Assembly (NCBI GenBank): GCA_029974925.1
Contig: JARKQH010000177.1
Span: forward strand, 1-44,969
Reading direction: 5' to 3'
From: Verrucomicrobiota bacterium
GTDB lineage: Bacteria; Verrucomicrobiota; Verrucomicrobiia; Limisphaerales; UBA8199
Length of the DNA stretch: 44,969 nucleotides
Both the position numbers and the translations under genes were made by a program. Positions 1 to 44,969 of the stretch are shown here, in pieces. The notes under the pieces are model-generated. The model saw only the letters and a program-made list of their open reading frames with translations. It was not told where the DNA came from and did not search any database. Position 1 is the first letter of the stretch. The number at the start of each line of letters is the position of its first letter.

Positions 1-1053
1 GACATCGGCGACCTCAAGGACATTCACCCGGCGAACAAGCACGATGTCGCCCACCGCCTCGCCTTGCTGGCCCTGGCCAAAACCTACGGCCAACAAGACG
101 TGGTCTGGTCCGGTCCCACCTTCAAGAGCCTGAGCCTCGAAGGGGACAAACTGCGGGTCAGCTTCGACCACGCCGAGGGGGGGTTGATCAGCCGGGATGG
201 GAAGCCGCTGACCTGGTTCGAAATTATTGACGCCGAGGAAGGCGGGTTCGTCCCCGCCACCGCGCAGATGGAAGGCTCGAGCGTCGTGCTGTCCGCGCCG
301 GAAGTCAAACGGCCCGTCGCCGTCCGCTTTGCGTGGAACATGCTGGCCGAGCCCAATCTGGCCAACCGGGCCGGGTTGCCGGCGGGCGCGTTCCGCGCCG
401 GGGACATTCCCAAGCGCGACCTGCTGGCCCTCAAGGTGCCCGAAGCCCGACAGTATCAGCTTCTCTATGACCTGGACCTCGCCAAGCTCGGGCCCGTGAT
501 CAACTGGGACCAGGACAACCGGGATAAAATCCACCGGCCGTTCGACCGCGTCGCGTATTTCCTCGAGCTACAAACCGCCGACGGCAACACGCAGTATCTC
601 TATGCCTCGATGGACGCGTTTACCACCAACCTGAATCACCTCGGCATCCCGACGCTGGCCTCGGGCGCGCGGTTCCAACAGGCGGTGACCGGCCTGAATG
701 TGTTTTCCAACGTCAAAGGCATCGTGACCGGCACCAACCTTTCGGGGGGCTACCTCGAGTTCTGGCCCAACAACTACGGGACAGCCAACGCCGCCGGCGT
801 GGCCGGCGCCTCCGGCTCGGTTTACGATTTTGGGGACGAGCCCGCCGACCCGGCCGACGGCTACGGGTGCATGCAGGTTCACAACATCGCCGCGAAACAA
901 ACGCTGTTCGCGATCAACCACTGGCGCGAGGGCAGCCGGGCGGATTTGGGCATTGGCAATCAAAGCAAGAATCAGCCGGACTGGACCTTCAGTGGCAACG
1001 CCGAATCGTACAAGGCCAGGCGCCTTCGGGTGCTGGTGCGGTTGAAACCCTGA
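1..1053 (+). CDS. Sialate O-acetylesterase, C-terminal part (5' end outside window)
   Basis: The frame is open from base 1 and ends at TGA 1051-1053, so the start lies upstream of the window. The first residues read DIGDLKDIHPANK, which matches the segment carrying the catalytic Asp and His of SGNH-type sialate O-acetylesterases (DxxH, here D-I-H-P). It is followed by the small C-terminal beta domain typical of the family (SGPTFKSLSLEGD, then a segment with F-A-W-N-M and EPNLAN). About 200 further residues (from roughly base 430) form an extra region ending LRVLVRLKP that I do not recognise as a named domain. Family role: removal of O-acetyl groups from sialic acids or other acetylated glycans, usually outside the cytoplasm; the real substrate here is unknown. 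The acetylesterase call is fairly secure. The function of the C-terminal extension is not known. Confidence 0.8.
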   Translation, partial: DIGDLKDIHPANKHDVAHRLALLALAKTYGQQDVVWSGPTFKSLSLEGDKLRVSFDHAEGGLISRDGKPLTWFEIIDAEEGGFVPATAQMEGSSVVLSAPEVKRPVAVRFAWNMLAEPNLANRAGLPAGAFRAGDIPKRDLLALKVPEARQYQLLYDLDLAKLGPVINWDQDNRDKIHRPFDRVAYFLELQTADGNTQYLYASMDAFTTNLNHLGIPTLASGARFQQAVTGLNVFSNVKGIVTGTNLSGGYLEFWPNNYGTANAAGVAGASGSVYDFGDEPADPADGYGCMQVHNIAAKQTLFAINHWREGSRADLGIGNQSKNQPDWTFSGNAESYKARRLRVLVRLKP

Positions 1054-1161
1054 GCGGGCCGCGGCGGCTGCCACAGGGCGCAACCCCGCGCCGCGCAAGC
1101 CTCCGCGCAAGCATTCGCGGTTGCCGCCGCCGGCGGACCTGGGGCATGCTGGGGTTTGAAC

Positions 1162-2928
1162 ATGAGACGACTGATTGCCGGTGTTGGGTGTGGTTGCATG
1201 ATGATGATGGCTGCGAGCGGGGCGCCGGGCGATGGCGGGATGGACGCGCGGCTGGATGCGTTTTTCCAGCGGTATCTCGAGGCGCGGTTTCAGCAGGAAC
1301 CGTTGTGGGCCACACGGCTGGGGGATCATCGGTTCGATGCGTTGCTGGAGGACCTTTCGCCGGCGGCGCGGGCGAGGTGGGTGGAACTGGACCGCCGGAC
1401 GTTGGAGGCTTTGCCGCGCGAGGTTGAATATCAGCGGCTGTCGCGGGACCGGCAGATAGATTTTGAGATTCTGCGGCAGGAGCTGACCCAGGCCATCTGG
1501 CAGGCGGAGAACCTGCGTCCGTTCGAGGAGGACCCCCGCGTTTACAACCGGTATCTCAGCGACAGCGTGTTCTTGTTGCTGGCACAATCCACGCTGCCGC
1601 GGGAGACGAACGTGGCGCATTGCCTGGCGCGGATGCGGCAGATGCCGAAGGTGGTGGCGGCGGCGCGCGCGAACCTGAGCAACCCGCCCCGGCCCCTGGT
1701 GGAGACCGCCATCCGGCAAAACCGGGGAGCCATCGCCTTCTACGAGGGCGGGCTGTTCGAGCTGGCGGGCAAGACGCGGCAGCTTGCCGCGTTGAAGGCC
1801 GCGGCGCGGGAGGTGGCGGCGTGCTTGAAGGATTACCAGCAGTTTCTGGAGCAGGAGCTGCTGCCGCGCGCCGGGGGTGAGTGGCGGCTGGGAAAGGAGA
1901 AATTCAGCCGCAAGTTCGAGCTGGAGATGGATGCGGGGGTGACGGCGGACCAGGTGCTGGAGGAAGCGGAAGCGGAGTTCGGGCGGGTCGAGCGGGAGAT
2001 GTATGTCATCGCCCGGCAACTTTGGAGCCGCCTGTTTCCGGGGAAGGTCCTGCCCCCCGACGACGCGGCGGGGCGGCGGGCGACGGTGCAATGGGTTTTG
2101 GGCCGGATCGCCGAGGACCACAGCACGCCGAAAACGCTGGTGTCGGACGTGCGCAAAACGGCGGCGCGGATCAAGCGGTTTATCCGCCAGGCGGACATCC
2201 TGCGCCTGCCGGAGCCGGACGCCTGCCGGATCATTGAAATGCCGGAGTTCCAGCGCGGGAACTCGACGGCGTATATGAACTCCCCGCCGCCGCTGGACCC
2301 GAAAGCCGCGGGTTACTACGCGGTGAGCCCGCCGCCGCGGGACTGGGACGCGGCGCGGGTGAAGAGTTTCTTCGAGGAATACAACCGGCAGATGCTGCAG
2401 ATTCTGACGATCCACGAGGCTTACCCCGGGCATTACGTGCAGTTCGAGTACTCGAACCGGAAGCCGTCGCCGATCCGGCGGGTGCTGGCATCCGGACCGT
2501 TTGTGGAGGGGTGGGCGGTTTACACCGAGCAGATGATGCTGGATCAGGGTTACGGCGACGGAAGCCTGGAGTTGCGCCTGACCCAGCTCAAGTTCTACCT
2601 CCGCGCGGTGGCCAACGCCATCTTGGACCACAAGATGCACTGTGCGGGGATGACGGACGACGAGGCGCTGCGGTTTCTAACCGAACAGGCTTGCCAGGCC
2701 GAGGGCGAGGCCCGGTTGAAGGTCATCCGGGCGAAGCAAAGTTCGGTGCAGCTTTCGACTTATTTCGTGGGGCGGATGGCCCACTACCGGCTGCGGCAGA
2801 GCCTCCAGCGGGAAATGGGCGAGGCGTTCGACCTCGGCCGGTATCATGAAGCGGTGCTGGCCCACGGGCCGGTGCCGCTCAAGTATCTGCCGGAGCTGGT
2901 TCGGGCGCGGTTGCAGGAGCCGCGGTGA
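1162..2928 (+). CDS. DUF885 family secreted metallopeptidase-like protein
   Basis: This 588-residue protein has the DUF885 signature H418-E-A-Y-P-G-H424, followed by a conserved segment FVEGWAVYTEQM. Together these form the proposed metal site of a family related to M3/M32-type zincins. The length is normal for the family (about 550-600). The ATG at 1162 gives a short basic start, a hydrophobic run and MMMMAASGA, compatible with an export signal. An in-frame TTG six bases upstream is less likely. A GGGG run just before the start is the only ribosome-site candidate. DUF885 proteins are usually periplasmic or lipoprotein peptidases of unknown substrate, and nothing nearby narrows this. It is read as its own transcription unit about 100 bases after the acetylesterase. 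Confidence 0.85.
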   Translation: MRRLIAGVGCGCMMMMAASGAPGDGGMDARLDAFFQRYLEARFQQEPLWATRLGDHRFDALLEDLSPAARARWVELDRRTLEALPREVEYQRLSRDRQIDFEILRQELTQAIWQAENLRPFEEDPRVYNRYLSDSVFLLLAQSTLPRETNVAHCLARMRQMPKVVAAARANLSNPPRPLVETAIRQNRGAIAFYEGGLFELAGKTRQLAALKAAAREVAACLKDYQQFLEQELLPRAGGEWRLGKEKFSRKFELEMDAGVTADQVLEEAEAEFGRVEREMYVIARQLWSRLFPGKVLPPDDAAGRRATVQWVLGRIAEDHSTPKTLVSDVRKTAARIKRFIRQADILRLPEPDACRIIEMPEFQRGNSTAYMNSPPPLDPKAAGYYAVSPPPRDWDAARVKSFFEEYNRQMLQILTIHEAYPGHYVQFEYSNRKPSPIRRVLASGPFVEGWAVYTEQMMLDQGYGDGSLELRLTQLKFYLRAVANAILDHKMHCAGMTDDEALRFLTEQACQAEGEARLKVIRAKQSSVQLSTYFVGRMAHYRLRQSLQREMGEAFDLGRYHEAVLAHGPVPLKYLPELVRARLQEPR

Positions 2929-2995
2929 GTCCGGGTTCACGCTGGCATCCGGGGGGAGGAAATCGCGGAAAAGCCGGACTCGAGGCAAGAGGAAC

Positions 2996-4375
2996 CTAGA
3001 AGACCAGGTTGATTTCGGCGCGGATGAAGACGCCGAGGTGGCGCTGGTCCGGCGCATAGAAATGACCCGGCCAGAACCACTCGCCCCAGAGATGGCCGGA
3101 CCAGTGACGGTTCAGTTTAAAACGGGCGATGGTTTGCAGAAGATGTCCGCGAAAATGACCGCCGCCCGCCCAGGAGGGCTGGTCTGAGGGAGACTCGTTG
3201 GCAAAGAGGGGCATGTAATCGGCGGATATGAGCAAGGGGGGCGCCGGCTGGAAGGACCAGCCCACATTTGGCCGCTGGAGGTTCTTATAGTCGCCGGAGC
3301 GGCCGCGGTTTTCGACGGCGAATTTGAGGACCATGAGTTCACTCCATTGGGCGCGCCGGGCCCAGAAGGGGTCCCATCCTTCGTCGGCGGGGGTGGCCGG
3401 ATCATCGCCGGAAAGATACTCGTAGCCCGCCCGGAACTGGTGCTGCCAGGGGCCGCCGGCCAGGAAGGTGAGGCGGCCGTTAAGACCCCAGGCGCTCAGG
3501 TCCCGCCCATTGCGTTCGCCCCATTGGGGCGCGGACTCGAGGCGGTATTGCCAGCGTTCGGCCATCGCCCCTTCCACTCGGGCGCCGGCGGTCCAGACAT
3601 CCCCCTGATTGCCTCGAGGGGAGGCGGGGTCTTGATGACGAAAAATGAGGAAGCCGTCCAACTGTGTTTTGGGCAGGGATTTGTTGCGGAGATACAGGAC
3701 GCCCGCCTGCTCGTCTTGTTCGGTAATGAGACGGTGCTGGTCGTTGATCAGGGGCAGCCAGGCATCGCTCCGGGCGGACTGGCAGATGTAAATCGCATCG
3801 AGCGTCGTTTGGGCCTCCTCGAGTTCCAGTGTGAGGCGCGCGGCATCAAAGAATTCGCTGCGGGTGCCGTCCGTGGTGGAGCCGTCCCAAATCAGCCAGC
3901 GGTTGCCAAAACTGAACTCCTGGCGTCCCAAGGTGAGCGTCAACGGCTGGCCCGCGAGATTTTGCAGCCGCACATTAAAAAGGTCAAACAGGCCCTCCTC
4001 CAAGGTCCAGCCCTCTTTGGCGGCGGGACTGAGATAATAGCGCGGTTCGGAAACCAGCCGGGCGTTCAGGCTCAGGTTTGTGGCGGGGTGGAAAACCGTC
4101 CACAGGCGGGGGCGGAAGCGCAGAAAATCGGTGGTATTTTTTTCGACATCCAGCTCAATCTCGGCGCCATTGTGAACATACTCGTTCCGGAGGCGGAAAT
4201 CGAAGCCCCACTCGAACCAGTCCACGGGTTTCTTGACCGAGTCAATCCAGTCACCCTTGACCCCGGTCGGTCCGGCCGCCGCCGGCGGCTGCGGTGGCGG
4301 CAAATCCGCGGCGTGCAGGCCCGCCGCCGAAGACAAGGCTGCGGCGAGGAGGGCGACGAGCAGGATTCTCAACAT
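2996..4375 (-). CDS. Alginate-export (AlgE)-like outer-membrane beta-barrel protein
   Basis: This 459-residue protein begins MLRILLVALLAAALSSAAG, a clear signal peptide, followed by a proline/alanine linker. It then has alternating amphipathic strands rich in aromatic residues and arginines (for example FRLRNEYVHN, LTLGRQEFSFGNRWLIWDG), and the last residue is Phe (EINLVF), as expected for a BAM-inserted barrel. The pattern, especially LGRQEFxxGxxR, matches alginate_exp/AlgE-like porins that pass anionic or other oligosaccharides. A GTG start 60 bases upstream would add a charged, non-signal sequence, so the ATG at 4375 is chosen, although no good Shine-Dalgarno is visible. It is convergent with the DUF885 gene, 67 bases away. 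The substrate is unknown. Confidence 0.8.
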   Translation of the reverse strand: MLRILLVALLAAALSSAAGLHAADLPPPQPPAAAGPTGVKGDWIDSVKKPVDWFEWGFDFRLRNEYVHNGAEIELDVEKNTTDFLRFRPRLWTVFHPATNLSLNARLVSEPRYYLSPAAKEGWTLEEGLFDLFNVRLQNLAGQPLTLTLGRQEFSFGNRWLIWDGSTTDGTRSEFFDAARLTLELEEAQTTLDAIYICQSARSDAWLPLINDQHRLITEQDEQAGVLYLRNKSLPKTQLDGFLIFRHQDPASPRGNQGDVWTAGARVEGAMAERWQYRLESAPQWGERNGRDLSAWGLNGRLTFLAGGPWQHQFRAGYEYLSGDDPATPADEGWDPFWARRAQWSELMVLKFAVENRGRSGDYKNLQRPNVGWSFQPAPPLLISADYMPLFANESPSDQPSWAGGGHFRGHLLQTIARFKLNRHWSGHLWGEWFWPGHFYAPDQRHLGVFIRAEINLVF

Positions 4376-4469
4376 GCGGTGAATCAGGAGGTATTTGCCA
4401 GCAACCACCGGTTCGCGCTCCGGCTCTCGCGCCACAGCGCACCAGGCAAGGGCGGCCTCAATCTCGAGC

Positions 4470-4961
4470 TCAGGTTCCCAACGGCTTGAGGGCGACAGCC
4501 TTCTCCTTCAAGGTGGCGAAATTGCCCTTTTCACAGCAGGCGACAAAGCCCTCGGTGACGCACTTCAGTTCCTCCCATCGCGCCCGGATTTTGGCGGCTT
4601 CGCGGTCGGTGATGTCATTGTCGGCAGCCGCCGTGGCGATGACGGCCAGCAAATCGGCAAACTCCTGAACAATCTGGTTGGTGGCGGGGATGAGATAATG
4701 GGCGTGAGGCCCGTGGGTTTCAGGGTTGCGGATGAAGAAGCCGCCCGCCCGCTGGCAAATCCACTGCACGATGCGCAAGTCGTTGGTGGAGCGCACCAAA
4801 GCGTCCACGCGGTCCAGGGGATTGGTGCTGCCACTGCCCGCCGCGGGGTCGGCCGGCTCGGCCCATTTGTAGATCATGGACACCGAGAGGCCCAAATCGG
4901 CCGCGACCTGCTTCGGGCTGCTGCGTTGCAGCACTTCCCGCAAAATCTCGTGCGATTGCAT
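4470..4961 (-). CDS. Small HTH protein resembling phage CII-type regulators
   Basis: This 163-residue protein has an N-terminal helix-turn-helix (residues about 3-35: HEILREVLQRSSPKQVAADL, then S-V-S-M-I-Y-K-W). A mid region follows with HAHYLIPATNQI and a helical C-terminal half. The layout resembles the CP76/CII-like phage regulatory family, in which an HTH precedes a helical domain, but this rests on pattern only. The ATG at 4961 is preferred over an upstream start that adds 12 residues. A TTGTCA hexamer lies 36 bases upstream of this ATG on the coding strand. No other phage gene is nearby, so it is probably a domesticated or cellular regulator. It is 94 bases downstream of nothing on its own strand and 94 bases from the 5' end of the AlgE-like gene, and it may be transcribed ahead of it. 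Confidence 0.65.
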   Translation of the reverse strand: MQSHEILREVLQRSSPKQVAADLGLSVSMIYKWAEPADPAAGSGSTNPLDRVDALVRSTNDLRIVQWICQRAGGFFIRNPETHGPHAHYLIPATNQIVQEFADLLAVIATAAADNDITDREAAKIRARWEELKCVTEGFVACCEKGNFATLKEKAVALKPLGT

Positions 4962-5149
4962 GGAACAAGGGTGAGCGAAAACCGCCGGTCTTGACAAGGC
5001 GGAATCGGCGCGGCGTTGGGCGGGCGGGCCGTCCAGCGTCCCGTCTTTCAGAAAGGCCGTCGCTTGGAACAGCGCAACAACCTGGTTTCAAGGGTCTTTG
5101 CCCCCGGTCCGGCGGGATGGATTTGGGCGGGGGGTCAACTAACTTTTTA

Positions 5150-5177
5150 TTGCTTTTCAAATCCGGCCCGCTATTTA
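5150..5177 (+). promoter_or_regulatory. Candidate sigma70-type promoter of the ceramidase-like gene
   Basis: TTGCTT (5150-5155) and TATTTA (5172-5177) are separated by 16 bases inside a locally AT-rich island in otherwise GC-rich DNA. The next plausible starts are TTG 5180 and GTG 5189, so the transcript would have almost no leader. Confidence 0.4.
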
Positions 5178-5188
5178 CATTGCCCCGA

Positions 5189-6553
5189 GTGCGCCGTCGC
5201 CACCTTTCAGTTCTGGCAGCCGGGGCGTTGCTCCTGGCCGCGTTGACCGTTCGTTCCGCTCCGGAAGCGGAAGTGCGGTCCGTTGGACTTGCTCGCGTGG
5301 ACATCACCCCGGACTATCCGGTGCGGCTCAGTGGTTATGCGGCGCGGAAGACGGAGAGCGAAGGGGTCGCGCAACGCCTGTGGGCCAAGGCGCTGGCTCT
5401 TGGCAGCGACCGGGAGAAGCCGGCTGTACTGATTTGCGTGGAGAATTGCGGGGTGCCCACGTGGCTGCGGGACGAGGTCGCCGGGCGGCTGGCCCGGGCG
5501 CGGCGCATTGATCCGGAGCGGGTGGCGCTGTGCTCGACGCACACTCATTCGGCGCCCCATCTTGAGGGCTACCTGACCAATTTGTTTCTGGGTCCGCTGC
5601 CGTCGGATCAACTCGAGCGGATCGGGCGCTACACGCGCGAGCTGGTGGCGGCGCTCGAACGGGTGGCGTTGGAGGCGCTGGACAACCGGGCGCCGGGCCG
5701 GCTTTGGCGGGGGCTGGGCACCGCGTCGTTTGCCGCGAACCGCCGGCAGGCCGACGGGCCGGTGGATCACGATGTGCCGGTGTTGGTGGTGCGGGGCGAA
5801 GACGGGCGGTTGCGGGGGCTGGTGGCGAGTTACGCCTGCCATTGCACCACGGTGACGGGCGAGTTCAACCAGATTTGCGGCGACTGGGCGGGTTATGCGC
5901 AGGAGTATCTGGAACGCGATCATCCGGGCGCAATCGTCATGGTGGCGATCGGGTGCGGGGGCGACGCCAATCCGCATCCCCGGCCCGGGTTCGAGCTGGC
6001 GCGGCGTCACGGCGAGGAGCTGGCCGGGGCGGTGAACCGGGTTTTGGGCGGCGCGCTGAGGCCGGTCAACGGCAAACTGGCGTGCCGGACGCGCACCATT
6101 GAACTGGCGTTCGGTCCGCTGCCGACGCGGGCGGAGTGGGAGGAGAAGGCGAAGGACCCGGGGTACGTTGGGCAGCATGCGCGGGTGAACCTGGCGCGGC
6201 TGGAGCGGGGCGAGGCATTGCCGACGCATCTGCCCTACCGGATTCAGGCGTGGACCTTCGGCAAAGACCTTGCCTGGGTTTTCCTGCAAGGCGAGGTGGT
6301 TTCGGATTACGCGCTGCGGTTGAAGCGGGAATGCGACCGCGAGCGCCTGTGGGTCAACGCCTACGCCAACGGCGTGCCGTGTTACATCCCGTCCGAACGG
6401 GCCTTGAAGACACCCGTGTATGAATACGAGGCCGGGGGAGCCATGATTTATTATGACTGGCCCACGCGTTTGGCTCCCGGGCTGGAAGATTTGATCGTCC
6501 GAACCGTGCGCGACCTTCTGCCGAAGAGCTATCGCGCTGCGAAACAATCCTGA
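5189..6553 (+). CDS. Neutral/alkaline ceramidase-family (N-terminal domain) secreted protein
   Basis: From GTG 5189 this is a 454-residue protein starting with Arg-Arg-Arg, then a hydrophobic signal (LSVLAAGALLLAALTV). The mature part has the marks of the neutral ceramidase N-terminal domain family: GLARVDITP near the start, the metal-binding THTHSAPH, and YACHCTTVTGEFNQICGDWAG followed by GCGGDANPHP. Family role: hydrolysis of the ceramide amide bond by a zinc enzyme in the periplasm or outside the cell. It is shorter than full ceramidases (about 650-700), and many bacterial relatives of this length have no proven substrate. If the promoter just upstream is real, GTG 5189 is the start; TTG 5180 is the alternative. 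The longer open frame from 4991 lacks a signal and is rejected. It may work on the lipids made by the operon at 22.8-26.1 kb. Confidence 0.75.
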   Translation: MRRRHLSVLAAGALLLAALTVRSAPEAEVRSVGLARVDITPDYPVRLSGYAARKTESEGVAQRLWAKALALGSDREKPAVLICVENCGVPTWLRDEVAGRLARARRIDPERVALCSTHTHSAPHLEGYLTNLFLGPLPSDQLERIGRYTRELVAALERVALEALDNRAPGRLWRGLGTASFAANRRQADGPVDHDVPVLVVRGEDGRLRGLVASYACHCTTVTGEFNQICGDWAGYAQEYLERDHPGAIVMVAIGCGGDANPHPRPGFELARRHGEELAGAVNRVLGGALRPVNGKLACRTRTIELAFGPLPTRAEWEEKAKDPGYVGQHARVNLARLERGEALPTHLPYRIQAWTFGKDLAWVFLQGEVVSDYALRLKRECDRERLWVNAYANGVPCYIPSERALKTPVYEYEAGGAMIYYDWPTRLAPGLEDLIVRTVRDLLPKSYRAAKQS

Positions 6554-6577
6554 ACCTGCTTGATACAAAACTCGACT

Positions 6578-7453
6578 ATGGAAAAAACAAACCAAACGAA
6601 ATCTGCCGCCACGCCCTCGGCGGTTGTGGCTCAGCGGCTGGCGGTGTGCAGTTGGTCGCTCCAGCCCGCGAACGCCGACGAGCTCGTGGCCAAAATCGGG
6701 GAAACGCGCATCCGCAACGTGCAACTGGCGCTGGACCCGCTGCGGGAAGACCCGGCGGGCTGGGGGCGCGCGCCGGAACTTTTGGCGCGGGCGCAGATCA
6801 CCATTGTGTCCGGCATGTTCGGGTGTGTGGGCGAGGATTACACGACGCTGGAGAGCATCCGGCGGACCGGCGGGATTGCGCCCGACGGCACGTGGGAGCA
6901 GAACCTGGCAAACATCCGCGCCACCGTGAGCCTGGCCAAACGCCTCAACCTGAAACTGGTGACCTTTCACGCCGGGTTCCTGCCGCATGACCCGGCCGAT
7001 CCCGAGTTCGTGAAGATGCTCAAGCGTCTGGGCCAGGTGGCGGATTTGTTCGCGGCGGAAAACATCACGTTGGGCCTCGAGACGGGCCAGGAAACCGCTG
7101 CGTCGCTCAAGACCGTCTTGCAGAAACTGGCTCGGGGGAATGTGGGGGTGAACTTCGACCCCGCCAACATGATCCTTTACGACAAGGGCGACCCGATCGA
7201 AGCCCTGCGCATCCTCGGGCCGTGGATTCGCCAGGTCCATATCAAGGACGCCTGCCGCACGAAAGTGCCCGGCCAGTGGGGCGCGGAGGTCCCGGTCGGC
7301 ACGGGCGAGGTCAAGTGGCCCGCGTTTTTCCAAACCCTGGAAGCGCTCGGGTTCGCCGGCAACTTCGTCATCGAACGGGAGGCGGGCAATCAGCGCGTGG
7401 CGGACATTTCCGCCGCCCGGGCTTTGATCGAGAAGCTCTTTGCCAGCCGCTGA
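6578..7453 (+). CDS. Sugar phosphate isomerase/epimerase (xylose-isomerase-like TIM barrel)
   Basis: This 291-residue protein starts at ATG 6578, 24 bases after the ceramidase-like stop. It shows the AP-endonuclease-2/xylose-isomerase-like TIM-barrel pattern: LAVCSWSLQP near the start, LVTFHAGFLP, ITLGLETGQE, VGVNFDPANMILY, and VHIKDA with a later GTGEVKWPAFF and NFVIERE. The E, D, H and E positions of these motifs are the usual metal ligands. A poly-charged N-terminal tail of about 20 residues (MEKTNQTKS) precedes the barrel. It is close behind the ceramidase-like gene and 52 bases before a Gfo/Idh/MocA gene. The isomerase plus dehydrogenase pair is a common arrangement for inositol or oxidised-sugar catabolism. 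The exact substrate cannot be told from sequence. Confidence 0.85.
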   Translation: MEKTNQTKSAATPSAVVAQRLAVCSWSLQPANADELVAKIGETRIRNVQLALDPLREDPAGWGRAPELLARAQITIVSGMFGCVGEDYTTLESIRRTGGIAPDGTWEQNLANIRATVSLAKRLNLKLVTFHAGFLPHDPADPEFVKMLKRLGQVADLFAAENITLGLETGQETAASLKTVLQKLARGNVGVNFDPANMILYDKGDPIEALRILGPWIRQVHIKDACRTKVPGQWGAEVPVGTGEVKWPAFFQTLEALGFAGNFVIEREAGNQRVADISAARALIEKLFASR

Positions 7454-7505
7454 AGGAGGACGTGTTGAGAGCCAGCATTTAATGAAACGAATCTGATCAT
7501 CTGAT

Positions 7506-8558
7506 ATGAATTCCGCGAAATCTTCATCCGGCCATGCCCGGGTCAATGTTGCGGTCGTTGGCCTCGGCTTCATGGGAGTCACCCATCTGCGCGCCTACCA
7601 GCAAATCCCGGAGGCGAAAATCGTCGCGGTCTGCGACGCGGTGCGCCTGCCGGTCAACGGCGTGCTGCAAGGCGTGGCGGGGAACATCAAGAAAAGTGAC
7701 GACATCAATCTCGGGCCCCAGGTGCGGGTGTATCGCAAGCTCGAGGAGGTGCTGGCGGACCCCGAGGTCGAGCTGGTGGACCTCTGCACCCCCACGCCCC
7801 TGCATCCCGAGCAGGCCATCGCTTCGCTGAAAGCCGGCAAGAACGTCTTCTGCGAGAAGCCGATGGCCCGCACGTCGGCGGCAGCGAAGGAGATTCTGGC
7901 GGTCGCGCGGCAATCACCGGGTTTTCTGATGCCGGCGATGTGCATGCGTTTCTGGCCCGGGTGGAGTTTCCTCAAAGAGGTGGTGTCCAGTCAGGTGTAT
8001 GGCCGGGTGTATTCCGCGCGGTTCAGCCGTTTTTCGGAAATGCCGGGCTGGAGCAAACAGGGGACCTACGCCGACACCAGCAAGGACCTGGGCGGCGCCT
8101 TGTTCGACCTGCACATCCACGACACGGACTTTGTCAACTTCCTGTTCGGCAAGCCCGCGGCGGTGTTTTCGTCGGGTGTGGTGCGGGCGGGCGGGTCCAT
8201 TGACCATGTCGTGACTCAATACCAGTATCCCAACGGCCCGGTCGTGCTGTCCGAGGGCAGTTGGCTTCTGACCAAGGGATTCAACATGTCCTACTCGCTT
8301 CTCTGTGAGCGGGCGACCCTTGACTTTGATCTCTCGCGCGGCGCGGAGGCATTGAAAATCACTGAAGCCGGCCGCGAACCCGAGGTGCGGTGCCTGGAGG
8401 GGGATGGCTACAGCGAGGAGGTTCGCTACGTCGTCCAATGTGCCCTGAAGCGTCGCGCGCCGGAGATTGTCACGGCCCAGGACGGACTCACCGCGCTGGA
8501 AATCTGCGAGGCGGAGGAGAAATCGGTCCGCACGGGCGCGCCGGCGGCGGTGGCTTGA
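7506..8558 (+). CDS. Gfo/Idh/MocA family NAD(P)-dependent oxidoreductase
   Basis: This 350-residue protein has an N-terminal Rossmann fold with G19-L-G-F-M-G24 and a following acidic D after beta-2 (AVCD). The EKP motif (about residues 117-119, CEKPMA) supplies the conserved lysine. The C-terminal half has GGALFDLHIHDTDFVNF, including the DxHxxD segment that holds the catalytic His/Asp. These are the standard marks of the family, which oxidises or reduces sugars and cyclitols using NAD(P). The length is normal. It probably forms an operon with the upstream isomerase-like gene, acting on the same sugar. No Shine-Dalgarno is seen before the ATG. It is closed by a strong terminator at 8587-8625. 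Confidence 0.9.
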   Translation: MNSAKSSSGHARVNVAVVGLGFMGVTHLRAYQQIPEAKIVAVCDAVRLPVNGVLQGVAGNIKKSDDINLGPQVRVYRKLEEVLADPEVELVDLCTPTPLHPEQAIASLKAGKNVFCEKPMARTSAAAKEILAVARQSPGFLMPAMCMRFWPGWSFLKEVVSSQVYGRVYSARFSRFSEMPGWSKQGTYADTSKDLGGALFDLHIHDTDFVNFLFGKPAAVFSSGVVRAGGSIDHVVTQYQYPNGPVVLSEGSWLLTKGFNMSYSLLCERATLDFDLSRGAEALKITEAGREPEVRCLEGDGYSEEVRYVVQCALKRRAPEIVTAQDGLTALEICEAEEKSVRTGAPAAVA

Positions 8559-8586
8559 GCCGCGTGGAACGAAATTGAGCCGGAAG

Positions 8587-8625
8587 GGGCCGGAAGCCTG
8601 CGCTCGCCGGCCCTCGGTTTTTTTT
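8587..8625 (+). terminator. Rho-independent terminator after the oxidoreductase gene
   Basis: GGGCCGG (8587-8593) pairs with CCGGCCC (8607-8613) around a 13-base loop. A run of eight T follows at 8618-8625. It lies 29 bases after the stop codon. Confidence 0.8.
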
Positions 8626-8916
8626 GGGGGGGCGCAAGGCCGCCTTGGGCTCGCGTGGCCGTGGCCGGCGTCCCCGGACCAAGGAGCGGAACAGGGCGAT
8701 TTTTTCCTGAGGCGGCGACTGACGCGTGACGGGGGCGGAGAGCGGAGGAGGATGCCGCCCGGATTGAGCCTCGCGGTCGCGGGCTGGAGGAGGAGCCGGA
8801 GTCATTGCCGCGCGCCAATCTCCGTTCGGAGTCGTGTCCATTCATTCTGGCGCGGCGCCGGCGGGTGTTTTTGCGATTGTCGGACGGGGGGAGTTGCCCT
8901 AATAGATTTGACCGAG
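8626..8916. other. Gene-free stretch before the WYL regulator
   Basis: With the terminator just upstream, the 358 bases between 8558 and 8917 hold no supported gene. An open frame entering the WYL gene from 8467 is composition noise (Arg/Pro-rich). I see a short T-rich island (about 8862-8880) and TTGCCC...TAATAG near 8894-8904, but no convincing promoter. Confidence 0.5.
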
Positions 8917-9933
8917 ATGGCAAAGGTCCAGGAGCACATGCATTGCCGGCCGCCGCTGGAGCGGATGATGCGGATTCATCAGTTGGTCGAGAACCGGCAG
9001 TATCCGAACTGCACCAAGCTGGCGCGGGAGTTCGAGGTCAGCACGCGGACCATCAAGCGCGACATTGATTTTTTGAAGACGCGGCTGGGTCTGCCGCTGG
9101 AATTTGACGTCCGGCGCAACGGGTATTACTTCACGCGCCCGGTGCCGCATTTTCCGCAACTGCCGATGAGCGAAGCGGAGACGTTCGCGCTGCTGGTGGC
9201 GCACAAGGCCATCGCGCAGTACCATGGCACGCCGTTTCAGCGCCCGCTCGAGGCGGCGTTCCGACGGCTGACGGGGCAATTGGACCAGACGGTGCGGTTT
9301 TCGCTGGGCAGCCTGGACGAGGTGTTGTCGTTCCGGCCCTTCGCGCCGATGGATGCGGACCTGGAGATGTTCCAGGTGTTGACGCGGGGGCTGCGGGAGC
9401 GGCGGGCGCTGAAGTTCCTGTATCGCAATCACGGGGCGGCGCGGTCGCAGCAGCGGCTGGTGCATCCGTATCATCTGGCGTGCATCGAGAACCAATGGTA
9501 CCTGTTTGCGTTCGACGTGCGCCGGCAGGGGATGCGGACCTTCGCCCTGGCGCGGTTGCGCGCGCCGGAGCTGCTGCCGCAACGGTTCACGATCTCATCC
9601 AAATTTGACCCCAACCAGTATCTCGAAGGCAGCTTAAGCGTGTTCAAGGGGAGCGACGATTACGAGGTGGTGATCGAGTTTGACGCGTGGGCGGCGGACA
9701 TGGTGCGGGGGCGGCGGTGGCATCCGCGGCAGGAGCTGACGGAGCTGCCGGGCGGTTTGCTGCGACTGCGGTTGCGGCTCAACAGCCTCGAGGAGGCGGA
9801 GGCCTGGGTGCTGGGGTTTGGCGCGCACGCGACCGTGGTTCGGCCGCAGGCGCTGGCCGGGCGGCTGCGCCGCACCGCCCGGGCGTTGATCGCGAAATAT
9901 CCCGCGCCTGACGATCCGGCACGTGGTGGATAA
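8917..9933 (+). CDS. WYL-domain transcriptional regulator with N-terminal HTH
   Basis: This is a 338-residue protein. Residues about 15-70 form a winged helix of the HTH_11/DeoR type (LAREFEVSTRTIKRDIDFLK, then GYYFTRP). The middle is a helical linker. A WYL domain follows, with HPYHLACIENQWYLFAFD (the WYL motif itself is present) and then RTFALARL. The C-terminal part resembles the WCX extension. WYL regulators sense ligands such as nucleotides or nucleic acids and control stress, defence or metabolic genes. ATG 8917 is taken; TTG 8908 and ATG 8938 are alternatives. No target gene can be named: it is 204 bases upstream of the Lol genes, which have their own promoter candidate. Confidence 0.9.
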   Translation: MAKVQEHMHCRPPLERMMRIHQLVENRQYPNCTKLAREFEVSTRTIKRDIDFLKTRLGLPLEFDVRRNGYYFTRPVPHFPQLPMSEAETFALLVAHKAIAQYHGTPFQRPLEAAFRRLTGQLDQTVRFSLGSLDEVLSFRPFAPMDADLEMFQVLTRGLRERRALKFLYRNHGAARSQQRLVHPYHLACIENQWYLFAFDVRRQGMRTFALARLRAPELLPQRFTISSKFDPNQYLEGSLSVFKGSDDYEVVIEFDAWAADMVRGRRWHPRQELTELPGGLLRLRLRLNSLEEAEAWVLGFGAHATVVRPQALAGRLRRTARALIAKYPAPDDPARGG

Positions 9934-10100
9934 CGGGCGGCGCCGTGAAACGCGCAGCCCCCTGAAGGAGGCGTGCAGGGGGGAATGAATTTGGAAATTC
10001 CTCCCCCTGTCGCGAGGGCCGCGGGCTGCAACCGGCGCCGGGGGGACGGTTGAACGCCCGGGGCGGAGCTGATGCGAGGCCGCCTGGGCGGCGGGGTTCG

Positions 10101-10128
10101 TTGACATCCGCGGTTCAGCCGGTAAGCT
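10101..10128 (+). promoter_or_regulatory. Candidate sigma70-type promoter of the Lol-type transporter genes
   Basis: A perfect TTGACA at 10101-10106 is followed after 16 bases by TAAGCT (10123-10128). The ATG of the permease gene is at 10138, so the predicted leader is only a few bases. Confidence 0.5.
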
Positions 10129-10137
10129 GGCGCGCAC

Positions 10138-11409
10138 ATGTCTCGGCTGCCGTTTGAGTTTCTGCTGGCGCTGCGTTACCTGCGCCCCAAGCGAACGTTC
10201 GTCTCGGTGATCACGCTGATTTCCGTGGTGGGGGTGACGCTGGGGGTGGCGGTGCTCATTATCGTGATCAGCGTCATGAGCGGGTTCGACCGGCAGTTGC
10301 GCGAGAAAATCCTGGGCTTCAACACGCACCTCAAGGTGTTGAAACCGAACCGGACGATGCCGGATTACCGGGAGGTCATGAGCGAGGTGGCCACGCAATC
10401 GCTGGTGAAGGCGGTGGCGCCCTTTGTGATCGGGCGGGTGTTGCTGGAAACGGCGCCGCAGAACGGGCAGTCGCAGGTGGACGCGCCCTACGTGCGCGGC
10501 ATTGACGCCAGCCTGGAGACCAACATCAGCATTCTGCCGCAGAGCATCGTGTCCGGCGTGTTCGACGTGAGCAACCGGGGTCTGCTGGTGGGAACGGAAC
10601 TCGCGTATCAACTGCGGCTCGAGGTGGGGGATTTGGTGACCATTTATTCGCCCGAGGAACTGCGGAAGATGCGGGCCAGCCAGGGCCGGACCAATGCCCA
10701 GGCCATTCTGCCTGACGAATACGAGGTGCGCGGCATTTTCGACGTGGGCTACTACGAATACAACGTGTCGGTGGTCATGACCTCCCTCGAGGATGCCCAG
10801 GAGCTGTATGTCCTGGGCAACGACGTCCACGGCCTGCTGGTGATGCTGGAGGACCCTTATGCGGCCCCGGCGGTGGCCCAGGCCCTCAGCCGGCGGCTTG
10901 GCCCCGAATACCGCGTGACGACGTGGATGCAGGAAAACGCCAGCCTGCTCAATGCCCTGATTGTCGAAAAGAACGTCATGTTTTACCTGCTGTTCTTCAT
11001 CATGATCGTGGCGGCTCTGTGCATTCTCAGCGCGCTGATCACCTTTGTGGTTCAGAAAACGCGCGAGATTGGGATGCTGAAGGCGCTGGGCGCGACCGAC
11101 CTGCAGGTCAGCCTGCTGTTTTTGAGCCAGGGGGCGCTGGTCGGCGCCCTGGGCGACCTGGCCGGATACGGCCTGGGCATGCTGGCCCTGGCCTACCGCA
11201 ACGAATTTCTCCATTTCATGAATCGGATGACGGGGTTCGAGTTGTTCCCGGCTTCGATCTATGGCTTCACCGAATTGCCGGCTTTGATCGAGCCCAGGGA
11301 CATTCTGCTGATTTGCGGCAGCGCGTGGGTGGTCTGCACGTTGGGCGGGGTAATCCCCGCCTGGCGCGCCGGCCGTCTCAAACCCGTGGAGGCCTTGCGA
11401 TATGAATGA
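10138..11409 (+). CDS. LolC/LolE-family ABC transporter permease
   Basis: This 423-residue membrane protein has one N-terminal membrane segment (about residues 20-50, including VSVITLISVVGVTLGVAVLI) and a large periplasmic domain (about 50-270). Three further membrane segments follow (from FYLLFFIMIVAALCILSALI to the C-terminus). LALRYLRPKR at the start and GFDRQLREKILGF after the first helix are typical of LolC/E, and the last three helices form the FtsX fold. The role is release of outer-membrane lipoproteins from the inner membrane to LolA, driven by LolD. Its last codons overlap the LolD start by eight bases (ATGAATGA), so the two are translationally coupled. There is only one permease gene, as in bacteria with a single LolF-like subunit, so it could work as a homodimer. 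Confidence 0.9.
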   Translation: MSRLPFEFLLALRYLRPKRTFVSVITLISVVGVTLGVAVLIIVISVMSGFDRQLREKILGFNTHLKVLKPNRTMPDYREVMSEVATQSLVKAVAPFVIGRVLLETAPQNGQSQVDAPYVRGIDASLETNISILPQSIVSGVFDVSNRGLLVGTELAYQLRLEVGDLVTIYSPEELRKMRASQGRTNAQAILPDEYEVRGIFDVGYYEYNVSVVMTSLEDAQELYVLGNDVHGLLVMLEDPYAAPAVAQALSRRLGPEYRVTTWMQENASLLNALIVEKNVMFYLLFFIMIVAALCILSALITFVVQKTREIGMLKALGATDLQVSLLFLSQGALVGALGDLAGYGLGMLALAYRNEFLHFMNRMTGFELFPASIYGFTELPALIEPRDILLICGSAWVVCTLGGVIPAWRAGRLKPVEALRYE

Positions 11410-12136
11410 CCTGTTGCTGGCGGCCCGGGACGTGCACAAAACCTACCACCTCGGCCAGCGGTCGCTGGAGGTTTTGCGCGGCGTGGACCTCGAACTGAGG
11501 CGGGGGGATTTCGTGGCGCTGCGCGGCGCCTCCGGCGCCGGCAAAAGCACGCTGCTGCATCTGCTGGGCGGCCTGGATGCCCCCAGCCGCGGCGACATCT
11601 GGCTGGCGGGCCGGAACCTGGCGGAGCTCTCGGCGTGGGAACTGGCCCGGGTGCGGCGGGAGCGGGTGGGTTTCATCTTCCAGGCCTATTATCTTTTGCC
11701 CGAGCTGGATGCGCTCGAGAACGTCTGCCTGCCGGCGCGGATGGCCCGCAAACCGGCGCGCCGGGTCGAGGTTCGCGGCCGCGAGCTGCTGGCGCGCGTG
11801 GGGCTGCAGGACCGCGCGGAGCACAAACCTTACGAGCTTTCGGGCGGCGAACAGCAGCGGGTGGCCATCGCGCGGGCGCTGATCAACGAGCCGGAGCTCA
11901 TTCTCGCCGACGAGCCGACCGGCAACCTGGATTCGCACACCGGCCACGAGATCATTGAATTGTTATTGACGTTGCGGCAGGAAAAGCAAACCACGCTGGT
12001 CATGGCCACCCACGATGCCGCGCTGGCGGCGCGGGCCCCTCGCGTGTTGGAATTGGTGGATGGCGCCTTCGTCTCTTCCGGCGGCCCCCCCGCGGACGCT
12101 CCGGCGCCGCCCCCGGCCAGCCCCTCGACGCCTTGA
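11402..12136 (+). CDS. lolD: LolD-like ABC transporter ATP-binding protein
   Basis: This 244-residue ATPase has Walker A GASGAGKST (residues 42-50), a Q-loop in VGFIFQAYYLLPELDALENV, the signature LSGGEQQR (about 145-152), Walker B with LILADEPTGNLDS, and a switch His in MATHDAAL. It belongs to the LolD/MacB/FtsE-like group. Pairing with the LolC/E-type permease favours lipoprotein release. It starts inside the last codons of the permease gene. The C-terminal 20 residues are an Ala/Pro-rich tail (PPADAPAPPP) beyond the usual family length, with no known role. Confidence 0.92.
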   Translation: MNDLLLAARDVHKTYHLGQRSLEVLRGVDLELRRGDFVALRGASGAGKSTLLHLLGGLDAPSRGDIWLAGRNLAELSAWELARVRRERVGFIFQAYYLLPELDALENVCLPARMARKPARRVEVRGRELLARVGLQDRAEHKPYELSGGEQQRVAIARALINEPELILADEPTGNLDSHTGHEIIELLLTLRQEKQTTLVMATHDAALAARAPRVLELVDGAFVSSGGPPADAPAPPPASPSTP

Positions 12137-12189
12137 CCCGCCCCCGGGCAGCCAGCCCCCCCGACCGCGGCCTGTCTCTCAAAAGCCTT

Positions 12190-12218
12190 TTGACGGCCAG
12201 CCGCAGCGTGCTTAATGT
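12190..12218 (+). promoter_or_regulatory. Candidate sigma70-type promoter of the coiled-coil protein gene
   Basis: TTGACG (12190-12195), 17 bases, then TAATGT (12213-12218). The ATG at 12219 directly abuts the -10 box, so the ATG at 12228 would be the first usable start on this transcript. Confidence 0.5.
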
Positions 12219-12227
12219 ATGGACAAG

Positions 12228-13292
12228 ATGAGCATCAGGGATCGGAGATTATTCAGACTCGCGATCGTGGCGGGCAGCCTCTTCGTGAGCGGGATGCTCG
12301 CCTGGGCGGGGGAAGCGCAGCCGGCTTCCGGCGCCGCCCCTGCCCTGCCGGAGAGTGCCGAGGCCCCCAAGGCGGTCCCGCGCCCGTCCGAAATTCACAA
12401 GGACGGCCTGCAGCGACTGGAAGAGCAGCTCGCCCGGGCGCTCCAGATTTTCGCGCCCAAGGACGGCCCCGATAGCTGGCTGGCGCCCGGCCCGCGTCCG
12501 CCTCCCGCGCGGCCAGTGGTGCCGACGCGGCGGCTGCAGGAGCGGCTCGATCAAGAGCAGAACTGGATTCTGTTCACGCCCGAGGACGTGGCGAAAACGC
12601 CGGAGACCGAAGAGATGTTCGGACTCTCGGAGCGAGAGAAGGATCAACGGGAGCGCACCAAGGCGTCCGCGCTGGAGCGGCTTTATGAGAAGCTGGGACG
12701 GGGTCCGGAGGATGAGCGTTCCAAGGACCAGGAGTTCGAGGCATTACTGAACAACGCGAGGCTTGCCGCGGCGGAAGAGCAACAACGGGAAAAGGAGCGC
12801 GAGGAAAAGACGCCGGAGAGCGTCCGGGAGCGCGAGGAGGCGCTCCGCCGGCTGCTCACGGCCGATGATTACAGTTCCCCGGCGGGCTCCGGCGAGCGGC
12901 GGGTGTTCGAGACGTTCGATCTGGGCAAGCCTTCGAGCGGACGGGACGAGCTGCGCGAGCCCAACCGGTACGTGCAGCAATTCCGCGAATTTTTCGACGG
13001 CGGCAGCGTGGCTGCCGCGCCCGCGGGTCCGCTGGCGCCGGTCAAACCCAATTTGGGTTCCACGCTGGCCAGCCCGCTGTATGCGCCGCGCATGGACTCG
13101 CTGATTGCGCCCCCGCAGCGCTCCACCGCCCCGTCGCCCAGCGTGAATTCAACCTTTAGTCTGCCCGCGGCGCCGGACGTCAACCGTCAGGCGGTCAACG
13201 ACTGGAATCCGTACTACACCCCGCCGCCAGTCGAGGCGAAACGGTTCACGCCCCCCCGTCCGAATTTCGAGGCTCCGCGCCGAAGTTTCTAG
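12228..13292 (+). CDS. Unknown exported protein with Glu/Arg-rich coiled coil
   Basis: I do not recognise this 354-residue protein. From ATG 12228 it begins MSIRDRRLFRLAIVAGSLFV, then SGMLAWAGEA, a good signal peptide with an AWA-G cleavage site. The next 80 residues are Pro/Ala-rich. Residues about 115-215 are strongly charged (EREKDQRERTKAS, EEQQREKEREEKTPE), predicted coiled coil. The C-terminal third is low-complexity Pro/Ser/Ala ending APRRSF. It has no catalytic motif and is probably a periplasmic structural or scaffolding protein. ATG 12219 adds three residues. It has its own promoter candidate, 79 bases after lolD. Its stop codon TAG (13290-13292) overlaps the stop of the convergent gene. 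Confidence 0.75.
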   Translation: MSIRDRRLFRLAIVAGSLFVSGMLAWAGEAQPASGAAPALPESAEAPKAVPRPSEIHKDGLQRLEEQLARALQIFAPKDGPDSWLAPGPRPPPARPVVPTRRLQERLDQEQNWILFTPEDVAKTPETEEMFGLSEREKDQRERTKASALERLYEKLGRGPEDERSKDQEFEALLNNARLAAAEEQQREKEREEKTPESVREREEALRRLLTADDYSSPAGSGERRVFETFDLGKPSSGRDELREPNRYVQQFREFFDGGSVAAAPAGPLAPVKPNLGSTLASPLYAPRMDSLIAPPQRSTAPSPSVNSTFSLPAAPDVNRQAVNDWNPYYTPPPVEAKRFTPPRPNFEAPRRSF

Positions 13293-16015
13293 GGGGAGCC
13301 GGCGTCAGGGTCCAGGGTGAGGACTCCGGAGCCGGCGATGGGCCGGCAGACCAGAATCGTGGGGGGCTGGCCGGCGGGGCCGGGGCAGTTGTGGGTCAAT
13401 CGTTCCCGGAGAGCGGGAACACTTTCACGCCGGGCCAGCACCATCATGCAGCCTCCCAGGCCGGCGCCGGCAAGCTGGGCGCCGGCAACTCCGTCGGTGG
13501 CCAGGGCCGTGTCCACCATGTGGTCAATGGCGGGCAGACTGCACGAGTAGGAGCCGGGCTGCCAGCGCAGTTGAGCCCGCTCGACTCGCTCGGGGTCTCC
13601 GCTTTCCAGGTCGGCCATGAGGCCCAGCAGATAGTTGTTGCTGGTGGGCGCATGGTAGGGCTTGCTCCGGCCGTCGGGGGTCCAGGTGGTCACGCGGTCG
13701 CCGTCGTGGGACACCGTCATCATCCGCCCCAGCTCGGCCATGCGGCCGGCTTTCAAACAATCGGCGCAGGCGCGGGCGCGTTCACACTCGGCCAGCCCGA
13801 AAAGCACCACGCCGCGAATGGGGTAAAGGCCGTTGTCCGGCGGTTGGTGGGTGGCAAACAAGGGGTCGAGGTCCTCGCCTTCAAGCATCTCGTGCAGTTC
13901 CTCGCGCGTGGCCTGCTCGGGCAGGCCCAGGAGCATGCGGTAAATCCAGCTTAGCGGCACGCGCAAGGTTCGAACGTTGACATCCCGCAGGTGGTCCAGG
14001 ACCGGGGCGAACTGGGGGTGCAGGCGTCGAATCAGGCGCAAGCCCAGCCGGTAGCAGGCCACGCGGTGATTGAACTGGTCGCGGGCGTTGCCGCTCTTCC
14101 GCGCCCGGACGCCCGAGTCGCCCACCACCATCACGTACTCAGCGGGGAACTCCAGCGCCTGCTTGACCGCGAAATCAAAAAAGGTCACCTGGATGACTTT
14201 GCCCCGGCGCCCCATTTTCACCGCCGCGTGGTCGGCGCTGCCGCCGCGGGTGCCCACGAACCATTCGCCCTCGCCGCAAAGGTCCACAAACTGGGCCGGG
14301 AACACGTCGAGCTGGTTGACCGCAATCGTCGCCTCCGCCGCCGCCACCACCAGGCTGGAGGAGGAACTGAGCCCGGCCGCCGGCGGGACGTTCCCGCTGA
14401 CCACCACGTCCATGCCGCGAAGCCGGACGTGGGGAAACTTTTTTTGGAGCCGAAGCATCGCGGCCTTGAAGTATTGGGACCAGTCGCCGCCGGTGGTTCG
14501 CACCATTTCGCTGACCTTGTCGCTGTTGACCAGCGAGAGCCAGTCATCCCAGGGCAATTCCGCCAGCAGGTCGCCGATGGCAAACTCACGGGCGGGGTAC
14601 AGGCCGGCATCGGTGTTGAACAGCCGGACGCGGTCGTCGGGGCGGGGATGCACGGCCAGGAGGGACTCGAAGCCGATGGTCATCAGGTTGCAATGGCCGC
14701 CCTGGTGGTCAATGTGCCGGCCGAGAATATTGAGCCGGCCTGACGACCGCACCAGCAACACCCGGGCGCTTGGGCCGAAGCGAGACGCCGCTTCTTGCAG
14801 CAGGCCCTGATACGCCGCAATGCGCTCCCGCAGCACCGTCTCCTCCCCGCCGTAGGTTGCCGCCAAGGCCCGCCGGAGGGGGCTGGCGTTTGCCCCTGGC
14901 TCCGCCGCGGCGGTGAATTGCGCCTGCCAGTCCGCCACCGACTGGAAGGAGTTGCCCGCCGGTAATTCGCGCGGCGCCTGCCCCCGTTTGCGCGCGCGAA
15001 GGACGGACTCGACTTCCAGTAATTCGGCCGGGTCGTTGTAGCCCAGCACCGATTGCGGCTGCTCGACCCGCAGCGTGCGAATCCGGAAGCGCGCCGGTTC
15101 CCGGGCGAGCACTTCGAGAATGCCGGAGAGATATTCCTCCCGCTGGGCATTTTCGCGGTCGAGATGCGCCAGCGCATGACGCAAGACGCCGGCTTTGACC
15201 ACATAGACCGAGTTGTTCATCCAGCGAATCTGGCGCACCGCGTCGGGCGTTTGCCGCCAGAGGGTTCCATCCGGAAATCTGAACTCGAACCGCGTCAGGT
15301 TTTCGGGCGCCAGCGCCAGCCAATCCACCGTCGCGGCCGTGTCCCTGCCCTGGGCCGCGGCCTCCCACAACGGCCCAAAGGCCGCCCGCAGCTTGCTCTC
15401 CGACGCCTCCACGCCCCGCCGCGCGAAGCCGCGCCGGATCATTTCGGCCGCCTCGGCCGGGGTCAGCGGCCCGCGCGCCGCGCGGGCGCGGACGTCGGCG
15501 AACACCTGGCGCTGGCGGATGTCGGCAGCCTCGACGATGGCCAGCGGAACGCGGTCGGGCGTTTCGACAATCCGCGCCTGGCTCGAGTCCGGCGGGCCGG
15601 GCGTCGCAATCAAGGCCAGATCACATTCCTCCGAGTAAAACAAGTCAAACAGCCGCTCCAGCACGTTCGGCTCAATCAGGCGGTCGCCCGCCACCAGGAG
15701 CAGGTCCGCCGCCGCCTCGGATTCTGCCAGCGCCCGCAGTCCGGCGCGCGCGGCATCCGCCGTGCCGGTTTGCGCGGCTTGGTAACTGAAGACCACGTTG
15801 GGAAAAGCTTTGCCAACCGTTTCCACAACCTGTCCGGCCAGGGAGCCCACCACAACAATGTGCCGTCCGATGCCGCATTGGTTGTAAATCGCGATGGCCC
15901 GATTGATTGCCGGAACGCCGTCCACGAGAAAACACACTTTGTGGCACGTGGCCGATTGCATGCGGGTGCCTTTTCCCGCCGCCAGGATGAGAGTATAGCG
16001 CGGTGCGCGGGTCAC
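13289..16015 (-). CDS. Fused sugar nucleotidyltransferase / galactokinase-like GHMP kinase
   Basis: This 908-residue protein has two parts. Residues about 5-330 are an NTP-transferase of the GlmU/MobA fold, with LAAGKGTRM (11-19), HKVC, and a YQAAQTGTADA segment that matches the nucleotide-binding QxGTA element. Residues about 390-890 are a galactokinase-type GHMP kinase, with GRLNILGRHIDHQGG (sugar site), NVPPAAGLSSSSSL (phosphate loop) and AGAGLGGCMM (motif 3). The catalytic Asp is probably in GSADHAA. Such a fusion would phosphorylate a free sugar at C1 and transfer it to a nucleotide, giving a salvage route to an NDP-sugar, as Fkp does for fucose with a different N-domain. The galactokinase signature GEHTDY is GRHIDH here, so the substrate may not be galactose. 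The GTG start has a strong AGGAGG eight bases upstream. Confidence 0.85.
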   Translation of the reverse strand: MTRAPRYTLILAAGKGTRMQSATCHKVCFLVDGVPAINRAIAIYNQCGIGRHIVVVGSLAGQVVETVGKAFPNVVFSYQAAQTGTADAARAGLRALAESEAAADLLLVAGDRLIEPNVLERLFDLFYSEECDLALIATPGPPDSSQARIVETPDRVPLAIVEAADIRQRQVFADVRARAARGPLTPAEAAEMIRRGFARRGVEASESKLRAAFGPLWEAAAQGRDTAATVDWLALAPENLTRFEFRFPDGTLWRQTPDAVRQIRWMNNSVYVVKAGVLRHALAHLDRENAQREEYLSGILEVLAREPARFRIRTLRVEQPQSVLGYNDPAELLEVESVLRARKRGQAPRELPAGNSFQSVADWQAQFTAAAEPGANASPLRRALAATYGGEETVLRERIAAYQGLLQEAASRFGPSARVLLVRSSGRLNILGRHIDHQGGHCNLMTIGFESLLAVHPRPDDRVRLFNTDAGLYPAREFAIGDLLAELPWDDWLSLVNSDKVSEMVRTTGGDWSQYFKAAMLRLQKKFPHVRLRGMDVVVSGNVPPAAGLSSSSSLVVAAAEATIAVNQLDVFPAQFVDLCGEGEWFVGTRGGSADHAAVKMGRRGKVIQVTFFDFAVKQALEFPAEYVMVVGDSGVRARKSGNARDQFNHRVACYRLGLRLIRRLHPQFAPVLDHLRDVNVRTLRVPLSWIYRMLLGLPEQATREELHEMLEGEDLDPLFATHQPPDNGLYPIRGVVLFGLAECERARACADCLKAGRMAELGRMMTVSHDGDRVTTWTPDGRSKPYHAPTSNNYLLGLMADLESGDPERVERAQLRWQPGSYSCSLPAIDHMVDTALATDGVAGAQLAGAGLGGCMMVLARRESVPALRERLTHNCPGPAGQPPTILVCRPIAGSGVLTLDPDAGSP

Positions 16016-16396
16016 GACGGACCCCTCCTTTCAAAAGCGGTCCGAGCGCGGAGGGAATCCCTCGCCAGTCCCCCCATGGCGGCGGCAACGCCCGCGAAGG
16101 TGTCACGTCGAACCCAAAACGGCATGCCGGGATTTCATGCGACCTCGGGCACCGTGGCAAGCTCAATCAGTTTTGCTCACTTCATTCGGCCTCGATCTGA
16201 AGAGCGCTCTTCCTGAAACAGGCCTTCGATGCAATGCCCTCTCCGGGGCGGCCCAGCCGGTTCGTCGAGCCGCCGGACAGCACCGCCTGACGATTCTCTG
16301 ACGGCGTCAGGCCCGGCTGTTGGCACAACCCGTGCTCCAACCAAGGTCATTCAGGGGCCCGGTGTGCCCGGGTCCCTCGAGCCTTCTGAACAAAGT
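16016..16396. promoter_or_regulatory. Divergent intergenic region with two perfect inverted repeats
   Basis: This is 381 bases between divergent genes with no supported coding. It holds a perfect 14-bp palindrome GAAGAGCGCTCTTC (16199-16212), a possible dimeric operator. It also holds an 8-bp inverted repeat GCCTGACG/CGTCAGGC (16285-16292 and 16305-16312), a possible transcript hairpin or operator. The strong Shine-Dalgarno of the minus-strand fusion gene lies at its left edge. No clear -35/-10 pair was found for either gene. Confidence 0.4.
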
Positions 16397-16792
16397 ATGA
16401 AAAAGACGATAATCATCAGTGTGGTGGCCGGATGCCTGGCGGGCTGGGCGGTCCGGGCGGACGAAAACGCTGGCGGCAAACCTCTGTCAGCGGAGCAACA
16501 GCAGATTCGCAATTCCCTCATCCAGAAATACGACAGCAACCGGGATGGATATCTGGACAAGACCGAGGCCAGGCAAATGAGCAAGGCCGATAAGAAAGCT
16601 TTGGCCCAAACCGGTGGCATCGGCACCGCAAAGAAAGAGCTGAAGGCGCCGAAGGGGAGCAAGACGGACAAGGTGGAGCCAGCCAAGCCGGATAAAACAG
16701 GCAAACAGGACAAATCCCAGCGACCTGCCAGGCAATCCGAAAGCACGGACTCGGCGGCCAAGGGCGAGAAAGGCAAGGGCAGGAACCGGTAG
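16397..16792 (+). CDS. Small exported EF-hand protein
   Basis: This 131-residue protein starts MKKTIIISVVAGCLAGWAVR, then ADENAGG, a clear signal peptide. One canonical EF-hand loop follows, D46-S-N-R-D50-G-Y-L-D-K-T-E57, with ligands at positions 1, 3, 5, 9 and 12. The last 60 residues are Lys/Gly/Ala/Pro-rich and highly basic (KGSKTDKVEPAKPDKTGKQD), probably disordered. Small EF-hand proteins of this kind are common in Verrucomicrobiota and Planctomycetota and are thought to be periplasmic calcium binders; the partner is unknown. The upstream 56 in-frame codons are rejected because the signal peptide starts at this ATG. It is followed by a terminator. Confidence 0.8.
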   Translation: MKKTIIISVVAGCLAGWAVRADENAGGKPLSAEQQQIRNSLIQKYDSNRDGYLDKTEARQMSKADKKALAQTGGIGTAKKELKAPKGSKTDKVEPAKPDKTGKQDKSQRPARQSESTDSAAKGEKGKGRNR

Positions 16793-16828
16793 GCGGAAAT
16801 TCCAGTTGGCATCCCGAATTATCAGCAG

Positions 16829-16866
16829 CCCGCCGCGCGAGTCAGACTTCGCGGCGGGTTTTGCAT
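16829..16866 (+). terminator. Rho-independent terminator after the EF-hand gene
   Basis: CCCGCCGCG (16829-16837) pairs perfectly with CGCGGCGGG (16850-16858) around a 12-base loop. TTTTGCATTTT follows. Confidence 0.85.
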
Positions 16867-16935
16867 TTTATCCGCGGTCAGGGGAACAAAAGCTGGCGGC
16901 GTCCGGGGAGAAATGCTATTCTGCACCCATCCGCG

Positions 16936-18813
16936 ATGAAGACTCAATGCCCCTCGTCCCTGCTGTTCCGGTTGGTTTCGTGGTCGTTGCTCCCGATGGT
17001 GGCGGCGGCCTGGACCGGCGCCGCGGCTCCCAGCCGCACCGTGCTGGTTGAAGCGGAACAGTTTGCCCAGCGCGGCGGGTGGGTGGTGGACCCGCAGTTC
17101 ATGGATGTGATGGGGTCGCCGTTCCTGCTGGCCCACGGTTTGGGGACCCCCGTGGCTGACGCGACCACCCTCGTTGAGTTTCCCGTCGCGGGCCAGTACC
17201 GCGTCTTGGTGCGCACGCGAGACTGGGTTGCGACCTGGAAGGCGCCGGGCGCGCCCGGCCGGTTTCAAGTGATTCTGAACGGTCGTCCGCTCGAGACTGT
17301 TTTCGGCACGGAAGGAGCTGAATGGCATTGGCAGGACGGAGGAACGGTTCGCCTCCCCGCGGGGCCGGTTGCCGTTGCCTTGCGCGATCTGACCGGTTTT
17401 GAGGGACGGTGTGACGCGCTGTTGTTCACAACGGACCTCGAGCTGGCGCCGCCCAACCAGGACCCCGCGCTGGCGGCGTTTCGCCGCGAGCTGCTTGGCC
17501 ATCCCGCTCAACCCGAGGCGGGAGGCCGTTTCGATTTTGTCGTGGCCGGCGGCGGGATGGCGGGAACGTGCGCCGCGATTGCCGCGGCGCGGTTGGGGTT
17601 GAGGACCGCTCTGGTTCAGGACCGGCCCGTGCTGGGCGGCAATAACAGTTCCGAGGTGCGCGTCTGGCTCCAAGGCGCCCGCAACGAAGAGCCCTACCCC
17701 CGCGTTGGGGACATCGTTGCCGAGCTGGAGCCGGCGCGACGGGCTCATTACGGTCCCGAGAACACCGCCGAGCTTTACGAAGACGAGAAGAAACTGGCGG
17801 TGGCCCGAGCCGAGACAAATCTGACGCTTTTTCTCGAACACCGGGTGGTCGGCGCGGTGACCAACCAGCAACGCATCAGCGCCGTGATTGCCCAGGAGGT
17901 GGTCAGCGGGCGCCGCCTCCGAATTGACGCCCGCTGGTTTGCCGACTGCACCGGTGATGGCGCCTTGGGCGCGCTGGCCGGCGCGGATTTCGACCTGACG
18001 CCCACCGGCCGGATGGGCCCCTGCAACCTCTGGAACGTGAAGGAGACGCCGGCGCCGGTCAGTTTTCCCCGCTGCCCGTGGGCGCTGGACCTGAGCGACA
18101 AACCGTTTCCCGGCCGCGGCAAACCCCATCCGGACCCGTTGAAACTGGGCGGCTGGTATTGGGAAAGCGGCTTTGACCACGATCCCATCACCAAACTGGA
18201 GTACGTTCGCGACTGGAACTTTCGCGCGATGTATGGCGCGTGGGACGCGCTCAAGAACGTGGACCGCGTGCTGCCCAACCACAAACTGAACTGGTGCGCC
18301 CATATCCTTGGCAAGCGCGAGTCCCGGCGTCTTTTGGGGGATGTGGTGTTGACCAAACAGGACCTGGAAAGCGGCCGCAGCTTTCCCGACGCCTGCGTGC
18401 CCACGGGGTGGAAGATTGACTTGCACCTCCCGGACCCGCGTTACGAGAAAGGGTTCGAGGGGGATGCGTTCATCTCGCGCGCGACCTTCGGCAGCTATCC
18501 CCAGCCGTTCTGGATTCCCTATCGGTGCCTCTATTCGCGCAACGTGGCCAATCTTTTCATGGCCGGCCGGGATGTCAGCGTCACGCACGAGGCGCTCGGC
18601 GCGGTGCGGGTGATGCGCACCGGCGGGTGCATGGGCGAGGTGGTGGGCATGGCCGCCAGCCTCTGCCGGCAGCATCAAACGGATCCGCGCGCCATCTACG
18701 AACGATACCTCTCCGATTTGCGGGACCGGCTCCGCCGCGGAGTCGGACGCCAGTCCGGCGTCGAGTTGCCTTATGTCAACCAGGGGGAACCGGCCCCCAA
18801 ACCGGCTTCCTGA
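16936..18813 (+). CDS. Exported FAD-dependent oxidoreductase with N-terminal beta domain
   Basis: This is a 625-residue protein. The start at ATG 16936 gives a signal peptide (LLFRLVSWSLLPMVAAAW). Residues about 30-175 form a beta-rich domain (VLVEAEQFAQRGGW, then QYRVLVRTRDW) like the carbohydrate-binding or golvesin-type modules often placed before such enzymes. Residues about 199-600 form the FAD_oxidored domain: FVVAGGGMAGTCAAIAAARL (dinucleotide loop), LGGNNSSEVRVWL, and DCTGDGALGALAGADF. The C-terminal VANLFMAGRDVSVTHEALGAVRVM is the second FAD-contact region. These enzymes are frequent beside glycan-degradation genes in Verrucomicrobiota and Planctomycetota; the reaction is undefined. 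A TATTCT box at 16917-16922 is 13 bases from the start, with no good -35. Confidence 0.85.
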   Translation: MKTQCPSSLLFRLVSWSLLPMVAAAWTGAAAPSRTVLVEAEQFAQRGGWVVDPQFMDVMGSPFLLAHGLGTPVADATTLVEFPVAGQYRVLVRTRDWVATWKAPGAPGRFQVILNGRPLETVFGTEGAEWHWQDGGTVRLPAGPVAVALRDLTGFEGRCDALLFTTDLELAPPNQDPALAAFRRELLGHPAQPEAGGRFDFVVAGGGMAGTCAAIAAARLGLRTALVQDRPVLGGNNSSEVRVWLQGARNEEPYPRVGDIVAELEPARRAHYGPENTAELYEDEKKLAVARAETNLTLFLEHRVVGAVTNQQRISAVIAQEVVSGRRLRIDARWFADCTGDGALGALAGADFDLTPTGRMGPCNLWNVKETPAPVSFPRCPWALDLSDKPFPGRGKPHPDPLKLGGWYWESGFDHDPITKLEYVRDWNFRAMYGAWDALKNVDRVLPNHKLNWCAHILGKRESRRLLGDVVLTKQDLESGRSFPDACVPTGWKIDLHLPDPRYEKGFEGDAFISRATFGSYPQPFWIPYRCLYSRNVANLFMAGRDVSVTHEALGAVRVMRTGGCMGEVVGMAASLCRQHQTDPRAIYERYLSDLRDRLRRGVGRQSGVELPYVNQGEPAPKPAS

Positions 18814-18915
18814 CCGCGCCATGGGCAAATCCGTGCAAAAAGGACTCCTGAGGATTCCGCCGGTTGAACTGGCCGGATTGGCCGGGCTCAAGCCGGGCGG
18901 AATGGCCGGGGCGGA

Positions 18916-19233
18916 ATGGCCATGATGCGCTGCATTCGATGCGGTAAAGAATTCAGCGCGTCGGCCCTTGACGGGCGCGTGGCCTCCATCTCGGGCAGCG
19001 TCCTGGGGGATGAATGCACGGACACGTATTATTTCTGCAAGGACTGCGGCGTTTACACCGTCGAGGTCTGTTACGACAACTTTACCGGCACGGAGGAGAT
19101 TTCCGTGCGCGGCCCGTTGTCCAAGGCCGAGGGCGACGCACAGGTCGCGCAGATTCGCCAATGCTCAAGGCCGTGGGACAAGAAATGCCGGTGCGCCGCG
19201 CACCGCGCCTACTTTCGAGACACGCTTGATTAG
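18916..19233 (+). CDS. Small zinc-ribbon-like protein
   Basis: This 105-residue protein carries CIRCGKEF near the N-terminus and CKDCGVYTVEVC about 35 residues later, so two CxxC pairs could make a treble-clef or ribbon zinc site. Three more Cys lie near the C-terminus (QCSRPWDKKCRCAAH). No longer family is recognised. Starts at 18916, 18922 and 18925 are all possible; the first follows a purine-rich GGGGCGG. The 12 bases GGCGGAATGGCC, which include the start codon, occur twice (18896-18907 and 18910-18921). The function is unknown: metal binding, or a small nucleic-acid or protein-binding role. Confidence 0.6.
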   Translation: MAMMRCIRCGKEFSASALDGRVASISGSVLGDECTDTYYFCKDCGVYTVEVCYDNFTGTEEISVRGPLSKAEGDAQVAQIRQCSRPWDKKCRCAAHRAYFRDTLD

Positions 19234-19306
19234 CCCCGGAGTGCCGCGCCGGGTCCAGGGTGTTGCAGCGAGGAGCCGCAGCCGCCCGCGGAGGGCAATG
19301 CCGGGG
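19234..19306. repeat. Palindromic element with imperfect terminal inverted repeats
   Basis: CCCCGGAGTGCC (19234-19245) is an imperfect inverted copy of GGCAATGCCGGGG (19294-19306). The inner sequence is also rich in self-complementary GCCGC/GCGG. It starts directly after the TAG of the zinc-ribbon gene. It could be a REP-like element or a long terminator hairpin (TTTCC follows). Confidence 0.4.
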
Positions 19307-19321
19307 TTTCCTGCCGACGGC

Positions 19322-19559
19322 TCAGGGCAGCCGCTTGACGCGGTAATAGCGCCCTGATTGCGGTCGTACAGCGTCCATGGCTGGTTGCCGTCCGCGTCGA
19401 GCAACACACCGAAATTCCCGGGCCGGAGCCGTCCGCCACGCTCGCCCCGCTGCCTTCGTCGAACTTCCAGTACCCCACCAGGCTGGCGGTCACCGACAGG
19501 GTTCCCGAGACGACGAGGAGCATGGCCGCCGACCAGCCGCTGCGGCGCTTGAACCGCAT
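19322..19559 (-). pseudogene. Collapsed LamG-type secreted protein gene
   Basis: Reading leftwards from ATG 19559 there is a purine-rich ribosome site (AAGGAAAGC), a signal peptide (FKRRSGWSAAMLLVVSGTLS) and the start of a LamG domain (ASLVGYWKFDEGSGASVADG). The frame then becomes nonsense. In a different frame the segment ends SGRYYRVKRLP followed by TGA (tca at 19322-19324). That is the kind of C-terminus seen on the large secreted proteins elsewhere in this window (FYRLRRP, RYYRLVCE). So the N-terminus and the extreme C-terminus of one or two secreted proteins survive only about 240 bases apart and out of frame, with everything between lost. An alternative is a small recent ORF, which would not explain the C-terminal remnant. 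Confidence 0.6.
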
Positions 19560-19636
19560 AATGCTTTCCTTTCTTTGACTTGAATGCCGCCCGCGCGTCC
19601 GGAAGGCCTTCGGGAGGCGGTCATGGCTTGGACGAC

Positions 19637-20305
19637 TCAGTCGCGGGCATGGGCCCGGTCACCGATCGCCACGGGGGGACCTTCCCGCGGCTCCAGCACG
19701 GCGGGAAGCGACGCGCAAAGTTCGTTGAACAGGTTCCGGCACTCATGCTCGGACAGTTGCAGGCTTCGGGCTGCGGCATAGATAAAGCCGCGCGTAATCT
19801 GGTGGGCGTAGCCGAGAAGCCCCTGGCACAGGGGAATGGAATAAACCGCGAGGCTGACCCCATAGACCAGCGTGTGCCAGCCATGCGCGCGGCGGCTTTC
19901 CACCGCCCGAAGGTATCGCTGCACGAAGCGGTGGTCCCGCAACGGCCGCAGCTTGCCAAGCTGGGCCCGGCCCACCCGGCGGCTCGGCCGCGCCAATTCG
20001 CGAAAGGTCTGCCGCCGGCCCAGCGCCTGGTCAAATTCAATCAGCTCGCGCAGCTCATTCCGCTCGGCGTGCCGGTGCGCAACGCGGATGGCCCGCCACT
20101 CCACCGGCTTGAGGATTTGTTGGTGGTAGCGGAGGAGAAAACGGCGCAGCGACTCGCGGTCGTGTACCGGTTGAAGACACCGCCAGGCAGACAGTGAGCC
20201 CAGGCTGACCGCATTGCTGGCACACCCCAACTGTTCCGCCAGTGGATGCCAATCACCCAGCCACTCGGCGGCATCGTTCAAAGCCAGTTGCGTCTGCGAT
20301 ACCAT
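19637..20305 (-). CDS. UreF-like (urease accessory fold) protein
   Basis: This 222-residue, mostly helical protein has the layout of UreF. ASNAVSLGSLSAWRCLQPV stands where UreF has its conserved start region. Then come HDRESLRRFLLRYHQQILK, EFDQALGRRQTFRELARPSR (matching the UreF 'D...RE.S...GR' region), and a C-terminal HTLVYGVSLAVYSIPLCQG followed by a long helix pair. UreF with UreD and UreG loads nickel into urease, but no urease or other ure gene is in the window. The identification rests on pattern and could be wrong. The ATG at 20305 is preferred; a GTG at 20362 would add 19 residues without a clear ribosome site. Confidence 0.5.
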   Translation of the reverse strand: MVSQTQLALNDAAEWLGDWHPLAEQLGCASNAVSLGSLSAWRCLQPVHDRESLRRFLLRYHQQILKPVEWRAIRVAHRHAERNELRELIEFDQALGRRQTFRELARPSRRVGRAQLGKLRPLRDHRFVQRYLRAVESRRAHGWHTLVYGVSLAVYSIPLCQGLLGYAHQITRGFIYAAARSLQLSEHECRNLFNELCASLPAVLEPREGPPVAIGDRAHARD

Positions 20306-20560
20306 GGTTCCGGCGCCGGCCGCCACCCCCGGTCCGCGGGAGCGCCTGCCGTTTTTCAACACTCACCCTGCACCCACTGCACGCCGAATGCCAGAGCTAA
20401 AAGTCTTCACGCGAACGATTAAATTCTTGCAAGACCAGCCGCCGTTGGGTACAGTTTGGCTGCTTTGTTTTTCCGCCCGCTTTATGTTCCTTCTTTGTCC
20501 TGAACACTCCCTGACCTCAGTGGGAAGGGGAAGCGGGTTTCCTCTGATTCAAGGGTGGCA

Positions 20561-21400
20561 TTATGACGCCTCCGCGCGCCCGACAGTCCACTTGCGGTAG
20601 CCCGGACATTCCCTGACCCGCTGGCGAATCTGCTCGCATTCCCGCTGAAATCGGGGATCCGCCAGCCCGCCCCAGCGCGACTCAAAATCGGTCCACGTGA
20701 GACCCTCGGGGAGATTTCCTGGATCGGGGACGAAGTCGAGGGTCTTGAACCGCCGGGCGGCTTCGGCAGCCGCGGCTTTCCCTTGGGGGCCCATGAGCAA
20801 GCGGGCGAACGCCATGCCGGCAAAATTGGCATTGAGGTCGGCAAAGCTGAAGCCGCTGCCGGCGCCCTGCTCCTTTCCCCGGGCATCGGAGACCTCCTTC
20901 TGCAAGCCGAGGAGCTCCGCGGCGGGTTCGCCCAGGGTCACGGCGAGTCCGGCGCTTACCACAAAATGGGCCAGCCAGTCCTGGCGTCCGCGCAACGTGG
21001 GGCTGCCCAGGGCGGCCAGGCGCGCCGTCCGCTCTTCGGCGGTTTCGACTTCCTTGAACCGGGCGGCGGCCAACGGGTTGGCAGCGAGGCTCGCGGTCGG
21101 ATCGAGAGCGTAGGCAAGCCCCAGGACGATCGTCCGGCCGGGGAGGCCCGTCTGACAAGCGCGGCGAACGTAGAAATCAGTCAGCGCATCGCCGGCGACG
21201 CGTTCTTTTTCCGGACGCGCCGCGTTCTCCCGGGCGGCCTGCGCCACGGCGGCGACAATCTGCTTGAGGGCGGCATCCGGCGCCGTGGGCTCCGCCGCCA
21301 GGACCGACACGAGGGCAAACAGCATCATGGGGGTCCATCTTGGACGACTCCGCAGACCCAGGCCAGCCTCTTTGCTCAGCCTTGCGCCGGAGGACGGCAT
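20561..21400 (-). CDS. Unknown exported protein
   Basis: This 279-residue protein starts MPSSGARLSKEAGLGLRSRP, then RWTPMMLFALVSVLAAEPTA, a signal peptide with a long basic n-region. The ATG at 21400 has GGGGA about nine bases upstream; ATG 21328 is a shorter alternative. The mature part is alpha-helical. It has a conserved-looking DFYVRRACQTGLPGRTIVLG, RGRQDWLAHFVVSAGLAV, and SGFSFADLNANFAGMAFA. The last resembles segments seen in families of unknown function, but I cannot name it with confidence. One Cys pair (RACQT and ECEQIRQRVRECPGY) could form a disulphide. The function is unknown, probably periplasmic. It lies 256 bases upstream of the UreF-like gene on the same strand. Confidence 0.65.
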   Translation of the reverse strand: MPSSGARLSKEAGLGLRSRPRWTPMMLFALVSVLAAEPTAPDAALKQIVAAVAQAARENAARPEKERVAGDALTDFYVRRACQTGLPGRTIVLGLAYALDPTASLAANPLAAARFKEVETAEERTARLAALGSPTLRGRQDWLAHFVVSAGLAVTLGEPAAELLGLQKEVSDARGKEQGAGSGFSFADLNANFAGMAFARLLMGPQGKAAAAEAARRFKTLDFVPDPGNLPEGLTWTDFESRWGGLADPRFQRECEQIRQRVRECPGYRKWTVGRAEAS

Positions 21401-22547
21401 TGAACAGTTCCCCGTGTCGTTCCTGTTCGATGCCAGGCGCGGGGAGATCAGTCTCACCTTCCCTGGCACGGTCGAGCGCCGGCTGTGCAACGGGCTGCCG
21501 TGTCCGCGCGGCTGGGACGGCACCGTCAAGGGCCGGATTAGTGGAGATTTGCGGATTCGTCACAAAGGATGGGACGGCACGGTGAAGTGTCCCTGCTTTG
21601 ACGACAATGCCAGCCGCGTTGTCTTCTCACCGGAGGGTGGGAGTGGCAGCGGAGGGCCGTTGCCGGCCCTGGTGGAAATCAGTTCAACCGGCTTGGCCGG
21701 ATTGCTGATTACCGACCAACGGCTCTACATCCTGGGCGGGGAGGTCGCGCCCGCTGCGGAGAGCCTCCTCACCTTGCAGGCAGCGCCTGGCGGGGTTCGA
21801 TTCACCGCCGAGGAGGATTACAGCGGCATCGTCCTCGATCTCGGCCGCACGCTGAGCTTCGAGCTGGGAATCGAGCATTCGGAGAATCCTGATCTGCCCA
21901 TCCAACAACAGTTCTTCCGCATCGGGGGGCCGGTCTTTCCGCCCGGCACCACGACCAACCGCCCGCCGCCGCCCATCTTCGATCTGGGCCTGGTCCGCTC
22001 GGCCAACGGGGTGCATGCTGCGGTGGACTTCAGTCCGCTGGGCGCCACCGGCCTGCTCATTCAACTTTGGAGCAACGGCGTCTATTTTGCCTATGGCAAT
22101 GTTGCGGCGCCGGCCATTACCCTGGAGGACCCGCTGCCGCTCGGCCGCTGGCCGGAGCGATTTGCACTCCTCGGCACCAACGGAGCCGTGCGCCTCACTT
22201 CAGCCGCGGCCTTCGACGTCTATGGCTTCGCCTGTGACGAAATCCGCATCATCCCCGAGTTGCCGCCGGGCACGCCCCCCTTCGCATACGCGTCCGAGCT
22301 CGAGTGCCGCTCGACCGCCGGCGCCGAAAATCTGCTGTACGGCCTGGAACGGGTGGCGGCCTGCGAACCGGCCGGACTGACCATCAGCTCCACAACGGCA
22401 GGAACCGTCATCAGTTGGACCGGGGAAGGCTACCGCTTGCTGGGTGCGGAGACCTTGACAGGGCCATGGATTGAAATCAGCACCGCATCGCCGTTGGTTC
22501 TCCCGCCGACTGCGCCCCAGCGGTACTACCGGCTGGTTTGCGAGTAG
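21327..22547 (+). CDS. Secreted-type protein with verrucomicrobial C-terminus, 5' end doubtful
   Basis: The frame is open to TAG 22545-22547. The last two thirds look like a real protein: beta-rich sequence (LLITDQRLYILGGEVAPAAE, FDLGLVRSANGVHAAVDFSP) and an end (GYRLLGAETLTGPWIEISTA, then APQRYYRLVCE) typical of secreted proteins of this phylum. The first 95 residues do not look real: there is no signal peptide, and the only in-frame ATG (21327) overlaps the 5' end of the opposite gene. The segment also carries a duplicated GWDGTVK (from 21514-21530 and 21571-21587). No other in-frame ATG exists. I read it as a gene that lost or had replaced its 5' end, and it may be a pseudogene. Confidence 0.45.
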   Translation: MGVHLGRLRRPRPASLLSLAPEDGIEQFPVSFLFDARRGEISLTFPGTVERRLCNGLPCPRGWDGTVKGRISGDLRIRHKGWDGTVKCPCFDDNASRVVFSPEGGSGSGGPLPALVEISSTGLAGLLITDQRLYILGGEVAPAAESLLTLQAAPGGVRFTAEEDYSGIVLDLGRTLSFELGIEHSENPDLPIQQQFFRIGGPVFPPGTTTNRPPPPIFDLGLVRSANGVHAAVDFSPLGATGLLIQLWSNGVYFAYGNVAAPAITLEDPLPLGRWPERFALLGTNGAVRLTSAAAFDVYGFACDEIRIIPELPPGTPPFAYASELECRSTAGAENLLYGLERVAACEPAGLTISSTTAGTVISWTGEGYRLLGAETLTGPWIEISTASPLVLPPTAPQRYYRLVCE

Positions 22548-22802
22548 GCTTCAGTTGGGCAGTGGCGGGGCCGGGCTTTGTCCCGGTCTCGCCTCACGCC
22601 CATTCAGGGCGAAGCTCGCCGCTCCTGCGCCTGGCCGGTTACGGGAGTTCGCCCAACGACCACAAGCCCAAGGGCTGCTGGTTCGTTTCCCAATGTGGGG
22701 TTGAACAAAGCGGCAGGCCGGCAGGGTCCTGGGCAACGAAAGCCCCACCTCAGTCGTTTTTCAGCGCCCCGGGGGGGGGCGAGCAGGCAACAACATTCCG
22801 CT
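22548..22802. other. Gap between convergent genes
   Basis: This is 255 bases of GC-rich sequence with no supported gene. CCCCGGGGGGGGGCG at 22772-22786 could form a hairpin but has no T-run on either side. No clear terminator was found. Confidence 0.4.
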
Positions 22803-23783
22803 CTATTGTGAACCTGGCGTTTTTGAGGCGGGTTCGGGCTCCGGCGTTCGTGGCACCGAACCGCCTTCCCGTTCCGGCCGGCGCAGCTTGAAGTAGAGCC
22901 AGTTGCCGAAGGGGATAAGGACGGCGGCAGTGAGCATGCCGGCCAAAACATCCACCACGTAATGGTAGCGGCAATAGACGGTGGAAAGACAGAGGAGGAC
23001 GGCCACGCCCAGATGAACGAACCGGATTGGCCTCAGGTAGCGGAAGGAGAAGAAGACGGTGCAAATGGCAACGGCAACGTGGCTGCTGGGGAGGGCGGCC
23101 CCCGGCGCTTCGAAAACCCGGTAAATCCATGCCATGATCTGAAAGAACAGGCCGGATTTCACGGCAGCCGGGTAGGTGTCAGTCGTGGCCAGTTGCTGGA
23201 GCGCCTCGGGCAAGTCGTAGCCGGCGATTTCGCGGAAAAACACCCGGGGCCCGATCACCGGCACGAAGATGTAAATCGTATAGCAGATATAGAACAGGAA
23301 GGAGACAATGGAGACATAGTGGAAGAATTGCTGCCGGTTCCGCAGGAACAGGGCAAGGCCCACCCCGCTGATCATGATGTAGTAGGAAAAGTACGAGGCG
23401 TAGAAGACTTCGCTGAGCAGCAGATAGGGCAGTCGCTCCATGAAAAGGACGCTGGGCTGGCATCCGAACAGGGCCTGCTCCCAGCGGATGACCAGAGGGT
23501 CCAGGTAATCCTGGAAAAACATGCGGTTGAGCCATCCGGTTTGACAGAAGAACCAGGTGTAAAGCAGCACGGGATAGAAATGCCGGAGGAAATCCAGCGC
23601 CTTGCCCGGCTGGGACCGCGCCTGCCACTGGATCAGGCCGTGAATGCTTAGCACCAAGAGGACGTGGACGCCGACAATCCAATGCCAGCGGGGGACGGTT
23701 CCATTATGAAAGGCCAGCACCAACCCCGCGACCAGCAGGGCGTAGCCCTGGGTGGCGTAGTCCACAAAGGTGTAGTGTCTCAT
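22803..23783 (-). CDS. PAP2-superfamily membrane protein, AUR1/PAP2_3-like (possible phosphoceramide head-group transferase)
   Basis: This 326-residue polytopic protein has at least six hydrophobic segments. The PAP2 active-site motifs are P232-S-S-H235 (motif C2) and C-R272-Y-H274-Y-V-V-D278 (motif C3, with the nucleophile-partner His and Asp). Motif C1 is weak. The order and spacing fit the PAP2_3 group that includes fungal Aur1 inositol-phosphoryl-ceramide synthase, rather than short phosphatases. It is the last gene of a tight operon (16 bases after the epimerase) with a serine palmitoyltransferase, so transfer of a phospho-head group to ceramide is the best guess; a lipid phosphatase is the alternative. 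The ribosome site AAGGG is five bases before the ATG. The tail after residue 300 is Pro/Glu-rich. Confidence 0.8.
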   Translation of the reverse strand: MRHYTFVDYATQGYALLVAGLVLAFHNGTVPRWHWIVGVHVLLVLSIHGLIQWQARSQPGKALDFLRHFYPVLLYTWFFCQTGWLNRMFFQDYLDPLVIRWEQALFGCQPSVLFMERLPYLLLSEVFYASYFSYYIMISGVGLALFLRNRQQFFHYVSIVSFLFYICYTIYIFVPVIGPRVFFREIAGYDLPEALQQLATTDTYPAAVKSGLFFQIMAWIYRVFEAPGAALPSSHVAVAICTVFFSFRYLRPIRFVHLGVAVLLCLSTVYCRYHYVVDVLAGMLTAAVLIPFGNWLYFKLRRPEREGGSVPRTPEPEPASKTPGSQ

Positions 23784-23799
23784 GAATGCCCTTTCGACC

Positions 23800-24780
23800 T
23801 CACAACCACTGGTGGTCCTGATACCATTTCAGCGTTTCGCCGACCCCGATCCGCAGGGGGGTGGAGCAGGAAAAACCCAGTTCCCGCTCGAGCCGGGTTG
23901 GGTCGCAAACCCATCCCGGCGCAACCAGTTCGGGGTATTTGGCCAGATTCAGCAGCCTGGCCCGGCGGGTGAGCCGCGCCCACACGTCCTGCACCAGGCA
24001 CAGCGGCCAAAGCGCAAAGCCGGGCAAGGGGCAGGGAATGGTCCAATGGTTCACCTGCGCCGCGATTTCACGGGCCATCGCCCGGCCGGTAACGACCTCG
24101 CGCGCGGCGGCAAAGAATGTTTTCCCAACCGCATTGGGGTGGTCCAGGCAGTGGCAGATTGCTTCGGCCAGGTCCTTGACATAAACCAGGCTCAGGACCT
24201 GGCGCCCGCTCGGCAGGGGCCGGAGATGATGCCAGACGGCTTTGAACATCGAAAGGAAGCCATGGTCTCGAGGGCCGTAAACCGCCGGGGGCCGGAGGAT
24301 GACGTGGTCCACGCGGCACCGCGCCCGGACCTCCTCCTCCGCAGCCAGCTTGCTCCGCCCATATTCGGAGACCGGCTGCGGCGGGTCCTCCTCGCGTTTG
24401 GGGCGGTCAGCCGTCGCCGGACCGGCGGCGGCCAGGCTCGAGACGTGGATGAGGCGCCGCACCGTTTGGCGGTGCGCATTGACCGCCTCGACCATGTTGC
24501 GCGTGCCAATCTGGTTAATCCGGTAGAACTCGGAGGTGTGAACGGCCCGGGTGCAGCCGGCACAATGGATGACGTGGGTGATTCCGGCCAGGGCTGAAGC
24601 CAGAGACTCGGGATCGGCTATCGAGCCGGACCGGATTTCGACCGTTGGGAGGTGCCCCTGAATGAATTGCCGGTCGCTTGAGGGTCGGAGCAGGATCGCG
24701 ACCGGAAGCTTCCGCTCGCCTAGTGCGTCAAGGATATGACTGCCGACAAAGCCGCTGGCGCCTGTGAGCAGGACTTTCAA
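23800..24780 (-). CDS. NAD-dependent epimerase/dehydratase-type reductase of the sphingolipid operon
   Basis: This 326-residue extended SDR starts MKVLLTGASGFVGSHIL, with the TGASGFVG NAD(P) loop at 6-13. It has a conserved HCAGCTRAVHTSEF region and SEYGRSKLAAEEE, with the catalytic Tyr-x-x-x-Lys (YGRSK). The C-terminal half has RPPAVYGPRDHGFL and a hydrophobic WPLCLVQDVW segment that could touch the membrane. The first codon is TTG (24778-24780), 10 bases after the palmitoyltransferase gene, with no evident ribosome site, so translation may be coupled. In Caulobacter an epimerase-family protein (CerR) reduces the keto group of bacterial oxidised ceramide. The operon position suggests the same role here. 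A sugar or lipid-linked sugar epimerase is the alternative. Confidence 0.85.
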   Translation of the reverse strand: MKVLLTGASGFVGSHILDALGERKLPVAILLRPSSDRQFIQGHLPTVEIRSGSIADPESLASALAGITHVIHCAGCTRAVHTSEFYRINQIGTRNMVEAVNAHRQTVRRLIHVSSLAAAGPATADRPKREEDPPQPVSEYGRSKLAAEEEVRARCRVDHVILRPPAVYGPRDHGFLSMFKAVWHHLRPLPSGRQVLSLVYVKDLAEAICHCLDHPNAVGKTFFAAAREVVTGRAMAREIAAQVNHWTIPCPLPGFALWPLCLVQDVWARLTRRARLLNLAKYPELVAPGWVCDPTRLERELGFSCSTPLRIGVGETLKWYQDHQWL

Positions 24781-24790
24781 TTCGCGGCGA

Positions 24791-26110
24791 TTAGATCAAA
24801 CCCAGTTCGCGGCCGACCTTGCCGAGTTTGTCCAAAGCAAAGTCAATCTGCCGATCAGTGTGGGTGGCCATCAGGCTGAGCCGGATCAATTCCTGGCCAG
24901 GAGGCACCGCGGGAGAAACGACCGGGTTGACGAACACTCCTTCGTCCTGCAAGCGTTTGCAGAACTGGAAGGCGGTCATCAGGTCGCGGACATAGACCGG
25001 GAGGATGGGAGTCTGTGAGTCGCCCAGGTCAAAGCCGAGGCTCAGCAAGCCCTGCTTCATTCGCTGGGTGTTGTGCCAAAGCCGCTGGATGCGCTCGGGT
25101 TCCTCGAGCATGATCCGCAGCGCGGCCAGCACGGCGGCGGCGTTGGCCGGACTCATGCTGGCGCTGAAAATCAAGGCGCGCGAGTGGTGCTTGAGATAAT
25201 CAATGGTGGCCGCATCCGATGCAATAAACCCGCCCAAGCTGGCCAGCGATTTGCTGAACGTGCCCATGATCAGATGCACTTGCTCGGTCAGGCCGAAGTG
25301 CGAGGCGGTGCCGGCGCCCTGCTTGCCGAGGACGCCAATGGCGTGTGCATCATCCACCATGACCAGGGCATTGTGGGCGGACGCCAGACGGCACAACTCC
25401 GGCAACTGGATGATATCCCCCTCCATCGAGAACACGCCGTCCACCACGATGAGTTTGCCGGCGTCCGGCTCGAGGTGGCGCAAGCGGTTTTCCAAGGCGG
25501 CCATGTCGCGATGCGCGAAGCGGAGGAACCGGCCCTGCGTCAGGAGGCAGCCCTCGACAATGCTCGCATGGTTGCTTTTGTCGCCCAGAACATACTCTCC
25601 CTTGCCCACCAAGGCGCTGATGACGCCCAGGTTGACCTGAAACCCGGTGCTGTAAAGCAGGACCGCCTCTTTGTTGACCAGGCGGGCCAGCTCCTGCTCC
25701 AGTTCAATGTGAATGTCCAGGGTGCCGTTCAGGAACCGGGAACCCGCGCAACCGGTCCCGTATTTGTCCACTGCCGCCCGGGTTGCCTCCTTGATCTTGG
25801 GGTGGTTGGTCAGTCCCAAGTAACTGTTGGACCCCAACATGAGGACCTTCTTGCCGTCAATGTCAACCTCCGTGTCCTGGGCGGAGGAGATGACTCGGAA
25901 ATACGGGTAAAGCCCGGCCGCTCGCAAACGGGTGGCGCTGTTGAAGTTCTTGACCTTGTCCAGCATTGAGGGCGAACGCGGTCCGGTGGCGGCTTTGGAT
26001 CGAACCATACGGTGGTTGGGTTCCGTGGCCGCCGGGCGGCGGGGTTGCGCGTACAGGTCGGCCGACCGCCGGTCCTGCTCAAGCGCAGCCGTCTTGTCCT
26101 GATAAATCAT
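24791..26110 (-). CDS. spt: Serine palmitoyltransferase-like alpha-oxoamine synthase
   Basis: This 439-residue PLP enzyme belongs to the AONS family. [29 protein letters not shown] and [13 protein letters not shown] match Bacteroidota serine palmitoyltransferases more than BioF or KBL. The PLP site is complete: SNHAS with H181 stacking on the ring, D253 and H256 in MVDDAHAIG, and the Schiff-base lysine K287 in [12 protein letters not shown]. The reaction condenses serine with an acyl-CoA or acyl-ACP to 3-keto-sphinganine, the first step of sphingolipid synthesis. The first 48 residues are an extra hydrophilic tail; family members usually begin near MLDKVKNF (ATG 25966), so that start is possible. 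It is the first gene of the three-gene operon. CqsA-like or BioF activity is a less likely alternative. Confidence 0.85.
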
Positions 26111-26148
26111 AATGTTTAGAGACTTCCAACAGACCTATGACGTCTTTC

Positions 26149-26176
26149 GTTTTACGCTTTCCGCACAGGCTTGCAA
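26149..26176 (-). promoter_or_regulatory. Candidate promoter of the serine palmitoyltransferase operon
   Basis: On the minus strand TTGCAA (26171-26176) is followed after 16 bases by TAAAAC (26149-26154). The ATG is at 26110, giving a leader of about 30 bases. The match is weak. Confidence 0.3.
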
Positions 26177-26701
26177 GGATGAAATGCGGTGTCCAGACGC
26201 CGCCTTCAGGGCCTTTTCACGTGAGAGCGGAAGTGGTTGATAACCAGTGAAGAGAATGAGCGACCGATTGGTGGGGGGGTGTTGATGTGCCCGGTTGGGT
26301 CAAAGGAAGGAGTGTTGATGGTTAGGAACAAGGCCCAATTCCTTGGGGCCGGGCTGCTTGAGACAACAACCTGGAGTGGCCAGGTCGGCTTTTGGCCGTA
26401 CAAGATTACTTGGAAGCAAGTCGGTCGGTGTGGGACGGCCTGCGGCGGAGCCGAGCCGGGCAACGCCAGCGCATCGAGCGGGGCCGGGATTTGCATTTGA
26501 ACGCTGGGTGCTGCCTTATCGCCTCCTCAAGCGTTGATGACATCGGCCCGCGGGTGGCCCGCTGGGATTGTGAAAACCCGATTGGGAGCCGGGCACTATC
26601 AGCACCCCCGGCGTGGCGGCCATAGCTCAAAGTTTGCCCTCCCAAAGAGCGGTGTTGGGCTCAAGGGTGAGAAGATTCAGAGAAACCCCAAAGAGGTTGC
26701 G
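26177..26701. other. Gene-free stretch upstream of the sphingolipid operon
   Basis: I find no supported gene in this part of the 980-base gap. Open frames here are short and lack family features. It contains a G-run (26271-26280) and several half-complete open frames. It may be the leader of a longer transcript beginning near 26890, or the remains of a lost gene. Confidence 0.4.
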
Positions 26702-26890
26702 TTATTCCTGCCAAACCAGATGTTCATCCTCCCTCAGTGCCTTGGGGGCCATGGGGGCAGGGTCAGGAGTCGTCCACCGGCGGCGATGCGGCATTTGGTC
26801 GCAAACCGGGCAAGGCTCCGGGTCGGCGTCACGCAACTCGTCGGCGTCCTCCCTGGGGATCAGGAACCTGAAATGTCTGCAGGTTGTCAT
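26702..26890 (-). CDS. Possible small Cys/His-containing protein
   Basis: This 62-codon frame starts at ATG 26890, only a few bases after an AT-rich -10-like segment (TATTAA at 26897-26902) and the Pho-box-like repeats. The product starts MTTCRHFRFLIPRED and contains EPCPVCDQMPHRRRW, so a CxxC plus His cluster could bind zinc. Composition is more protein-like than the antisense frames. No homologue is recognised. It could equally be a chance ORF in the leader of the sphingolipid operon, which lies 590 bases downstream on the same strand. Confidence 0.3.
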   Translation of the reverse strand: MTTCRHFRFLIPREDADELRDADPEPCPVCDQMPHRRRWTTPDPAPMAPKALREDEHLVWQE

Positions 26891-26910
26891 ACGTATTTAA
26901 TAAAGACCCT

Positions 26911-26943
26911 CAATGTGACGGTTGTGTGACGGCGGGATGACGT
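26911..26943 (-). promoter_or_regulatory. Three-unit 11-bp direct repeat resembling a Pho box
   Basis: On the minus strand the units ACGTCAT (26937-26943), CCGTCAC (26926-26932) and CCGTCAC (26915-26921) recur at exactly 11 bases. The linkers are CCCG and ACAA, and ATTG follows. PhoB sites are built from CTGTCAT-like 7-mers at 11-bp steps, with GTCA as core; all three units keep GTCA. An AT-rich -10-like segment follows about ten bases downstream. Confidence 0.5.
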
Positions 26944-27091
26944 TTGGGCAACATCGGCCCTGCGCCATCGCGCCTTTGCACGCCATTCGGCGTTTCTTGC
27001 AGGTGAAAGAGCTTGGACCAACCGGGGGCGTTGTTGCGATTCGCCCGCGACGATCATTGACGTTGCCTGCCATTCCCGCCACTTTCGCCGA

Positions 27092-28327
27092 ATGCAAAAC
27101 GCGGATTTGGTCAAGGCGTGGTTGGAAGCCCAACTGCCCGCGGCCCTGGAGCTCCTGCGCGAGATGGTGGAAATCAACAGTTTCACGGCCAACCGGGCTG
27201 GAGTGGAACGACTGGCGCGGCTGACGGCTGAACGGTTTGCGCCGCTGGGGTTTGATGCGGAGCTGGTGCCTTCGGCCAATCCCGGGTTCGGGCCGCACTT
27301 GGTGCTGACGCGGCCCGGCAAGACCGGGCGCAGCATTGCGCTGATTTCGCACTTGGACACTGTTTTCCCCCCGGAAGAGGAGCAGCGCAACAACTTCCGG
27401 TGGCAGCGGGAAGGCGACCGCATCTACGGGCCGGGCACCCACGACATCAAGGGGGGGACGGTGATGATGTGGCTGGTGCTCAGGGCGCTGCAGGCCCACG
27501 CCCCCGAGTGTTTCGAGGCCATGACTTGGAAGCTGTTGTGGAACTCGTCCGAGGAAAGGTTCTCGCCGGACTTCGGGGAGCTATGCCGGCGGCACTGCGG
27601 CGGGCGGACCCTTGGGGCGTTGGTCTTTGAGGCCGAGGGGCGGGACGGACGGACGCCGCGGCTGGTGGTGGCGCGGAAGGGGCGGGCGACCTGGCGGGTG
27701 ACGGTTCGCGGGCGCGGGGCGCATGCGGGGGGGAAGCATCCGCATGGGGCCAATGCCATTGTTCAGGTTGGGCGGACGTTGCAGCGGATTGCGGCGCTGA
27801 CTGACTATTCGCGGCAGCTTACTTTCAACGTGGCGACCATCCAGGGAGGAACCGTTCTCAACCGGGTTCCGCATGAGGCGGTTGTCGAGGGCGAGTTTCG
27901 GGCCTTTACCCCCGAGGTTTATGAGAACGCAAAGGCGGACTTGCTGGCGTTGGCGGGTCCGGGCGATGTCCATAGCCCGGACGATGGTTTTTGCTGCCAG
28001 ATCGAAGTCGAAATCCTCACGGAGAGCCGGCCTTGGCCGCGGAACGAAGCCACCGACCGGCTGTACCAGTACTGGAAACGGGCAGCGGACGAGCTGGGTC
28101 TGCCGCTCGGGTGGGAGGAACGCGGCGGGCTGAGCGACGGCAATCTGATCTGGGACGCGGTCCCGACGCTCGACGGCCTTGGCCCTTGGGGCGACAATGA
28201 TCACTGCTCCGAGCGAAGTCCGGACGGGTCAAAGGTCCCCGAGTACGTGGAAGTTTCGTCCTTCGTTCCCAAGGCGCTGCTGAACACCGCCGCGCTGGTC
28301 AACCTGGCGGAAGAGCCCGCGGGTTAA
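27092..28327 (+). CDS. M20-family metallopeptidase
   Basis: This 411-residue protein has the co-catalytic zinc ligands of the M20 (carboxypeptidase G2-like) family: H87 and D89 in SHLDTVFP, bridging D118 in GPGTHDIKGG, the catalytic Glu pair E154-E155 in NSSEER, and an acidic ligand in FEAEGRDG (about 180-182). The final His lies in the C-terminal DNDHCSERSPDGSK. The dimerisation/lid domain (about 195-310, starting RKGRATWRVTVRGRGAHAGG) is present. The length is normal. No signal peptide is seen, so it is cytoplasmic; it would cleave peptides or N-acyl amino acids. TTGACG at 27057-27062 lies 35 bases upstream of the ATG with only a poor -10. It stands alone on this strand. Confidence 0.9.
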   Translation: MQNADLVKAWLEAQLPAALELLREMVEINSFTANRAGVERLARLTAERFAPLGFDAELVPSANPGFGPHLVLTRPGKTGRSIALISHLDTVFPPEEEQRNNFRWQREGDRIYGPGTHDIKGGTVMMWLVLRALQAHAPECFEAMTWKLLWNSSEERFSPDFGELCRRHCGGRTLGALVFEAEGRDGRTPRLVVARKGRATWRVTVRGRGAHAGGKHPHGANAIVQVGRTLQRIAALTDYSRQLTFNVATIQGGTVLNRVPHEAVVEGEFRAFTPEVYENAKADLLALAGPGDVHSPDDGFCCQIEVEILTESRPWPRNEATDRLYQYWKRAADELGLPLGWEERGGLSDGNLIWDAVPTLDGLGPWGDNDHCSERSPDGSKVPEYVEVSSFVPKALLNTAALVNLAEEPAG

Positions 28328-28391
28328 GCGGGTGTGGGAAGGGAGGGCCGCGCCGCGTGTAGCGGACCCCGTCTCGATATAACGATGTCAT

Positions 28392-28412
28392 CGGCTTGGG
28401 GAGGCCAAGCCG
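28392..28412. other. Perfect 8-bp hairpin between convergent genes
   Basis: CGGCTTGG (28392-28399) pairs with CCAAGCCG (28405-28412) around a five-base loop, GGAGG. No T-run follows on either strand. It may act as a weak bidirectional terminator. Confidence 0.4.
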
Positions 28413-28482
28413 GGCGCCCGGGCAGGACCCTGGTGTTGGGATTGAGAGGGCCGGGGTTGGGGCCGCCAATCGCCCACTGGGA

Positions 28483-31400
28483 TTATGGGGTGGGCAAGCC
28501 GCCTTCCTGGTACTCGAGTTTCCAATAACGGCAGGGTCCAGCCCCGCCGCCCGGATGGAAATACTCGACGGGGCCGTTGACCTGATTCCAAGTGGCAAGC
28601 GGTTGCCAGTTGACCAAGTTGGTGGACATCGAGAGGCGATAGCCCCAGCTTGGGCGGGCGCTGAAGCTCAGAACGGCGTCGGCGGCGTGGTTGGTCAGAG
28701 CGAGGTGGAGGGTGGGAGTGTGGTTGAAGTAAGCGGCGGCATTCCATTCGAGGACGCCGATGGGGGAGGCATTGTTGGCGGGGGACGTGTAGCCCAAGCC
28801 GCTGCTGGGCTGGTAGAGGATGTGCAGGGAGTTGTCGCGCTGCCAGCGAGGGAGGTCAATCACTGGTTCGTAATTGCCGAGGTTGGCCGTGGTCAGGTCA
28901 AAGGAGGTCCAGACAAGGCGGTCGGGGTCCACCGCCTTGGGCAGGCTGTGGGCGAGGGTCAAGCCGTTGCTGCCGAAGTTATCCCGGTAGAGAACGATGA
29001 TCCGATCCTGGCGATCGCAAACCACGACGGGCCGTCCCAGGTCGCGGACGTAGGTTTCGGAGTATTTGGTCGTGGGGGGATCGTTGGTGCGTTGTGAAAC
29101 CTGGCGGGTCTGCCACAGGCCCTGGGCGTCGCGGAAGGCAACCAGGTATTGGCGGCGGTAATTGTTGGTGGCCGTGCCCGGGGCCCACCAGGAGGCCAGA
29201 ATGGGCTGGTTGGCGCTGTCCAGACACATGCCGGCCTGATTGATCAGGCTCCAGCCTTCCGGGATGGAGAGAATCTTCTCGGCCATCGTGTTCGGGTCAC
29301 CGTTCTCCCCCCTTTCGGAAATCGGCAGGGTGTAGGGGGTCTCATCCGAGCGGAGCCAGGTGAGGCCGCCGTTGGTCGAGCGGGCATAATCGAAATCGTG
29401 GTTGGTTTGGTAGCCGGATTCGCCGGCGGGCGAGTCGCTGTTGTAACGCCAAGTCCAGATGAGGTGCAGATTTCCAGCGGGATCGAGGCAGGGCATGTTG
29501 GGGTAGGCGTTGTAATCCGGGGTCCAGCCGCGGCCTTTGATAAAGGGCAACTGGGTGGAGCCGTTCAGGTGAACGTTGCTCCAGGTTTGGGTGGCGCGGA
29601 AATAGCGGTTCAGGTAGGTGTCGCCGCTGCCGGAAGCGCCTTCCCGAAACAGGTAAAGGAGGTCGCCGTTGGGCAAGGTGAGCCACTGGGGATAGGTGAC
29701 GGTGTTTTCACGGCCGGTCATGGTGGAGTCGGGACCGAAGCCGATGGGGAGGGTGCCGGTGACCGGATTGGTGCTGCGGGCATAATGGAAGGCATCGCCG
29801 TGCATGCCCCAGGAAAGATGCATGTAGCCGTCCCCGTCCAAGCCGAAGGAAACGACGTCATGGCCATCGTTGATGTTGTTGGCGGTGAAAGCGGTGCGGA
29901 AGACCTCCCACAACCGCGAGCCGAGGGTGCGGCGGCCGATCCAGATGGTGTTGTTGTAAACATAGCTGGCGTCGGTTTGATGGCGGCCGTAGTAGGCAAT
30001 AAACTGCTGGTTGCTGACGGTGGCGAGGGCCGAGCAGATAAAGGCGACCGCGTTGATCGCGGAAGAGCCGGCAAAGCCGTATTCGCTGGTATTGGGATCG
30101 CCATCCTCGACCGGGACGAACCGGAGCAAGGGGGGCGGGGGAAAGGATTGGGAGTTGGTGGGGTCGGTGTGGGCCTGGTATTCCTCGAGATTGGTGTAAC
30201 CATCGGTGTCGGGGTCATCCTGGGCCGATTGAGTCAACGACCCGAAATAGAGCAATTCCCAGGCATCGGGAAGGCCGTCGGCATCCACATCGTTGGGGTT
30301 CGAGAGGGGATTGTTTGGATTGGTGCCGGCCGCGCGTTCCTGGGCATTGGTGAATGAATCGCCGTCCGGATCGTCGTCCGGGCCGTGGGCGAGGGTGCCG
30401 AACCAAGCCATCTCCCAGGCATCGGGCAATCCGTCGGCGTCGGTGTCATTGGGGGTCGAGGCCGCCAGCAGGGGGTTGGAGCCGGCCTGATATTCCTGGA
30501 GGTTTGAGAAGCCGTCGTGGTCCGGGTCGTCCGCGGCATGGGCGGCAGTGATGCTGCCGAACCAGAACAGTTCCCAGTCATCGGGCAGGCCGTCGCCGTC
30601 GGTGTCGTTGACGAAGATGAATTCGGTCGGGGCGCGGGCGACGCGGCTGATGCGGACTTCGTCAATGAGTCCAATCCAGTTGTCGCTGGCGCCGCCCGTG
30701 GCGCGGCCCTCGTTGCCGATGACGAAGTCGCAGGCGGCGCCCGGAAACAAATCCTCGGTCATCCGGGCCGAAGCGATGAGGTTGGCGGCAGTGACCGCGG
30801 GGTCCAGGCGCGTCCAGTAGAACTTGAGATTGTCGGGGGTGTTTTCCGCGCCGTTGTAAGCGACCGCGACATGGTACCAGGCGTTGGAGGCGATGGCATG
30901 GAAGGTGTTGGTGGGGATGGGGACCACCAGGTTTTGCACGCCGGCGGACTGGTGGATGTTGATGAACTCCAGCCGCGGCGCCGTGGTGTTGCCCGAGCCA
31001 TAGCCGACGGGGTCCAGGCGCCATTGAAATACGCGGTCGGCCGTGCCGTCGCCGTCGCCGCTGAGGATTTGCATGCCGCTGTTGCGGCCGGTGCCCGCCG
31101 GCGCCGCCCCCAGGTTCAGCGCGGGATTGAAATCAACCCGCACGATGGCCTCGAAAGTGAAGGCGCCGCTCACCGGGTCGGCGTAAGCAAGGGCCACATC
31201 ATCGGCGGAGCCACTGGCCAGTGGCAGGACCGACAAATGGGCATCTTTATTGGCCGCCAGGGTCCCGGTTTGGCCCCCGTCGAAGGTGCTGAGGGCGGTG
31301 CCAAAGCCGGGAAAAGAGGCGTTGCCGAGCGTCGCGCCGTTCGCCAGGACCGCGAGGTTGGTGCCACCCGGGACTGCGTCGGCGCAGGGGGGCGAAGTTT

Positions 31401-31554
31401 CATCCAGATGCCAGAGGTGCAGGGTATGCGAATCGGGCGCCTGGTAGGGAGCAATGACCGCGACGGCGGGGCCGAGGTGGAAGATGAAAGCGGCCACCGC
31501 GCTGCAAACCAGAGCCGCCCGGCCCGACCGGAACTTAAGACTTTGACACATCAT
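28483..31554 (-). CDS. Large secreted LamG / TSP3-like / BNR-propeller protein
   Basis: This is a 1023-residue protein. The start at ATG 31554 gives a signal peptide (FRSGRAALVCSAVAAFIFHL). Residues about 45-310 form a LamG/concanavalin-type domain (TLHLWHLDETSPP at the start, [12 protein letters not shown] at the end). Residues about 315-470 hold three tandem calcium-binding TSP3-like repeats (DTDGDGLPDDWELFWFG, then DDPDHDGFSNLQEYQAGSNP). Residues about 475-945 are a BNR_4-like beta-propeller (RSTNGGLTWLRSDE and VVSFGLDGDGYMHLSWG). The C-terminal 75 residues are the beta module common in this phylum. BNR_4-type propellers include polysaccharide lyases such as some ulvan lyases, so a glycan-degrading or binding role is possible but unproven. 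Longer starts (31599, 31614) would weaken the signal peptide. Confidence 0.8.
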   Translation of the reverse strand: MMCQSLKFRSGRAALVCSAVAAFIFHLGPAVAVIAPYQAPDSHTLHLWHLDETSPPCADAVPGGTNLAVLANGATLGNASFPGFGTALSTFDGGQTGTLAANKDAHLSVLPLASGSADDVALAYADPVSGAFTFEAIVRVDFNPALNLGAAPAGTGRNSGMQILSGDGDGTADRVFQWRLDPVGYGSGNTTAPRLEFINIHQSAGVQNLVVPIPTNTFHAIASNAWYHVAVAYNGAENTPDNLKFYWTRLDPAVTAANLIASARMTEDLFPGAACDFVIGNEGRATGGASDNWIGLIDEVRISRVARAPTEFIFVNDTDGDGLPDDWELFWFGSITAAHAADDPDHDGFSNLQEYQAGSNPLLAASTPNDTDADGLPDAWEMAWFGTLAHGPDDDPDGDSFTNAQERAAGTNPNNPLSNPNDVDADGLPDAWELLYFGSLTQSAQDDPDTDGYTNLEEYQAHTDPTNSQSFPPPPLLRFVPVEDGDPNTSEYGFAGSSAINAVAFICSALATVSNQQFIAYYGRHQTDASYVYNNTIWIGRRTLGSRLWEVFRTAFTANNINDGHDVVSFGLDGDGYMHLSWGMHGDAFHYARSTNPVTGTLPIGFGPDSTMTGRENTVTYPQWLTLPNGDLLYLFREGASGSGDTYLNRYFRATQTWSNVHLNGSTQLPFIKGRGWTPDYNAYPNMPCLDPAGNLHLIWTWRYNSDSPAGESGYQTNHDFDYARSTNGGLTWLRSDETPYTLPISERGENGDPNTMAEKILSIPEGWSLINQAGMCLDSANQPILASWWAPGTATNNYRRQYLVAFRDAQGLWQTRQVSQRTNDPPTTKYSETYVRDLGRPVVVCDRQDRIIVLYRDNFGSNGLTLAHSLPKAVDPDRLVWTSFDLTTANLGNYEPVIDLPRWQRDNSLHILYQPSSGLGYTSPANNASPIGVLEWNAAAYFNHTPTLHLALTNHAADAVLSFSARPSWGYRLSMSTNLVNWQPLATWNQVNGPVEYFHPGGGAGPCRYWKLEYQEGGLPTP

Positions 31555-31627
31555 ACAACCAAAAAACACCTGGCGGCCTCTTTTGCACGACGACGCCATT
31601 TCGGCGAACCACAACGGGAGCGGGCGT

Positions 31628-32470
31628 TTAACGGATGCGCTGCAAGTTGTTGCGCATGGGTTCGAGCTCGCCGAGGTTTTCCTGCCAGAAATACAACTCG
31701 CGGGCGGAGGGGTTCCAACTGTGGATGAACCGCATTTCGGCCGCCTTCACCCAGCGGGCAGACCCGTCAATGAACACTTCGTTGCCGCCTTCCGGCAGGC
31801 CGCTGGCGGCCCGGTGGGCGGGCAGGCTGGCGAAGCCGCTGGGGAAGGTTTCCCGGGGATCGCCCCAAACGAAGCCGGCGCCGAGATTGAAGCGGATGAC
31901 AAAATCGGCCGCGAGCATCATGTAGGCTTTGGCGGTTGAGGTCTTGACGGGGCTTTCAGCGGCAATGCCGCTGGGTCGCAGATTATTGAGCCAGTTGGTG
32001 ATGCCGCCATAGTATTGGTAGCCGATTCCCCATTGGTTGTATTGCGGATTGTAGGCGGGGAACAGGGGACGGTTCGGGCAGGTCCAGACGCTGTTGGCGT
32101 TCGAGCGGGTGTAGAGACCGACGCTGGCCCAGGCCTCGACCTGGATGTTCGGGTCCAAGGCAATGGGCTGAATGCGCTGGTAGGCGGGCACGAGGGTGTC
32201 GCGGTTGTCGCCGGCGTAGAGCTGGCTGAAGACCGCCAGTTGCTTGAGATTGTTAAGGCACGCCGCGCGTTTGGCGCGTTCCTTGGCGCGGGAGAGCGCC
32301 GGCAACAGCATGGCCGCCAGAATTGCGATGATGGCGATGACGACCAGCAGCTCAATCAAGGTGAAGCCGGAGCGGAGCGGCGCCGGGCGCGCCCGGTGAG
32401 CGCGCCCGGCAACAGGAGCCGACGGGGCGAACGAACGGTTATCAGGGACGTCGCAGGCGATAGAAGACAT
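31628..32470 (-). CDS. Pseudopilin-type secreted protein (prepilin N-terminal cleavage/methylation)
   Basis: This 280-residue protein has a long basic leader of about 34 residues ending RS, then the type IV prepilin signal: [19 protein letters not shown], with the conserved Glu five residues after the cleavage Gly. [20 protein letters not shown] and [17 protein letters not shown] follow, the form very common in Verrucomicrobiota and Planctomycetota (DUF1559-like). The rest is a globular domain with [18 protein letters not shown] near the end. It would be processed by a prepilin peptidase and displayed through a type II secretion or pilus machine. Its start overlaps the end of the upstream LamG/PATR gene by 29 bases, and 73 bases separate it from the next LamG gene, so the three may form one transcript. 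Confidence 0.88.
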
Positions 32471-35400
32471 TGGGGGTGTCAGGGCTGACCGTTACGCTGA
32501 AGGTGGTGCTGTTCTGCGAGCCGGGGATGTCAAACCAGGCTCCAGAAGCAGCAACGCCGACTGCATTGGATTGCAGGAACCAGCCGAGGTGGGTGGCGGG
32601 CCAGGCGAGGTTCAGCGTGGAGCCACTCAAGCCGATGCTGAGGTTGGTGGGATAGCTCGCCACACCGGGCACCACACTCAGGGTGCCACTTGCCGGGTCG
32701 AAGCTCCAGGCGTATCCACCGCCGGGGGCAGGAGTGATAACCTCGAAGTTGCCCGAGGCGGAGGCGGCACTGAACAACGGGAAGCTGTCACCCAGGGCAA
32801 GAGTGCCGGCCAGGTTGGTGACCACCAGTTTGCCGGCGTAAGAAGCGCTGGCAAGGCCGATGATCTTGTCACACGTGCCGGCGGCCTTGTTGAGCTCGAC
32901 GGAAGTGGTGCTGTCGGCTTGCAGCGTGAGGGTGTTATTGATGGTCAGCGTTCCGATCGAAGCGCCAGGAGCCAGCGTGCCGGCGGGTTCGACCACCACC
33001 GGGCCGGCGATGACGCCACTGCCCGAGAGGGTGCCGCCGGCCACGCGAACCAGGTTGGTGACCTCGGTCAGTTGGCCGTTGACGACCAAGGTGCCGTTGC
33101 TGATCACCGTCGGGCCGCGCAAGGGGCTGATGCCGGAGAGCGTCCAGGAGCCGGCGCCCAGTTTGTGGAGACTCAGCGCCGCCGCCACCGTCTGGGTCAG
33201 GCCCCCCTGGATTTCACCCGTGCCCGCCCCCTTGAGCAGGACGTATTTCGGCCCGCCACCGGCAGTAAAGGCAACGCCCGTGGTCAGAACCAGGTGTCCG
33301 GCAGCCGATTCGAACGCGATGACGTTGCCGCCCGCCGCCAAGGCGATGTCATAAGGCGGACTCAAAACATTGGTGCCGCCGAGGTTGACAAAATGCGCGG
33401 CGCTGTTGGGCGGGGTGGCGTCGGCGGGGAGATAGGCGCGCGGGCCGATGGCAATGGGGTTGGTGAGGACAAGGCCGCCGGTGAGCTCGAGGCGGCTGGT
33501 GTCCTGGTTGCCCTGGCCAACGGTGTTGGTGCCGAGGCCCAAGGCGTCGGGGCGGGTGAATCGGACCGTCGCGCCGCCGCCTACGACCAACCCGCCGCTG
33601 AACGAGTTGCTGGCGGCCAAGGTGTGGGTGCCCGGGCCGCTGAGACGCACGACGCCAATGCCTTCAATCGAGTCGCTGAGGGTGAAGTTGCGCGCGCTGG
33701 CGATGACGAAGGCGCCGTTGTTGGTGATGGTGCCCGTTCCCAGACTGCCGTTGGTGCCCCCATCCCCAATCTGAAGCGTGCCCGCGTTGATGAACGGACC
33801 GGCGGTCCAGGCGTTGTTGGTGCCCAGCAGGATGGTGGTGGCGCTGTTGTCGCTGGAGAGGAAGCCGCTGCCGGAAATGCTGCCTGGAATAATGAGGGTG
33901 CCGGTGCGGTTGATGGACAGTTGGGCATTGTTGGTGATGTTGCCGGTGCCCAAGGCGCCGGTGCCGCCCACGTTGCCCACCTGAAGAATCCCGCCGTTGA
34001 TGGTCGTGCCGCCGGTGTAATCGTTGTCCGCGTCAAGGGTCAGTGTCGAGGGGCCGAGCTTGGTCAGGGACATCGGGCCTGACAGTTTTCCGGGTCCGCT
34101 GATGACGTAATAATTGATGGCGCTGTCCACCACAACTGAACCGGGCATGATCACGCCGCTCAAGGCGATCGGGGCGTAGCCGAGGCCGGTGTCGTCGAAC
34201 CGGACGCGGTCGCCGGTCTGGTAGGCCACCGGGAAGGCCGTGCTGAGGGCGTTGGACCAGTTGGCCGTGGTGTAGTCCCAGTTAAAATCGAAGGTGTTGT
34301 TATTATTCCACACCAGCGAATCCACGACGGTGCGGACGGTGAGCGTGCCGGGGGCGGAGGTGGCGGGGGCGCTGACGAGGTTGGTCACCACCACATCATA
34401 AGGGCCGGCGTCGGCGGCGGTGACCGCGGCGATGAAATAGGAGGCGTTGGTGGCGCCGGGGAGGTTGGTGCCGTAGAGGCGCCATTGGTAGCTCAGGGGC
34501 GGGACCCCGGAGGCTTCGGCGGTAAGCACCACCGGCTGGCCTACGGCGGCCACGGTGTTCGAGGGATTAACTGTGAAGGTAATCAGCGGGCTGGCGAAGA
34601 GCATTTCACCCGCGCCGCGGGCGACCCGGCTGATCCGCACTTCGTCAATGTAGTTGGCCGTCGCGCCCGTGGTGCCGCCAAAGCCTTCGCCGAACGCCGC
34701 GCGGTTCTCGTTGCCAACGGTGGGAACAGCGGTGTTGGCGCCATTCATGTCGGCCGTCAAGGTCTTGGCCGCGACCAGGTTGGCCTGGACCTTGGCCGCA
34801 TCCACGCGGGTCCAGTAGAGCTTGAGATTGTCCGCGGTATTCTCCAAACCGTTGTAGGTCACCGCCACGTGGAACCACGTGTCCGGGGCGTAGGCATTGT
34901 CATCGAAGAGGTTTGCGAGATCAAACTGAAGCAGGCCGCCACTAACCGTAATGGGGTTGAATTCAAGGATGCTGCCGTTCAAACGGAATTGGAAGCAGCG
35001 GCCGCTGGCAGCCGACGCACTGTTTTCGAGGCAAAAAATCTGCTTGTTGCCGCTGCCAGCCAAGGCCGTGATGTCGGCGTAGCTCAGACGGACCAGCGCC
35101 TCGAGGGTAAAGGCGCCGTTGGCGCCCAAAAGGGTGGAAAGGGCCACTTTGTCCGCCGTGGAAAGGTTGTCCGGCTGAATGTTGCCATCGCCGTTGCTGT
35201 CCATCGCGAGCCCGAAGGTCCGGTTGGTGTTGATAAAGGCGGCGGCGGAGCCGAAGCCGGAGTAACTGGCGGCGCCAGTGAGGATTGCGTTGGTCTTCGG
35301 CAAGGGATTGACTTGCGTGGCGCCGTTCACGGCGATCATCGAGGCGCCGCCGGGGACGGCGTTGGCGGCCACGGTGCCCGGCGGATCGTCAAAGTGCCAA

Positions 35401-35546
35401 AGGTGGACGGTGTTGGCGTCGGGGGTGTAAGGGCCGACGATCAAGGCCGGCGCGTTAGCGGCCGCCGCGAGCAGTAAGGCGGCCAGGGCAGCTTGGCGCG
35501 CCAGGCGCCAGGGAGATGAGATTTGGGTCAAGGATGCAGTTGTCAT
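32442..35546 (-). CDS. Large secreted LamG / Ig-like / autotransporter-associated beta-strand repeat protein
   Basis: This 1034-residue protein starts [20 protein letters not shown], then [15 protein letters not shown], a signal peptide. Residues about 40-310 are LamG-like ([12 protein letters not shown] at the start, [13 protein letters not shown] at the end). Residues about 320-400 form an Ig-like domain ([20 protein letters not shown], then W-R-L). Residues about 410-865 contain at least four PATR repeats: [20 protein letters not shown] with [41 protein letters not shown], and [20 protein letters not shown]. The end is NVFYRLRRP, with no autotransporter barrel, so it is a surface or secreted fibre-like protein rather than a classical autotransporter. 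The LamG part is a paralogue of that in the 28483-31554 protein. Upstream in-frame starts to 35666 lack a signal and are rejected. Confidence 0.82.
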
Positions 35547-36051
35547 GGGTTTGTTGGGGTTGAGTGTTCGAGCGTCATGAATTTCAACTCGTGTCCTGCA
35601 GTTTGCAAAACTGAATTTAATGCTACTGCGCGGCATCGTCCACTGCTTAATTGAGGAATGAGGCAATCAACGGCGGACCCTCTGTGGCTGAAAGCAAAAC
35701 AGGGGGCAACGGCCGCGGCGCGGCAAGGGATGGGACGGCGTTCGCGGGTGGGTGGGCGGATGCGGCCGAGTCGTGGATTGCGGAGGAATGCCAGTCAACT
35801 TCGGCTCATCTCACGAACGCAGAATGAGGGGGGGAACAATGCGAGAGGGGAAACGGCGGGGAGGAAACTCAGGGCGGGAAGGAAGGTGGGAAGATGCGAA
35901 GAGCAGCGGCAGGGGACGGAGGACGGATTGATGGCAGGAAGGAGGGGCGAGAGGGCGAAGGCAGGGTGAGGGACGGGAGGATTAGACCGTGGAAGGCGGG
36001 GAGGGGGAAAGACGAAGAGGGGGAGGGACGGAGGGTTGAGGCTGGAAGGCG
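35547..36051. other. Intergenic region with a long purine-rich (G-rich) plus strand
   Basis: There is no supported gene in 505 bases. From about 35820 to 36040 the plus strand is almost entirely purine, with many GGGG/GGAGG runs. The local mirror and tandem character (for example GGGGAGGGGGAAAGACGAAG, then AGGGGGAGGGACGGAGGG) suggests slipped, triplex or G-quadruplex structure. Confidence 0.6.
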
Positions 36052-37737
36052 TCAGACGCCGGCCCGGGCTTGCTCGAAGAGTTTGCGTTCTTCGGGAAGC
36101 ATGGGGCCCTTGAAAGCCCAGTCGAGGTAGGACTTGGCTTTGTTTTTGTCGCCGGCGGCTTTGAGCATGAGGCCGTAGTAGCCGGCGACGGAGGGATTCT
36201 CGAGGTCGCGAGGGGAAAGCGTTTGCATGATTTTGAGGGCCTCGTCGTTCTTGTCCTGCAGGAAGAGCGAGAAGGCATAGGTTGAGGCGAAGGCGGCGTT
36301 GGTGGGGGACTTGGTGAAGACTTCGCGGGCCAGTTCGTGCGGTTTGAGCTCCCGGGCCTCGAGCAGCAGGGCGGTGAGGGCGAGATTGTTCTTGAGGGAG
36401 AGGTTGTCGGGGGACCGTTTGAGTTCCTGGTTGAAGAGCATCATGAGGGGGCGGGTGCGGCCGCCGGCATAGAGCGCCTGGGTGAGGACCTGGACGGCCC
36501 ATTTCTCGCCGGGATAGCGGTTGACGATGTTCCACAGGACTTCCTCGGCTTCGCTGAGCCATTTCCACTGGGCACAAAGGCCGAGCAATTGGCGCAAGGC
36601 GCCGAGCTGGTTGTTCGAGTTCTTGAGGGCGAGCTCCCACTCGGCTTTGGAGGCGGCGGCGAGGTCCTGCCCGCGCTGGGCACGGGCGATGTAGGCGTGG
36701 CGGAGGAATTCCAGATCGCCCCAAGTTTGATCCCGGATGAGGTTCTCAAGCCCTTTCCAGTCTTTGAGGACGTCCTGACATTGGACCGTGGCGAGGATGA
36801 CGGACGCGTTGGTGCGGGTGGCTTCGGGCAGGCGGAGGAGCCAGCCGAGGGAATCGGCGGGGGAGAGGTTGGCCATCTGCCACATCGCCAGGTCATAGGC
36901 TTTGGCCGGGTCGGCGGCCGCTTCGTTTTGGAAAGCGGTCAAGGTGGGTCGGAAATCGGGGCTCTTGCTTTCCTGGAGCACTTCGAGGCGGAGCAATTTG
37001 TCGCGGAAGACCGTGTTGGTTTCTTGCAGGAGTTTTTGGGTTACCTCGAGGGCGGTCTTGGGGTCTTTGTGACGGAGGGCGTCGCCGGCCAGTTCGCGGA
37101 GGGCCTGGGAACGGAGGGAGGCGTTGGTGGAAGTGGAGGAAATCTCGCGCAGGGAGGCGCGGGCGGCGGTTTGGACCTGGGCATTGGTGTTTTGGAGGTG
37201 GATGACGGCCAGGTTAAGGCGCGGGGCGGCATTGGCGGGTTCGAGCCGGGCGGCTTCGGCAAAGTGTTGTTCGGCGAGGGCAACCTGATTGGCGGCGGCG
37301 AACGCCATGCCGGCCAGGTTGTGATAGGCGGCGGTTTTCCGCCCCTCTTCGTCCATGCCCTCGAGCGCGTTGGTGGCGGAGGAGTAATCGCGGAACAGGA
37401 GGGCGGTCTGCACCAGCGCCATGCGGTCGTCACGGGTGTCAGGGCTGAGCTCGACGACCCGGCTGCGCCAGACCAAGGCGGCGGGGGAGCGGCCGGCCTC
37501 GAGCAGTTGCGCCATGAGGCGCGCGGCTTCCACGTCGCGGTTGTTGTAGCGGAGCGCGCGTTGCAGGCAGAGGAGGGCTTTGCGGTCCTCGGATTTTTCG
37601 AGGTGAGCCTTGGCTTGCTTGACGAGCCGGACCTGGCGGACGTATTTGTAGCCCTTGTAGGCGGCGTAGGCGCCCCCGAGACCGAGGAGGCCAAGCACGA
37701 GAACGAGGATCAGGACGGTTCGCAGCTTGGTTTTCAT
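36052..37737 (-). CDS. Membrane-anchored TPR-repeat protein of the polysaccharide cluster
   Basis: This 561-residue protein has one N-terminal membrane helix (about residues 7-27, TVLILVLVLGLLGLGGAYAA) with a Lys/Arg start, followed by helical repeats. TPR-like units are visible (ALLCLQRALRYNNRDVEAAR, ALAEQHFAEAARLEPANAAP, EALKIMQTLSPRDLENPSVA). Such proteins act as scaffolds in polysaccharide or pilus assembly, and this one lies at the 3' end of a sugar-nucleotide/glycosyl-transfer cluster. Its ATG is 152 bases after the epimerase gene. The partner is unknown. The purine-rich block lies just downstream of its stop. Confidence 0.8.
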   Translation of the reverse strand: MKTKLRTVLILVLVLGLLGLGGAYAAYKGYKYVRQVRLVKQAKAHLEKSEDRKALLCLQRALRYNNRDVEAARLMAQLLEAGRSPAALVWRSRVVELSPDTRDDRMALVQTALLFRDYSSATNALEGMDEEGRKTAAYHNLAGMAFAAANQVALAEQHFAEAARLEPANAAPRLNLAVIHLQNTNAQVQTAARASLREISSTSTNASLRSQALRELAGDALRHKDPKTALEVTQKLLQETNTVFRDKLLRLEVLQESKSPDFRPTLTAFQNEAAADPAKAYDLAMWQMANLSPADSLGWLLRLPEATRTNASVILATVQCQDVLKDWKGLENLIRDQTWGDLEFLRHAYIARAQRGQDLAAASKAEWELALKNSNNQLGALRQLLGLCAQWKWLSEAEEVLWNIVNRYPGEKWAVQVLTQALYAGGRTRPLMMLFNQELKRSPDNLSLKNNLALTALLLEARELKPHELAREVFTKSPTNAAFASTYAFSLFLQDKNDEALKIMQTLSPRDLENPSVAGYYGLMLKAAGDKNKAKSYLDWAFKGPMLPEERKLFEQARAGV

Positions 37738-37889
37738 ATCGGATGTGTATCAGAACGTTGCGGAATTTGGGAGATTAAAGTCGCAGCCAGGGAGTGGCGC
37801 GGCCGCGCTTCGTTTTCGTCGGGAACGCGGCCCTTCCATCCCGGCCGGCGCGGGCGCTGCTTCAAAAGTGTCCCGCGGTGGCGCGCTTG

Positions 37890-38915
37890 CTAAAGGTTTT
37901 GGCGGTACCAGTCGAGGGACTCGGCGAGGCCCTGTTCGATGGTGTGGGTGGGGACGTAGCCCAAAAGGCGCCCGGCTTTGGCGATGTCGGCCTCGGAATG
38001 GCGGACGTCACCGGGGCGGAAATCGCGATGGACGGGCTGGCAGTGTTCCAGCCAGGGGCAATGCGGGAGCAGTTGGGTTTTGAGCAGGGCAAAGAGCTGG
38101 TTGAGGGAGGTGCGGGTGTGCAGGGCGACGTTGTAGGCCTGGTTGAGCGCCTCGGGGGCGCGCACGGTGGCGGCCAGCAGGTTGGCCTGGACCACGTTGG
38201 CGACGTAGCAGAAGTCGCGGCTGGTTTCCCCGTCGCCGTTGATATAAATGGGTTCGCGGGCGAGCATGGCGGCGATCCATTTGGGGATGACGGCGGCGTA
38301 GGGGCCGTTGGGGTCCTGGCGGGGGCCGAAGACATTGAAATAGCGGAGGCCGACGGGTTCAAGGCCATAGCAGCGGGCGCAGACATCGGCATAGATTTCG
38401 TTGATGAGTTTGGTGGCCGCGTAGGGGGAGAGACAATGGCCGATGTTGTCTTCGCGTTTGGGGAGGTCGGGGTGGTCGCCGTACACGGCGCTGCTGGAGG
38501 CATAGACGACCCGCTTGACGCCCCGGTCACGCGCGGCCAGAAACACGTTGAGACAGCCGTTGACGTTGCTCGCGTGTGAGTCGGCGGGATGTTCGAGCGA
38601 GCGCGGAACCGAGCCCAGGGCGGCCTGGTGCAGGACAAAGTCCACGCCTTGGGTAGCCCGCAGGCAGGTGTCAAAATCGCAAATGTCGCCTTCAATCAGG
38701 GTGAAGTTTTGCCAGCATTCCGGGCCAACCAGACCCCGCACCTGCTCGAGGTTGTGGCGGCTGCCGGTGGCGAAGTTGTCCAGGCCCACCACGCGCTGCT
38801 TCAGGTGGAGCAGGGTTTCCAGCAAGTGGGAGCCGATGAAACCGGCGGCGCCGGTGACCAGCCAGGTGCGGGGCTGGTGGGGCAGGCTTTGCTGCAGGGT
38901 TTGCCAGGGGGTCAT
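37890..38915 (-). CDS. WbpP/TviC-type UDP-sugar 4-epimerase
   Basis: This 341-residue extended SDR has [14 protein letters not shown] (NAD loop at residues 21-28). It has ASSSAVYG with the catalytic Ser and SPYAATK (about 163-167) with the Tyr-x-x-x-Lys pair. It also has [21 protein letters not shown] and [14 protein letters not shown], which are typical of the WbpP/TviC/VipB group that interconverts UDP-GlcNAc and UDP-GalNAc or their uronic acids. The length is normal for the group. Its ATG overlaps the stop of the upstream dehydratase gene (ATGA), so the two are translationally coupled. It probably supplies an acetamido sugar for the polysaccharide made by this cluster. Confidence 0.9.
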
Positions 38916-40882
38916 TCGGGCCTCGCAGGTTGGGCGGCGGGGGCGCGGGTGTCGGCGGCCGCGGCGGGGCGGAAATCGTCGAGGCGCGTGATTCGGCCGG
39001 GGGCCGGCTCGGCGGATTCGGTGAAAGGAGTGTAGTCGGGGATGGCTTGCTGGAGGAGTCTTTTCACTTCAAGGGAGTCCATTTCATGGACGTGTTTGCG
39101 GAGGGTCTGGAGCGTTTTGCGGAATTCGGGCAGGTCCACAGGCTGGGCGATGAAGCGGAAGATTTTGGCATGGGCAGTGGGGACGAAGTTTTCACCTTTG
39201 TGGGTGATTTCTTCGAAGAGTTTTTCGCCGGGGCGCGCGCCGACAAACTCAATTCTGATGTCTTCATCCGGTTTAAGGCCGCTAAGCTCAATCATCTGGC
39301 GGGCCAAGTCAAGAATGCGGACAGGCTGACCCAAATCGAGGACGAAAATTTCGCCGCCGGCGCCCTGCATGGCACTCTGGAGCACCAGCATCGAGGCTTC
39401 GGGAATGGTCATGAAATAACGGGTCATCTCGGGGTGGGTGACTTTGACCGGGCCGCCCTCGGCGATTTGCTTTTGGAAGACGGGAATGACGCTGCCGGAG
39501 GAGCCGAGGACGTTGCCGAAGCGCACGGCAATGAACTTGGTGCGGTTGGGGTGCAGGGCCGACAGGCCCTGGATATACATCTCGGCGAGGCGCTTGGTGG
39601 CGCCCATGACGCTGGTGGGATTGATGGCCTTGTCCGTCGAGATGAGAACGAAGCGGTCCACGGCAAACTCGAGGGCGAGGTCGGCCAGTTCGGCGGTGCC
39701 CAGGCTGTTGTTGACCACCGCCTCGCCGGGCTGGGACTCCATCATCGGCACATGCTTGTGGGCGGCGGCGTGGAACAGGACGGCGGGGCGGAAGCGGGCG
39801 AAGATGCTGCGCATGCGGTCGTGGTCGTGGATGTCGGCGACCAGGGGAACGATGCGGGAGGCATAGCCGAGGTTGATGAGTTCCTGTTCGATTTGGAACA
39901 AAGCAGGCTCGGAGCGTTCGACCAGCAGGAGTTGTCTGGGCAGATAGGTGGCAATCTGACGGCAGAGCTCGCTGCCGATGCTGCCGCCGGCGCCCGTGAC
40001 GAGGACGACCTGGTTTTCCAGGATTTGGCGGATGCTCTCGGTCTCGAGCTCAACTTTTTCGCGCCCGAGGAGGTCGGCGATTTCAATGTTGCGAAGCTGG
40101 CTGACTTTCACCTGGCCCAACGCCAGTTGGTCCATGGAGGGAACCGTCCGGCCCGGGAGCCGGATTTCGCGCAGGATGCGGACGATTTCCCCAACGCGAC
40201 GCGCAGGCGCCGAAGGCATGGCGATGATGGCTTCGTGAAAATCCGCTCTCATCTCGGGCTCGAGCAGCCGCTCGGGCGCGCCCAGAACGGGGATATCGTG
40301 GACGCGGGAGTTCCATTTGCGGCGGTCGTCGTCGAAGAAGGCGACCGGGATCAGGCCGTAGCCGGGCTTGAGCGCCAGCTCGTGGGCCAGCACCGCGCCG
40401 CAGTCGCCGGCGCCGATGATGGCAACGCGGCGGTGCCGGCGGGAGTCGCCCTTTTTGGAGGTGGTCAAGGACTCGCGCAGCGTGCGCATGGCCAGCCGCA
40501 CGCCGGTCAGGCCGACCAGCGCGAAGACGAAGTTGACCACAATGACGCCGCGCGGCGGCGCAAACCCCGCGCCCCAGACGAACCACGCGGCGAAGGCAAT
40601 CAGAGTGCTCAGCGTGAGCGCGTGGAACATGCGGGCCAGGTCTGGCGTGCTGAAATAGCCCAGCAGCGAGCGGAGCTGATGGAACAGGCCGAGCAGGAGG
40701 AGCTCGAGGGGCACCAGCCAGCTCAGGACAAAGAGCCGCTCCTGTTGGTGGCGGGGCTCGACCATGAAGTCGAAACGCAGCTCGTAGGCGAACCAGAGGC
40801 TGGCGGCGAGTTCGACCGTGTAGATGATGAGCAGGAACCAGACCCGGACGGCCGGGGAATAGTCAAATAAACGGAACGGCAT
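38912..40882 (-). CDS. CapD/WbpM-type UDP-sugar 4,6-dehydratase, membrane-bound
   Basis: This 656-residue protein has four N-terminal membrane helices (about residues 12-135) and a Rossmann-like CoA-binding-type domain (about 150-250, [18 protein letters not shown]). It then has the catalytic SDR domain, with [15 protein letters not shown] (TGAGGSIG at 296-303), [17 protein letters not shown] (about 425-430) and [15 protein letters not shown]. The Met-x-x-x-Lys (MGATK) in place of Tyr-x-x-x-Lys is the normal feature of the large WbpM/PglF group. The reaction is conversion of UDP-GlcNAc to a 4-keto-6-deoxy sugar at the inner membrane, the first step to bacillosamine, fucosamine or similar sugars. 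The N-terminal half has a clear paralogue in the C-terminal half of the next gene upstream. Confidence 0.92.
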
Positions 40883-40906
40883 AAAGTTGGGAACGAGGGT
40901 TGGGCG

Positions 40907-42238
40907 TCAGACCGGCAGCGGCTTGAGCACCGAGCCGGTGGACGCCAGAGTGGTTCTGAACGGCAAACCGTGGAGCATTTGGCGGACTTCCTGAAGGCGC
41001 TGCGGATTGTCGGCGGGCAGGGCGATGATGATCTCGTCGAGGCGGCCGATCCATTCCCCATTGAGGAGGCATTCGGGCATGCCAACGACCGGGATGTCGT
41101 GCGGGCGTTTGTGCCACGTGCGCGGGTTGTCGTCGAAGAGGGCCACCACGCTGCGGGGGGTCCGGGAGTCCTGATTCAACTCGAGGGCAAGGCGCGTGGA
41201 GATTTCCGCGGGGCCGATGATGCCGACGCGCCAGGGGCGAGCGGGGGTGGCCGGCTTGGTGCGGGCGTACTGCTCGCGCAGAAGGCGGAGATACAGGCGC
41301 GCGCCGCAGAGCAAGGTCAGGGAGAGGAGGAAATGAATGAGGATGATGCTGCGGCCGGGCAGCCACCTGCCGCCCAAGAGGTGCCAAAGGCCGATTTGGA
41401 GAAGGCAGGCCAGGCCCAGGGCGGTGACGGTCTGGCGGAGTTCGACCAGGCTGAAGTAGCTGAGCAATCCGCGAAACTGGCCGCGCCAGAAAAGGAGGAC
41501 CATCTGGGGCAGGACCATCCACGGCAAAGCATGGAGGAATTCTCCGTGCTCGCGGGGAGTGGTTTGGAAGTCGAACCGCAGGAGGTAGGCCAGGGCGAGA
41601 CTGGTGACCAGGACCGCGCCGTAGAGAACAAACAAGCCGAGCCAATAAGGACACAAGGTCTGCAGGATGATCCAAATGTCCTGCAGCAGGCTGGCGCGCC
41701 GGGCATATTCGCGGTTAAGCTCGATTTTTCTCGGCACGCAGTAGCGGAGGTAGAACTCCTCGACGTCGGCGGCGCCGCGAAGCAGGGTCTCTTCGTTGCG
41801 GAAGAGCAGGGTCGCCATGTCGGTGATGCCCGGTTTGAGCTGGAGGATTTGGCGCTGTTCAGGAGTGTATTGTTCCACATAGCGCGGCACCTCGGGGCGA
41901 GGACCCACGAAGCTCATTTCGCCGATGAGGACGTTCCAGAGCTGGGGGAGTTCGTCCAGCTTGGTTTTGCGCAGGAACCTGCCAACCCGAGTGATCCGCC
42001 GGTCTTCGCCCTGGGTGATGGACACGCCCGATTTGTCCGCCTCGGGGACCATGGTGCGGAATTTGCGAATGCGGAAGGGCCGGCCGGAACGGCCAACGCG
42101 GGTCTGGCTGTAAAGGACCGGTCCGCCGTCATCCAGCTTGATGGCCAGGGCGACCACCACCGCCAGCGGGAGAAAAACGAGCAATCCCAGCAGGGCGAAG
42201 GTAAGGTCGAAGGCGCGTTTGGCAAGGGGGTAAAACAC
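40907..42238 (-). CDS. Phosphoglycosyl transferase fused to a CapD-type membrane/Rossmann module
   Basis: This is a 443-residue protein. Residues 1-192 are a bacterial sugar transferase of the PglC/WbaP small-PGT type: [20 protein letters not shown] (re-entrant helix), [20 protein letters not shown], then F-R-T-M, the catalytic D95-E96 in [12 protein letters not shown], and [12 protein letters not shown]. It moves a phospho-sugar from a UDP-sugar to undecaprenyl phosphate, the first committed step of polymer assembly. Residues about 196-443 are four membrane helices and a Rossmann-like domain ([20 protein letters not shown]). These are homologous to the first 250 residues of the neighbouring dehydratase (shared [24 protein letters not shown] regions). 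The dehydratase domain itself is absent. The start is GTG 42236-42238 with no ribosome site. Confidence 0.85.
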
Positions 42239-42294
42239 GTGGAGGCGGATGGCGTCTGAGAGAGGAGACCGGAACGGGCGCGGCGGGAGGGCTG

Positions 42295-43629
42295 TCAGTG
42301 CTGGCGGGTGCAGATTTGCCTGATGGCGTCGCAGACGAAGGCGACGTCGGCCTCCGTCATGTCCGGATAAAGCGGCAGCGTGATGATTTCCGGGTAAAGG
42401 GATGCCGCCACGGGGAAATCCCCCGGCAGGTAGCCGTAGGTGTCACGGTAGTAAGGATGCATGTGGAGCGGCAGCCAGTGGACGGAGGTGCCGATGCCGC
42501 GTTGGTGCAGCTCCCGGATGAACTGGGCGCGGTCCAGATGGAGTTTGTCGAGCCGCAGCCGGATGACGTAAAGGTGCCAGGAGTGGATGCGATCAGGCTG
42601 CTCGCGGGGCGTGATGACTTCCTCAACCCGGTCCAATAATTCGGAGTAGCGCGCGGCCAAAGCAGCGCGGCGGTGGTGCAGCGTGTCTGCCTTGCGGAGC
42701 TGGTGGATGCCGATCGCCGAGGCGATGTCGGTGAGGTTGTATTTGTAGCCGGGAGCGATGATTTCGTAATACCAGGAGCCTTCGGCGGTAAACCGTTTCC
42801 AGGCATCGCGGGAAATGCCATGCAGGGACATGATGCGCATGCGATCGGCATGGTCATCGTTGTTGGTGCAGGCCATGCCGCCTTCGCCGGTGGTGATGGT
42901 CTTGTTTGCGTAAAAAGAGAAACAACTGATGTCGGCGGCGGCGCCAACGGGCGCCCAGGTGTCGGAGGGCGGAGGGCGCAGGGCGGAGGGCGAAGGTTGG
43001 GGGCTGAAACTTGAAACCTGAAAACCGGCAGGATGATTCATCACTGGCGATTGGCCGCAGACCCGTTCTTGCTGGTCCGTAGCGGGGAGTCCAAGGTCCT
43101 TGGCCTGTGGCCCAGGGTCTGCAGTCCGGTAGTAAGCCGGGCAGCAGTGAGCGGCGTCCTCGATAATTTTCAGATGGTATTGTTTGGCGAGTCGCTGAAC
43201 GCCGGCCATGTCGCCGATCTGCCCGCCGTAGTGGACGGGCATAATGGCAACCACTTCACGGCCGGCGGCGAGTTCGGCCTGAATGCGGCGCTCGGCATCA
43301 GCGATATCGAGGTTGAAATCCTCGGCGCGGCAATCGGCGAGCACGGGCCGGGCGCCGAAATAGCGGACAACCTCGGCGGTGGCGGCAAAGGTCATGGTAG
43401 GCACCAGCACGCCCTGCCCCGCTTTGAGTCCGATGGCTTCCAGCGCCAGGTGCAGCGCCGCCGTGCAGGAGTTGAGCGCGACGGCGTGCTTTTGCCTGAG
43501 GTAGGCGGCGAACTCCTTTTCGAATTGCTTGGTCCGCGGGCCCGTGGTGAGCCAGCCGCCCTTGAGCGTTTCGACCACTTCGGCGATCTCTTCGGGGCCG
43601 ACGCTGGGTTTGTAAAAAGGGATTTTCAA
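42295..43629 (-). CDS. DegT/DnrJ/EryC1-type sugar aminotransferase with a repeat-derived insertion
   Basis: This 444-residue PLP enzyme has KIPFYKPSVGPEE at the start, SCTAALHLALEAIG, IIEDAAHCCPAYYR, and the PLP lysine K243 in FSFYANKTITTGEGGM. The C-terminal substrate region has GISRDAWKRF, YKYNLTDIASAIG and GIGTSVHWLPLHMHPYY. These are normal for sugar 4- or 3-aminotransferases, which would aminate the keto sugar made by the CapD-type enzyme. The family is usually about 370-390 residues. Here about 55-60 residues (169-228) are inserted between the His and the DISCFSFY segment. They are Pro/Ser/Gln-rich (FQVSSFSPQPSPSALRPPPS) and come from short DNA repeats. The insertion is in a loop and leaves all catalytic residues. 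The start is TTG. Confidence 0.88.
   Translation of the reverse strand: MKIPFYKPSVGPEEIAEVVETLKGGWLTTGPRTKQFEKEFAAYLRQKHAVALNSCTAALHLALEAIGLKAGQGVLVPTMTFAATAEVVRYFGARPVLADCRAEDFNLDIADAERRIQAELAAGREVVAIMPVHYGGQIGDMAGVQRLAKQYHLKIIEDAAHCCPAYYRTADPGPQAKDLGLPATDQQERVCGQSPVMNHPAGFQVSSFSPQPSPSALRPPPSDTWAPVGAAADISCFSFYANKTITTGEGGMACTNNDDHADRMRIMSLHGISRDAWKRFTAEGSWYYEIIAPGYKYNLTDIASAIGIHQLRKADTLHHRRAALAARYSELLDRVEEVITPREQPDRIHSWHLYVIRLRLDKLHLDRAQFIRELHQRGIGTSVHWLPLHMHPYYRDTYGYLPGDFPVAASLYPEIITLPLYPDMTEADVAFVCDAIRQICTRQH
42946..43125. repeat. In-frame mosaic of short repeats inside the aminotransferase gene
   Basis: On the minus strand the block contains CAGGTTTCAAGTTTCAG, then a tandem CCCTCCGCCCTGCGCCCTCC, then CCTCCG. 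It also has the words CTACGGACC and CCAATCGCCAGTGATGAATC. The first two motifs recur at 43855-43975 or 44800-44880. It codes for the extra 55-60 residues of the aminotransferase. Confidence 0.65.
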
Positions 43630-43983
43630 AATGGAAAAGCGGGAGACAGGAACTGAATGATGGAGTCAGGGACGAGTCTTCTGTGGAACCACCATTCGGC
43701 TAACGATTGCCAACGTTGACTACTGAGACCTTTTCGCTTTACGTTCGGGCCGCGTTTGAGCATCCGTTCGGAGTCGCTCGGCAATCACGCCAGTTCGTTC
43801 CCTGCGTCATTCTATCAACGGACACGTCGTTAAACAGGGGCAAACGCGACCGGTGGCCAGAAAGGGGTCCGTAGCCAATGGTCAGTCGTCCGCAGTCCGA
43901 AGCACCTGCACCCAGTCCCCATTCAAATTTCAGGTTTCATCCCTCATCCTTGAATCCCTGCTTTCCGCATGCTGCTTTGCCCC
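43630..43983. repeat. Gene-free gap containing the same mosaic of short repeats
   Basis: These 354 bases have no supported gene. From about 43855 to 43975 the plus strand has GGGTCCGTAGCCAATGGTCA, GTCCGCAGTCCG, AAATTTCAGGTTTCATCC and CCCTCATCCTTGAATCC. The words GGTCCGTAGC and CAGGTTTCA are shared with the block inside the aminotransferase gene, and CCCTCATCCTT with the block inside the YdcF-like gene. The part from 43630 to 43850 is AT-richer and may hold the promoter of the aminotransferase gene, but no clear boxes were found. Confidence 0.55.
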
Positions 43984-44969
43984 TCACATCCATCCCCGCA
44001 GTTTGTACCAGGCCATGCCGAGATACTCATGCATGGTTTCGGAAAACTGAAGGTAACTGCTGGGAGTGGGGATGAGGTTGACCAGTTCCCGGTGCCAGGG
44101 AAGCTCGCGGTCAACGATCCGGAAATCCGTCGGGGCGGGCACAAACTCAATGGTGGGACAGTGTTTCCTGAAGACCCCCATGGACCGGGGCATGTGGAGG
44201 GCGGAGGTGACCAGGAGAATGCGGTGGAAGCCTTGCTCCTTGAGCATGGATTCGAGGTTGGCAGCGTGTTCGCGGGTGTTGCGGGAGGCCGATTCCTGGA
44301 CGATGGCATCTCGCGGCACGCCCAAGTTCGTGAGCAGCTCGGCCATGATATCAGAACCGGGCTGCAGACCGATGCCGCCTGTGGCGATGCCGGAAGTGCA
44401 AAGGATTTTGGGCGCCCAGCCGGTCCGGAACAGATGGGCTCCGTAAAGCACACGGTCTCCGGCTTCGGCCACCTCGACCGTCGTGCGCGGAGGGAGTTTG
44501 GGCCAGGTCCCACCCCCCAGCACGAGGATGCAGTCGGCGCGAACTGAAGGATGAGGGGTGGGACCTGAATCCTGAGGATTCAGCGGCGGCCGCGAGTCGG
44601 GAGTCGCAGCCCCAATCACTGACGCCTGGTCGCTGACCTCTGACGGGCGCTCCAAGGTATTTGCTCCATGGTCCATCGCCTCCGCCAAAGGCGGATACTG
44701 GCGTTCGAGGTGGCGAGTGAGGACACCGACGAGCCAGCCATTGCCGCAGAGGAGGAGGACGGCCAGGGCGGACCAGAAGCAGAGCGCAGCCAGGAGCTCG
44801 GAGCGGGGGGCGCGGAGCGAGGAGCACACTTCCAAGCGAGGAAGGATGGGGCCTGAAACCTGCGGAGGTGAACCGACGGCGGTCTGGGCCATGCGGGCGC
44901 GGCGGCGGAACACGGCCGAGGCAAGCAGAAGCAAGATCGCGATCGAGGTCGGATAAAGCAGCTTCAGCA
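43984..44969 (-). CDS. YdcF/ElyC (DUF218)-family membrane protein, 5' end outside window, with repeat-derived insertions
   Basis: The frame is open to the right edge; upstream codons read LKLLYPTSIAILLLLASAVF, a membrane helix, so the start lies outside. The DUF218 domain is recognisable: ADCILVLGGGTWP, EAGDRVLYGAHLFRTG, GVPRDAIVQESASRNTREHA, ILLVTSALHMPRSMGVFRKH. The second membrane helix is LAALCFWSALAVLLLCGNGW. Family members act at the inner membrane in envelope polysaccharide or cell-wall metabolism (ElyC-like). Two extra segments interrupt the usual layout. One lies between the two helices (VGSPPQVSGPILPRLEVCSS, then LRAPRSE). The other, about 45 residues, lies between LERQYPPL and ADCILVLGGG (RPSEVSDQASVIGAATPDSR, PPLNPQDSGPTPHPSV). 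Both derive from the short-repeat mosaic described for the neighbouring gap. Confidence 0.85.
   Translation of the reverse strand, partial: LKLLYPTSIAILLLLASAVFRRRARMAQTAVGSPPQVSGPILPRLEVCSSLRAPRSELLAALCFWSALAVLLLCGNGWLVGVLTRHLERQYPPLAEAMDHGANTLERPSEVSDQASVIGAATPDSRPPLNPQDSGPTPHPSVRADCILVLGGGTWPKLPPRTTVEVAEAGDRVLYGAHLFRTGWAPKILCTSGIATGGIGLQPGSDIMAELLTNLGVPRDAIVQESASRNTREHAANLESMLKEQGFHRILLVTSALHMPRSMGVFRKHCPTIEFVPAPTDFRIVDRELPWHRELVNLIPTPSSYLQFSETMHEYLGMAWYKLRGWM
44536..44670. repeat. Short-repeat mosaic inside the YdcF-like gene (second insertion)
   Basis: On the minus strand it contains GAGGTCAGCGACCAGGCGTC, CAGTGATTGG, GACTCCCGACTCGCGG, CTGAATCCTCAGGATTCAGG and CCCCTCATCCTTCAG. CCCTCATCCTT is also in the gap at 43855-43975. 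Confidence 0.55.
44795..44885. repeat. Short-repeat mosaic inside the YdcF-like gene (first insertion)
   Basis: On the minus strand it contains CGCAGGTTTCAGGCCCCATC, then CTTCC and a tandem CTCCTCGCTCCGCGCC...GCTCCGAG. CAGGTTTCA and the tandem CTCCGC-type words are shared with the aminotransferase insertion. Confidence 0.55.

Follow-up and report, generated by a model that had tools for sequence, protein, structure and literature searches.

Degenerate heptanucleotide arrays in a Verrucomicrobiota genome and their in-frame occurrence in conserved enzymes

The window, 44,969 nucleotides long, is an entire contig of the Verrucomicrobiota bacterium genome G000 (5.7 Mb in 487 contigs) and contains degenerate arrays of seven-nucleotide units inside two genes and in the gap between them. 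We consider it likely, with a probability of roughly 0.7, that these are STRR-like heptanucleotide arrays that spread by copying, change length in steps of 7 nt, and survive within genes only where reading frame, absence of stop codons and a permissive loop coincide. The genomes compared were largely metagenome assemblies (MAGs), the samples in which arrays were counted were partial, and both the lag-7 array detector and the gene model were simple.

The features of the window are collected in Table 1. A first-pass annotation of this DNA, made from the sequence alone, had described repetitive blocks in the aminotransferase gene, in the gap and at two sites of the YdcF-like gene; all of them were borne out. 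It had also held that the coding blocks keep the frame and spare all catalytic residues. Every coding block of the window is indeed in frame and free of stops, the translation is open throughout, and alignments with orthologues show each block inserted into a conserved core that is otherwise undisturbed. The best solved relative of the aminotransferase is ArnB (1mdo).

Table 1. Genes and heptamer arrays of the window
Feature	Position	Strand	Support
P0001, ArnB-like DegT/DnrJ/EryC1/StrS aminotransferase, 444 aa, carries an insert	42295..43629	-	PF01041, E 3e-113
In-frame heptamer-array insert in the aminotransferase, residues 169-224, between CCPAYYR and WxxVG	about 42958..43125	-	lag-7 z 7.1-7.2
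Intergenic heptamer array between the two genes, GGTCAGT-like and TTTCAGG-TTTCATC-CCTCATC-CTT units	43866..43975		lag-7 0.52, z 6.0
P0002, YdcF-like (DUF218) membrane protein, 5' end off the contig	43984..44967	-	PF02698, E 5.4e-27
Second YdcF insert, directly before the DUF218 domain, about residues 97-142, GGTCAGC-like and CTCATCC-like units	about 44542..44679	-	lag-7 z 4.4
First YdcF insert, some 33 residues long (about residues 29-61), in the loop that precedes the CFW segment	about 44785..44883	-	lag-7 z 3.2

The coding-strand sequence of the aminotransferase insert includes TTTCAGG-TTTCAAG-TTTCAGC-CCCCAAC-CTTCGCC-CTCCGCC-CTGCGCC-CTCCGCC-CTCCGAC, preceded by degenerate nGGACCA-like units. 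Measured against dinucleotide shuffles, identity at a lag of seven nucleotides was 0.69 over positions 42960-43030 (z 7.2), 0.52 over 43866-43975 (z 6.0), 0.42 over 44540-44690 (z 4.4) and 0.46 over 44780-44875 (z 3.2). In the blocks of the window, 7-nt units that vary in sequence follow one another in a single register; the blocks do not consist of repeated fixed words. These arrays are degenerate mosaics, while many of those in G009, a relative in the same family, are near-perfect repetitions of a single unit.

The first-pass description, in which the blocks share the same DNA words, did not hold as it stood. Counted singly in 742 kb of G000, several words occurred at chance level: CAGGTTTCA was found 14 times (9.5 expected), GGTCCGTAGC twice (0.9 expected), CAGTGATTGG twice (1.0 expected) and CCCTCCG 207 times (187 expected). 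CCCTCATCCTT was in excess (4 against 0.42 expected), and the single occurrence of CAGTGATGAATC (0.06 expected) is too few to judge. Nonetheless, the three-unit composite TTTCAGGTTTCATCCCTCATCC, which is written by units as TTTCAGG-TTTCATC-CCTCATCC, was found at 11 sites of the genome with up to three mismatches, compared with none for its reversed control; one of these copies of the 22-mer is in the gap array at 43866-43975. The words are significant only as a chain, not singly. The notion of a dispersed repeat family was upheld by the composite, and that of one element with fixed words gave way to many related heptamers in one register. The flanks of the 11 copies had nothing in common beyond further heptamers, and a blastn search of the insert against its own genome returned only weak pieces of 20-36 nt. 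That the blocks are assembly artefacts or chance repeats is barely credible: such an explanation could appeal to the metagenomic origin of the assemblies and to the single words at chance level, but it is contradicted by the lag-7 statistics and by orthologous inserts in GTDB contigs of several isolates (L069, L070 and L096) and in other genomes compared. As a separate observation, the most over-represented 10-mers in L109-L188 and the window belong to other dispersed repeats of G000, a palindrome-like family around GGGACGTCTCGTCCCAG (with GACGTCTCGT found 49 times against 1.1 expected), and also include ATTTCGCGGAT and CCGCGACTTCAGGAACCGTGAGG.

A comparison of orthologues for presence or absence of the blocks, proposed in the first-pass annotation as a check, agreed with insertion in both proteins. 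An insert is present at the tip of the same beta-hairpin in 9 of 26 distinct aminotransferase orthologues, and all nine differ. In nearly all insert-free orthologues, CCP[AGS] and VG are separated by exactly 12 residues; in the nine carriers the number is 30-80. The inserts at this site are mostly without a common peptide; that of G005 reads TTDHRPQTTDHGPQTTGH...SGLWSVVCGH and that of G068 KAEDGRQKIEDSGQWSVVSGQWSADRG...INHQPSTINH. A 7-nt periodicity was detected in eight of the nine (z 4.7-14.9), the remaining one, from G211 (L202), giving no 7-nt signal. On a tree of 27 rows, two of them identical, the presence of the insert requires three changes, at least two of which are forced by well-supported branches, and therefore inserts were gained or lost more than once in this loop. 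In the clearest inserts identity declines from lag 7 to lag 28, as expected under local duplication and mutation. The genes of one close pair of orthologues, from G070 and G068, are separated by an indel of 63 nt and one of about 21 nt (19+2 aligned); both lengths are multiples of 7 and of 3. The same two genomes each have two copies of the aminotransferase, one with the loop insert and one without (L189/L204 in G070, L190/L203 in G068).

In all nine aminotransferase inserts the length is a multiple of three and frame 0 is free of stops, although in eight of them one or both of the other forward frames are interrupted by a stop. These properties bear on the idea that the segments are never translated, being spliced out or bypassed by the ribosome. 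Such a mechanism would suit clean insertions in catalytic enzymes, but we regard it as highly improbable because neither property would be needed in a segment that is skipped. Judging from the open frame, the inserts are probably translated. The earlier suggestion that they form disordered protein was in line with the AlphaFold2 model of the aminotransferase (32-sequence alignment, mean pLDDT 87), in which residues 174-216, at the hairpin tip between strands 166-168 and 225-227, are the only stretch with pLDDT below 50. In the comparison with ArnB 1mdo, the insert lies in a gap, query 170 to 232 being set against chain residues 172-177. The insert is thus predicted by the model to be disordered at the tip of a beta-hairpin.

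The two inserts of the YdcF-like protein are missing from nearly all orthologues. No aligned orthologue covering the region has the first, and most orthologues are without the second. At the second site, the G008 protein has a shorter heptamer insert, CCTTCAA CTCTCAA CTCTCAA, composed of TCAACTC units.

The arrays extend well beyond the window. Three consecutive GGTCAGT units, with up to two mismatches, were found in 73 of the 313 genomes of the order, the reversed control being almost nil; matches per genome reached 251, the maximum being in G009. With the lag-7 detector, the density was 22 per Mb in G000 (16 arrays in 742 kb) and 192 per Mb in G009 (59 arrays in 308 kb); G005 gave 6 arrays in 122 kb, and G008, whose sample is partly N, gave 20 in 72 kb. 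At a strict threshold, the own-genome sample had 10 arrays at lag 7 and G009 had 54, compared with 0-4 at lags 4, 5, 10, 11, 13, 17, 19, 20 and 22. Lag 8 was exceptional at this threshold, with 9 arrays in the own genome and 14 in G009, and lag 16 gave some. The arrays are clustered along contigs. Their heptamer classes vary by genome, AAACGTG for instance making up 17 of the 59 G009 arrays, and some classes are shared between genomes.

A same-class partner facing it in inverted orientation, within 250 bp or inside the array itself, accompanies 15 of 57 G009 arrays, and a direct partner only 2. The insert in the G005 aminotransferase is itself an inverted pair. These observations, together with the resemblance of in-frame insertion to the RPEs of Rickettsia, would be accommodated by a discrete mobile element, a MITE- or RPE-like palindrome with heptamer arms, that carries the arrays. 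We consider this quite unlikely, since the majority of arrays are not inverted, the spacers between inverted arms have nothing in common, and no conserved core, ends or flanks were found. Inverted same-class arrays around unrelated spacers were observed at the G009 loci L253, L256, L258, L263 and L270. Neither did a transposase point to such an element: among 58 genomes, Y1/RAYT transposases did not track the density of arrays, Y1_Tnp being present in G003 and G007, both without GGTCAGT arrays, and not enriched in G009.

The first-pass annotation had proposed a test for an excess of the repeats inside open reading frames, and the opposite was found. Only 5 of 16 arrays in G000 and 19 of 59 in G009 are inside modelled genes, compared with 83% of the DNA being coding. 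As to frame bias, for which a test had also been proposed, coding arrays lie on the stop-free strand: for arrays with coding flanks in one frame, 2.71 of 3 frames were open on that strand and 0.81 on the opposite one, a contrast that is in part built into the selection, since an open reading frame was required. The corresponding value was 1.56 for the other arrays, and those of them with at least one open frame had a mean of about 2.3 open frames. The idea that the arrays are selected as a source of linkers found no support, the arrays being strongly depleted in genes and the coding ones, with their stop-free orientation, looking like a filtered subset.

The genes that do contain arrays are varied. 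In G009, in-frame arrays were found in RibD, protoporphyrinogen oxidase, ferrochelatase, GlcE, GlcF, RdgB/HAM1, an OPT transporter and an MFS transporter; NuoG of G008 also contains such sequence, as does a glycosyltransferase-like protein of G005 that was assigned to its family by eye only. The supposed association with proteins of the polysaccharide cluster did not survive this comparison, and the proposal that inserts are tolerated did, given their in-frame position in conserved enzymes with an intact core. The same range of hosts makes it very unlikely that the arrays are phase-variation (contingency) loci, in which slippage by 7 nt toggles surface-polysaccharide genes. Although a change of plus or minus seven nucleotides shifts the frame and the two genes of the window have a surface-polysaccharide context, like arrays are found in the housekeeping genes for RibD, ferrochelatase, RdgB and NuoG, arrays are mostly intergenic, and those of the window are so degenerate that they would not slip often.

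The array segments are absent from solved homologues of RibD and ferrochelatase. In the ferrochelatase of G009 there are two inserts, one of 29 residues made of CAAAGTC and GGTCAGT units and another of 67 alignment columns, each with a clean empty site in ten relatives of G009, several of which belong to the same family. No heptamer seed was found at the empty ferrochelatase site in the ten relatives. The second insert (G009, L260 8609-9970) contains a long inverted repeat, GGAGCGCGGACATTCCTGTCCGCAGCAACG...CGTTGCTGCGGACAGGAATGTCCGCGCTCC, adjoining CATCCAT heptamers, and represents a second kind of in-frame element. Residues 317-373 of the G009 RibD are missing in most relatives, and G005 has about 27 extra residues there, as read from coordinates only. 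By match coordinates only, RibD of G021, G025, G032 and G036 has about 23-31 extra residues near residue 153, a region that is a possible second hotspot of this protein.

Arrays could have grown in place by slippage from chance seeds, with no copying between loci, the recurring words then reflecting a sequence preference of the polymerase. In its favour, adjacent units are the most alike, and heptanucleotides outnumber the other classes of long simple repeats in most bacterial genomes surveyed, slippage having been proposed as their origin (Mrazek 2007, as cited in PMC4679880). We judge this explanation unlikely. Three different units occur in fixed order at 11 loci, the ferrochelatase site is without any seed in relatives, and inverted partners are in excess. 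Slippage alone accounts neither for the same ordered words at unrelated loci nor for the excess of inverted same-class partners over direct ones.

In the reading that we prefer, spread by copying, arrays would have spread through genomes of this order as pieces of them were copied to new sites, probably through template switching, or through recombination at short homologies, in the course of replication or repair; no enzyme or transfer intermediate for this came to light. Slippage would then make arrays longer or shorter, 7 nt at a time, and point mutations would accumulate in them, which would keep the register and change the words; the register and its variable units support this step, with growth by slippage itself being the more conjectural part. 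Most landings would be intergenic. A genic landing would persist only if its whole length is divisible by three, its strand has no stop and the loop is permissive, conditions that the inserts described above support; the enzyme would then go on working with a disordered stretch inserted in frame. Tandem growth with copying between loci, as proposed in the first-pass annotation, is supported by the register, the lag decay and the composite at unrelated loci.

Among known systems, the arrays belong with the heptanucleotide repeats. Arrays of GGGAATC have been described in Xanthomonas, with related ones in Nostoc (PMC4692102). Like the STRR of cyanobacteria (Calothrix, Nostoc), GGGAATC of Xanthomonas and TAACTGA of Beggiatoaceae, the present arrays consist of dispersed, mainly intergenic 7-nt tandem units, with genome-specific words, sometimes inverted pairs and no established mechanism (PMC4692102, PMC4679880). 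In both the own genome and its relatives, 7-nt units exceeded most control lags and shuffles, and the arrays were dispersed, with recurring words, and mainly intergenic. The previously described repeats are mostly of one word and were reported in non-coding DNA or hypothetical proteins (PMC4692102, PMC4679880), whereas the arrays here change words along one register and occur in frame in conserved enzymes. Repeat units divisible by three are likeliest in coding DNA according to Mrazek 2007, as cited in PMC4679880.

At the protein level the arrays work in an RPE-like manner. The RPEs of Rickettsia are small repeats inserted in frame in unrelated metabolic genes with no apparent loss of function (Ogata 2000/2002, as reviewed in PMC10969869). 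The review describes them as palindromic families of about 150 bp with conserved encoded peptides, unlike the inserts studied here, which lack a conserved sequence, length, palindrome or peptide; in-frame insertion is shared, and identity with RPEs was rejected. Borg repeats are also fast-changing tandem repeats that create disordered stretches with hotspots in homologous proteins, but their units within ORFs are divisible by three and virtually unique to each locus (PMC9879509). Here the unit is 7 nt even in coding arrays, which is not divisible by three, and words recur between loci, so the arrays are not of the Borg type. With REP/REPIN sequences and other MITEs they share the character of short dispersed multi-copy repeats (PMC3116915, PMC3733652), but no fixed palindrome family and, in 58 genomes, no link to a Y1 transposase were seen, and an assignment to RAYT-mobilised repeats was discarded.

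This case unites heptanucleotide repeats, RPE-like insertion and Borg-like disorder with a non-triplet unit. No description of heptamer arrays in conserved Verrucomicrobia proteins was found in the open-licence literature, where absence is not proof. It is conceivable, though doubtful, that an active, sequence-tolerant copying process in 7-nt steps continually seeds and remodels arrays and would be a steady source of disordered loops in core enzymes, some of which may later be used. The findings serve as a warning that aminotransferase, RibD and ferrochelatase models from these genomes can hold genuine long insertions that are not annotation errors. Non-triplet tandem repeats enter the coding sequence of core enzymes of riboflavin and haem synthesis, nucleotide sanitation and respiratory complex I, and since clean empty sites exist in relatives where checked, the origin of disordered loops becomes directly observable. 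These genomes also provide a system for testing an old question, namely why seven nucleotides is the favoured long repeat unit in bacteria.
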